Positions 1 through 64,000 of a stretch of 64,000 bases of DNA are shown here, piece after piece (the first letter of the stretch is position 1; the number at the start of each line of letters is the position of its first letter). The notes beneath the pieces are model-generated. The model had not been told where the DNA came from. It saw only the letters and a list, made by a program, of their open reading frames with translations, and made no database searches. The position numbers and the translations under genes are program-made. The stretch is from Onchidella celtica (lineage: Eukaryota > Mollusca > Gastropoda > Systellommatophora > Onchidiidae). The stretch lies in the NCBI GenBank assembly GCA_963931925.1, contig OZ007569.1, forward strand, positions 11,321,663 to 11,385,662, given 5' to 3'.

Positions 1-420
1 ATCAAAGCGAGAGGACACAAGGCACCAGGTGGATGCCGACACAGTTCCAGTTCGGCAAAGTCTCTCATGTGTGCGAAACGCGGGAGGAATCTTTTTAACT
101 CAATCTCACGTAAAGTCTTGCCAAGAACTCAATTAAGACGGGAGAATTTACAGGTGAGCCAGGAAAACTGGGGAGCCAAAGGTTAGACAACTCTGCACTG
201 AAACGAGTAGTTTTCCACTGACCTGCACAGCCAGTCGCGAGAACGACCTTCGACCCTATTCTCTAAAATAGCAAAGACAAACTTTGAAACCAAAAATATC
301 ACCAACAATAATGGAATGTAAATCACACACCATTCTGATCCATAAAATTACATTACAGAAAGAAACTCAAGTTCCTGCAGTTGTGAAATAAACAGATCAC
401 CCTTTGATGTGATATAATTA

Positions 421-512
421 TAATAATCGTCGGCGAGATTCAACACTCCTGTAACCCACATCAACATATTTTGTGGGTTACAGGAGTGTTGTTCTATACC
501 GACGAATTATTA
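421..512. repeat. Long palindrome / hairpin, possible MITE
   Basis: Inner arms 441-460 and 472-491 are perfect 20-base inverted repeats around an 11-base loop (the left arm begins CAACACTCCTGTAACCCACA). After seven-base gaps a second stem pairs 421-433 with about 499-512, with one bulge (TCGTCGG against CCGACGA). A related single arm recurs at 2709-2731 with one insertion and one substitution. This fits a miniature inverted-repeat element; a structured RNA is the alternative. Confidence 0.6.
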
Positions 513-2046
513 TTGGGAAAACAAAAAATGATTAAATTAATTAACGTATATTCAGGAATAATACCACCCCCTAAAATAGTTGTTACTTAAGGAACAAAAA
601 AATCACTGTAAAATCTATGAGAACAAGAAAATACAAAAGAATAGCAAAAAGAACAAGAAAAGTGAAGTGCAAATGTCTAAGGCTGTGATTCCCCACACAT
701 CAAGATTTTACAACTGGGCATGCACGCTCCATTTTTGGGCTCTTTTTGACACCTTCCTCCTCTCTGGTGCACATTTCATACACTTGTCCTCATCCCTTCC
801 CACCTTGTAGGAGGGCACGATCGACAAAATGGTGAATGTCCATCATGTAGCCTTGATGTTTGAAAACTTTACTTTAACTGGCATTTCCCATGGACTAACT
901 TCGACCTTTCATTAAAAACAATGTTTTTATATCATCCAGTCCGGTAATTTGCCGAGGAAAAAAAAAAAGTCAAACCAAAAATTTTCATTTCATTAACATA
1001 ATTGAAAAGCGTACGCTCGTCATTCACGCCCCCCCCCCCCCGGCCATGTTCGCCTTTCGTATCCTCGGGCATCCACCCCTCCCCTGCATCCAAACATAGT
1101 ACTTTCATGGATGCCCCCCCCCCCCCCGCCTCCCCCCAAGCCTGGCGACTGCACACTCACTTGATTCCCACATACTCACTAATAAAGTGCGCGTGGCAGA
1201 GAGAAAGACAAAATCAAAAACAAAATCAAAAGAAAAAACAAAAACATTAAAAAACTGAGATGTAACAGATGGTGAGTCCGCCAACACATCATAACACTGG
1301 TAGCGACAGCAACTACAGTGCAGTAGTGTCAGGGGCGGAGACAGGGTAGGGTACTGATGGACAACTGCGTGGAGGGTCTCAAACGAATTGCCATGAAGTC
1401 GTACACCTGATGAGAAGTCGTTACCGTACACCGGATCTAACTATCAGGACAAAAGTTTGTCGTGTTTGTGTATTCCCACGTGGCGTAAGAACTTATAAAT
1501 GGCTCTAAATAGTTCCCATCAACCCAAAAATATAAACAAACCACAGTAAACAAATATGCACACTACCTCTGATAAAGGCGGTCTCTTTCAATTCTTCAAT
1601 TTATTGTTTACCGCAGCGACCTAGTTTCGCGATTTGGCGGAAGTGAGATCACAAGCTAACCAGTAATACCTAACCTCTGGAATAGTGCTGCTGGTCAATT
1701 TAATAGAACAATTAGGACGTTCAAGGCCCTCACTTTCTTACAACAAGAAAGGAGACGAGTAAAGAATGAAAGGAGAAATGAGGTATCGAGAATAACGGAT
1801 ACACCCCAGAAACTGGCAGAGAAAGACATAAAAAAAAAAACTACAATAAAACAGTCCCTCATAACTTTATTAGGCAATCATTTCGCACACAAATATAGGT
1901 TAAAACTCCCATCAGCACGAGCCCAGTCAACTCAAGATCAATGTAATAATAATAGCGGTTTTTCCAAGAACGAATTAATCATACCTGTAAATGCGGGTCG
2001 GTAAGAATATTACTGTATGGAAACCGAGAACGATTGTCATTATTAT

Positions 2047-2050
2047 GAGA

Positions 2051-2123
<73 letters not shown>
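2047..2123. repeat. (GA)n microsatellite
   Basis: Nearly pure GA dinucleotides of about 75 bases. They generate spurious frames encoding alternating Arg-Glu on one strand and Leu-Ser on the other. Confidence 0.95.
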
Positions 2124-2125
<2 letters not shown>

Positions 2126-2708
2126 TTTCACGCGTTACTTGGATGGAATCCCCCTCCCCGCCCTACCTCAACCGGCCAGGCGCCTACGCCACTGCTTACT
2201 AATACTTCACCGCCATTTATCCGGTTTGCGCATCCACCCCAGCATCTGAGTCACCGACGTGCGGTCACGTCCGTCCACTCACATGGCGCTACCTGACTGA
2301 CGGCGTAATACTGCTCAATACGGTCGTTAGCCAGCTTTACAATCAGCAGCAGCGGCAGCATGCACCCACCTCGACAGCCGCATTGTGTTGACAGAGTGAC
2401 GCCTCCACTGTCTGTATGTGCATGTGAATACATGGGCGTATCTGGCTGTGCTGCACAGGTGTACTGCCCTTATGTTGTTATACGTGGACTGTCTGCCGAT
2501 TGCCTACCTTATCACAACTTACTGTTTTCACTGAAACATTATTATAATTGGTTTTATGCTCAAGTTTTTTTGTTTTTGTTTTAATGATAAATGTCAATGT
2601 CTTCGTTTTAACATGCACGGTTACAACCAAGGGCATTTACTTTATCTACCTCATCAAAGAAGGGCGTTAATTTCAATGTGTACACTACAACATGCCATTT
2701 GTGTAAAG

Positions 2709-2731
2709 ACAACCACTCCTGTAACGCACAT
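2709..2731 (+). repeat. Partial copy of the 441-460 hairpin arm
   Basis: CAACCACTCCTGTAACGCAC matches the arm at 441-460 apart from one inserted base and one substitution, and no partner arm is visible nearby. It may be a broken relative of the same element. Confidence 0.3.
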
Positions 2732-3160
2732 ACGTAGTAAGCACCCCTCTCCCCCTCCCCTTTCTAAACTTCATCTTTCCTCAGAGATTTGAACAGAATG
2801 CATGGAAAAATGGGAAAATGTATTATGACTGAAAGAACAAGGAAGAAAAAACCGCCCAACTTTTTGCGTCAGAACGACGTGAGAGCACCAGAAAACGCCC
2901 GCCAATAACTCAGACGTGATCATGAAACAGTACCGGTGCATTCCCACAACAGTTACTGTTGGTGACAACTCTTTTCTTGTCAACTGACAATTCTTGGAAA
3001 TCCGTGAATGAACTGTTGTTTTTTTTTCCCATTGATTACATGGGGGATACAATTTATACAAGAATTTCAAATGTTTCGAGTTAAAACTGTATTTGAGATA
3101 AGGAATACATTTCAGGTTGAATAGTCCCCTCCCCCCTTCTTTCAAAGCTGGTCCTTTGCT

Positions 3161-4199
3161 TTTGCATGGTTTCATGATAGGCCCAGCGATATTTGGCATT
3201 TATGTGTTTTCATGATAGGTCCAGCACTATTTCGCACTTATGTGTTTTCATGATAGGCCCAGCGATATTTGGCATTTATGTGTTTTCATGATAGGTCCAG
3301 CACTATTTCGCACTTATGTGTTTTCATGATAGGCCCAGCGATATTTGGCATTTATGTGTTCATGATAGGTCCAGCACTATTTCGCACTTATGTGTTTTCA
3401 TGATAGGCCCAGCGATATTTGGCATTTATGTGTTTTCATGATAGGTCCAGCACTATTTCGCACTTATGTGTTTTCATGATAGGCCCAGCGATATTTGGCA
3501 TTTATGTGTTTTCATGATAGGTCCAGCACTATTTCGCACTTATGTGTTTTCATGATAGGCCCAGCGATATTTGGCATTTATGTGTTTTCATGATAGGTCC
3601 AGCACTATTTCGCACTTATGTGTTTTCATGATAGGCCCAGCGATATTTGGCATTTATGTGTTTTCATGATAGGTCCAGCACTATTTCGCACTTATGTGTT
3701 TTCATGATAGGCCCAGCGATATTTGGCATTTATGTGTTTTCATGATAGGTCCAGCACTATTTCGCACTTATGTGTTTTCATGATAGGCCCAGCGATATTT
3801 GGCATTTAATGTGGTTTCATGATAGGTCCAGCAATATTTCGCACTTATGTGTTTTCATGATAGGCCCAGCGATATTTGGCATTTATGGGTTTTCATGATA
3901 GGTCCAGCACTATTTCGCACTTATGTGTTTTCATGATAGGCCCAGCGATATTTGGCATTTAATGTGTTTTCATGATAGGTCCAGCAATATTTCGCACTTA
4001 TGTGTTTTCATGATAGGTCCAGCAAATATTTCGCACTTATGTGATTTCATGATAAGCCCAGCGATATTTGGTATTTACGTGTTTTCATGATAGGTCCAGC
4101 GATATTTCGCACTTATGTGGTTTCATGTTAGGCCCAGCCATGTTTTGCACTTTTATGGTCTCATGATAGGCCCAGCGATATGGCACCTTACGGCCTCGT
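3161..4199. repeat. 38-bp satellite with 76-bp dimer structure
   Basis: About 27 tandem copies of a 38-bp unit built around TTTCATGATAGGYCCAGC. Two unit types alternate: A (GGCCCAGCGATATTTGGC) and B (GGTCCAGCACTATTTCGC), about five differences apart, so the real repeat is a 76-bp A/B dimer. The centre is almost perfectly homogenised while the outermost copies (3161-3202 and beyond about 4040) are diverged, as expected from unequal crossing over. One unit near 3360 has lost two bases. No coding role is evident. Confidence 0.95.
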
Positions 4200-4411
4200 G
4201 AGTACAAAATAACATAGTTAGTATTGTGTGCGGGCCGTTGCGAATGTGTGTTTGGGAGGATGAGTGAGTGGTAGTCGTGTGCAAGTTATTGTTAAAAAGA
4301 ACACAAATTATTATCTGATCATGACAATAGCTCATTTCTCGATCCCTTCCAGCCCTACCCCCTCAATTCAGGTTTATGGTTCACTTTTCACCCACAGGTC
4401 CCGCCACGTAG

Positions 4412-4452
4412 CAATGTGTGTGTGCGTGCGCATGTGTGTGTGTGTGTGAGTG
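4412..4452. repeat. (TG)n tract
   Basis: TG/CG alternations ending in about ten TG units, purine-pyrimidine alternating and potentially Z-forming. Confidence 0.75.
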
Positions 4453-6345
4453 AGTACACTGCTGGTAACTCACCCGCCCGTCCACGCAAGCCTGAGTCAA
4501 CCTTGACTGGCACAACTAATTAGATCATTAGGCTAAAGCTGGGGGTGGAGCGGGATGGGGCACCCGGGGGGTGGGGGCAGGCCAGGATGAGGGGAGAATA
4601 ACCTTGGTTGAACCTCATTTTACTGGTATAGGTAGGTGTTGACGAGAAGGCCGTGCTTTTGTTGTCGGATAGGGAAGAGGGTTAGATAGCGATTGGGTTG
4701 GGGGGGGGGGAGGGGGGGTGGGGGGGCATGGTCAGAGGAGGATGACAAGGGACATGTAATCAATACACCAAGATTCAAGTGCCAGGCACCAGTGTTACGA
4801 CTGTCCCCCCAGGGTGGGGCCATTTCATCGAAAGGGTGGTGTCCTCTCTCTGGCGACATACAGGCTTCGCATCAGTTACCAAATCGGGTGCGCCACGCCA
4901 CTCAGCCGCTACACTAGTAATATTTTTTGTGGACACCTCGTCGTTTGTTCATGGAAAAATGAACAGCATCTGAATAAAAACCTCAGCAACAATTATAACA
5001 GGCAAAATTAACAACCTTAACATTCTATTAAATCCATTCATCGCCTTTACCAAATTTAAAGCAAAACAATTAATAGTAATATCATTTTCCTCCACCAAAA
5101 TGTGAATTCAATATGGGGAATTCTAATAACTGACAGTGATTTCATGATCTTTGTTGTTTTTACTTATTTCCTGTCTGTCTATTTCTACTGACCACTTATA
5201 ATTTGATATGTTCAAAATAGGAAGCAATACACATGAAGTTGCCAGCTTGCGCTGTTGATTATTTAGCATTATTTATTTAACTGGCGTTTACAATAAACTA
5301 GAAAGTCATGGAATTCAACATGTCACCGAATTCTCTCCCGAACTAACCAGCCTGTCATTCTGATGTGCACAAACTATCAAAACTGTTTACTTTGCAAGGA
5401 GATACAATCAAACAGAAAGTCTTAACGTCCACAATAACGTGCCACTGATTTAGACTTCGACCAATCGTCTGATGTGCGTAAACTGTCACATTTAATGGTC
5501 TTTTGTTATTCCAATATTCTGCCATGCTACAGAGAAAGACCGTATTAGCCAAATAGGTCAAATTCAAGTTCTAACATCGTGCTATAGAATTAAATATTGT
5601 TATACTGTCTTTCTACCTGGGTTATAACTGTGTTCGACTAATAGTGGAAATTGAATAGAGAATAAAACGGTGCCGCACCACCAAATGTTTTTCAAGTGTC
5701 CTGTGAAGTTCTGTTTTTGGCGGACATTGGCTTTCCCCCATAAGGCTACTGACGTAGATCCTATTTGTAATAGTGCCTGAATTTGTTTAACTGGTGTCGG
5801 GTGCTGCAAGCATTCGTATTTGGAACAGTTACCTCGGGGCTTATCATAACAACGATAACCGAAAAAAAAACAACAAAAAAACATCAGAGAAACGTTTTTA
5901 AAATATCCATTCTGGAACATAATTATATCTAAATCTACATTCATTTATCTTGTTTTGATGCCGACTTCCAGATGTTTTTTTCTACCAAAGTCATTCAGAA
6001 GCAGGATGTAAAAAAAAAATTAAAATTTTTTTAAAAATTAAAGCGCTTAAAGGAAAGGACAACGGCCAGTGCTTATCTTTTTTTTTTGTTAGAAACGGAC
6101 AATTCAAGCGACATAACACAAAACTTGCATACATGACCTCTGACCGATCGGGTAAATAGTGATCACAATGAAACAACAACAACAGCTGCACCCATGAGCA
6201 TAATAAAAAGCAAAACGTTCGGACTAATTTCGATCATTAAAGCGGTACTCCTCCCCCCCCCCCCAACCCAACCATTAATGTTTTTTCCCTTCTGTTTTCC
6301 CACCAATAACATTACTGTTTTTTTTTTTGCCACCAATAAAAATAT

Positions 6346-6364
6346 CCCCCCCCCCCCCCCCCCC
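6346..6364. repeat. Poly-C run, 19 bases
   Basis: The longest pure C homopolymer in the window. It follows another C run near 6250 and a T run, on a purine-poor plus strand. Confidence 0.95.
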
Positions 6365-7796
6365 AATTAATTTGTACACGTTGACCTAATTCTTACAGAT
6401 CTCGAACTTCCTGCTTGCTGCAGAAAAACGCCGTGTCAACTTAAATACCCCTTCGTCCATAACCTTCAACAGTACACCATTGGTACCAATCCACTTATGT
6501 TTACGAAAATTGTTACGTACAGTCAAACTGTTTCTAATTTGCATAAGTTCCATTGTCGCATCCAGTTTTGTTCATCCGTGGCCAGGCCAGGCAAGCAGCT
6601 GCTTCTCTACCACCGCCCTCTCCCCCCATCCTCAACAAACCATCCCCCGTACAAGAAAAGCAACCCGCTGAATGGACTCGCATGCTGAACGTGTTGCACA
6701 AAAAAAGTACTGAAGTCTTTGTTAGCAGAAACCCCGCGGTTGAGAGTAACCTAAATACTTGTACCAGATGAGTTTTATGGTTGCGTTTATGATGTAACCG
6801 TCGGGCTGTCGAGACGGTGGTTCTCCAGGCGTCGCTGAGTGGTTCACCGCGCGCTACCAACTCCTGCTGCACTGACATATTATCATGACCTCATTCTTAC
6901 TGGTGTCGGCGTCTGCGACAAAATACAAATAATGACTGAACTACAACCTCCTGTGAGACGTGGGGGTGAGAGATTCGCTGTCAATAACATCCACATTTAT
7001 TATCAACAATGATATTTTCCATTTGCTTCCGAGTTTGGCGGCTGGGTCAGAGGTCGAATGTTTATGCATGTGTTAAGATGATATGGGTTACAGCTTTCCT
7101 ACAACTTCGCTTGCTAACCCTAATCCCAACCCCGACCCCAACCTCTTCTCACAAAACTCTGTAAAATATTGCTACAAGCACCCTTATTTTTATCATGTCA
7201 TGAAAGCTCGAGGAAAGTTAAAAGAAGCATTTTTGACCACACTTACAACTCACGGTAGCAAACCTTTCTTGGGTCACCACCTCTACCACTCTTTGCTTGC
7301 ATCAGTTTTTAAAGACATAGCGATTGGGTGGGGGGTTCTCTCACTGATAAACACAAAATTAAACCTCTAGAGGCCAAATTAACACTTTTTGGTACAGAAA
7401 ATGTCCCGTTTAACACAGAACACTCATCAAACTGAATTGGCTTGGCGAAAGCTTCTACCAGCTGATGATGATCTAAAGGAGCGATAAGGAACTAAAACTG
7501 TAGCTAAAAAGCCATTCGGATATTTAACAAAGAAATGAGTTTTCTTCCCACAGCGAGGACCTGGACGATTAAAATGATCAATATGCCAAACCTGGTGGAT
7601 AGATCAACCATCAAGATCTAACATTCAAATTATCATTTGCGACCTCTGTACACGTGAGTTCCTGAGATTATGACTTGACTCGGGAACAAGCACTGCACTA
7701 TGTTGCAGGAACAAAATAATGTCATGAATAATGAAGCTGAACCATGGAATTACCCTAAAGAACAAACTGGCCAATTCTTCCAATCTACAATATTTC

Positions 7797-7859
<63 letters not shown>

Positions 7860-7860
7860 A

Positions 7861-7893
<33 letters not shown>

Positions 7894-7909
7894 GAGAGAG
7901 AGAGAGAGG
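7797..7909. repeat. (GA)n microsatellite
   Basis: About 113 bases of GA with a few AAAG and CGAG interruptions, ending in GGGGAGGGG. Imperfections suggest an older array. Confidence 0.95.
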
Positions 7910-10900
7910 GGAGGGGTTTGGATTCCTTGATGTATTTCTCTTTTGCCGTCCCTGCCTAGCATAACCCGATAATAATTGAACAATTTTATGACCCAACTAA
8001 AGTCGACACTTTCAAAAGAAACAATGCGGAATCTGTCATCGACTGGGACCAGATAAATACAGCATTTAAGTGAAGGTTTCACAACATACACTGTGTGTTT
8101 CTACATGCAATTACAGCTTTTAAACCATACCTTATCTCACGTGCAACCAGGAAATGCTAAATTTAAAGAACAAACACACAAAAAATACGAATAATCCCCC
8201 CTCTCCCCCTCCTTCATTTGTCCATTTAAATTGGAAGAAGAATGAATTACAAGAGAAGATTAAATCTTTAAAAAAAAACACCCACAAAACAACCAAAAAA
8301 CACACACAAAAAAACCCCAAGTTTTTGCGAGTTCTACAAGAGACATTGATTTCTGTTGGCCACAAAACTTCAACAAACCATTACAAGTCTTGTTTTGAGG
8401 AAAATGACGACTCTCTCCGGGACGCAGTGTTACCGGTACAGGCTGAAACAGCAGGCAGAAATGATATGAATCTGGAAATCTATAACAGTAATTGCACGTT
8501 AAATTCGACGTTTTCTCCGCCTGTATTTACTTATCAATTTTCTCTGGCATCCCATCCCACGCCTCGACAGCCAAGGACCTGATGTGCAGGGTGAGAGGAC
8601 TGCTAATCATACAGCAGGATGTGGAGACTACGCTCCCGACTGTCATTAATTTTTGTCAACATCTCTTCAGCCGGAGAAACTGGTCGTTGCTTAGACCAGA
8701 GACTAGCTGCTGCATCCCTACAGTAGGATTGAGGGTGGTAGGCCGGGTGGCCTGGGAAGGTGAAGATGCCAAGCCTGGATACAGCCTCTGGCACTTTCCT
8801 CCTTCTTGATTCCTATCCTTTTTTTTTTTGTGTGGTAATGTTAAACAACCAATAGGAAACGTTGAAGACCCAGAAATCACCGTTCTATCGACAAATCCAT
8901 TATGTATCTCTCCACTCTCTGTCGGATACCGGGTTAGAAACAAGATGTGACAAGAAGGATACTAGGATGACAACAGTGTACAAGACCAGCTTAAAGGACA
9001 GATCGATGCTACATACAGGTTGTCCCAGCCATATTTCAAGATGTTAAAACTGAGCCAATACCGACTTTAGTCCACTACAAGAAGGCATGGACGGAAACAA
9101 ATTACCCCGCCCTCCCCTTTTGGAGTTACCAGTCTCGTTATAATATGGTACACTGATTATGGTACAAGAATATTCATAATTGTTCACAATATGAAGAGGT
9201 CACATAATGTTTAATTATTGTAAATGGCTTGGCAATATTCTAAACAAAAACAAAACAGGCCGTCGAGCTGGCAGACTGATATAGTAATTTATCACTCATG
9301 CGGCATGATTATTTACCAGATGAAAGAATCTCAAAACTTAAGCAGAATCAGCTCTACCAACATTCATACAAAATATCTGATTTCTCGGCCGAATTTTCTG
9401 AAATACTTTCTTTTAACATTTCTGATACACGCAGAAACTGTTCCATACATTGCCACGGAATGCTATTAATACGCAATACCTCCAACCAATTATAGTTTAT
9501 GAAGATTGAGTACATTTATTACTTAAACCACTCGCAAACAAAAGATCAGCATGAATAATTGACTTAATATCTAAACAATAACAAGCCCAGAAGAGACAAC
9601 AACAACAACAACAACAAAAAAGAACACGTGTTTCATAAAAATATAATCAAAATAATTTCAACGAACAAAATTATGATCACAATACAAATGTGACGTTTTA
9701 CAATCTGACTGATCCGCTACCTTCAACATCTTCTGCGAGGATATCAGTTCTTCAGAGCAAATTAGTGCAGTCTGAACTGCATGTTGTTGGGGCATGATTA
9801 AGACAGATGCAAATGTCACATAATCAGTACTTACAACTGCTTATAGTTAAGTATCTCGTTAAGTTTTTGTCAGACTGAGAGCTATAATGCTCATTATTAT
9901 ATCACTTCCTACTTACTTGTCGTTACAAGGGTCATAGCCAGTTCCAAAAATCTACAGCCTAAGGTAAACGCTTTGAGCCATTTGAATTAAAAAAAAGGAA
10001 AAGAAAAGAAAACTAAGAAAATTCAGTTCAGACAAAACAGACGCGCTGAGAAGGATTTACTACCAAGACAATCGTGATAAATAATAATTATTATAGAATT
10101 AGAAATTAGTACTACACAGTGCAGTGTTTACGTTAGTACTGTACAGCTCTTCCATTGTTCCAAACTTTGAACTCTTCCTCCCGTTTCTTTAAGTCTTCTC
10201 CCCCCCCCCCCCCCCATAATAAAACAAATAAAACCCATTCGAAAATCTAATGATTATTTCATGTGCATTATTATGTAACATGAGAAATGACCATCCAAAA
10301 GAATTGGGGTTTACCTTCGGCTGTCTACTTCACAAAGGCTAGCCCGGATCTGAATGTATTTGTCGCAAAGAATTAACAATTATTAAGGCGTCTAAACTGC
10401 TAAGTCTGTCACGCTATGGTTATCCATAACCTTCTAAGCCTCACGCTAAAGAGATGTCAATTAATACAAGAACGATTGTCAAAACCATTAGTTACACCAA
10501 CTTCGAAAAGAATGATACGCAGAGTGCACAGTTCTCAAGGTCTCAGTCCGCGGATGTCAAGTTGTGAACTTTCATGTATTCACAACTGCCTGAAAAACCA
10601 GGTCAATGCAAGTGATTCACTGCGAAACCGATTGGAGACGACACTTCACGCAATGTTGACCATTTCAATCTGGTCTATTCTCTGTGTGTTCTAGTTTGGT
10701 CGGCAGGTCTTGGAGACGTGCACTGTACCGGCCGGTAACCAACACTGCCGAACTAATCTGAATCTTAGGCTCTTGTGAAAAAAAAAAAAAGGTACAGTAG
10801 CCCACGTGATTTACAGTTCAATTTATGATCTGGACGCGTGACATGCACTGGTAAAGTAAAGCAAGCCCAGACAGGCCGCGGCGGGTGGGTAGAAGGAAGT

Positions 10901-11130
10901 GGGGGGGGGGGGGAAGACTAACAGGCAACAGGTCACTAATATGAGGATGGTTTTTCTATGTGTTACACCCGAAGACAAAAAGAAACGAGGTGTATGAAGG
11001 TCTGTAATATTTCATACTATGGAGGGTACAGAATTGATTAAGAGAAAATCAACAGCTAAATACAGAGGAAAAAAAATGTCGGAGTATTAGTGGAATAAAA
11101 TCGCTGGATGTCCGCCTGCGAGACAGACAT
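7910..11130. other. Gene-free stretch
   Basis: Mostly unique AT-rich sequence. It includes A-rich tracts at 8260-8330, a short CAA run at 9597-9617, a C17 run at 10200-10216, a 12-bp palindrome TACCGGCCGGTA at 10726-10737 and a G run near 10901. No supported gene was seen. Confidence 0.5.
10200..10216. repeat. Poly-C run, 17 bases
   Basis: Uninterrupted C homopolymer preceded by a pyrimidine-rich stretch. Confidence 0.9.
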
Positions 11131-11135
11131 ATGTG

Positions 11136-11202
11136 TGGATAGATAGATGGACAGATAAATAGATAGAAAAATAAGGTTGATAGACAGACAGATAGATAGA
11201 CC
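11136..11202. repeat. Compound (GATA)/(GACA) microsatellite
   Basis: Interspersed GATA, GACA and AATA tetramers. It is degenerate compared with the pure array at 17361. Confidence 0.8.
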
Positions 11203-11355
11203 GGTAGGGCCAAGTATGGTAATACATGAGTTTGACCCCACCCCTTCCCCTAACCGCAAATCCCGAGGGCCGTCTCACTGCGCTGCTACTACTACCCAGT
11301 GCACGGGTATAGGCCCAAGAACAATTAATCTCTGCGAGCCCCAGGCGGTCGCTGC

Positions 11356-11368
11356 GTTGCTAGGCAAC
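11356..11368. promoter_or_regulatory. X-box (RFX-type) site
   Basis: GTTGCTAGGCAAC, read on the minus strand as GTTGCCTAGCAAC, fits the RFX X-box consensus of two GYAAC half-sites in inverted order. It lies in a repeat-free block (about 11250-11420). RFX sites mark ciliary and neuronal enhancers in animals. Confidence 0.4.
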
Positions 11369-11711
11369 GGGACACTGCTTACATCTTTATTGCAGTCAGT
11401 TTACAAAATGCAGGGACTTCAGACAAGACATCACACTGCCCCTTCCCCGTTCTTTCTTAGTGCTTGTGTCTGTCTGTGAGTGTCTGCTCTGGCCATAATT
11501 ATGTCTACTGCAAAGCATACTGTGCATGGGTCAATATGAAATACACATTCAGTGTTATTTCTTGCTTTTCCCCCTTCATTTCTTTATTTCCTCTTTGTTA
11601 ATAGACTTGCTTCACAAACACACCCCCCCCCCCTCCCCACGATGCCAACTACACATCTCTAGATTGGACTGAACAACGGCTCCAAACATCTGACTTTGGT
11701 CCAGCATGAAC

Positions 11712-11799
11712 CCCAGCGGTTTAGTGGCACAGCACAATCTCCCAAGGTCTGGAAAGATACGGTGTAGGTTCAAATCCTCGCTGGGACAAGGTCTTTTTT
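11712..11799 (+). ncRNA. tRNA-like Pol III element (tRNA-derived SINE head or tRNA pseudogene)
   Basis: An A-box-like GGTTTAGTGGC and a near-perfect B box GGTTCAAATCC are spaced as in a tRNA. They are bracketed by the 7-base inverted pair CCCAGCG (11712-11718) and CGCTGGG (11779-11785). A T7 run at 11793-11799 could terminate Pol III. The anticodon arm folds only poorly (four of five pairs, eight-base loop), so a working tRNA is unlikely. The body downstream is T-rich and no tail repeat or target duplication was identified. Confidence 0.45.
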
Positions 11800-13600
11800 T
11801 CCTCCCATATTTTAATCTCAGACTTCTTACATCAATAATTATATAGATAAATAAGCCGAGTTCCGAACCTGGAAAGTGAGTTCTGAAACTGCCCTGGTAA
11901 CTCACGCATTATATCACTCCAAAGGTGACACAACGAGAAATCCGTTTGTGCATTGTAAGTGATATCACAACATCATTAAGGGAGGTATGGTAAAGCACAT
12001 AAAAGGCATACACCGTCGCTATCTTGCATTTCGGAAGGTACATGGACTGACCTTCAGGAGACATTTGTGGGTGTCATAGACGTAATGCCCTACTCGAGGA
12101 AAGCAAATACACCGATCATGGGCGGGGATCACCCCTGAAATTCATTCGATCAACTCTTTGACCGAAATCTATTCCAAGAACATTTCCCACGTTATCCCCT
12201 CTAGTGCCCAGACGAAAACTGTCAATCTCAAAACTTCTGAAATCTTATGCTGAACTGATTATAAATAGTCAAGAGTATTGCAAATCTAAAAACATTTAAT
12301 TGGAAATACTATTCGTTAACAAAAATAAGAAGAGTAAGTATGTCAAAGATAGATCATTTTGGCTATAAGTGACCTGTTTCAAATATATGGTACACTGGGC
12401 GCTAGAGGGTTAACTAATTTCTTTCCAGCAAATGTATAGTCAAATGCGCCCCGGCAACATTTTGTTTATACCCAGCGCAAAGCAACAACAACAACAAAAC
12501 AAGACAAAAAGCAAACAACCAGATGAAACGCCAAGATAAGAAACGAAACAGTAATTATGTGTACTGAGAAATAAATATCCAACTGTTTTTCTTTGCCAGT
12601 TCAAGATAAACCCCCATACAAAACCAGTTCATTCAAGAAGACCCCACAGCCCTCCTATTGCTCCGTTTTCATGCGAATCAAAAACGAATCCATGACCATC
12701 ATGCCACAAAATGGCCGAAACCATCGACGTTTTTTATATCTTGCATGTTAAATGAAATCCAGCAGTAAAAAATAGGTCGACATGGGAGAAAGAGCAATTC
12801 TAGGTTTTTTCCGTCTCACTGCGGTACATTTCGTAACTTCTCACACTTGAACCGAAAGTTCAGTTCGTTACCTCCTCTTTGCAAGTGTAGGAATGCCCCA
12901 TACATCGAAAGCAGATTTAAAGTAAATTGTACAATTTCTTGCACGGGGCAGCAGCACAATTCCGTGAAATGGCCGGATGCCCACTTTACCCCGAAACTAC
13001 GCGGCTTCCATGCTAGGCGCATGTGGGGCGAAACGGCTTTCATTAGTCTTAGAATGGGGCCATGTCTCCTCGACCCTTAGAGCGCTAGGAAGTGAATCAT
13101 CGCAAATCATCCAAAGAAAGTGCCTCTCTTCAATCATATCATGAAAACAATACAAGTTTAGTGTGCCTCACAAATTCTTCCTTCACGTGAAGCAATAGCA
13201 AAATCTCTGACGACGACCCCCCCCCCCCCCCCACCGAAACAAAAACAAGTGTTATTTTCATGCCAACCTTTACTAATTTAGCCACTAATCGTGCAAGGCA
13301 TCCTTTATAAATAACATGCAGGACATGGTTGGATTTCACCCTCAACAGCTGATTTGGTAGAATTCACTCGACATTGATAGGAATTAGAATTAGAAAAGGT
13401 GAGGTTGGATTACAGAAGCGTTTCAAATAAGAACAAAGCGAATGGATTATTAACACGACTGACTAATGTTGCCGGATATTCACATTTCAAAGAAAACCCA
13501 AGCTAGTGGAATCTTTGGAAATGTTAACTGGTAGTTTGGGCTACATCAATTTGTTATAAACATCGTGTCGAACAAAGAAATTTGTAAGGAAAGAACAACT
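11800..13600. other. Gene-free stretch
   Basis: Unique sequence with a short CAA run near 12485, an A-rich patch, and a C16 run at 13217-13232. No supported gene was seen. Confidence 0.5.
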
Positions 13601-13700
13601 AATAGATAGATAGGTAGATGGATGGATGGATGGATGGATGGATGGATGGATGGATGGATGGATGGACAGACAGACAGACGGCAGACAGACAGATATAGAT
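13601..13700. repeat. Compound (GATA)-(GATG)-(CAGA) microsatellite
   Basis: About 12 copies of GATG at 13617-13665, flanked by GATA/GGTA on the left and seven CAGA-type units on the right. This produces an artefactual His-Pro-Ser-Ile frame on the minus strand. Confidence 0.95.
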
Positions 13701-14176
13701 ACCAATGTACGAAATGACGAACGAGAAGACAGGCTTAAGAACAACTTCCAAATACCACATGACTAAGATACTTAAATATCAGAGACAAGAGAACCAAATG
13801 TGATATATTAAAAAAAAAGAAAAATCTAATCCTGCATAGACTTTCAGTCCGTGTTATACAAATTTGTTCTCAAATTGTCACAAAGCTATATATACCACCA
13901 GTACAACAAACATCACACCCCCCTAACCCGGATGCCCCGTCAATAGATGCAATAAGGCTCTAGCCAGTTCAACACCCACAGGGCACAGGCCAGTCGTGTC
14001 GTTGGTTGTAGTTTGGAGCCGGCGGGAGGGAGGGAGGGGATCACGTCCTGTCTACTGTTAACCCTCAACTTTCTCCACCATTTCTTACCGGGAAGGACAG
14101 TTGGGGAAATCTAAAGTATAGCGCTGCCGTTTTATGAAAAAACAACAATAACACTAAAATAACGTATGTGCCGTAC

Positions 14177-14222
14177 AACAGCAACAGCAACAAACAACAA
14201 CAACAACAACAACAACAACAGC
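14177..14222. repeat. (CAA)n microsatellite
   Basis: CAGCAACAG interruptions followed by about 11 CAA units. Confidence 0.9.
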
Positions 14223-14371
14223 ATTTTACATTGAATTTGACGTTAGTTTGACGTACACGGGTTTTTTTTTTCCTGGGCAGAGTGCGAGGGTGAAAACAAA
14301 AGACGGGTATGTCTTAACCCTTGATATGTCGGCTCTGTAAAATCGTGGACTGTCTGCCGCAATGTCCACCA

Positions 14372-14379
14372 TGACGTCA
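14372..14379. promoter_or_regulatory. Full CRE palindrome (TGACGTCA)
   Basis: An exact CREB/ATF octamer. Further exact copies are at 40080-40087 and 52150-52157. A single copy is weak evidence on its own. Confidence 0.25.
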
Positions 14380-15069
14380 TAATACTCTACGATGTCACAT
14401 TCACAGATGATATTTTCGAGAAGGATACGCTTCCTCAGATGCGGCTGCGATCAACAGCTTTTAAAGACAGCAGGGCATGCAGGTATTGGTTTTTAAAGTG
14501 TTAGATACGAAGAGATTAGAAGTTTCACAGCGGGAGCGAAGGGTTGCTGGCTTATAAGAAACAGCACTATAATGGTACAGCAATAAGTATTCTGAACTTT
14601 CCCAGAACTACACCATGGACGAGAGAGAGGGAATGGAAGGGAAATGAGGCATGGCTCTAGAGGAATGGGCGGTTTGGTTGAGAATAATACGATAACACGA
14701 GGTCCTTTTTAAAAGTGAGTGAACCTGTTTTGCTTTGATTATCCAGGTATTATACGTCAGACAATACATGACCCAGCCCAGGCTGACGGTGTCACAGAAA
14801 CAAAGAGTTGCAGCCCCTGGGGATTGTGCACAAGACGGATAGTTCAGATGACGGGTAGCTCCTTGTCTCCCCAAGGTTTCACATTTCAATCCACGCCCCT
14901 GTCTTGCAAACCTGTTATTATAGAGCAAGTGTCCCCGTCCACGGTAAGTTGCCAACAAGCAAAATTCTGCTCATGTTCAATACTTTACTTCTTCACGTGT
15001 TCCCTTTAAATCAACATTCTGTTTAAGCCAATTCCCGTATAAGTGATGTCCATGATGTAAGTGGGTGAA

Positions 15070-15300
15070 CTAGGGAATGGAGTGTGTGGAGGCGTGGTCT
15101 TCCATCTTCCAGGTCATGATGGCTCTTTCCCCGAGCCAGCCCAGGTCCAGGTCAGCTTCGGGATACCTGTCCCGCCTGTTTGAGACACTCGCAGCGGGAT
15201 ACCGTTTTATAGCAACTGCCATGCTGACAGCCTGCAAAGCTTACCAGATCGTGATATCACGATCACTGAACGAGGCAGTAAACAAACAGGTTTCTTTTTT
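15070..15300. promoter_or_regulatory. Candidate enhancer: dense motif block
   Basis: This repeat-free, GC-balanced block holds tandem nuclear-receptor-like half-sites (CCAGGTCCAGGTCAG near 15145), an 18-bp perfect palindrome GATCGTGATATCACGATC at 15247-15264, and a forkhead-type GTAAACAAACA at 15278-15288. It lies in a 147-codon open frame (15077-15520) whose product resembles no family I know, so regulatory rather than coding use is preferred. Confidence 0.3.
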
Positions 15301-15685
15301 TTTTCCCAACAATAAAAGAAGGCAGAGCCACGAGTACACAAAAGACTCCTCTAATGCAGGCGAGGATTCCTTTCAATTTCAAAATCTTCCCTTTCCTGCC
15401 GCCTATTTTTGTTTTTCCCTATACGAAGGTCTGGTGCTGACCTACAAGTCGCACTGTCTCAAATCAAGACAAGACCTGAGAATCTTCCCACTGGCTGAGC
15501 TTGTCTTCTATTATCATTAATTTCGAACTAGCTATCGCTGCCTGTTGGCCAGACCACGTTTCTGAGCCCTGAAACCATCAGTATTACCACGCAGTTCCGA
15601 GTTTACATGACTATCCGGACCTGCACAGTCCACAGCTCAGCTCAGTGCCACTTTCTGTTTTGCTAATCCTGTGCGTGCTAATGGT

Positions 15686-15703
15686 CCCCCCCCCCCCCCC
15701 CCC
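15686..15703. repeat. Poly-C run, 18 bases
   Basis: Pure C homopolymer between unique sequences. Confidence 0.92.
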
Positions 15704-17160
15704 AAAAGAAAAGTTATAGCACCTTCATATATTTTCTATTATTATTTACGAGTATCGATGTGAAATAAGCCTTTCAAGTATCACGTATGGAATCTCTTAT
15801 GTAAGAGCCAGCAGCCAGAGTAGTGACCACAATGAAGAGCAAGAGGTAGAGGCCATCATGAGAGGAGAGTGGACTGTCAGGACAAAAAGGTGGTAGCATT
15901 AATTTAAAGAGTTAGATTTGCCTACATGTCTGAGGAAGTGCAAAGAAACACACTGCTCAAACAATTCAAATAATGTTTCTTTAAAACATGCAACTAGGTC
16001 ACCAGTGCATGCGTCATCAAGCGGACTGCACGGAGCTAAAGTATGACAGATTTCTTGCTGTTTACCTTTTGACCCTTACGTAAACGTATTATCAGGCCAG
16101 AGGTCAGCGAACAACGTTGTCCGATAAGGAAGTGAAAAAGGTCACGCAACCAACTGACAAAATAATAATGGTCCGACCTTCATGACAACTTTCCCTCCCT
16201 CTCTGGCTTTAAATTATAAACGTCGTGAACGAAAAAAAGATCCGAACGCCTTCGTTCAGCAACCTGAGAGCCTCTGAGTGGTCTTGGCGCTGGTGGCTGC
16301 ACCATGCAATGTCTATTTGGACTTCAGTAAGTAGTTCAGTTTGGACTTCAGTTTGGACTTCCATTGCGCTATATAAGCTTTTTTATTTTGTTACAAGCGG
16401 TTTTTATAATCATTATTTTCGTGTACAGATCGACTAAAATATTTTGAAAATGTACGCGCTTGTTTTCTTTGATCTTTACTGTCACTATTTATGGGTTTGG
16501 GGGGGGGGGGGGGGGAAGTGGTATTCTGGGTGCTTCAAGTAGAGATGTCTAAGCTATCAGAATTCTTTGGATGGCTTTAAGTGCCGGGGAAGGAGTCCGT
16601 TATCTGTCGACACTTTTATTGTGACATACAACGGAGTGTGTCCACGATAACGCCAATAGCTCTATTTCAGTTTGCCTATGTCCACCAAGTCTTACTGGGT
16701 CGATTGCGCAAAGTCTCGCACAGACACAGTCGTGTTTGAGTCTATTCGGTATCTGTTGTTTTAATCGTTATCTTGCCGTGAGATAACTGTCCCAGGCCTG
16801 ACCAGCCGGTAGACCCGGCCACATTAACCAACCTACTCGAAAACAAGATACTATCATGTGATGTCAGTTTCGTCCTTTCAAAAAAACAACAACAACAAAG
16901 TGCCTCATGTCTTCAGCTACTGCAGCAGTGACAGACAGGTACAGCTACGACTGCATGTCCTCCAGTATGAAGTACTTCAGGGAGTGATAAACATTGCGCT
17001 GTTCATATCAATAGCACCCCCCTCTCCCCCAACTGATTCGGAGACCCTGTCATCTGGTTTTCCCCGGCATGGACTTTCAGTGGGGGACACGTCATCGTCA
17101 CCACTAAACGGCCAAAGTGACGCAGTTTGCCTTTGTCCCTTCCCCTTTCTTTATCCATTC
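15704..17160. other. Gene-free stretch
   Basis: Unique sequence with the 10-bp palindrome ACAACGTTGT at 16111-16120 beside a GATAA site, a G17 run at 16499-16515 and a short CAA run near 16885. No supported gene was seen. Confidence 0.5.
16499..16515. repeat. Poly-G run, 17 bases
   Basis: Pure G homopolymer able to form G-quadruplex-like structures. Confidence 0.92.
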
Positions 17161-17360
17161 ATATTCTCTCTCTCTCTCTCTCTGTATTCTTTGATCGCCC
17201 TGTTCATCAAGTGACAGCGAAAAGTTTGGGCGGAAAAAGAAAAGCATTTGTACAAACAGACGAGTCCGAGGACTGGCGGAGAGTGGGTAGATAGATAGAG
17301 GGATAGACAGACAGAGAGACAGGGCGGACGGACTGACAGACAGAAGACAACAGAGAGACG

Positions 17361-17427
<67 letters not shown>
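17361..17427. repeat. (GATA)n microsatellite
   Basis: About 17 uninterrupted GATA units, with a degenerate GATA/GACA apron from 17288. The minus strand yields a long spurious Tyr-Leu-Ser-Ile frame. Confidence 0.95.
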
Positions 17428-17428
<1 letters not shown>

Positions 17429-17429
17429 T

Positions 17430-20400
17430 TCTAATTTCACTATGACCCATGTCTGTCCTCGCCACTCAAAATAAAAATGGCCCTCGTGATTCAACACTGG
17501 TTTTATGGGCCAGGTCGGGAACGAGGCCTGGCGAGGGCGGTCAAAGTACGTCAAGAGGATGACCTTAACCAGAGACCAGGCGCTCCAGGCACGCACACAA
17601 AAACCACATGACATGAGAGAGTCAAGAGTCCGTGGTGAAACAATCCACTGTAATCTTTGTGTTTCAATGGTACCACTTTTTCCCCTGGCCAGCAGCCATA
17701 AGGGTCTTCAGTTCTCTACTGCCTGAGGTCCGCCACACAAGTCACATCATAACTTGTACACATTGTTGCCGCTTGACAATTTGGGAACGTTTAAGTTTTC
17801 TTTTATACGTAATGCTGACAATAATTATAAGTATTGTAAATGGACGTGTTTGATAGGGTCAGGTAAAGTTCGAGTTTTTATGTTTTAAAATGGACAACAT
17901 TTATACTTCTTGTACTAAAAAGTTCCTCAATCGTTCAGTTTGATCACCTCAAGACTGTCCCTACTGAAACATCTTCACTGAAAATATAGCCACATGGTCA
18001 GATTAATCTTATGCAGTAAGGATGGCTGCCCGCAATAGATGTTTCGTAATGTCAAACGTGGACAGATCATTAAGACTGATTCACACACGATACATAATCA
18101 GTATGGAGAACTTTGCCATAACCTCTGTCAAGCAGCATCGTTTCTTCTCATTTAAACACACTGGCAGTTCGGGTCGTTCCTGGCCACGGTCCTCTGTCGT
18201 TTCAGTCAAAATTTCATTGTTTGTTGGTCAATCTGCGACTTTTCTTGACCGTCGCCGTTCGTAAGAACGCGCAATAATGACCGGACCAATAATGCAAACG
18301 TTCACCGTTTCTTTCTGCTCCATTTCCTGTTACCCACACGGCCCAGCATACCGGCCTCTCAAAACACCCCGACCACGTGCACAGCAATCCTAGCGCATAG
18401 TGCAGTCCCCCATATGCTCAACATGGCTATGAGGAAAAAAAACCCAAACCAATTCGAAAAACACCAAACATTTGTGAAAGTGTGGGAGAGAAATCGGACA
18501 ATGATTAGTGTTTGCGCTGTATGCAAATAAAAAGTCCCATTTGCGGCCCACAATCCCGTGCTCCGTCATGTCTACAGCTATTTATAGCTTCCTATTCAGG
18601 CGCTGTGGGAAAAAAGATGGACAACACACCGCGTCTAGACCTTTATAAATTTGGTCTTCATGGATGGTACGTACCCACAGTGCCCGTTAGGAATATTCCC
18701 AATCTGTCTCGGCGAGTCGGCGTTTTCTTTAAAGATGATGGCACATGAAACTGATTTAGAGCAGCACTGGCAATTTCTAGCTGCTACTTTTTTTTTTGAC
18801 CAATCAGAGTCGAGTTTGGAGAACTTCCTAGAAGTATATAATTATGCTTCGAATGAGAATTAAAAAAAAAAAAAAAAAATGTTCGTAACCACAACATGAT
18901 TTAAATAAACATCTATTCCAAATAAGCAGACAACAAAATCGAACTGCGTCCGTCCTTGTTAGTCACTACTATTGTTGATGGCATCATCCCAAACAATCTC
19001 GTCTGTGGTTGGTCAAAAAGAAACATCACATGAGCGATTCTTTCTCCACACGTCGGGTAAAAAAATGTCAAAACATTCAGAATTCCTCTGCTTTCTTTCA
19101 AAATGTCTTTATGTCTTACATAAATATAGCACACTGCCCTGCCGTGCCCTATCTTTTTAAGGACATTCATTTACGTTCAAATTCTCGTGAAAAATTAAAT
19201 TTAAAGAAGGTTACCCCCCTTGCGTTCCATCTCTCTATTTCCTGGGTTCATTTCGTGCATTCAATTCTGAGTTTCAAAAGTTTATACTTGAGCTTTATCT
19301 GGGTGTGAGGGGAGGAAAAATGAGACAATTGGGACTTTGTTGTTCATCACCTGCTCTGGCCCGTTTTATTTTTAAACGAAGGACACATCAAAAATTAATT
19401 TATAATTTAATTTACCAATGTCAAACGGGTCAAAGATGACGTGAAGTTACCCGTACGATATCAAAATTGCAAAAAAACAGATAGAACAAAATTACCTTAA
19501 GCAAAGGAAGAAATAAAAAATAAGGATTAACTATTTTGTTTCGTGTTCTGCCAACTCTTTCTTCCCTTCCCCTAGCCTTCCTCTTACTCTTGTCTCTCCC
19601 AAATTAACCCACGAGAGGCCAACATTTCTGGATTCTCTCCGACATTCATGATCAGCTGTCTACCTGGATGTCTGCTGTACACGTCTTTCATTGCATGTTT
19701 CATGTGCACAAACTTGCCTCATAAAATTGTTAAACTCATTAGACATGATGCCACGCAAATGATTGTGATAAGAGCCATCTCCTCTATCTGTCAGTCAGTC
19801 CGCTGGTATCTCTAATCTCTGAACGCTGGGAGATTCCGCAGATTTCTGGCCAATTTAGTCTATAAGTTTGCCACAGGAATCAGGCTGAGATGGTCGGTGG
19901 ATCGGAAAGGTAATGTAAAGACTACAAGTTTAGGAACACTGAAAAAGAAAGGGTTGCTGTTCATTCATTCACTCCATTTTGAAGTTAAAGAAAAACACCG
20001 GCAGCTATTTTAAGCAAGAGACAAAATATTAGTCGACGGGTCCATCAATAAACATAAATACAAAGTTTGGATATTGGAATGGTGTATTTGCATGGAATTT
20101 CGCACAAAGCCATTTTGTACAGTTTTAAAGACAAGCGAATGAAGAATGGCTATATGAAAATGGGACACGAGACCCTACCCTCTGGCTTCTTTAATAGTTC
20201 TTAGATAAATTTATGGAACTTTTTGTCCTAAGAAGTTTGCTTTTTTTTGTTGTGTGTGTGTGTGTTGTTTTTTTTTTTAGGGTTGTGGAGGTTAAGGAGG
20301 AAAACACCAAAAACCCTGCCTGAAAATAAGCAATCGGCGTTTTCTTCTACCACGGCACTTCTCTCCCTTCTGAGTGCTTCTTTCCTTTCCCCAATTATTA

Positions 20401-21360
20401 TTCTCCCCCTCCCGGCCAATGCAAGTGACCAGCACAGGATTAGGTCCAGATGCGAACTATTCAGTTGTTCAGGCTATGAGGACGAGCCAATCTGAGCAAC
20501 CGCTGCACCATGAGGACCACAGAAAAGTGTAGGTGGCTTATTAGCACTGGAATTGAGGGTAGAAAAGGTTGGGGGGGGGATGCAGCAAGAAAGGGGAGGG
20601 GGGGAGGTTGTAAAACACTCACTCTGTACACGAGACATGATAGACGGGTAGATAATAACATGGATGTGCCGGTTGGGGGGGGGGGGGAGAGAAGCATGAC
20701 ATCAGCAGTGCATAGAGGCAATTACAGAAAGTGTGGGTTAAATATAGAACAAAGTACAGTTAACATCAACGGTAACAACTACAACCTTTGCCACGGGACA
20801 ATATCTTCTGAACTTTACTTCAAATGAACATGCTGACAATGATAAAAACCACCGGCAAAAAAGTTTATTCCACATTATGACAGCACATTTGCTCGGCACC
20901 AATGCAACTGTACTTTTCCAATAGCTAAAGACCTTGACCACAATACAGTATCGTGGAACTATGCTTCAAATGACAGTGTGGCTCATACATCGACGGATAT
21001 AATATGGCTATGGCACCACGCTAATTCCAAGTGACAGGAAACTTATACGACAATAAGTAACACAAAAGTACTACATGTATAACTTGTCACAACGATACTC
21101 GCTCGATACAAAAATGCCAGCGTAACAAACTTTACTTCTTACAGTAGGACAAATTATGCCCTGAATTAGTGGCCGCGATCCGGCTGCTATAATGACATCT
21201 AGATGATTCTGGTGTGACTGCGTGTTTAGTTACGGCCATTATAAAGCTACCGTTAGCTCTATGATTACAGTAGAGTACAGGATGAAGTTCCAAAGTAACC
21301 AACAGTCACGTATTGCTTTACAAAAGTTGCGCTCATTGTATTTGTTTGTCTGTTTCTACG
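17430..21360. other. Gene-free stretch
   Basis: Unique sequence with an A17 run at 18863-18879, a TG/T tract at 20255-20278, and G runs at 20571-20605 and 20676-20687. At 18195-18300 SOX/FOX-like (ATTTCATTGTTTGTT) and octamer-like (AATGCAAA) words cluster. No supported gene was seen. Confidence 0.45.
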
Positions 21361-21811
21361 TCCAGAGATCTACTTTCACTTTCACTGCTGGATGTTGTAG
21401 CCCTCCGACAATGACGTCCAGAGATCTACTTTCACCTTTCACCTAGGCCTTGTCCATCCACTGCTGGATGTTGTAGCCCCCCCCCCCCTCCGACAATGAC
21501 GTCCAGAGATCTACTTTCACCTTTCACACAGGCCTTGTCCATCCACTGCTGGATGTTGTAACCCTCCGACAATGACGTCCAGAGATCTACTTTCACCTTT
21601 CACCTAGGCCTTGTCCATCCACTGCTGGATGTTGTAACCCTCCGACAATGACGTCCAGAGATCTACTTTCACTTTCACCTAGGCCTTGTCCATCCACTGC
21701 TGGATGTTGTAGCCCCCCCCCCTCCGACAATGACGTCCAGAGATCTACTTTCACCTTTCACCTAGGCCTTGTCCATCCACTGCTGGATGTTGTAGCCCTC
21801 CGACAATGACG
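21361..21811 (-). repeat. About 76-bp tandem repeat built from a retrotransposon 3' end
   Basis: Six copies of TGCTGGATGTTGTA start at 21386, 21462, 21547, 21623, 21698 and 21781, a period of about 75-85 bp. On the minus strand each unit carries the last codons and stop of a non-LTR retrotransposon (peptide EGYNIQQWMDKA) followed by a short GTGAAAGGTGAAAGT tail. The rightmost copy is continuous with the element's coding remnant. In two copies an internal C stretch has grown to 10-13 bases. Confidence 0.85.
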
Positions 21812-22150
21812 CCCATTCTTCTCTGTCTGAAGTCTTCCTCATCCATGATGTTCCCCCCTCTCTTTTCAATATCATCCTGCCATCTTCTTCCTGGTCATCC
21901 TCGTGTTGTTTTTCCCGTCTGTGGTTGCCATTCAGTGCAGTGTTTTGTCCATCTATTGTCATTCATCTCTTCCACATGTCCGGCCCAATTCCACTTTTCT
22001 TGTAGCATGAATTTTTACTATGTTCGTTAGCTTTGTGTGTTTGCGTATTTCAGCATGGGGATTTTATCTTGTAGACTGGTGTCAAGCATTCTTCTTTCCA
22101 TTGCCCCCTGAGTAGTTCTTAATTTGTTTGTAAGTTCTTTTGTAATCGAC
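21781..22150 (-). pseudogene. Decayed C-terminal fragment of a non-LTR retrotransposon (RTE/BovB-like) endonuclease-reverse transcriptase
   Basis: Minus-strand reading gives, in order, a MERRML segment, KWNWAGHVEEMNDNRWTK, a TEWQPQTGK stretch, PGRRWQDDIEK, and after a frameshift SWMRKTSDREEWASL ending in QQWMDKA and a stop. This is the signature tail downstream of the reverse transcriptase in RTE-type retroelements (W..GH..R..D.RW.., RGRP..RW.DDI, W...A.DR..W). Stops at about 22020-22030 and within the RG.P motif (TGA for R) and the frameshift near 21850 show it is dead. The catalytic domains are absent, as in a 5'-truncated insertion. Confidence 0.8.
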
Positions 22151-23368
22151 CAAGAAATCTACTACGAAAACCGAAAAAAAAAAATCTACCACGATAAACG
22201 TTTGTAAGTTTATTGTAAAATCTTCCTATCATTTACATACACAGCTATTTTTAGAATACACGTAACCATAGTCAATAATATCAAATTAAAATATCGTCTT
22301 TGTAAATACACTCCACCCCCCCCCCCCCCACCCCCGCCATAAGAGAAACTTAATTTGAAAAACAATTTTGGCAACAGACTAGATCTATGCTAAATTTTGT
22401 TTCACTGGACACCAAATTTTGTTTCTGTGAAAGCCATAGAATCTGGCCGTGCTTCTCCGAAGTTTTAACAGTGCGGGGCGGTCGAGATCTCAATTTTGGT
22501 GACGTAAATGTGTATACTAACAGACAGAACTTGGGCCATCTATACCAATAGCCAATGACTCAGTCTGAAAATATGGACTTGTCCAGACTTTGTCAACATA
22601 TGTATAACCGGAGCTCAACAAACACAGCATTTTTTGTTGTTGTATTGAACTGTTACATGCTACTTTTGGAGCGGTGGGAAGGAAGTTACTGTCGCCAGTG
22701 GGCTCAAATACTAGGGAAATAAAAAATTATCTGGACAAACTTGTGGTCAGTTTCCAAAAATCTTAGTCTGGCCATTTCGCCAAAGAAAACTTTTACCACG
22801 GCCAACTGGCCAAACCTAAACCTAACATTTTCATAACAATTCACGGCACAAATAAACCTCGACATTGGTCAACTGGTCCAAGAAACCATGTATTTTTTCT
22901 GTTTATTTTTCGACTTTTTCTTCCCCACTGCCGCCTACCTGCCAGTCACACAAACTATTTGCCCCCCCCCGTAACTTGTCTGTCCTTCTGTTCGCCACTC
23001 TGTCTGACAGAAAAGATTACACAGCTATACAAAGCGGCGCCTTCTCTCCAGAAAAAAAAAAAAGGCAAAGCCAACATCATAAAGCTACAGCTGCATCTGC
23101 ACCAAACGCGGGCGTACTAACTTGTCCCCACTCAACAACAGGGCAAAATGCAAACAGAGATTGCGTGGACACTGGGGAATGTTGGTCACCCGGCCAGTCA
23201 TGCCATACTCTCTTCAACTCCAAAACCATTATGGACGGATAAATAATGTCGGGGGGGGGGGGGAATAACTTCAGAAAAAAACGACCACTACCTCGCACCT
23301 CCCCCCGCCCCCCAATGGATTATAGGAGGAAGTCTGATAAAACTCGTTGATAACGATTGGTGAAGTCT

Positions 23369-23453
23369 TAGCTCAGTCTGGTTAGACCGGGTGACAGTTA
23401 TTAACTCCCTCGCCCACCCATCAGTTAGGCTGACGAGGCTTGTTCGACAAATG
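23369..23453 (+). repeat. Possible tRNA-derived SINE relic
   Basis: TTAGCTCAGTCTGGTTAGAC closely resembles a tRNA D-arm/A box. A weaker B-box-like GGCTTGTTCGACAAATGC follows about 50 bases later. No tail or target duplication was seen. Confidence 0.25.
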
Positions 23454-24795
23454 CACCTCTCCCCCCCCCCCCCACCCCCCCTCTTCTAGCAAAGGTGGGA
23501 GGAGTTGGGAGGGGGCAAGCCAAGACCTGGGGTGCGCTTGTGATAAATAGGTACACTAAGACAGGGTAGAGGGGGGGGGGGCAAAGGGCAAAAAGAGAGA
23601 GAGAGAGTGTGAGAGAGAAAGAGAGAGAAATTCACAAGAAGAAAAGAAAAGAAAAGAAGAGATTAAGCAAATAAAGGTGGGTGCCGTAAGGACTACATGG
23701 TGACCTAACGCTTTGCTTGTAGTTGTACATACAGCCCAGACCTCGGCTTCAACCGCCCACTTCAATGCAAACCATAACCTTTACTCCCTCAAACATCAGC
23801 CACAGACACTGACCGGAATTAAACCAGAACACAGCCTGAGATATGCACCATACGAACTATACTAAGAGGAATAACCTGACGAGTTCTGTTTATTTGATAA
23901 ACTGGGAGTGGCCACCAGGCCGATACCGTCAATCAAACTTAACTACAGGTCCGTAAATGACAATTACGATCTCTAATTCATGACACTCTAAAGTGCCGGT
24001 CTGCACAATAATTGAAGAGCCTTTTGCCAAAACGGGCTAAGTCAAGTTTTGCATGAGTTATGGCTTCTTTCAGAAAGTCGTTCAAAATTAGTGTAAGACG
24101 AGGTGTAGATCTAAATGTTCAAATAAAACTTGCAATGTCCAGTCCTACACACACAACGCCAACAGCCAACTATCGATGAAGGGACACAGAGCCATGCATG
24201 TATTTAGTCAAGACACTGAAAATGGCGAAATTGTGATTCAAAAACAACTCGGGGACGAAAGTTAGCCTTTCTACACATTTTGTTGTGAGATCAATGAAAA
24301 AACTCAAAGAAAGGTCAAACCAGGTTTAACGCTCAGTCAAAGGACTTCTGTGTTTGCGAATACAACCACTCGCTTCAATCATCCACAGTGGATTTTTGTG
24401 CAGGCTGTATTGTCGCAACATCATTATATATCAACAATAATTTATTTATTGTGACACTTTATGCTTAACACCAATCTTGCATAACCGTACAAATGTGAAC
24501 AGAACTTAGAAGCTGGATTACCGTGAGCTTAAATATTTTTTCAACAACAACAACAATAACAAGAATAAAAGTGGCTAAAAATAGTCAGTGATAATAAAAA
24601 CTGCTCATGTTATGAGTGAAATAAACGTCACTATAAATATGTATACGTTGACAGTAATGACAGCAAATACCAGTGAAAGCTGAAGTTGGCGGCGGACTTT
24701 CCAATTAACTTGCATAATGAATTTGACAATATCAAAATAATATCAAATAAAACAAATAAACAACAAACGAACCCCCTCCCCCCTCCCCAAAAACA

Positions 24796-24822
24796 CAACA
24801 ACAACAACAACAACAACAACAA
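24796..24822. repeat. (CAA)n microsatellite
   Basis: Eight to nine CAA units after an A/C-rich stretch. The minus strand gives an artefactual poly-Cys/Leu frame. Confidence 0.85.
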
Positions 24823-25100
24823 CCAATCACTGACGTCTTTTCACTAATATCAGCGAATACAAATAAACTCACGGAAGTGTGGTTAAAAGAAATAATTCTT
24901 TTCGGTGTGAATAACAATTACTGAAAGAAGGTAGGGGAGGGGGGGGGTGTGGTGGAATAAATACGCCGGTCAGGGAGTGGGGGAAGGGACTGCACGTGCA
25001 ATGACAGGACACTTTTGGGTGAGGTGGGGGAAGGATTAGAGTGCCGACCCAGTAGATCCGACTACTCAGTTTGCTTTCAGCTGTTTTTCTTCCCAGCATT

Positions 25101-25165
25101 CCTTCGATAAAACATCGGAACGGATATACAACCAGTTTGAATCCGTTTCGATGTTTCATCGAAAG
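25101..25165 (-). ncRNA. Candidate precursor-like hairpin
   Basis: Arms 25101-25125 and 25141-25165 form a 25-pair stem around a 15-base loop (25126-25140). The right arm begins ATCCGTTTCGATGTTTCATC. Read as minus-strand RNA, the sense of the host gene, the stem has 22 Watson-Crick pairs, two G-U wobbles and one C-A mismatch with no bulges. Read as plus-strand RNA it has one wobble and two mismatches. The size suits a small pre-miRNA, but a young inverted repeat or MITE explains it equally well, and the outer flanks pair poorly. Confidence 0.35.
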
Positions 25166-28140
25166 TTGTGTTTGGCGGGAATGGGCTCATTAGAACAATG
25201 GACGCGGAAAGGTTGCAACTAATTTTGTTGCTCTGGTTAAAGAGAAAACGATCTAAACGAAGACGTAACTGGGTGCACCCAATATTTAAAGAATGAGACG
25301 TTTATGGCGAGTACATGTATCATCATATGTTAGAACAAATTCTAATTGATAAAGAAAAATGTGTTGCTTACATTCGAATGGAGCCAGAAACATTTTTTTT
25401 ACTCTTCTTGAAATGATTGGGCCACACATAGAGAAGAAAACAACAAACAATCGGAAGCCACTACCGGCTAAAGAACGGCTCATCATTACGTTAAGTGAGT
25501 TGTGTGACATATTAAGTGAAAGTGTAAAACCATACGTAAATTTGCATCTTTTCTTGAATCGTATCACCTACTGTTTTGTGATCACAACACTTTTTCTTTT
25601 AATATGCAATAGTTCCAATATAAAGAAATCCAATTGATTATTTTTCAAAAGCCAGACGTGCATACCCTGGTTTTCACTAATTTCAGTGCTTTGGGCCTGT
25701 CTTGCTTCAACCAAGATCTAGTCCTTACAATCCTATGTCAAAGGGCTTAAGTAAAATTATATTAACATTTGGGGATATTGAGAATGAATTGCGAAGTGTT
25801 TTAAATCCTTTGTGGATATGAAGTTTTTTAAAGTTATTTATCTATCTTTCAAGAGGCTCGAAACTGCATGTTGATAGGCTTTTATCAGTCGCTTTGTAGA
25901 ATCTATGTGGCAAGCAATAAAAGAACTCGCATGCATCATGTGCAATTATGGGATGTTTTAACAGCCGTGTCCGTATTCGTGAATGAAACGACCATACACG
26001 TAACCAAGACAGGGTGCCAGACAGTGACACTCATTGTTTGCCTGATGAAAGACGGGCCAATTTTAGTGTTGCACTAAAACCTTTCGATAGAGCAAAAAGC
26101 TGGATTCACCTCCGGATCTGAAATGGTAGATGAGACGGATGCACTGGGCCGCTGATATTTAGTTTAAGAGCCGATCTAGTACGTTCCGGTAACGGATCAG
26201 GGGTCAACTGCCTGACTCGAGCTGGAAACGGATCCACTGGGCTGGCACTATTAGGCCGGGAAGGGGGGAGGCTGGGCTGGAAGTTTTAAACCGGTCAAGG
26301 TTGAGTGAATCTGTGGCACACAGAAAACTGGCGCGTGATACATCCTGGGTGTAGTCACTGCCATGGTACGGTCGGGGCTGGTTCCGCCTGGCCGACGCAA
26401 TTATCCTGTGTAATTCTCACCCCCCCCCCTCATCTTGGCCTACAGGCCCCCCCCCCTCAAAAAACACCCCGTACTCTCATTTCCCAGGGCTCTGTCCCGC
26501 AACCAGCCGTCGGTAACATGCAGCCGTACAATGCCCCCCCCCCCCAAGCCCTTCGTCACAGAAACGTGGGCAGCCAAAAAGTCTACGTAACAGACCCATC
26601 AGATAATGCAGTTTCATCCCCAGTGTGGTCACATCGCATCGCCCAGTGTAACAGCTTGCTCTGACAGAACACATTAACATTGACAAAAAAGAAAAAAAAG
26701 GATGATTAGAAGAAAAAGAAAAAATGAACTGGGCCATGACCTCCTTCCTAGCTTGGTCACACAAAGACCGCAAGGGCTGATTTGAATTTTTACCCACATT
26801 TCAAACTGAATTCAGGCAGCCGCTGGAATACAAAGCGTCCGCGATTCGGCTGATTTCCGATCTAAGCATTTGGCAATGCCTGTGAAACTCCAGCCTCGGC
26901 CTTAAGTTACAGGACAACAACAACAACAATAACAACAACTAGAGAAATGCCTATTGTTTACAAACTCAGGCGAAAATTGTGGGTTTAAGATGACCACTAG
27001 TACAGACACAGCCCAAACACATTCTCTGCCAACGTGCCAAATCTGCCAACCAATCCCTGAATGAAGTTCACAAATAATGTTCATGGCATAGTGGGCAAAC
27101 CAATCATTGCCCCCCCCTCCCCCCGAGTCTAGTCATTCATTTCTTCACGTTCATCAGGCTACCAGTAATTACAACAAACACACCATAGTTCAATAACTTA
27201 ACATTTTCCTGGCTCCTCATCATTCTTACGTAATCTTGACCTCCGTCAGGTCAGGGTTTGTCAGGTGACCAGTTATGAAACAATACAAGAAGTTTTTATC
27301 TAACCCGTAAACACTGGCACTTAAGGTCATCAAGCTTTACAAGTTCTTGTTTTCAACGTGTTGTGAAGTATCAGCAACAGCATAATTGACACCATGAATA
27401 TCATCGATTCATACCTTTTTTTTTTCTTTTCTTTTTTTTCGCCCGGGCTCCAAAGCTTTAGCGTTAAGTTTTAAGTGATAAAACCACTTATGTTCAGCTG
27501 TATACTGTTTTCCTTTTCTTTTTCACCGGCCCTTAATTCATCTCCTTGTGGCGACCGGTTGGTCGTATGACCAGCTTGGCTCCAAAATTAGCCAGCTCAC
27601 TCGTCTAGCCAGATCTGAGCCGACGCTATCAGCAGTACTAAGCTCTGTCGGTACACCAGATAGAAACACTGCATACTTAATGCAAACCCGGGTCGAGTTG
27701 TATGCACAGATGTAGGTAGGAGTGAAATGGACTCGTCCAGGCAGGCCGACAGGGCCAAGCCAGGCTAGCTGGCGGGAGTCACATCAGGACAGCGAGGCCA
27801 AGCCTAGGACTATAGCCCAGTGACCTACATTCACGGCCAGGCTATTGTTATCAGCTGCACTGTTAACTTGGCTCGGCCTGGCCTCGTAGGTCCTAACGAC
27901 CGCCAGCTCTGACCACTTCATCGTATTGTAATAACAAAATCTAAACACGGGCAGACAAGGCGGTCTTTCAGTTGGCACTGTTTGCTCATGGCGGGCTAGC
28001 TCAGTTTGTTTAAATAGGAGAAACTTTATAACAAAAAGAAATTCGCCGGCGGGGAGAGGGTGCAGAGGAAGCAAAAAGACCACTGCAAAGTATGAGATGA
28101 AAATGTACATTCAGGGTGCTTAAGGATTGAATGGACATAG
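25166..28140. other. Gene-free stretch
   Basis: AT-rich unique sequence to 26100, then a GC-richer part with repeated CGGATC-like words (26110-26280), three C runs (26420, 26448, 26537), a CAA run at 26917, and a GGCC-rich block at 27720-27900 with recurrent GCCAAGCC and GGCCTGGCC words. No supported gene was seen. Confidence 0.45.
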
Positions 28141-28169
28141 TAGGAGAGAGAGAGAAAAAAAAGCGTATT

Positions 28170-28352
28170 GATTTGGCAGTAGCCGACATAGATGGGCCCG
28201 CGCGACAGTGGCGGCGCACGACTCATAAGCTGAGTAGAGAAGCCAAGCAGGCAAAAATCGTTGAGGCTAATGCGATTTGATCCTCAAGTCAGTGAGTATT
28301 GAGAGACCACGCCCTTGTAATATCTCCAGGTGAAACCACTGAGCTATAGGGA
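28170..28352 (-). repeat. tRNA-derived SINE-like element
   Basis: On the minus strand CTATAGCTCAGTGGTTTCACC (28329-28349) fits a tRNA A box and GGATCAAATC (28274-28283) fits a B box about 55 bases further on. A body of about 100 bases ending near a T-rich, CT-rich tract follows. This is the usual head-body-tail order of a tRNA SINE. Ends are approximate and no target-site duplication was identified. Confidence 0.4.
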
Positions 28353-28565
28353 GGAGGAAGAGTTTGACCAGGTAACGCAATGTAAACAGTTTCTGAGAGA
28401 TGAAAACTTCGGAAGGAGAGGTTGGGGCGGGGAATGGAGGGTGGGGATGTCAATCGATTCACCAGTACAGGGAAACAGAACATAGCAGGCTCTTGTAATT
28501 ACTCTTGTCACACGAATAGCATATAATTATGATCTGCTCACACTAACCCATCATACCACCCCTCA

Positions 28566-28636
28566 CAGACACACACACAGACATACAAAAAACAACAGCA
28601 AGAAACCCACACCTACACACACACACACACACACAC
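28566..28636. repeat. (CA)n microsatellite, interrupted
   Basis: Two CA arrays separated by an A-rich segment; the right one has about ten units. Confidence 0.8.
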
Positions 28637-30176
28637 CTCCTTTCGACAGATTCTTTCTCCATTTGATTGACAACCAATACGAAACTGCACAAACCAATTT
28701 TCAACTAGAAAACGTCTAGACGCTGCAAATTATTTTACGAGTCTGTCCCGCGTCCCTTGGCTTCCGCTCCTAATTTGTCAAGCATGTCTAACTTGTAAGA
28801 TGCCAATAGTCTTTTCCGTCTTTTCCTCCCTCCTCCAGGCCAAATGGACCGTGAACAGCTCGATCAGGAGAACCAAGATGACCCCCCGGATTTTTTTACC
28901 GTGGAGAGGTACCCCGGGTGGCGTTGATCAATTTATAAATAGCGATCAGGACAGAGAAAAATCATTAGTGGTTTTTTGCGCTGTGTACACTAGATCGATA
29001 CTGAGTTGCATGCTTGATGGTCTTCGACGGGGGGGGGGGGGGGTGGGAAGGGATGAGAATGTCACAAATTTCTACAATTAGCACCCCTACAAAACCACAT
29101 AACCAGAATCGTACAAAGAATAAAACCTGACTGTATCAAGATTCTCTTTGCAGACACAGGTAATTAACCCAGAAACGGTAATTAATGTCTCACCTTTCGT
29201 CAAATTGTAAATTGTGCAGTAAAATAAACATTGACATAAAGGATTGTAAATTGAATGGCTGTCCTGTTATGAAAATAATAATGACAGAAAATTCAACACC
29301 CACTCACTTAAAACGATAAAGACATCGAAGTGCGGAATTACTCATTAATTAGTCTTTGGCGTCCGAGACCTCTCGTGAAGTCCACGAATCTGTCTGTGCG
29401 TCTCATATCACGCATTTGTTTTCACACGGAAGTCATCAGAAAAGGCTGACCGTCAACCATAATAATTTTGGAAAATGTAATTACTCATCTTTTAACACAG
29501 CTTTAACAAAACTGATTCCATATTTTCCCCGACAATTGGACCGGACTCAAAACCTCTTATTCAGATTGCCCTGTTTAAATAATGCGAGTTCGCTGTAAGG
29601 ATTCAACGAGGAATGTTTTGGTTTCCGATCAACATCGTAAATTGCCAATGCCCAGTGCGGTGATTTTGTAAGCCCAGTCTCCGCCTTGAGATGCTGCTGT
29701 CCAACTGTGTGGTTGACATCTCATCATGCGGTATGTGCGACGGCAGCTGTTGCTGAATTGTTGTTGTTGCCATTACTACAGTACTGATGATGTTGATGTT
29801 GTCGCTCGCTGATGACACAGACGGCGAAGCTGCAGCGGCATTATGGTGATCAGCATTGGCGCCACTAACCTAATTTCCCGTCCGTCCATCCATTTTTTTT
29901 CCTTTTGTATCTTTGCTCCATTTCCCATTTCATTAGTTTTTTCACGAAGGTAATGAATGAGATGTAATAAATACTGCCAAACACACATTTCTGGTCAATG
30001 GTCGACCTCGACCACTGTTCAGGGCTCAAAATGTAAGAAAAGCTAGAAAGTCGGTCAGACGGTGAGAGAAGTTTTAATTACCAGTGGAAAAATCGAATTA
30101 AATAATGTGGAGTAGGAAGTTCTGAGTGACTATGGACATGGGGTAGAGTGGAAAGAGTAAACTAGTACTTCTGTTC
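28637..30176. other. Gene-free stretch
   Basis: Unique AT-rich sequence apart from the G run at 29029 and a TTG run at 29757-29772. No supported gene was seen. Confidence 0.45.
29029..29043. repeat. Poly-G run, 15 bases
   Basis: Pure G homopolymer. Confidence 0.9.
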
Positions 30177-30189
30177 GAGAGAGAGAGAA

Positions 30190-30288
<99 letters not shown>
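30177..30288. repeat. (GA)n microsatellite
   Basis: About 110 bases of GA, nearly perfect on the right two thirds and with AAAG and AAGA interruptions on the left. Confidence 0.95.
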
Positions 30289-32215
30289 GTAAAGGCAATA
30301 ATAACAAAGAAATGTTCGCGCTGTCAAAAGCGAAAAACTGACCTACGAATTGAACTTCTTTTTCTTCCGTTCCAATCGCTGTCGGTGAGTAAAACAAAGT
30401 CCTTGAAATTATGTAACATAAAATTGATTTGTACCCTTTTTTATCACTCGGATATTGTGTCAATTAGCGAACAGACAGCTCTGCCACGGGTGCAGAAGTA
30501 CTAGGTCATGATTGTAATTATAAGAAATAAAGGCAGGAATGATTCAGACTGCACAAACAGCGATTCATTAACCTCTAGGTCTGCGGGTATCACGCCAAAC
30601 TCCAGCGGCTTTTATTTACACAATTTACTTAGGAAACCACCGATTTCCCCATAATTTTACTTATTCTCATCGAAAACAACTAATCTGAACTGGTGATAAC
30701 AAGCAGCTCATCGATACATTCTGACGACTGACATCAGCTTCATTTCCATCAGGGAAGACTACACGATATCTGTCCCAAGATTAAAATGTACCAAAAAAAA
30801 AAACAACAACAAACAAACAAAAAAAGAAAAGATCAACAAGTCGAAAGCGCTGGGACTGAAGGCAGAACTTTTGACATGTGCGATTTACTTAAATCTGGTC
30901 ACAATTATTTTCTCCATAATTTTTCCTCTCCCTGTGTCTGTCTTTAAACGATCTCCTCTTTTATCAAATTGTCTGTGTTTGAGAGATCTCAGAGTATGAG
31001 TTTAAGTTTGGGTTTAACGGCTCGACGATGCTATAATGGCCACTTTTTTGTACTTTACCCGAGCTCGTTTGTCAGAGCTTGGTCAGAAACTCTGGACAAA
31101 CCTCGAAAATCTTTGAAGCAGATCTCCAACTTAATGTACAATAAATGCTAAAATCAGTCACAATACGACAGATAAACTGAACAACAACGACGACAACAAC
31201 AACAAAGTATTGTGACTGCTAGCATAAATACAATATAGGATCATGACCAAATGAAAGAAAAGAAGGAAACAATACAAAAAACAACAACCAACAACAACCA
31301 AAAAACCAATATCTGCCACCAATAAAGGAATTTTTGTGATCAAAGCAAAAGTTCTCAGCTCTCAATGTGCGTGTGTGTAAAGGTGTAATACTATCACTGG
31401 CCAGGCTGCCATCTCGCTGGTTACAGGCCAACGGGTATTAGTGACCAACTGGGTCATGCTGACCTACTTTCCTGAAACTGTTACGCACTAAATGAGGTCA
31501 AAGCAATTTCACCACCCACCCAGCCAGCCAGAGCCCCCCCCCCCCCCCAACCGTTGTCCTTCCAAATGCCTACCTGTAGTCATTTTCAGTGTGTCTCCGA
31601 GTTTTTTTTTGTTCTGGCTTCTAAAAGCTCGCGCGCTCGCTGAAGTTCTAGATGTTTGCCGTTCTGACAATACTGAAAACTCTGCACTATTTCTCTGTCA
31701 CTGAGACTTTTGTTCAACGGATCATAGAATTTTTTTATTTTTTTTTCCAGATAAACCTATTTGTTTCCCTGCTGGCGTCTATAATCTATTATATATTTCA
31801 GTAACTTGCAACCTTTGGCATGACTAACTGACCAAACTATGCACTCTTCAGGCCTTAAATTTGGCAGGATGATGGCAATTGAGATGAGGAAGATGATGGC
31901 TATAATTAAAAGTTGTTTACTTCAAGCATGTATTTAAAAAAAAAAAAAACAATGTTTATTGCTATGTAACATCTATATATCTGTATAATGTTGTGGTGCG
32001 CATGAGTTCTGAAGCAAGACTGTAGTTTATTATTTTTATTATACTAGGGGGAGGGGGAATCACATGATTGTTTATTCTGGGCAATGCACGGTAGCTCATC
32101 TAGTTTCTTTATATTTCACCGACAAACATGTAAAATTCTACCAGTGATTGGCTGCACATTCCTCATCAGAAGTCTTTCTATCCTAACCCACTGTCATCAT
32201 TAAGAAACTGATTAG
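30289..32215. other. Gene-free stretch
   Basis: Unique AT-rich sequence with CAA and A-rich runs at 30788-30830, 31180-31203 and 31935-31948, and a C15 run at 31534-31548. No supported gene was seen. Confidence 0.45.
31452..31464. promoter_or_regulatory. IR3 nuclear-receptor palindrome (ERE-like)
   Basis: GGTCATGCTGACC is an exact GGTCAnnnTGACC inverted repeat, the core of a steroid-receptor-type (estrogen-response) element. Flanking bases match the longer consensus only partly. Confidence 0.3.
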
Positions 32216-32240
32216 TTGTGTGTGTGTGTGTCTGTGTGTG
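32216..32240. repeat. (TG)n microsatellite
   Basis: About ten TG units with one CTG interruption. Confidence 0.85.
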
Positions 32241-32289
32241 TGCGGGCGCGCACTCATACATTTGGTATCTCCATTTAACTGCTGTATTA

Positions 32290-32446
32290 CTTCTCTCCCC
32301 CCCCCCCCCTCCCCCCTTTTTTTTTCTTTCTCACCTTCCCTGACAACAGCCTCTCTCTCAATTCATTCTCTCTCTTTGCCTCTCTCTCTTTCTGTCTCTC
32401 TCCCTCTTTCTCTCAATCTCTCTCCCTCCCTCTTTTTCTCTCTTTA
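32290..32446. repeat. Polypyrimidine tract with C, T and CT repeats
   Basis: Starts with a C11 run and a T-rich stretch, then impure CT dinucleotides to 32446. It is one of few arrays with pyrimidines on the plus strand. Confidence 0.85.
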
Positions 32447-34701
32447 GTTCTCTGGACCTCCTTACTCTCATTCTCTTCCTTTATCCCTTGCACGCTGACA
32501 GAACCGCGTATATGACACCATGTTTAGTTTGTCAGTCAGGTTTCACTTTGTTGAGATAAGACGAAATTTCACCTTTTACATCATTCTGATCTCTGCAACA
32601 AATTTCCTGCAAGAGGGTAGGTAACCGATACACGTAAAACAAAGACAGATAATTTTATTCCTAGCTTTCACTATACCTCCACTCAATCTGTCCGTCTATG
32701 AACACCTGTTACGATCTCTCACGATATTTACAATCCCCCATCGATCTGAACTCACGAGTTTGTCCACACATCCTGCCAGTTTTAATGGTGACACGATACC
32801 CAGGAAATGGGATTCGAATTTTCATTTTAGTGTTATAATTTTTCAAGTTCACCATCAAAACATACATGATACTAAGTTTGACTTCGGGTATGGGGAAAGC
32901 ACGTCGATACCATAAAAGTTACATTGTGTCAGGAAGACGCAGTTCAAGATGATGGACAGAATATAACAGAATAATAGAGAAGCACCCACCAGCCACTCGC
33001 AACACAGACATAATCTAACAATCATTGGACAATTCATTGATGTCTGGACGCAGATTTGTTCAGTGTTCATGGCAATACAGCTCGCTGTATCTAAAGTTAA
33101 AAATAGACATTTAGTTACGATTTGCATCCTTCGGGTTTTTCTCGTAATCTGTTTTATTATTGATGGAACTGTTTTACAACCAGACAGGCCAAAAATAATT
33201 AAAAAAAAAAAAACACCAACAACTCTGGTTGCCAGAACTCTAGTAAAACCCTTAACATACAGAGTGACACGTATATGTGACAAGAAACAATGTCATGATT
33301 AGAGTTCAAGTAGTAAGCGAAGCGACTCCGCCTCCCCGCGAAGACCACCCGTATGTGAGTGCATAATATTATTAACAATAAATGTATTACTGTCTCTTCT
33401 TATCTGGCAACCTCCGTGGCTTTGGTGTTTTAGACGCCCTCACAAAACGCACCTTCAAACACACGCAAACAAAAGAGACTTGCCACTGAGTAACCCTGCT
33501 CAAAATGAAGTAATGAATGGATGAATGAATGAAGGACTGAATGAAAATTACAACTACATCTTTAGAGCAAAATCGATAGTTACACTTTTCAACAGCCTAG
33601 TGGTCTACTTGCACAGACACTATAATATTACCGTTTCAAGATTCGTACCCACTAATCGTTCTATTCAGCATTCTCTCTCTCCCTCTCTCTTCTGTTTTGT
33701 TTGTTCTCTCACTCTTCACCCCTCTCGGCGCTCCATTCATCTCTCTCGCGAGTGCCCAAAACAAACATACGTTTTTCATCTGCACTGGACAGGGCTATTA
33801 ATTTGCGCCACGGTCCCCCCTAAACCAATTAGCGGGTGAGTACATCTTAATGAGGACATGATCCCATTTGGCCCGTCCACCACTCTCCTCCCCTCCCCTC
33901 CTCCTCTGTCACACAGTAGTGTTCATGAATCTATATTTATAGAAGGTCACTTCATGCAGGCAGAATTTCCCCTGACCATAGTTAGAGCACAAAAGTACCA
34001 AGCGAATTTGTACCATTACTGTATTTCATGGGTTTCACTATCAATTACACCAGTGGGTTTATTAACTTGTGCTTGTAGACTGCAGTGTTGTCACCAAACA
34101 CAGAAATCAGTTCTCATTCTTAACTTCTCTTCCTCTCACAGAATGATGTGTGAGATAAAAAAAAAAGTTCAAGACTGGGTATCTGGCCTGTAAGCTGTAA
34201 ACAGACACAGCAATCAGATCTTATTCCAGATTTGTTTATTCATTTTTCAGACATGGAAGACAATGGTAATTATGCATGTAGCCAGCCATTTAAACTGTCA
34301 TCAGACAGAAAAAAACATATTATCTATTTCCTCAATTTCTATTCCCAGAAGCAATGCAAGACGAGGCATGCAAAACCGTGAATTTTGCAAGTCTAGAAAA
34401 TTCGCACTGTAATAATTCACGATGAAGTCCTGGAAAAATGAATTACCGGTGGCCTGTCGAGAAAATCTTCCGTCTTAGCTTTAAATACGCTACTTTCACA
34501 CTTAGATCTAATGAGACATTTTTACAAAGGAAAAGGTAGCCGGAGCAGTGGACTCCGGGTCCAGGTAAAGATTGGGTGAAGTACGGTTTGGTCAATACAA
34601 GAGAGAATCGGTCCGCTAGCTTAGACAAACAAACTGATGGAGCGCGTGAAGCGTGAGATGCTGAGTCTATTGACCGCTGATGGACGTGACAAGCGGACTA
34701 G

Positions 34702-34703
<2 letters not shown>
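32447..34703. other. Gene-free stretch
   Basis: Unique sequence with an A12 run near 33199, a GAAT-type tetramer run at 33512-33542 and a CT tract at 33671-33690. No supported gene was seen. Confidence 0.45.

Positions 34704-34789
<86 letters not shown>
34704..34789. repeat. (GA)n microsatellite
   Basis: About 42 uninterrupted GA units, one of the purest arrays in the window. Confidence 0.96.
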
Positions 34790-34790
<1 letters not shown>

Positions 34791-35439
34791 GAGGAATGCA
34801 GGAGGACGACACTATGAATGAACAACTAAAGAATGAGTTACTGTAAACATTCATTATGCGAATAATGAATTTACAAGTGATGGATAAATGACAGTAGAAG
34901 CCAAAAAAAAAAAACAAAGTGAACAAGCAGACAAACAACTGACAAATAAAAATGCAAAGATAAGTAAACAGATATACTGATCAACTGAAACACAGACAGA
35001 CAGAGAGACATACAGACAGACAGACATATGAGAAAAAAAACAAACAAAAAACTTTTAAAGACAGCGCCAAGATGGGCACAAAGAGAAAAACACAAAAACA
35101 CTACAGCTTGTGAACTGGAGAAAACAACAAAAACATAGTTCCTGTAATGACATGACAAGTTGCATTATTTCTTCCCGGTAGTCTACAAACTCCCCACAAA
35201 TCAGGTAGATGCACAACTCGTCAAGTCTCCCTCCATCAAACCTCCCCAAAGGTAGTCTCCCTATCCAAGATAGATGATCATGCTGACGCCTCACTCGATA
35301 AATGTATTGCCAGTTTCTGACACCTTTTCCCTCTTCATTTTTCTGGATTTTTCTTTTTCTTTCCGGAATCTAACATGATTACAGGAACCCCCTTCAGTTT
35401 CTCTGCTCTGATACCCATGAGGACAAACAATCTCTAGTT

Positions 35440-35640
35440 AAAGAAGCCGTATCCCTGCAAGTCCTCCAGTGACCAGCTACACGGCAACATTAATGCCAGA
35501 TTCCAGCGCTCCTTGAAACAAATTAATTCCCAGATCGGATTGGGCGCAGATGTAATTAGTTGGTACATCCGGCACGCTGTGTGATCATTGGTATTTGAGC
35601 AGCAACATCTTTTGTTACTTGTGTATATGACAACCGGTAA
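35440..35640. promoter_or_regulatory. Candidate enhancer: homeodomain-type motif cluster
   Basis: This repeat-free block contains CATTAATG, AAATTAATT and GTAATTAG, three TAAT-core words within about 80 bases, beside GATCGGATT. Clusters of this kind are typical of developmental enhancers, but TAAT cores are common in AT-rich DNA. Confidence 0.2.
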
Positions 35641-36315
35641 TTTTTTTATTTTTTTTTTAAACTCAAAGTAATCATTAATTGTATGTCTGTTTTTGAGTAG
35701 CCTACGTAATTCATTGTTTGGCTGTTCCGGCAGACAGTTTTTTGTTTTTTTTTTGGTCAACATGTTTGGCTTTTTTTGGTATGCCTGTTACCATTAGTAC
35801 TTTTTATAAAAAAAAGTCTGTTATTTATGCCTATGATCGGGATTGGCTTTCTCAATCTGTTTCATTGTACTCTTGTAAATGCGACTGTATCATTGTTAAT
35901 GTTGAGAGAATGATGAGACATGCCAGGAAGTATATTATTATGCTGGATTTTACTTTGTCCCCGCATTTACCAGTTCAACGTACAGTAGCTGAATGGTGAG
36001 TTTGACATAAATAGAATAAAGAATTAGAAACTGAAATTTCACTGGCTTGTCTGCATTGAAACCACCTTACCCAGCTACAACAGCACAGCACTTCTGTTTG
36101 TCTTTCCTTCTTGTTTCGACCGCAGTCGCGTATCCTTGACCTACTTCTGACAGATGTTTCGGTTCTCCACCACGGTTGACTGAAATTTTATTTCATTTCA
36201 GTTAAGCAGATTTCCAGTCACTGCCATCCATAACGGTGCTGATGGAACTAGAGGAATAAAATATTCTGTAACATGTATGATATCGTCTTGAAAGGAGGTC
36301 TTTTTTAGTTTGAGC

Positions 36316-36530
36316 CGAATTACTAGGGGATTTTCTAGTCTGGTGCAGGAGTTACTGGGAACTCTTCTAGCCTGATACAGAATTTCCTGGGAACTTCTTA
36401 AAGCGGATAAAGAAGGTACCAGGAAATTCTGTCGTCTGACATTGTCGTTACTGGGAACCTTTCTACTCTGATGCTGAAGTTATTGGCAACTTTCCGAGTT
36501 TGACTTGGAAGTCACTGAGAGTCAAAGAGA
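36316..36530. repeat. Degenerate 32-bp minisatellite, seven units
   Basis: Units begin at about 36320, 36352, 36384, 36416, 36448, 36480 and 36512, an exact 32-base step. The consensus runs from TTACTGGGAAC through TTCTA-CTGAT to an AAG-like end. Units differ from each other at many positions, yet no length change was seen. A period of 32 is not a multiple of three, so it does not encode a peptide repeat. Confidence 0.75.
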
Positions 36531-39500
36531 TTTCTTTCCCTCTCTTACATGGTTCACTTCCGGTACAAATGACATCTTCGGCCACCCGGATACTTAGATC
36601 AATACCATTATCGTAGGCGGATCTACCTGTCAGTTTCATTTACTCCATTATTATCTGTGACCAAAACTGCCCTTGTCATACATGGATGCTTGCGATTTTA
36701 GCTCTCGAGTCGAGGTTTATAAATACCCGTGGTTCAATTTTTTTATTACAGAATCATGGGACATTTTCGTAATTTAACGATTCCACGTTGCTTCTGCATT
36801 AAATGTTACTCGGAAGTGGCATTCGCTGCATAGGCATTCTCATATCGGGTTCTGGAGTAGGCAACTTGCGGCTGTTCTCTGCCCCCAGACGTAAGGAATG
36901 TTGAAGTGTGGCGGGTTTATGGAGAGGTGCATGTATTTTTGGGCCATCGCCTTATTAGATTCAGGTTGGTTTCCACCCCTGTCAGCGCTTATCTAGGAGA
37001 AATCTTGCTTTCTACCTGAAGCAAGCGAGCTCAGGTGTGGAGAAGTCCACTCCACTGGGCAGGGGCGCTGACGGGGGAAGAAGTTTACGGTGAGAGATAA
37101 CAAAGCTCCCATGTGTGCCAGACACGGCCTGCACCAACGACAACTGCAACAACAAATAAACAAAAGACAGAAGATTGCCAGAGCGGTGCACTCTATACAA
37201 TTTCAGGAACTGCGCAACAAAGAGACAAGGGATACGATACCAAGAGATCACACTTATACAATATAGTCGATTGCCTTCAATGTACTGACAGTAGGACGGG
37301 CGTTTCTAACGAAACAGTAGCTGGAAAAACAGAAACAGCAGAGAAAAATAAAAAGGAACAAAAATTACGACAGAAAAGGGCGATGACTGCAGACTGAAGA
37401 ACACCCAGCCCGTGGCATGGGAAAAGACAGTATACACCAAAAATATGATTTCAAGAGACACAAAAAACATTCACGTCTGTCTTTGTTCAATTTCCACTGT
37501 GTGATGACCGGAAGATATTGGTCGGACATAATTATAACCCAGATAGAAAGACAGAGCACATTTCAGTGTGTAAATTGCTGTTTAAAAAAGTGAATTTAAT
37601 GAAGATTGGCATATACCGTCTTTGTCCATAGCAGGGCAGAAGTTAGACGGGTGCAAGGACAACCGAATGACGCGAGAAGAGTGGGGAACTGGAGATCCCA
37701 CAGCCCCTGACTGGACTCAGCTGACAGATCGCATCTTGTATAACCCAGCCCATCTCAAGACGCTATTAACCTGTGACCCCTTCCAATTGTAAATATGGGA
37801 CATTCCAGGAGTAACCAATCCCCTCTAAAACAGTGACCTGTGACACACAGTGCTGCCAATCTACCTCCTGCCCGCCTCCTTCCTTTGCAAACCTCCACAT
37901 TCTGACTTTCCAAAAGGGAAAAATATCACAGAAGAAAGAAATCCCCAAATTTTTCTCGAGTTTCTTTTTTTTTTTTTTCCGTTTTCCCCCCACGGCTTCC
38001 AAGAGCGCAACATGGCGTAAGCGAGACCTGAAAATTAATGCCAACATGTGCAGCCAAGGGGTGCAACTCAAAATGCATGAAGGTGGCGCCCGGTCCGCTG
38101 CCCTTGTCTGGCCTGCCTAACCTCAATAGTTAGGTTTTGTTTGAATACGGTTAGACGAGTAACAAATCATCACAACGGGGGAGACAACTGCCCATGCTCA
38201 ACTGCCAGTGCAGGTGCCATAAATTAGCTGCTCTCCAATCCAAGCCGCCAGTTTTACTCTAAGCCTTGCCACCCCTTGCACCGAGTTCATGTTTCAATGC
38301 AGTCCCTAGTGGTCCCGGACATGGACACGGCTAGACTGTAGGGTGCCCAGATTCTGGAACTGAAGACATATTATACTGTCTCCAAATAACTGGGCCTTCA
38401 TTTGAAGATAACCTTCATGTCACTGTCACACACCGACCCTTGTCATCGCTGCCCTATCATTAAACTTATTTCGAGCAATGAGCTCTGTTTTCTTTTTTTC
38501 AAACTACTCTTATGTCCACCTGATTTATTTCTCAGTAACACACCCATTCAACTAAAAGGTGTTATTGCCTGTAATCAAACAAGGTAGCCTGGCACATAAA
38601 ATAAGTTCTCTCTGCAACCGGAGACCACTTTTATTGCGGGCCGCTGTGAAGAATGCCACTTTTGACGCTGAATTACATTCGCCACAACAAGGTTTTGAAC
38701 CTTTACTATACACACTTGAGAAACCGTCTCGAACCGGGGCAGTGGGCATTGAGGGCACGGCTACCATAACTACTATAGTGCTTTATCTCAAGTTTGCTTA
38801 GCCTAGGCCAGTCCCCCGTCTACCTTCTCTTTTCTGTGCCGAGAAATCGTTTCTTTTTATCCTTTCTTGAATCCGGCGTTGGGGTGACGTACGAAAGGAT
38901 TTGCTGTACTTGTGTCAGGTTATTTTAGGTACAGCGGGTCAGATACCGTTTCCCCCCATTCCCCCCTCTGGCTCGCCGTACTTCCTCATAGATTCTCAGT
39001 CTACAAATCGTACCTTCTGCCTTTCCTCTATTATCATTCCCACCAGCTCCCTCCTCCTCCCCCCCTCCTGATTGCAACAGGAGAGAAGTCTGTTCCATTT
39101 CTTGGCAGCCACCAGGTATTTACTTCGTCACTTTTTGTGGTCTATTTCCCAGCTTGTTTAACGACGGGGTTCTCAGTAAAATACAAGTGCAAAGTATCTC
39201 GACTTCACGGCAACAATGAAACTAAATCGTATTCCTCACGTCAGCGGGTAAAAAACCCGAAACTATGATGATCCCACACATTGGTCTCGTAAGCGAAACT
39301 AATAACTAATCACTCGTGTTTTTTATTTGTCTATGCTTTCGTTTCACTGACTCATTTGATTACGGGACGGATAAATATTAGCGGTTTGTGTTCAGAGAGA
39401 CAAAGGATGGAGACGATTTAGAACAAACACAGGGAAAGAGGGCTGAAGCACATCCTCAATCCAAGATTAACATTTAAATGGGGTACGCAAGGAGTAAATT

Positions 39501-40078
39501 AAATGCAGACATGCCTGGCACAAAAAGCGGTGAAAAATGACCATTGTTCGACCCCGCCCTCTGCCTCCCCTGCTCCATTTATGCAGCAAGAGAAGAGGCG
39601 TACGCAAAATAGGCGAGAGGCGCCCTAAGCTCAGCCTTGGGGAGTGGAGACGACGCTCATTTCAGTTTTTCACAGTTTAACGACTTTCTGGGTATCAAGT
39701 GTTCTACAGCTGAATAAAAGTCTCTTCCCGATCTGTCCCCGCCACGCTAACACGCTGATTATGCAAAGAATGGAGGTCATCCTCTTCCCTCCCTTTCATA
39801 AAAAAACCGACCAGTTGGATGGCCACAGAAAAAAAAAGCAAAAATTGCGTACGGAAATCTATCATGACGTCCTACTTTCGCATTCTAGACTTCGCACTCG
39901 AAACAGAAAGTTTGGACGTTTTATTTTCTCACGTGAACAGCAAGGGTAGGCTGTAACGTAATTACCCTGTTGTAAAAATCACTGTGATATGGCAGTCCAC
40001 AAAATAAATTGCTGCTTTTAAATATTATGATCGTAAAATATAGAAATAAGTAGACAAAAGTCATGGTTTAAAGCTGCC
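36531..40078. other. Gene-free stretch
   Basis: Unique sequence with T-rich runs near 37966, C runs near 37985 and 39052-39066, and several small unrecognised open frames. No supported gene was seen. Confidence 0.45.
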
Positions 40079-40159
40079 ATGACGTCAAAGTTGGAGAAAA
40101 TGTCGAAGGAACTAATAATCCTGGTGCCACTCTTTACTTGTCATGAGGACAACTTTACT

Positions 40160-40522
40160 GTTCACGCAATGACAAATGTTCACGTAAGGACAACTGTTCA
40201 CGCAAGGTCAACTGTTCACGTAAGGGCAACTGTTCACGCAAGGACAACTGTTCACGCAAGGGCAACTGTTCACGCAAGGACAACTGTTCACGCAAGGACA
40301 ACTGTTCACGTAGGGGCAACTGTTCACGCAAGGACAACTGTTCACGTAAGGGCAACTGCTCGCGCAAGGACAATAGTTCACGTAAGGACAACAGTACTGT
40401 CCACGTAAGGACAACTGTTCACATAAGGACAACTGTTCACGTAAGACAACTGTTCACGTGAGGACAATGGTTCACATATTAAGGCCAATTGTTCAGGTCA
40501 CAACTATTCACGTAAGGACACC
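40160..40522. repeat. 18-bp minisatellite, about 20 units
   Basis: The unit is GTTCACGCAAGGACAACT. The first 13 units (40160-40393) are exactly 18 bases, alternating CGCAAGGAC and CGTAAGGGC subtypes. The later units carry insertions or deletions (23, 17, 21 and 15 bases). Because 18 is a multiple of three, frames stay open on both strands (Val-His-Ala-Arg-Thr-Thr on plus, Leu-Arg-Glu-Gln on minus), which makes artefactual proteins. Confidence 0.93.
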
Positions 40523-43138
40523 ACAGATATGCTTTATGCCAACACGTTCACTGAAGTCACAATTTCTTCATTATCGCAGACAATGACGTCGACAATAACA
40601 ACAACAACAAACGCAAAAAACAGCAAGAACAAAAAAGTTTTAAAAAGGGCAGCAATTTTCATGATCTTGCAAAACCACTCGTAAAACAATTTTACAATAA
40701 AGGCACTCACAACCAATCACCCAGTGGCAAATTTAATGCCCCAATATTGTCCATTAACCTCCCACAAAAGTTTCCTATCTACCTATTTTCAAACCAAAGA
40801 AATAAAAGTAGGATTTCCCCAGTTCAGTTCCACAAAAATAAACTCCAATTAAAATTAAACTTTTGTCAACAGAGCGCAATTAAATAACCAAAACCAGATA
40901 GACAGGCATTTCTTACACCTCCAGACGTATACCCTGCAGTGTTACTGAAGAAGGCTATTATTCGATATGTCGAGCTCACTTTTCTACGTCATGATAATGA
41001 ATGAAAGGAGCTCTTTATTTTTCTATCTCGAGGTCTTTCATCTCAGTGTAAAACAATTAATTTCTCTCCGTCACCGTAAAGTGGAAACCGATCAAAGAAT
41101 AAAGCGGGGTGTAACCAGACTATTGTTTTCTTCGTACTGTCAAATTTTGGTTTTGGTAGGTAAGGCAGTTTTCCCCAGCTGGCAGTACTACTGCCACTTT
41201 GGCCTTGTCTTGTCCCCACGGCTCTCCTGTGTACAGTACTAGGTTCTGTCCGTGTCTCAACGGCGCCCCATTGACACCCACTGACGTCCTGGTCGCTACA
41301 ACATAAACACTGTACAGTCCACAGATTTCTTTTTTAAATCGAGCCACACCCAGGGTGCATTGGGCTAGGCTAGGCTAGTCATTTTATTCTACTCCTGGCG
41401 ACTTGAATAATTATATTCTTTTCAACGAAAGAAAGAATGGGGGGTGGGTTGGGTGGCTTTAGGGAGGATAGGACTGTTGGCTTAGGGACAGGGGGGAGGG
41501 GGGGGGGGGTGGAATCTCTAGAGTAAACGACTTCAATCTGATAGTCAATAAAAGCGGTAGGCTCGCGCTAATCTGAGGTCATCAATAGATCTTGCAGAAG
41601 GACGCAGTATCTGCCGGCCAATGCAGCCAACCAACCAATAATCTCTTTTTTCCCCTCCGGTTTCTATTTTTGTTGCGCAGTATGACACAATAGGTGCTGT
41701 GTGTGGCGCCACCTTGCTAAGGCCACACTGGGAGAGCCCAGGACGCGAGAAAAATACAAAAAGAAAAAAATCGACCTGTGGGGACAAGGGGCAAGGGCGG
41801 AAGGGTGGGGGGGGTGGGGCGCGGTAGCGGCTTGTGTTGCAGTGTGCAAGCTAAGGCAAGGTCATTATCTGCGTCCAACGGGCTGTGACAAGTACGGGAG
41901 ATCGCTATGCAGCAGCTGTCCCCGGCCCACTGCACAATTAAGGACACAGCGTTTTTTTTTTTTTTCCAAAGGCAAACGTAAGGACGGGTAACACCAACTA
42001 GGGCAGCAATGACAAGGGTCGACATTTATTACACGACTCCCTTCCCCTCCCTTCTCTCACCTGGCCTGGTGCTTTAGCTGGTATCTCGTGACGTTCCTCG
42101 CGTAGTAGTAACGAAATGCAATTAAATTTAACTACTTATCCATTTTAGCCTAGGCAAAAACATCCATCAATGACTCAAGTCCACTGCTGAACAACAACAA
42201 AGAAAATATATTAAAAGCAACAACAACAACAAAAAAGAATGAATACCAATGTGTTAAGTCAACCGTTTAAGCGAATGATCGATTATTATCATCAGACTGT
42301 CTCGCCACTGTGATCTCCCGATAAAACGGGACCAGTATTTGCCAGTTAGCCAACAATCTGCCCACTCAATTCAAACTCGTGTCAAAAACGATATGTGACC
42401 AGCAAATAAAATGCACGAGGTTTGCTCCAGGCTGCAGTCAACGGCAGTAAACAACCAAGTCTTTTACGTAAACCGTGAAGGTCGCAAAAATAACCCACTA
42501 CCTACATGCTTCAATTAGCGCAAGACGGTGAATGCAAAAATCATGTCAGCGCTCTGGAGGTGAAAGATGTTTTCGTGTGCCGTGAGTAACACACGACCGT
42601 CTATCATTCTACACGTGAGAAATGCTTTTTCTCGGGTATCTAATTTTGTCCGGGAAGAGAACAAAAGCTTCCCATTATCACTGTACACAAAAATATGCAG
42701 TATTTCACTCAGGATGCAAACTGAGAAACGTTCGCTCATCTGAAGACAGTGAAAATGCTCGGTTAATTATTTCTTCAGAATTTACAGGTACAGCAACAAG
42801 AACATGTCCCGTGGATGCTGCCGTTTCAATATTTCAAAACTGATTTACCGAATACGTGAAGAAAAAAGCAGTGAAAAAATCCTGCTGTTAAGTCAGTAGT
42901 TCTTTTTTAAGTTTAGCTTTTACGACCTGGGTCTATCTCGGAAGGCTGATTGCTCCACTTCACAAACAAACACATGTTTCTATAGAAAAGGATAAATACG
43001 TATAATCTCAAAAAGCACTCCATGAAAGCGAAATCTCCTCAGGTTTGCGCATACGAAAAAAATAACAACAAATGATTTTTAATTTATACTTCATGCCAAC
43101 AGGTCTAGCTATGCCTGCAATCCAACATATCTCCTATT
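40523..43138. other. Gene-free stretch
   Basis: Unique sequence with G runs near 41490-41510, a tandem GGCTA word at 41363-41380, a T13 run near 41951, and CAA runs at 42190-42235. No supported gene was seen. Confidence 0.45.
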
Positions 43139-43139
43139 T

Positions 43140-43174
43140 TGTGCCAACCAGTCTCTTCATTTGAGTGTGTGTGG
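43140..43174 (+). repeat. 35-bp dispersed direct repeat, copy 1
   Basis: This segment, containing CCAACCAGTCTCTTCATTTG and ending in GTGTGTGTGG, recurs exactly at 49902-49936, 6.8 kb away, in the same orientation. Flanks are unrelated by eye. It may be a fragment of a dispersed element. Confidence 0.75.
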
Positions 43175-43538
43175 TACACAATCTTTGTATGATGTTATTA
43201 CTCGTAGATCATTATTCCTTAATTTCATGATTTTCAATCGGTTTCTTAACAGTATTTACTATGTGGTTGCTATAGGTAAGATTTCCATGACCGACCATGA
43301 CACCTAGTACCAAAATGTCGCTGACCATGACCATCAAATGTTCATTTGTCCCTATTGTCCACTCGAGATCGCGGCGTCCGTGGTGACTCCCAACCTGCAT
43401 GAATAGTCTCGTAAAAAAAACGGACGGCATTCGTAGGTAGTGGTAGAGGTAGTGGTGGTGGGCGATCCAGCACTTAATACGGACTCCCGCTGCTGGTATC
43501 ACGCACATCGCCGTTTCTCAGTGACCCCAGCAAAGCGG

Positions 43539-43554
43539 AGGTCACTTCAGGTCA
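43539..43554 (+). promoter_or_regulatory. Perfect DR4 nuclear-receptor site
   Basis: AGGTCA-CTTC-AGGTCA, two perfect half-sites with a four-base spacer, and a reverse half-site-like TGACCCC 16 bases upstream. It parallels the DR4 in the promoter at 63709-63724, which has the same TTC-type spacer ending. Confidence 0.4.
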
Positions 43555-46135
43555 ACGTCCAACACCAAATACGCCATTCACGCCAATTCTTATGATGTTT
43601 TATATCGACGATGGGTTTCCTATTTATACTATTATTAGCAGGGCCGATTCAGCCCAACAATGCGCGTGGACACAAAAAACGGACGAGGAGAAGTCAGCCC
43701 TCGTCTTGGATTATGGTTTTCATAAAACTGAATGTCTTGGGAACAGACATCTCCAGCTCACTGGCCCTCGACATTGAACGCCGCCCCCATCTAGTTCTGG
43801 CCTTTTCTCAACAGTTATAAAAGTTCTCATAGCAACTTATCCACAACTGTCGCTTCGATTCGGCCGGCCGCCTTCCCCCCAGGACAAAACATACTTGCAA
43901 AAGGTCTATGGCCCATCAGTGAATATGAATCGGTCAAACAGCCACAGTCCAAATAAATGAGCATTATATTGATGATTCTTCTCGTTAGGCAGTAGCGTAT
44001 GAGTCACACCCATAAAAAGGGAGATCGCATTTTTTGTAGTGTCATTATTCGCATTCATATTTATTTCAATAATTCTGGTGGAATGTCAATTATTGAAAGC
44101 TGGCCTTTCGCTGGTCAGTGCGGGTTATAAAAGCATGTCAACTCTGAAGGAAGGAATAAAAAAGTTTGAGTCGTTGGGACTGCATACTTAAGGCAAGGAC
44201 GACAAACCCCAGGTGTCCAGCTGTGCTTTTCATGTGTAAAGTGACATTCTGCTGCACTGACCACCATTTTACTACCCACTCCAATTCAGATCAATTTGAG
44301 TTGCTCAGTTTACAAAACAACAAGACATTATTGACGTCGTATAGGAAGAAAATAGCAATTCTGTTCGCGGACCATCCCATAGGTCAAGGTTGAAATTATT
44401 GATAAAAAACGGTGCAGAGTTGCAGGATGGCTTTTGCAGGATCTGTGTGGAATGGGTTGTTGGTCTACAGACGATGGCGCTGAAGTGAAAGAATAAATAC
44501 TATTCTGGTGAGGAAAAAAAAACAACAACCCAACAACAAAAGCAGTGGGAAAAGGAAAATGCTTCTCCATGGGTGGGACTATGGGAGGAATGGGTGATTG
44601 ATGGGCAGTTCCGGAGCTGGACATGGGTGGGACACACAAAAACAACTTTAAGCGAGGGAAAAGAAGAAGAAAAAAATCCATAATGATCTCACTAAGGCAT
44701 CGACGACTTCACTCTCTTCGATTTTCCAGTAGGTTCTTCTTTGACGTGCCTGATCTGTGCAGACCCCGGTCCGTGACCACTGCAATATAGCATGGCTGAG
44801 TCTGGTGGCATTTCCTGACTAGCCACAGGCATTCAAGCGATCTGGACTGGCCATAGGCAGCTCATGCTGAGAACTATTAGTCTCGTCTTGGCTGAGGTGG
44901 ACTAGCCATTAACCAAATTCTTACACTCTTTTTTTCTTTCTCCCCGCCACCACCACCAGAACGGCAGAGATTTACGTTTCGGTCTATGGCCACCCTCTAA
45001 AAGCCAATACAGAAAATTTCAATTAAAATATCCAATTTCAATGTGGTCGATAAACAATTGTGATATGCATTTCCCAGGTGTATCGTTTTTAGCTCTGAAA
45101 TCTGAAAAGCATTTTGTGAGGTTATGGCGTCTTCCTTCGGTCTCCGGGACACTGTGGTATTATACCGACATAATTATTATACTGCGCCACTTCCTTAAAT
45201 TTCTTGTTTGTTCACTGCATTATTTAACACAGTCTTGTAGGCCTGCCTTTCAACGGCAAGGCTCTTTGATTTGGAAGGTCGGTGCTATTATACAGAGGGG
45301 AGTGGGGGGGGGGGGGTTCCATGACAGACACATGAAGAAAACGAAGACGGGAATGATAGATAACAGGAGACAGTAATAATGACATACATCTGAAGCGAAC
45401 GGTGCTACTTTAGGTCATATTGTTGGACAGTAGACTGGGCACATGGAGATCACACAGCAATGTGTATGTTAATGAAACATCAACTATTAAAGGCAAGAAT
45501 GTAGGCACATTGCAAGGCGCCAGCCGGTGAGATTCGACAAAATTCATGCGGTTTGTTGCCAAAGCAAATCTGCTAGATTTACAGTTCATTCATGAATGGG
45601 GCAGAAAGTGGCTGATGTAGACTAGGAAACTGCGTCTCGCAGACAGTATACCCATACTTAATAAACTCATTGGATATGGGAAATCTCCTGTGCATGACGG
45701 TTACATCTGGCTGCTTGCTAATGAGCCTCAGACCAAACGTGCCCCAGTACAAACAAAGTCTTTACTAACAACTTTCGTCTAAAAGTGTCCGACGCAAGTA
45801 CAGACAGCCGAACTGTATGTCTGATTTAACCTTATAAAACTGCAGGATGCAGGCCATTTCTCCGATTCAAGTTTTAAGTGCAACAATAAATCTTCGTGAT
45901 CAGGTTTGAAAAGCCCCAATCTTAAAAAAAATATATCAGGTGCCCAAAATCTCGAGATATTAAAATATAATTAGATTGAATGTTTCATTTCGCTATTAAA
46001 GACAACATTTTCTGCCCCTAATTCACTATAATAATATAATAATTGTACGTCAAGCTTGAGTATGGCAGGCGCTCAAGTGACTTTCGGGCTCAATAGGACT
46101 GATAAAAATCTCTCCAGAGGAGATGTCTAACTTCA
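43555..46135. other. Gene-free stretch
   Basis: Unique sequence with an A-rich CAA patch near 44513-44540 and a G run at 45303-45317. A GC-balanced part at 44700-44910 has repeated CTAGCCA and CTGGCC words. No supported gene was seen. Confidence 0.45.
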
Positions 46136-49100
46136 CGCCAAAAAAAAAAAAAAAAAGTTGTACTGACAACCTGAGGTCTAACAGAATCTGTTACTTGATA
46201 CCAGCTAAACAACTGTTCTCCAACGTCCGCACCGTGCGTGTCTTCAGGTGACCCCTGGTCAGGACGCACTCAGAGGCCTGCAGAGTTTATCAGTGGCGGA
46301 CAGTCTGGTCCCATCAGCCTGGGATCTGGATGAATATTAAACGTGTCCACGCTGGGCCCCGAGCCGGTTCCGGTCTGTGATGACTGATGGGAATGTAGAT
46401 GTTACATTAACGTAACTAAGTAAGCAGCTAACGCTGATGGAGGACACGAAGCACATTCCCCACTATCCATATCTGTGCAGTACACCACTAATGTTATGAA
46501 TACTGTACATTATACGACTGCATACAGGGAAGTGGGAAGAACTATTATCGACCGCAGCAGCACGTAGATCTCGTATATCCGCCCGCCCACCACTCACTTA
46601 AAAAAAAAACAAACAAAAAAAACGAAACGAACTACTAATAAAGAGACACTGATATTAATTAATTTATGGTGAAACTTGGCCTCGGCATAAATGCTGCTGT
46701 TTTTGTGTGTCTAATGTGACATAAAATATGTTTTGAAAAATGAGAGTGATTTTTTTGTTTTGTTTTTGAGGAAAAGGGGAGAGTGCATATCCCTAAATAT
46801 GCGCTGGCTATACCGATGTAAACAAACTGAAAAATGAATGAAGAAATAAATACATTTTTGTAACAATAAGGTTTATAGGCAAAGAAGGGCCAGTGTCCGA
46901 ACATAAATTGAAAACAACGATAACAAACCCCCATAAACAGGAGAATTGATATGCATTTCACAATTTCAACTTGGATTTTCTTTCTTTGGTTCTGTGGTTG
47001 TTTGAGTATGCGTGTCCATGAATTCTTGTTTTCTTTTTTTTTTAATTCCTAAGTGAAAAAAAAATGAAAAAACAGTCCCGCTCCCACCAAAAACAAAAAG
47101 GAAGACGCCGAGCCTTCATAGCCCCACCATTTCCGCTAACATATTGCCGCCACTGAAGGGTCAACACAGCCACATAATCAAAAGAAGGCCATTAAAAGCA
47201 AGATAAAAGGATAATGAGACGCCCACAATAAAGTTTTGAAAACGCCAGATGAAACCTGGCGTGCTATATAGAGGTGCTGTTGTCCCGGGAACAATGCTAT
47301 AATGTCAGGTTAAAATTTGTCCCGTGGACAATGTCCCGTGGCGTCCGAGTTAGCCAAGCAAAACAAGAGAGGTCATCAAAATGTACGGCCACGCCACCAC
47401 AGGTGGATGAACCTGAAATTTTAAGATTAAAAAAGCAAATATGACATGGACATTAAATCTCTTTATCTCATTGAAATTTGATAACATTCAAAGTGCTAGC
47501 GCCGGGAACGGAAGCTGTAGGCTACACGGACCGCAAACCAAACGGCGTGAAGCCCCCCCCCCCCCCCTTTTTTTTTGGTTTTGTTTGGACTGAAAATTGA
47601 AATCTGGACGGGTCACTTTTGTGAGAAGTAGTATAAATTAAATTTGACGGACTGGTGTCATCTGACCCATTTTATACCTCTCGCTGAGCAAGGTCATTGT
47701 CCGTGGTACTTGAGTCCACACATTTCTTTCTTGTACAGGAAAACAATTAATACAAGAGGGACAGGTTGTGTGAAGCTGGTTCGTGTCGATGAATTTGGGA
47801 CAAGAGCCCAACTCATAAGTCTTTGTTTCCACGCTGGTGGACGCGGTCGTGCCAAAAAACAAGACAGCCGCAACGAAGAGTGCCAAATGCAAGATTACAT
47901 ACAGTTATGCATAAAATAATCCAGCACTGTGAATTACATCTTACCAAAGGATCCACGAAGCCCTGCAAACAGGCTCATGCACTGATATAAATTCTCTCAT
48001 AATTCAAAGTAAAACGTCAAAGATAGACCCGATGACCTCAACAAAAACAGTTTATGCCTAGCGTAATTTTATTTACCAACACATCTAGCTAAAATACGCC
48101 AAAGCCCTCTCTTTTTCGCTTTCCGCCCTAACTATAATGCATTTGACTCATAAAGAAGATATGGCCAAGCTGTACAATCGGCCACAGTAACTACAAAAAA
48201 CGCACACATGCGAGGGCGTGGTGGATCAAGTACACGTTCTTGTGCCTCACTTAACGCCATCATGCCACAAAAAAACTGCAGCCTTGATGTCCATGTAAAT
48301 GATAGCCTCTGTCCATAAAATAACTTGTTTGGCTGGCCCGTGCCGATCAATACCGGACCATCGCAATATTGCAGTATAATTATGGTTTCAATATCAGCTG
48401 CGGGGGAAGTCCGCCGACCCCTCCCCCTATTTCCCTGACCCTTGTGGAATGAGAGTGAGAAAAAAAAGAGAGAGAGGGGGGGGGGGCAAAAAGGAAGTAG
48501 CTGTCCGATAGTTTCAGACCCCTTTTATGCTGGGGACTTGGGGATGATCACTCCAAGGCAGCGGAAACTGAGCTGAATAGAATAAATTATACAGGCCACT
48601 AGTGGTCTCTCTGACCCTTCTACGAGTCTCTACGGGGCTTCATATTGAATGGAAATGGACATGATGCTGTGGTCGAAGCAAATGCTTGAGAGAATCCACT
48701 GAATTGTAGTTGTTGTTGTTACCAATGCAATATCGAGTGCTGACCGTCAGCCTCAGTGTATTGGGAAGTTTTAGGTCCACAGAAATAACCAGACGCACAA
48801 GCTGTAGACAGAAGAAAAGCAATACTGAGAACTAAAACAAACAAAAGCAGCTAGCGGCTGACCGACCAAATGGGCCCGCCCGTTTTCACCGACTGGCAGG
48901 CAGAGATTTGTGGCTATGAATGGCGAAAGCGTCACAACAGTTGTGATGATGTAGTTGTGTCAAGTCCAGCCATTTGTCTGCCTGACCGTTCACATTAGTG
49001 AAGATCTAATGGGCAAAGAAAGCCAGCTGCCATCTTATCTTTCATTGACCTCTTTCCTCTTTTCAGAATCGAGTACTTCATCCAGCCCCTCTCCGTTCCT

Positions 49101-49640
49101 CTGCATCAAACAAGTCTTTGAACTGTGACAATTTCCTCAAAGGCTTCTTCCAGTAACATCAAACATCGCATCACTCAAGTTTTCTACCATGAAGTTACTG
49201 TGTCTCGTACAACTATTTATTGTGTACACTCAAACCGCCACCTTCTCATTTCCTCCTCCTTCTTAATGTGAAGAGATGAGTTTGGCCGCAACAGACCGAA
49301 AACAAGTAATCCACATGGTGGATTATGCTTAAAACCAAGGCTCAGTGGGCATTTCACATTTACGGATGGTTGCAGACAATCTCAAGTCTACTCGAGGAAT
49401 CATTTCTCCACTGCGATCTACCGAAATCAAATCTAGCCATACATAATACCGTTTGTCAGCGTTTCCAAAAACAAAATCCACAAAATGTACAGCTTTCATG
49501 GACCACTTTCGTCTTTCGACGTACTTGTATCAATACAAGTAGGATTTATATTGTTGGTCATATTTTGCGACACTGAGATCCAAATGGTTACGTTACAAAA
49601 CTCAAGACAGTTGGTAAAGGGAAAATTGTGAACATAACTA
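46136..49640. other. Gene-free stretch with two complex blocks
   Basis: Holds an A16 run at 46140, a repeat-free GC-balanced block at 46200-46480 (E-box CAGGTG, inverted GTTACATTAACGTAAC), a C15 run at 47553-47567, a G run near 48478, and at 48932-48946 the odd palindrome TCACAAC-A-GTTGTGA beside GATA words. No supported gene was seen. Confidence 0.4.
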
Positions 49641-49728
49641 CAGGAAGTGAGCAAACAAATTTCATGGCGTGTACAAAGTGTAATGTGTGGTGTCCGAACT
49701 GCTCAAAGCCTTGCTCTCTGCACGTTTT

Positions 49729-50048
49729 TTTTTTTTCCCCGTACCAGAGAAAGGGGGATGAGGCGGGAAAGGGGGGGGGGGGGAGAAATGCGCTTCCAAC
49801 GTAATGGTATGCACCTCCTGATTTTCTGCGGCTGAAGAAGGAAGTCAGTGTCCTAAGGTAACCCTGCCCTCAGTATGTCAGGCTTGCAGGAGAAGGTAAC
49901 CTGTGCCAACCAGTCTCTTCATTTGAGTGTGTGTGGGGGGGTTTGGGGAGGGGTAACCGAGTGCCAGTCGTGTCGGGGTTACTACGCTGGTGATGGTGAA
50001 CGATTTTGGTGGAGAAAGTGTGTGTGTGTGGGGGGGGGGGGAGGGCGT
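49729..50048. other. G-rich homopolymer cluster
   Basis: Contains a T10 run, then G runs at about 49771-49783 and 50031-50041 with G-rich sequence between. No gene was seen. Confidence 0.7.
49902..49936 (+). repeat. 35-bp dispersed direct repeat, copy 2
   Basis: Exact match to 43140-43174. Here the repeat runs into a G-rich tract. Confidence 0.75.
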
Positions 50049-50467
50049 CTCCAGACACGCTGTATGCTTATGGTTTATAATATACTACTTGCTTGTTGTA
50101 TGACAGTCATGTAATTAGATCTAGTACTACAACTGAGGGAATAGAAGTAAGATGTTGCACTCCTTGTTGTCACCTTTCATCAGAAATCCACTGATTCCAT
50201 AGATGCCGACTGCATGTACAATGAGAGGTGGGGGTTTAAACGAAATTGAGATAATAAATAAATAAATAAATAAAAAGGTTTCCTTTAATGTAAAAGAGGA
50301 CAACCAGAAAGAAAGCGAAATCGTGAAACACTCAAAGCCACAAGGCTCCAGCATGCCGTAGTATACCGAATGAGAGCAGCTGTGTTGGAAGGATGGAAAG
50401 AAAACATAAATGAGTGTGACTATGAAAGGAAGGAAAAGAGTAAACAATAAGGGAAATAGACAAAGCG

Positions 50468-50468
<1 letters not shown>

Positions 50469-50535
<67 letters not shown>

Positions 50536-50540
50536 GACAT

Positions 50541-50573
<33 letters not shown>

Positions 50574-50708
50574 CACAGAGAGAGACAGAAAGAGAGAGAG
50601 AGAGAGATGAGGGGAGAGACAGAAAGAGAGAGAGAGAAGAGGAGAGAGAGAGGGGGACACAGAGAGAGAGAGAGAAAGAAAGAAAGAGAGAGAGAGAGAG
50701 AGCGAGAG
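50469..50708. repeat. Large compound (GA)n microsatellite
   Basis: About 240 bases of GA with regular GACA, GAAA and GGGG interruptions, the longest array in the window. It produces the longest open frame here (204 codons on the minus strand, Ser-Leu rich), which is an artefact. Confidence 0.95.
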
Positions 50709-50964
50709 GAGTGCCCAATATCTTAAGTCCCAGCGAGACATCCCGTTAAAGACGCTTTCTGCTTTCCACCAGAGACTTAATCACAGGCCGATTAAAGTCA
50801 TTTCCCTTTCATCAAATCGATCTAGCAAACATTAAATCTTAATCTAAATACCACCTTGAACATGGCATGGCCGTCCTCCACAGAGCTCTCTCCCGGCAAT
50901 TTTACCTTCTCTCAGCATTCATCAAAAAACCTCAGTATCGAGCGGTCAATCACATTGGCACTGG

Positions 50965-50998
50965 CTACTACTACTACTACTACTACTACTAGTACTAA
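50965..50998. repeat. (CTA)n microsatellite
   Basis: About ten CTA/ACT trinucleotides with one AGT interruption. Confidence 0.9.
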
Positions 50999-51489
50999 CT
51001 CAAGCCAGAGGCCAGGCCATTATCCTGGTCAGAACCTCAACTGGGCTGGCCTGTCCTCAGTTGACCATAGTGGGAGGAGTGGGCAAGAGATGGACAGGGG
51101 CCAGTGAGGCCAGCGAGCATGGAGAGGCGAGGTCAGCTGAGGACGGACTCGCACGGTGGTACGAATGGCTGACTAACGCTGACTGTGGTCTGGCTAGGCC
51201 GGGTCAAGCCGTATCGAATGGGTGGTAGGTAGGATTCACAGTGTCGCCGGGTGCCTGCAGATTTCAAGCGCTCGCTTTCCTTTCATATCCACTACAAGGT
51301 ATTAATTTTCAGCAGATATGTCTTTTGCACTCTGGGCATAGTCGTGCTGCTGCAGTCACGGGAAAATAAAATAAATTACACGCAATTGATTATGATATGA
51401 TAATAATAAGACACTTATGTCATATCAGTATCCAGTTGAACTTATACAATCCGAAGGTTAACGTTATTCAAACCAACCATTAACAGTTT

Positions 51490-51960
51490 CATCTGGCCTA
51501 ATGACGTCGCATTACAATCATGATTTTCGTCCATCTGTCTGCAAGCGCCGCAGCGACATTTAAAACAGTTGTGAGTGGCGCCGGGGATAACTTTCCCCTC
51601 GTCTTGTGCCATCTTTTGACTTTCTCCTCTCTGCCTAATCTCCATTCTGCCTCGTTATACATGCACATGTGTTCTGCCCGTAACATTACAGGGGTAGCCA
51701 TTGTCCAGCCCCCAACGGGACAATGTCCGAGTCAATAGCCGGGGCCATAATTGGATAGCCCCTCGGTTAATTAAAGCTCAGTTTTCACTGGACAGCCAAA
51801 TGATGGACTCTGTATCGTTCTTTGGACTCCCTGGCCCTCCATAAACAAGGCTGAGCGGTTATTCTTTTCAATTTGCCGAGGCTCACCGCCCACATTTAAT
51901 AACCTGAAGTGGACACGGGGCGATTATTTTGCCTTTTGGCAAGTTCATCTATCCCAATCC
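51490..51960. promoter_or_regulatory. Candidate enhancer with inverted SOX-type sites
   Basis: This is a long repeat-free block of balanced composition. It has CATTGTCC (51699-51706) facing GGACAATG (51718-51725), a perfect 8-base inverted pair of SOX-core words. TAATTGG and GGTTAATTAA homeodomain words follow within about 70 bases, and an ATGACGTCGCATTA word lies near 51500. Such density inside a giant first intron of a developmental regulator suggests a regulatory module. No conservation data are available. Confidence 0.3.
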
Positions 51961-54900
51961 CTTCATTTTCTTTTCTTCCTTTTTCTTTGTTATCAAGCAT
52001 AAAGCCAGAGAATGAGTAAGTCGTGCCGGATGGGTGGGGTTTGGTGTATGGAATGGGAAAAAAAATGACAAGACTTTTACTTGACAAATCATGTTTTAGT
52101 ACAAATACAAAGGTAGGTTACGGCAGAAAGATTACAAATCATCTTTTAATGACGTCATAGATTCAAGTAACTTCTTTTTTCTGTTCCTGGATCCCCCTTC
52201 CCCTCCTCATAGATACATACATTTATCCTCCCACTGCATCGAGGCGAAGATCTATGTCTACAAATTCCCTTTGTTCCAGTGTTGAACGGCATAGCCATTG
52301 TTACCCGCTGAAGTTGTAGCTCTCTTTCTCCAACTTACCACGTGACAATGATATCACCCCACCAATCCTCAATTTCTCTTCTTCTTCTCTACACCTAAAA
52401 GTTGGCTGTCTCAGACCTTGGACTTCAAGCACGAGGAATATTAAGCTACAGCCAGATCATTTAGCTTTTCAAAGCGAGTCGTTTTTACCCACACAAAAAC
52501 ACACAAATGCATGTCCCTTCTTTATTTCTAAACCTACCTGAGGTATTTCTTTCCCAAATCCCCCACCCACTCTGCCTTCATCAACCATCCCACAACAGAC
52601 CCTCAGGTCAACTCTCTCGGGTCAGACAGACATGGATTTGGTACAGGGCATAACCAGGTACAAGTGTTCACCATCGATCACAAAACAAAGGCCCCCCCGA
52701 GACAACACGCTCGTTAGAAATCCGATGCCCACTTCAAATTTTAACAAATCAAAAGAGTTCCCAATTTAGTTCTTGGCTGGGGGGGAGGGGGGGGGGGACC
52801 AACTCAAAACTTTACAGGTATGTGCGTGTAGGCAATACACTGATGCACATTGTTGTATGGACATTTAAAATGATGTTTAAAAAAAACAAAAAATCATTAA
52901 GAAAATCTGTGCAGCTCTACCACTCTGAATAGGCCAGGGGACGTATGCCTGACACTTTTAAAACATGGATATTGTATTCTCACAAAGTGACGTATCGATA
53001 TCTTTCATAGTTTTGAAATTACAAGCAGCACTGTTTTTGCCATTATGTAAGGAGTCGGACTCTTACCAGTACTTTGAAAGGCTCTCCTGAAAAATGGAAA
53101 AATTGTAGATACCCCAGCCTGTGGGATGGACCACGAAGTGTTTCGATATTTTCAAACCGGCGTCATAATTATGTCTACACGACCTTAAGTCCTGCATACT
53201 CCTTGCCAAACACTAAATTCTACAATTTACTTCGGGAATTATCTGTATTATTTTGGTTGTCTCAATAAGCCTGCAAAGCCTAACTCTTCAATTATCGGAG
53301 AAAATATCTAAATCTTGCTGTCTTTTCTGCGTGGGCTCAGCCACACAAAAACACAAACAAACACAAGAGTAGTTTCCACGGTGTCTCCATTTATCATGTA
53401 AAGTACACCATTCTTCTCCTCCCTCTTCTGCTTTTTGTCGCTGCTATTGAAATAAAAGGGTGGCCGTCCCCATGTAATCCGCTCTAAAATTTCACACAGT
53501 GAATGACTGAATTGTGTCTCGTACGTAACAATAAAACCGAGCAATCACATGCAAGCATGATTCCATTGTTTGAAGAAAAGAAAACTGTGAGACCAGGAGT
53601 GGAGCTTGTAAAGGTTGGCAGTTCAGGCCCACATCGGCATTTCCTTCCCCCCCTTTTTTTTTAAAACTCACCCCACACCCCCTCTCTCCTCAATACGATC
53701 TCTTTCTTGTTGGGAATTTCAAGATAAGAATGCGAATAAGGGATTGAAGCGTCATTTGTTACCAGGGCTCAACTCTTCCTGATGACATGCATTGTCTTTC
53801 TTGGGTCAGCGTGAACTCGGAAGAGGTAAAGGGTAGGATATGAAAGTGGAGGCTTGTCGGCATGAGGTCTTTGAAAAACGTGTCAAGGAAGATATGGGGA
53901 GACAAGTCTACCGTCTCGCGGACAAACAACGTAAGGAACAATCCAGGTCAAATTCACTTTTTTTGGACATTATTTTACAGAAAGAATTGTGCTATACATC
54001 TGGGTCATAATCTCGTACGAGTACATGCAGTTTCTTTTCGTCATTACAAAATTAATGGAAATTGAAAAAAAACAAAAAAATCAGGTGAAGCGCAACAGGA
54101 AATGTTACTTGCGTCTCCTGGCAAAATTCTGTGGGGTGGCAGGGGTATGTGTGGGTTGGGAGGGGGTGGGGCAAGGGGAAAAGAGGAGAAAGGTGCTCGT
54201 GATATCGTTGGCAAGACTTGGCCTTGACCTTACAGTACAGGAACTTATTTTAGATGTGTCTGAATTTAGTCTGTCACGGAGACGTGCATTTTTATAGTGA
54301 CCATGAATTCATGAAATTTTGTGTGACAACTACGAAGTGTTCACGCAACTCACCTAGCACCGGTTATAAAAGGTTAGAATAGAATAAGGTTGAAAAAGAA
54401 TCTCCACGCATATTACTGCAGTCCAAATGAGAAAATACAATCATGTCCTTTTTGGTTAGGACAAATTTAAATAGTTTAGGAAGGCCATGCCAAATTTGAA
54501 TTCACGGATTTGTCAAAGCTTGGAACTGAAGTTATCTTGAAACAACAAACAAACTGAGTGCATTTATTTCTGTGGGGTCTATGGTAAATAAATAAATGAA
54601 TGAATAGCTATATAAATAAATAAATAAATAAATAAAACAACAAGCTCAAGCTGATTCACGACACTCCTTACTGAAGATACTTCCTGATAACTATAACTAT
54701 GGTTTCTTTTGAAATGAATATTTTCATTTACGATATAAAAAGCTGTTCCTGGAAATGTAAATGGTACTGGGAGGACAAGGGGAAAGCCAACACGAGAGCA
54801 ATCAGTAAAGACATGAGTGTGGCAGTAGGTGGGTCTGTGAGACCGAGAACATAATGAGTGAATGAGCGTGTTAGTGAACATGCGAACTAGACAGTGAGTG

Positions 54901-55610
54901 AGCGAATGAAAGAATCAGTAAGTGGGTGAATGTGACGGTGCGTGGGGTACTTGAGGGTGTGTCCTCTTTCTAAGGAAAAAAAAAAAAAAAAGAAACGAAA
55001 TGAGACAAAAGCAAACAATCATAAGAACTATAAAAAAAAAAATGATTAAAGAAATTGGAGGCAAAATACGGCGGGGTTGACAAGGGGTTGGTGGTGGGGA
55101 GGGGGAAGGGAATGACAATGACAGAGACTTTGTTCATCCTCACTCTCAGGAGTATACAGAATTTCCTGCTGACCAATACTTCCACACATGCGAAATCCTC
55201 ATTAACATTATTAGTCTGACACATTAATTTCAAGCTTTGTATCAGTCGGTCGGAACACAGGACGGGGAGGATGAGGGGTGGGGGCATGAGGACGGACCTT
55301 TCTCCTTTAAAAAAAAAAGTGGGGGGGGAGGGAGGGAGGGGTATCACCTGAATAACTCAAGACTCGTCCCATGACCTGTATCTCGACCAGCTGGTTCGTT
55401 TCTTTTTTTTTTCCCCTAGTGTATTCTCAGACAATCAAAAGTATCATATTTACATTGTTTCGTAACTAGGTTATACTATTTATAAATCACTAAAATATCC
55501 TCGTCAATTCTCCCTTCACTCCGCCATCAAACGAAAGTAAACGGGTACCAGTATGTGTGCAGGCGCGCAATGTCTAGCAATCATCTACTTACTGACCACA
55601 TAAACTATGG
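51961..55610. other. Gene-free stretch
   Basis: Unique sequence with G runs near 52780, an A-rich patch near 54065, AAAT/GAAT tetramers at 54588-54635, an A16 run near 54976, and a G-rich purine block at 55263-55340. No supported gene was seen. Confidence 0.45.
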
Positions 55611-55660
55611 AGAGAGAGGGAGAGAGAGAGAGGGGTAGACAAATAGATAGACAGATAGAT

Positions 55661-55713
<53 letters not shown>
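55611..55713. repeat. Compound (GA)n/(GATA)n microsatellite
   Basis: GA units flank a short GATA/GACA segment at about 55637-55663. Confidence 0.92.
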
Positions 55714-55715
<2 letters not shown>

Positions 55716-55859
55716 CAGTTACTGTAGTTGCGTGCTGTCCAATGGCTACAACCGCTTCACGACTGATCTAGAACCACACAAAAAAAAGAACCACTATGGA
55801 CAGTCAGAGTGAGAGAGCAAACAAAGAGGAGTGAAAAATGTAATGAAAAGACCGGACAA

Positions 55860-56230
55860 AATCAATGCCAGCCTCTGGAAATTTCTTCATCTCATCCAGT
55901 CCGAGAGACCGAGCCTGGCTGGCAGCGCGTCCATCGGTCCGTGCGGGGGCCGATTGTATTGTGGCAGTCCAGAGATAACCACACGTAATGGACAAAGCCG
56001 CTGGGGTCATTTTTTAACATTAAGCCTGGCCTGTCAAGGTCGTGCTGGGCCATCTTCGTGCCTCCATCACGACACAGGGATGGCATCGCCGCTCCTGGGC
56101 TTTGATGGCACTAATACGCCAGAGCCCGGACGCGTGTTGGCCCGCTCCTGCGGTACACGAGGCCAACCCCCCCGCCTTCTAATAAAATGGACGCCAATGA
56201 TACTCTTTACACAAGGAGAAAAATTAGGTC
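55860..56230. promoter_or_regulatory. Candidate enhancer: GC-balanced complex block
   Basis: Flanked by simple repeats but itself repeat-free and GC-richer. It contains GATTGTATTGTGG (SOX/RUNX-like), GGTCATTTTTTAAC and several GGCCTGGC words. A 137-codon plus-strand frame (55831-56244) spans it but shows no domain and no splice or codon signature. Confidence 0.22.
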
Positions 56231-56405
56231 ATATGACACACTGATCAAGTGATCAAGTCTGGCTAGAATCAACGTGATCAAAGGCGGAAGCATTTCCCGA
56301 TTTCGCCAGTCCAGTTGTCTTCGGAAAATCAGTACATGAAGAAATCATGTGACACTGTGCTCACTGACGTACATGGAAGAAAAAAAGAATTAAAAAAAAG
56401 AAGAA

Positions 56406-56476
56406 AAAACAACAACAACAAAATAACTAAATCACAGATAACAACAACAACAACAACAACAACAGCAACAACAACC
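56406..56476. repeat. (CAA)n microsatellites
   Basis: Two CAA arrays (56409-56421 and 56440-56476) separated by a short unique segment. The right array has a CAG interruption. Confidence 0.88.
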
Positions 56477-56745
56477 ATTCATCCCCAGCATTAGAGATTT
56501 CAGAGTCCAAACATTTGGCATAGCTAACAATAGCAGTATTAGTCAAGCTTGGCTGAGAACAGCGTAACGGTCTTATTCTAAACTGGCTGTCGCTGATAAA
56601 CAATGACCACTGCAAATCTATAAAGCATCAACAAAGAGAAACAGTAAATAAAATAAAAAAGACAACAAAAACACACATTTATATCTCAACAAATGGTGTG
56701 ATGTCGGAAAAAACTTCACAGCTAAATTTTCAGTAACCATAATTG

Positions 56746-56860
56746 AGACCCCCCTCCCCTCCCCTCCCCTCCCCCCCCCCCTTTTTTTTTTCGCCAAGAA
56801 GCATTAAAAGTCTGATGTGTACTTTTAAATGGACCTTCAAAAACAAGGGGGGGGGGGTGC
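56746..56860. repeat. C-, T- and G-homopolymer cluster
   Basis: CCCCT repeats, a C12 run, a T10 run and, 60 bases on, a G10 run. Confidence 0.85.
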
Positions 56861-56974
56861 CACTGGACTGAAATGTTTGATAGTGGCTTTTGACTTGAAA
56901 CCATTGCAGTTCTCGGTGTAAATGTGAGTATCTCCAAGTCAAAATAGGCAAATAAATGAATAAATAAATAAATT

Positions 56975-58655
56975 ACACAACTCTGAGTTTCTGTCAAGAC
57001 CCGCTTTTCTCCAAGGACAGTATCAGCTGACGACTTCTTTCAGTTCAATGTTGCAACAAAATCACACAAGTCATCACACAAACACTCGATGCAAATTGTA
57101 AATTACAAAACGTGAAACAATAATGTTTGTTAAAAGACACTCACGAGCTCTGCAGTCCGCTAACCCTGACCCAGCACTCATGATAAATCATTTATTTTCA
57201 TCTAAGTTTTTGGTGACCGTCACGGCACAGGTACATACTTTGGTTAGTGAATAACAGACTAGGGTAAATCAAACATAGAATACTGATGTAACAGTTGTTT
57301 CTAGAGAAGGAGTGCAGAAAACAAGGTTTTACAGGATAGAATATAAACCTAGATGTCACAGCATGGCGTCATAGCAACTGCACAAAGAGAGGGAAACACC
57401 ACCACCAACAACAACAATAACTATAACAACACCTACGAACCAAGAGATTATTTTCAGGCTCAAACTTTTTTGTGTGTGCATCTCATGCCAAATGCATGTT
57501 GAAGCAAGATTTGGATATTCTCTTATGATTTATAAATGTTATGGAAAATAAAAAAAACCAAAAAACATCGGAGGCTAAATATGAGGTTTTTAGTGCAAAT
57601 CTTAAGAAACTGTTACTGCTAAAATAAATAAATAAATAAATAACTATGACAATTGCAATATGGTACTGAAGACAACATGATCAAATTCCCATAACAAGCA
57701 TTAGGTGGCGGATGAGAAATGAATACCAAAGTTTGACAAGTCCACTCTGGTCACAAAGAGCAAAGTATTTTTTCTCTTCCGTATACAGTTCAGAGATAAA
57801 GGAAAACATTATCATTACTGGCTCTACATGTCATTTTCTTTCTTTTTTTTTTTTTGGTCTGTTCTTTCTTATCATCAATGTTATCTTGATTATCATAAAG
57901 CTACCACAAAGCTTTAAAGAATCACACGACAGCCTTGTCATGAATTGTGCCACCGACACATTTCAAGCAATCAATTTGTATACACAAGCTTCTCAATCAA
58001 TCGTGTGGAGAGGAAAGCTTGAATGGAGAAAAGATCTGCTCTCACGTGCACGCGCGTCCAATGCTCACACTGTGGTGACATCTATGCTGTACTCAAGGGT
58101 GGGGAATTGTAGTCATCATTTCACCAATTTGAGAAGCCCTAGGCCTTTGACTGAATGAAGAGGGATTCCTTATTATATTTAAAGTATCAGTTGAGTGTTG
58201 CCTAACAGTGAATGAAAAGTAAGCACTTCATGGCATAAATAAAAAATAAACACAAAATTTAGAAAAGAAAAAAGGAAGGGGGTTTATAAAGAACCATCCA
58301 AGTCCCAAAACAGCCAAGAGAAAAGCTGGAATATCTTCACTTTTAACTGCGAGATATGGCTCATTATCAAAAAGCAAAGCTGCCTAAGCCAGAAAAGTCT
58401 CTGAAGACCATTGGACTAGTAGAAGTGGTCTGGTAAACTCTAACCAAACATGGTCATAGTTTTAGATCAATGTCAACCGGTTGCATGTCATGGACAATCT
58501 CAGATAAAGATATTGATAAAAATGATGCATTTTTTCCCCCAAGCTAGATAACAGAAGCTAACATTAGGAGTTGATACTAGAACCCACTATTAAATAATGG
58601 TAACAACACCAAATACTGATAAAAAAAGATGCAAGGATAAACACACACATACACA
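56975..58655. other. Gene-free stretch
   Basis: AT-rich unique sequence. A 148-codon plus-strand frame at 57712-58158 crosses a T14 run and shows no recognisable domain. No supported gene was seen. Confidence 0.45.
57620..57642. repeat. (AAAT)n microsatellite
   Basis: About five AAAT units. Similar short arrays are at 50254-50274, 54617-54635 and 56948-56972. Confidence 0.85.
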
Positions 58656-58688
58656 GAGGGAGGGAGAGGGAGAGAGAGAGAGAAAGAG

Positions 58689-58750
<62 letters not shown>
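58656..58750. repeat. (GA)n microsatellite
   Basis: GAGG-interrupted at the left, pure GA for the right 55 bases. Confidence 0.95.
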
Positions 58751-58754
<4 letters not shown>

Positions 58755-59863
58755 GTCGAGGTACAGCTAGAACTATGGAATATGTACAACAGAGAGAATG
58801 ACAGTGGCAGGTAAAATGTATACTTGTATTTTACTTCACAAACCAAAATAAAACAAAACAACTATTCAGAGCTCCCACCACCGAATGTCAAGGAAACCTT
58901 ACTTCCTGACGGTCAAAAATGAGACATAAGCTCTCGTAATTTATTGATTTATTCAGTAAACGTTGAAGAAGATGCCATTCAATTCTTTTCTCAATTTTGA
59001 TTCCACGACATGTTAAAACATCTCTCGACTCCCTCCCTCTTTCACCGACTGAACCTCTGCATATTTTTTACTGGTCAATCAGAATCACACTTTTCATCCC
59101 TTGTAAATTAAAAAAAGAAAAAGGCTCACGCTTCAAACTGAATTTCAAGCAAACTGCTCAGCTATGTAATGACTCCGATCTAGCGTTGTGTAATGTTGAA
59201 GGTGTAGATATCACTGGATCGAACTCACATCGCTCAGTAACCACATAAACAGATAAAACATGATTAACTAAGGAAATGGAAAGTTTATAACGTTCATTCA
59301 CTAATCACAGGTGATAAGTATGTTGCACTCGCGATTCTTCAAGATTAAAAAAAAAAAAAAGAATTAATATTATTATTATTGTTGTTTTTATATACATATT
59401 TTCAGTGTGATAAATATTTGAGAAAAAACATCTGTCAGAATAATTATACCATACACTTTAATTTGTTCTAATCACTTTCTTACGTTTTTTTCAGGTTTTT
59501 ATTGTAATGCAGTATTTATGATTAAATTCACGAGAACAAAACAGGACAGTTCAGTCAATCTAGAAAACAGTTATCAATGGTTGGTATGTCATGTTAGTAA
59601 TTAAATGTCAGCTAGGAGCCAACAACAATATACAGCCTTTCGACATTGTAAATAAAACCGTTTTGGACAAGAAATAACCAGTTGACTACAACTCACAAGA
59701 AAGCACACCCACGCTTGTACTCGATGAGATATTTGCCCATTCAATCATGTGCATGACTGTGCAACAGATTGTCTGTGTTATGTATATATTAGCATGGATA
59801 ATGATAGGTCACCCTGTAATTAACATAATATATAATTATAGTTAGTAATCACATAAACACACA

Positions 59864-59864
<1 letters not shown>

Positions 59865-59894
<30 letters not shown>
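59865..59894. repeat. (GT)n microsatellite
   Basis: About 14 GT units. Confidence 0.92.
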
Positions 59895-59897
<3 letters not shown>

Positions 59898-60078
59898 GAA
59901 AGATAGAGAGGGGTGGGGGAGACAGACAGAAACAGACACACAAACACGTGGGCTAGACAAACCCACGTGCTGGGGACAGACAACAGATTGATCAACACAA
60001 TTATGTGCAAATTTCATAAAGGGAAAAACGGTTAAAGAGATGGATAAATGGCTACGTGAACTGATGAAAGCGTGGGTG

Positions 60079-60117
60079 GATGAATGGATGAATGAATGAA
60101 AGAACGGATGAATCAAT
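60079..60117. repeat. (TGAA)/(GGAT) tetranucleotide repeat
   Basis: Imperfect ATGGATGAATGAATGAA-type units, comparable with 33512-33542. Confidence 0.7.
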
Positions 60118-63057
60118 AAAGACTGGATGAGGCGACAAATGAATGATACAACGAAATTGAAATCAAATGAATTAAATATAAAAAAAGTTTACCTCAAAAA
60201 CCCAAATAGCACTAGGAACGACACAAAATTCTAGATGATGTGATAATTTTGACAAGTATGCAACACATGTTAGCACTTGGCCTAATACCTCCAACCTTCC
60301 TTTTCACCCCTCCTCTTCCCTCCCCCCTCTTCCTTCCTTTCCGAGCGTGGGTTAAGCCAGGGAAAAGATTTTTTTTAAAAAGGGAGGGGGGGGGGGTGAA
60401 ATGCCGTGAGTATTTTTAGGCCATAGATCTCTTGAGTTTTAAACGTTAATCTTGCCACTGAGTAACAATAATGGCGGTTTGCTTGGGGAGGGGGAAGGGA
60501 AAATAGCAGCGCCACACAAAGACAGATAAGATGATTCAGCTGCTGTAGGGAAACATGCAGTTTGCTCACTTACTCACGCGCTTACACTCTTAACTGCTTA
60601 CATCTCCGCCTCTTTCGCCTGACTGATGACTTGTTCAGTTTAACTCACATTCACCCGTGTCGACACTTTATCGCTCTTTTATTAAGCCGTGTTAACATCC
60701 TTGTCTATTTTATGTCTGATTGATGACTTATGAATTATAACAACCCACCTTCAAGTTTTTAGGACCCCCTGTCTGTAATTTATCATTCTTTTCGTCTGGT
60801 GCAATTTTTCACCTATCAAATTTCCATGCCATTGCTGTGTTGGAGCAAGATTATCAATGGCACAGGGTATTTATATTATCATAAAAAGCGATTTAGATCT
60901 ACATTTTTTCTTTAGTCATATTTTAGGGTCTATTTCAGACTTTTTTTTTTGCTATCTTCCATATCAGTCCCTGATTTTACTACACACAATCTTATCAAGT
61001 TATGTTACACCCACCAATCACGCTCTGCAAACCAAGAACTGAAAACTGCTACAAGGCTACTTAGCACCAGGCGAATATGTCTCGAACCACAGCAGCAAGT
61101 AATTTGTAAAAGACATGTTTCCTGCCAATTAAATACTGTTTATCAATAATTTATGCACAACACTGCTTGCATGAAATTTGAAGTATAGGTTCAAAGAACC
61201 CCCCCCCCCCCCTTAAAAAAACTCCCACACCAGATACAAAGTATTCATAATTTTGTAGTTTTCTTTTTTTTTTGTGCTCTTAAAATGACAAACAATTGCA
61301 TTAACATAATGGTATGTAAATAAAGACAAGATGTAAAACCAGGCAACTAAATTCCCCTCAACTAAATAAATGAATTGTACTGAACAGGCCTCGTCTCTAA
61401 CTGACCAGGACAGGTCATTCGTTAAGAGTGTCTTAAACAAGGTTTGAAACAATAGGCTACTTTCTTTTTTTTTTTTTTTCTAGTTGTTATGATGATGGTT
61501 TTGGGTGGAAGTGGAATGTGGCGCAGACAGATGAAGAAACGGTGAAATTATCTCACCATTTAAAAATTACTTGATTTTCAGTGATCTGAGTAAAACAAGT
61601 GTCTCATAATGTCAGAAGTTATTGCTGAAACCATTCCTGTTATTTCATTCTCCTTTATTCCGTTCACTGAGCAGTACTCCATTCATCTGTTGTGACCAAA
61701 CTTTCTCTCTTGAATTTTGTACATTAAAAAAAAAAAAAAGCCTTGACACACCAAAAAAACAACAAAGGACTGTTGTTGTTCTTGTTATTTTATGTTACCT
61801 TCTTTCATTCACTGACCATTACAAGCCATTTACTGTGGGTAAACTTTCATGTATTAAAAAAACAACAACAACATAATAATAAACAGAGAAGAAAAAAGTA
61901 GTGATGGTGAGCAAAATAAATGTCCAATAGTCCCTGAGTTTAGTTCTGTTTACCTGACTGCATGTCATGATTTGTTTTCCTATCCAGTTAACAACGAAAG
62001 CTGGATTCAAAATAGTCCAATATGTCAAGTGAGTTTGTCAAGCCAGAGGACAACATAATATATTACAAGTAAATTTTCAAAGTGGGGAAAAGGTTTAATT
62101 TACAATTTTGACACATAATCCGCCCTAAACAAGTAATTTTTATTTTATCAAAATGAATAAAGAATAAATCTCACCCATAGCCTACTCTTCCACAGCAACA
62201 ACAACAAACCACCATCATCCTTAACAACAACAAACAAAAACAACAACAATTAAACAGAAAAAATAAAAAAAACTGTTTTTGGCACTAAGTATGAACATTT
62301 TATACTGACAGTGAAGAATGAAGCTTCTATCAATCAAAGGTTCAATCAAAGGTTTAATAATTGACAAGGGATCAGTCAAACTCTTCAGGAGACTGGCATG
62401 CCAAAGCCCACTTTTATTACCAACCCCTTTGTACCCACAGACCGTGGCCTTCCACGCACAGACTCACAAATGAACACATACACGTAACCACATGGTAATC
62501 AACTTCTGTTCCTCAGCACTGTTATTGCCTCAGTGCGAAAGGAGAACGTATAATCACAGGTAAAAATGATGAAAAAAAAAGGTAAGTGTAGAAAAAGAAA
62601 GAGGTCAGGTAGAGTAAATGAAAAATGATATTGGAAGAAAGGAGGGAAAGTACCGATCTACCACCGAAGCGTATTCTGGCTCATCTGCTCCTGGCCTACC
62701 AAATTCCAGAACACCTAACCCACTCACTCACTGCTCGCATTTTCCTACTGGGTTACTGGCACAGCGACGAATTTTACCCAAGAATACCATTGCTTGGTTT
62801 TCGCATTATAAAATCCTCAACCGTTTTCAGTTTTAAGCTTACCTTTCAATTTCACACCATTCGCCCCTTAAAGAGTAAAAAGAAAAAAAAAAAAGACACC
62901 AAACTTCATAGATGGTAAGGGAAAAAATTATATATAAAAAAAAAGGAAACAGTTGCTACTACTGACGTAAACAGCGCCTGACCAAAGAAGGAAGCGGGCT
63001 TTGCCCCATCAGTTGCATGATGATGAAGTTAAACTCGCTACGCTTGTTTGTGGAGAA
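60118..63057. other. Gene-free stretch adjacent to exon 1
   Basis: AT-rich with homopolymers: G runs near 60385, T runs near 60941, 61264 and 61463, a C14 run at 61199-61212, an A13 run near 61725 and CAA patches at 61861-61875 and 62195-62250. No supported gene was seen. Confidence 0.45.
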
Positions 63058-63070
63058 GGGGGGGGGGGGG
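63057..63070. repeat. Poly-G run, about 13 bases
   Basis: The homopolymer closest to exon 1, about 380 bases into the intron. Confidence 0.9.
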
Positions 63071-63183
63071 TAGCCACGCTCAGACGAACATACATTTTTT
63101 TCCCTTTATCTTTTTACTCCCCAATTAACACGGCACTGGCCTCAACTATGAAAATCACTGGTCTCTGATAAATATTTTAAATG

Positions 63184-63203
63184 TAGATCTAGATCTAGAT
63201 CTG
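63184..63203. repeat. (AGATCT)n hexamer repeat
   Basis: Three tandem TAGATC/AGATCT units forming a self-complementary stretch. Confidence 0.85.
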
Positions 63204-63441
63204 GAGTCTATATTTCTATCCTGTTCACTGTAGAAATTCCTGAATATTTCTTTAATTCAGTGAATAGTACAAACTTTCAGTGCTTAGTAGAACAGAAGAA
63301 CAACGAAATGGTGGATAAGATTTATCATAGTAGACTTATAGCCTACATAAAGTTACAGCAGCGACAAGACTAAGGGAAAAGAGTGGCGAATTTATCACGA
63401 GAAAACTAAAGATCGATGAAAAGAGAAAATAAGCGAGCGTA

Positions 63442-63451
63442 TTTTACTCAC
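63442..63451 (-). other. 5' splice donor of exon 1
   Basis: Minus-strand sequence CAT|GTGAGTAAAA, with the exon's last base at 63452. The GTGAGT hexamer is close to the metazoan donor consensus; the exon side (CAT) is weaker than the usual MAG. Reading through without splicing would carry the motif peptide straight into AT-rich intron, so splicing here is the simplest reading. Confidence 0.75.
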
Positions 63452-63503
63452 ATGAATCCAGCGTTTTCCGCTGTTGAGGTCTGCCCTGTTTTCGGCGTGA
63501 CAT
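63452..63503 (-). CDS. First coding exon of an MSRRKQ-motif C2H2 zinc-finger transcription factor (SALL/BCL11/ZFPM/ZNF521 class)
   Basis: The minus strand reads ATG at 63503-63501, then 17 codons giving MSRRKQGRPQQRKTLDS plus one base of the next codon, ending at a GTGAGT splice donor (intron phase 1). In the SALL, BCL11, ZFPM (FOG) and ZNF521 families the extreme N-terminus MSRRKQxxP, with R3, R4 and K5 central, binds RBBP4/7 and recruits the NuRD corepressor, and it sits on a short first exon. Position 7 G with P9 and Q10 is nearest BCL11 as I recall it, while Q11 and K13 recall ZFPM, so no single family is assigned. An in-frame TGA two codons upstream supports this start. The zinc fingers would lie on exons left of this window. 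The motif is seen; the function is inferred from the family. Confidence 0.82.
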
Positions 63504-63506
63504 TTC

Positions 63507-63548
63507 TCAGGATTCTTCATCAAAAGATTGGTCGCCGTTGGCCTTCAT
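63507..63548 (-). promoter_or_regulatory. Upstream ORF (13 codons), in frame with the main start
   Basis: ATG at 63548-63546 opens MKANGDQSFDEES and stops at TGA 63509-63507. A single GAA codon then separates it from the main ATG, and both frames are the same. The uORF start is in weak context (C at -3, A at +4), whereas the main ATG has G at -3, so leaky scanning to the main start is expected. The peptide is acidic and not recognised. A regulatory role is inference. Confidence 0.45.
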
Positions 63549-63575
63549 GAGGGACAAAGAATAAAAACAACAACA

Positions 63576-63586
63576 AAGATGGCGGC
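63576..63586 (-). promoter_or_regulatory. YY1-type element near the transcription start
   Basis: Minus-strand GCCGCCATCTT matches the YY1 core (GCCGCCATNTT). It lies 73 bases upstream of the main ATG. In animal promoters this motif typically lies just downstream of the start site, which suggests transcription begins somewhere near 63590-63660. No TATA box was seen. Read on the plus strand, the same bases form a near-match to the TISU initiator (ATGGCGGC). Confidence 0.6.
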
Positions 63587-63708
63587 AGTCCATTCGGTAG
63601 TCCACACTCCACTAAATGTTTGTTGTCTTTCACAGTCTCTGTAAATTCTCAGAATTCGAACAATTTCAATAACGGTACTGCTGTCCTTAGGCGACCCTCA
63701 ATAGCCAC

Positions 63709-63724
63709 GGGTCATTTCAGGTCA
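63709..63724 (+). promoter_or_regulatory. DR4 nuclear-receptor site in the promoter
   Basis: GGGTCA-TTTC-AGGTCA is a direct repeat of two nuclear-receptor half-sites spaced by four bases, about 205 bases upstream of the main ATG. DR4 is the classic spacing for thyroid-hormone- and LXR-type heterodimers with RXR. A second exact DR4 lies inside the intron at 43539-43554. Confidence 0.4.
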
Positions 63725-63779
63725 GCCCCAACTGTCCAGGCGGGGAAGTGACCAGCGGGCGCGTGAGGCCAGTCGCGAT

Positions 63780-63789
63780 CCTCGCGAGA
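63780..63789. promoter_or_regulatory. CGCG element (TCTCGCGAGA-like)
   Basis: CCTCGCGAGA matches the palindromic TCTCGCGAGA promoter element (the BANP-type motif of CpG-island promoters in vertebrates) at nine of ten positions. It lies in the most CpG-rich part of the window. Confidence 0.35.
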
Positions 63790-63810
63790 TAAGCGGCTTG
63801 GGGGCAGGCG

Positions 63811-63824
63811 ATTGGCCTGATTGG
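63811..63824 (-). promoter_or_regulatory. Paired CCAAT boxes
   Basis: The minus strand carries CCAATCA and CCAATCG nine bases apart, about 310 bases upstream of the main ATG. NF-Y boxes commonly occur as spaced pairs in TATA-less promoters, and both are in the orientation of the minus-strand gene. Confidence 0.4.
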
Positions 63825-64000
63825 ATCAATCGGATGAAGGGGTGTCAAATCAAACTGACCCTTTCCCCGTCACAACAATGAAAGGCAATGGCCTGTCTAA
63901 ACACAATCATAACAAACACGCGATCAAGTCTCCTCTATTCCCTACGAGATCCTGTTCTTAGCGGCTCTCATTCGACCACTGGTAGTGTGCGGCCTGTGTG

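Follow-up and report, generated by a model that had tools for sequence, protein, structure and literature searches.

The 52 bases at positions 63452 to 63503 of the window (the whole 64,000-nt stretch analyzed here, C3:11321663-11385662 in a 1.14-Gb assembly of 43 contigs) of the minus strand are almost certainly coding exon 1 of an apparently single orthologue of BCL11 (CTIP1/2; Chronophage in flies), with a predicted product of 936 residues. The gene belongs to a known family, has a known N-terminal motif, and is otherwise an ordinary orthologue.

Exon 1 (C3:11385114-11385165) is translated, from 63503 to 63452 of the minus strand, as MSRRKQGRPQQRKTLDS, that is, 17 residues followed by one base; with a length of 52 nt, it thus ends in phase 1. 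Straight after it, at 63451, the minus strand continues with GTGAGTAAAA, and GTGAGT (63446 to 63451) would be the 5' splice donor of intron 1. The initial annotation had described 52 coding bases with a donor-like end, and the translation agrees with it on both counts. The exonic base at -1 of the donor is T, where the consensus has G, and this counts against our interpretation. An in-frame TGA (63509-63507, minus strand) begins six bases 5' of the exon 1 ATG, and the unspliced frame reaches a stop two codons beyond the donor; therefore, the exon 1 reading requires splicing. A search of PDB with the 17 residues and four added alanines gave no match up to an E-value of 10.

An upstream ORF of 28 codons plus TGA (63507 to 63593, minus strand) lies in the main frame and closes it 5' of the start. 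It falls in what is presumably the 5' UTR and promoter-proximal region (63504 to 64000, minus strand). The 1-kb bin with the presumed 5' UTR has a CpG observed/expected ratio of 0.91 (mean 0.68, SD 0.15); this places it within the top 12 of 124 bins but does not make it an outlier. The following features of the region count against our interpretation: the 500 bp 5' of the exon 1 start contain six ATGs, one of which, at -17 (window 63520, minus strand), overlaps the start in another frame, and the main ATG is flanked by G at position -3 and by T at position +4. We also considered dual coding from the ATG at -17, which opens a frame of 139 codons across exons 1 and 2; since 493 of 5000 synonymous shuffles produced a frame equally long, it provides no evidence of a second protein.

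The remainder of the gene was found below the window, within 264 kb of examined sequence (the window, 180 kb below it and 20 kb above it; 5 kb reads N). The sole minus-strand C2H2 array in this stretch is in a 757-codon frame (C3:11252207-11249937), and a CCHC finger is in a minus-strand frame near C3:11273850. In the spliced model, the CCHC finger is encoded by exon 2 (C3:11273366-11273875, minus strand, 510 nt, acceptor CCCCAG, donor GTAAGAG) and six C2H2-type fingers by exon 3 (C3:11249934-11252182, minus strand, 2249 nt including the stop, acceptor TTTCAG). Introns 1 and 2 would measure 111,238 bp and 21,183 bp, both in phase 1, the first part of intron 1 taking up positions 1 to 63451 of the window (minus strand). 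The phases match exactly at both exon junctions, and the 52 + 510 + 2249 nt form a single open frame of 936 residues. Upstream of its acceptor, the exon 2 frame meets a TAA without any ATG between, and the first in-frame ATG of the exon comes 97 codons in, beyond the CCHC finger. With no start codon of its own ahead of its finger, exon 2 thus needs an upstream start exon in phase 1. MSRRKQ is found only once on the two strands of the 264 kb, in exon 1. Judging from these boundaries, exons 1, 2 and 3 are probably spliced together in vivo. The initial annotation had anticipated a spliced zinc-finger gene on the minus strand, continuing in a downstream phase-1 exon; we located the gene on the same chromosome, with exon 2 as the phase-1 exon and the C2H2-type fingers in exon 3.

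We assign the gene to BCL11 on the basis of its CCHC finger, the arrangement of its other fingers, its open frame, its matches in PDB and the need of exon 2 for a start exon. Residues 24-51 of the model match the Pfam family CCHC_BCL-11A (PF25491) with 48.8 bits (cut-off 27). The six C2H2-type fingers begin at residues 194; 430 and 458; 823, 851 and 881, a 1+2+3 order which we take to be the BCL11 layout, and the sixth is of C2HC type. The initial annotation had proposed a protein search with the assembled transcript; using the spliced model, the five best PDB matches were all to BCL11A, over fingers 4 to 6 (lowest E-value 4.7e-48). BCL11B was among the top 11 rows, over the middle pair of fingers (4e-28), the CCHC finger of BCL11A (9b4p) gave 1.7e-5, and Sal-like 3 reached only 1.5e-13. 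The model also has one match to the F/YSxxLxxL/Y motif (YSMRLKQL, residue 359), described as the nuclear-receptor (NR2-binding) motif of BCL11A in the available portion of PMC7158892. Because 47 of 2000 shuffles contain such a motif, its support for BCL11 is weak.

Across the genome, a BCL11A finger query matched C3:11250039-11250311 with 80% identity and the next place with 41% (150 of 2053 candidates scored). The initial annotation had suggested a lineage-diverged copy, for which this search gave no sign of an extra gene; BCL11 thus appears to be single-copy in this genome. The BCL11 CCHC model (cut-off 27 bits) scored 54.5 bits at the C3 gene and 43.2 bits at C8:42537464-42537547 (plus strand). 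This other BCL11-type CCHC finger counts against our interpretation. No second BCL11 finger gene stands out among the scored candidates, and the C8 place possibly belongs to another gene of the MSRRKQ families. The initial annotation had left the family open on the residues of the N-terminal motif; the gene downstream settles it as BCL11, and not as SALL, ZFPM or ZNF521.

A chance MSRRKQ frame in non-coding DNA has to be weighed as an origin of exon 1. For 64 kb (both strands, all frames), a local first-order Markov model predicts 0.0020 occurrences of MSRRKQ, 1.6e-5 of MSRRKQx[KRN]P and 2.0e-7 of MSRRKQGxPQ, values to be used as guides only since the patterns were chosen after the sequence was seen. 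In the 1.14-Gb genome, a degenerate MSRRKQ pattern had 128 matches and its reversed control 97, so that MSRRKQ alone is weak evidence at this scale; for MSRRKQxxP the corresponding numbers were 12 and 3. Nine of 30 inspected degenerate MSRRKQ loci truly encode MSRRKQ. Besides exon 1, one of them has P at position 9 and two have a phase-1 GTRAG within 150 bases (in one case within the motif itself), which indicates that parts of the pattern do occur by chance. None of these eight other loci, however, has P9 together with K/R at position 8 and a phase-1 donor, as exon 1 does. Exon 1 also precedes the BCL11 gene in the right strand and phase, and at 52 nt it is similar in length to its human BCL11B counterpart, for which about 58 nt were calculated. 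We therefore find a chance origin barely credible, and it is the gene downstream, not the statistics of the motif, that decides the identity of exon 1.

Hardly more probable is that exon 1 belongs to a different zinc-finger gene with a NuRD motif and sits upstream of BCL11 by accident. The SALL, ZFPM and ZNF423/521 families also start with MSRRKQ, and the first 12 residues of exon 1 share 8 with the printed SALL4 peptide and 9 with BCL11B, a small difference. However, the minus strand has no strict C2H2 match in the interval from exon 1 to BCL11 exon 2, which itself requires a phase-1 start exon, and the SALL fingers and a ZFPM-type finger are found on contig C8, each preceded on its strand by an MSRRKQ start. 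By eye, seven of the 12 MSRRKQxxP matches encode it properly, with GRP (exon 1), IHP, ARP, SRP, SRP, SNP and NKP as residues 7 to 9. Four of the seven are on C8 (17639351, minus; 43973614, plus; 40280531, minus; 44986696, minus). The MSRRKQSRP start at C8:40280531 precedes by 138.5 kb the SALL fingers at C8:40141746-40142012 (minus strand), which a SALL1 finger query matched with 76% identity, against 41% for the next among the matches listed; the C3 locus, where we looked for the paired double finger of SALL, is absent among the matches listed for this query. The MSRRKQSNP start at C8:44986696 precedes by 96 kb a CCHC_ZFPM2 match (PF25445; C8:44890595-44890678, minus strand; 33.6 bits, cut-off 27), the only place in the genome matched by this finger model, which did not match the C3 gene. 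For three of the seven starts, exon 1 included, a gene of the predicted type lies 96-139 kb downstream. The rule of the initial annotation, that an MSRRKQ start marks a zinc-finger gene, thus fits two further genes in position and strand. Proteins of the ZNF423/521 (OAZ) type have an array of about 30 C2H2 fingers, and no such array is present in the spliced gene, with its six C2H2-type fingers; over the genome, the ZNF423/521 query was swamped by generic C2H2 fingers. G7 occurs in one of the seven MSRRKQxxP starts, that of BCL11 exon 1, and is by sequence comparison a BCL11-like residue: human BCL11B begins MSRRKQGNPQHL (PMC4505893, from the part of the text available).

A third explanation, compatible with exon 1 being the BCL11 first exon, is that it is real but limited to certain isoforms, another promoter and first exon giving rise to a BCL11 protein without the NuRD peptide. 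We consider this possible, if rather unlikely. The fly protein Ush is described as having alternative promoters, with the NuRD peptide only in isoform Ush-B (available text of PMC7891773), and the 111-kb intron offers ample room for a similar arrangement. The length of this intron leaves a chance that an alternative first exon is the main one, which we count against the preferred reading. On the other hand, an unsystematic look at the locus revealed no alternative first exon, and exon 2 is without an early ATG.

Taking exon 1 as the start of the BCL11 protein, its function may be outlined by analogy. The fingers would bind DNA and the CCHC finger would dimerise the protein, while the basic N-terminal MSRRKQGRP would dock into RBBP4/7 (and MTA), bringing NuRD to target genes and resulting in their repression. 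RBBP4/NuRD recruitment through the N-terminus of a DNA-bound BCL11 repressor is thus a likely mode of action. According to the accessible parts of PMC7158892 and PMC8079813, BCL11B binds NuRD in vivo only with the MSRRKQ motif, and binding is weaker when Ser2 is phosphorylated or mutated; in BCL11A, Arg4 inserts into RBBP4/7 (PMC10679446, in excerpt). The peptide of exon 1 retains S2, R3, R4, K5, Q6 and P9, and docking into RBBP4/7 as in BCL11A/B is consequently the best inference. Residues 129-350 of Bcl11b, without the peptide, still bound RBBP4/7 in pulldowns from purified mixtures (available sections of PMC8079813), which argues against a sole role of the peptide.

No other gene was recognised in the window. 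A loose six-frame zinc finger expression had nine isolated matches in it, most of them in low-complexity frames, and a strict C2H2 pattern had none. ARAGORN predicted no tRNA in the window, and Rfam gave no match there at gathering score. The window has 39 stop-to-stop frames of at least 110 aa; the 20 scanned with Pfam gave no match at the curated cut-off, and several, but not all, of the 19 outside the scan are simple repeats. Within intron 1, positions 3170-4181 are a tandem array with a unit of 38 or 76 bp (26.6 or 13.3 copies), and positions 40157-40475 are an 18-bp tandem array of 17.5 copies that one plus-strand frame reads without a stop as TVHART-type repeats. The stretch C3:11399534-11400538, located some 14 kb 5' of exon 1, is repetitive, by eye a short-unit tandem array, with two minus-strand frames open for 335 and 342 codons. 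Below the BCL11 gene, C3:11218777-11222517 (minus strand) has retroelement-like frames: a gag-like frame of 236 codons, one stop codon, and a pol-like frame of 1010 codons in the same frame, in which a zinc knuckle, reverse transcriptase and integrase were recognised by eye only. Elsewhere in the assembly, contig C43 is mitochondrial; it has a COX3-like frame on the minus strand, then ND2-like and COX1 frames on the plus strand (COX3 and ND2 named by eye), and the COX1 frame holds five TGA codons. Euthyneuran gastropods have this mitochondrial arrangement, with a ribosomal RNA expected after COX1, and the animal is probably one of them. After COX1, C43 has no frame above 100 codons and, by Rfam, no ribosomal RNA.

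An exon of 52 nt located 111 kb from the next one is readily missed in annotation. Without it, the predicted protein would lack the peptide that binds the corepressor and, unless a different first exon took its place, would start only after the CCHC finger. The gene also provides a probable mollusc data point for the NuRD motif in protostome BCL11. We did not meet this in the part of the BCL11/NuRD literature consulted, and it may well be in print. In flies, a proteome-wide sequence survey listed Ush and OAZ alone as proteins with the N-terminal FOG repression motif (available portion of PMC7891773). Since this BCL11, probably of a gastropod, carries the motif nonetheless, BCL11 likely had it before protostomes and deuterostomes diverged. 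A broader and doubtful proposal is that the exon with the NuRD peptide is an old module that BCL11 can use or omit, dating from before that split, lost or unannotated in flies, and switched on or off among isoforms by a promoter of its own, as in Ush. If this were true, the switch at the distant exon 1 could yield repressing and non-repressing BCL11 isoforms.

The gene resembles vertebrate BCL11A and BCL11B in its MSRRKQG.PQ start on a short exon of its own, the CCHC finger in the next exon, the six C2H2-type fingers in 1+2+3 arrangement and the F/YSxxLxxL-type motif. In contrast to vertebrates, there is apparently a single gene here where they have two, our model splices exon 2 straight to the finger exon whereas vertebrates have an optional exon 3, finger 6 is C2HC, and intron 1 is long. 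In the peptide, R8, Q11 and R12 correspond to N, H and L of BCL11B. In human BCL11B, the 19 residues of exon 1 are MSRRKQGNPQHLSQRELIT and those of exon 2 begin with CAGAGGCTGA (PMC4505893, accessible part); read against the BCL11B sequence, this junction is consistent with phase 1. Chronophage (CG9650), the single fly orthologue, has six fingers with a C2HC sixth (PMC9482335, in excerpt), and the gene described here is like it in all three respects. One BCL11 gene each is reported for fly and Daphnia in the available text of PMC9482335 and PMC2889900. The BCL11 described here differs from that of the fly in carrying the motif, as far as the survey, with Ush and OAZ alone, goes. With SALL and ZFPM (FOG, Ush), the gene shares an MSRRKQxxP start that lies, in this same genome, on the strand of the fingers and at a long distance 5' of them; it differs from them in its finger architecture and in residue 7, which is G in BCL11 and S in the two other starts placed here (SRP and SNP).
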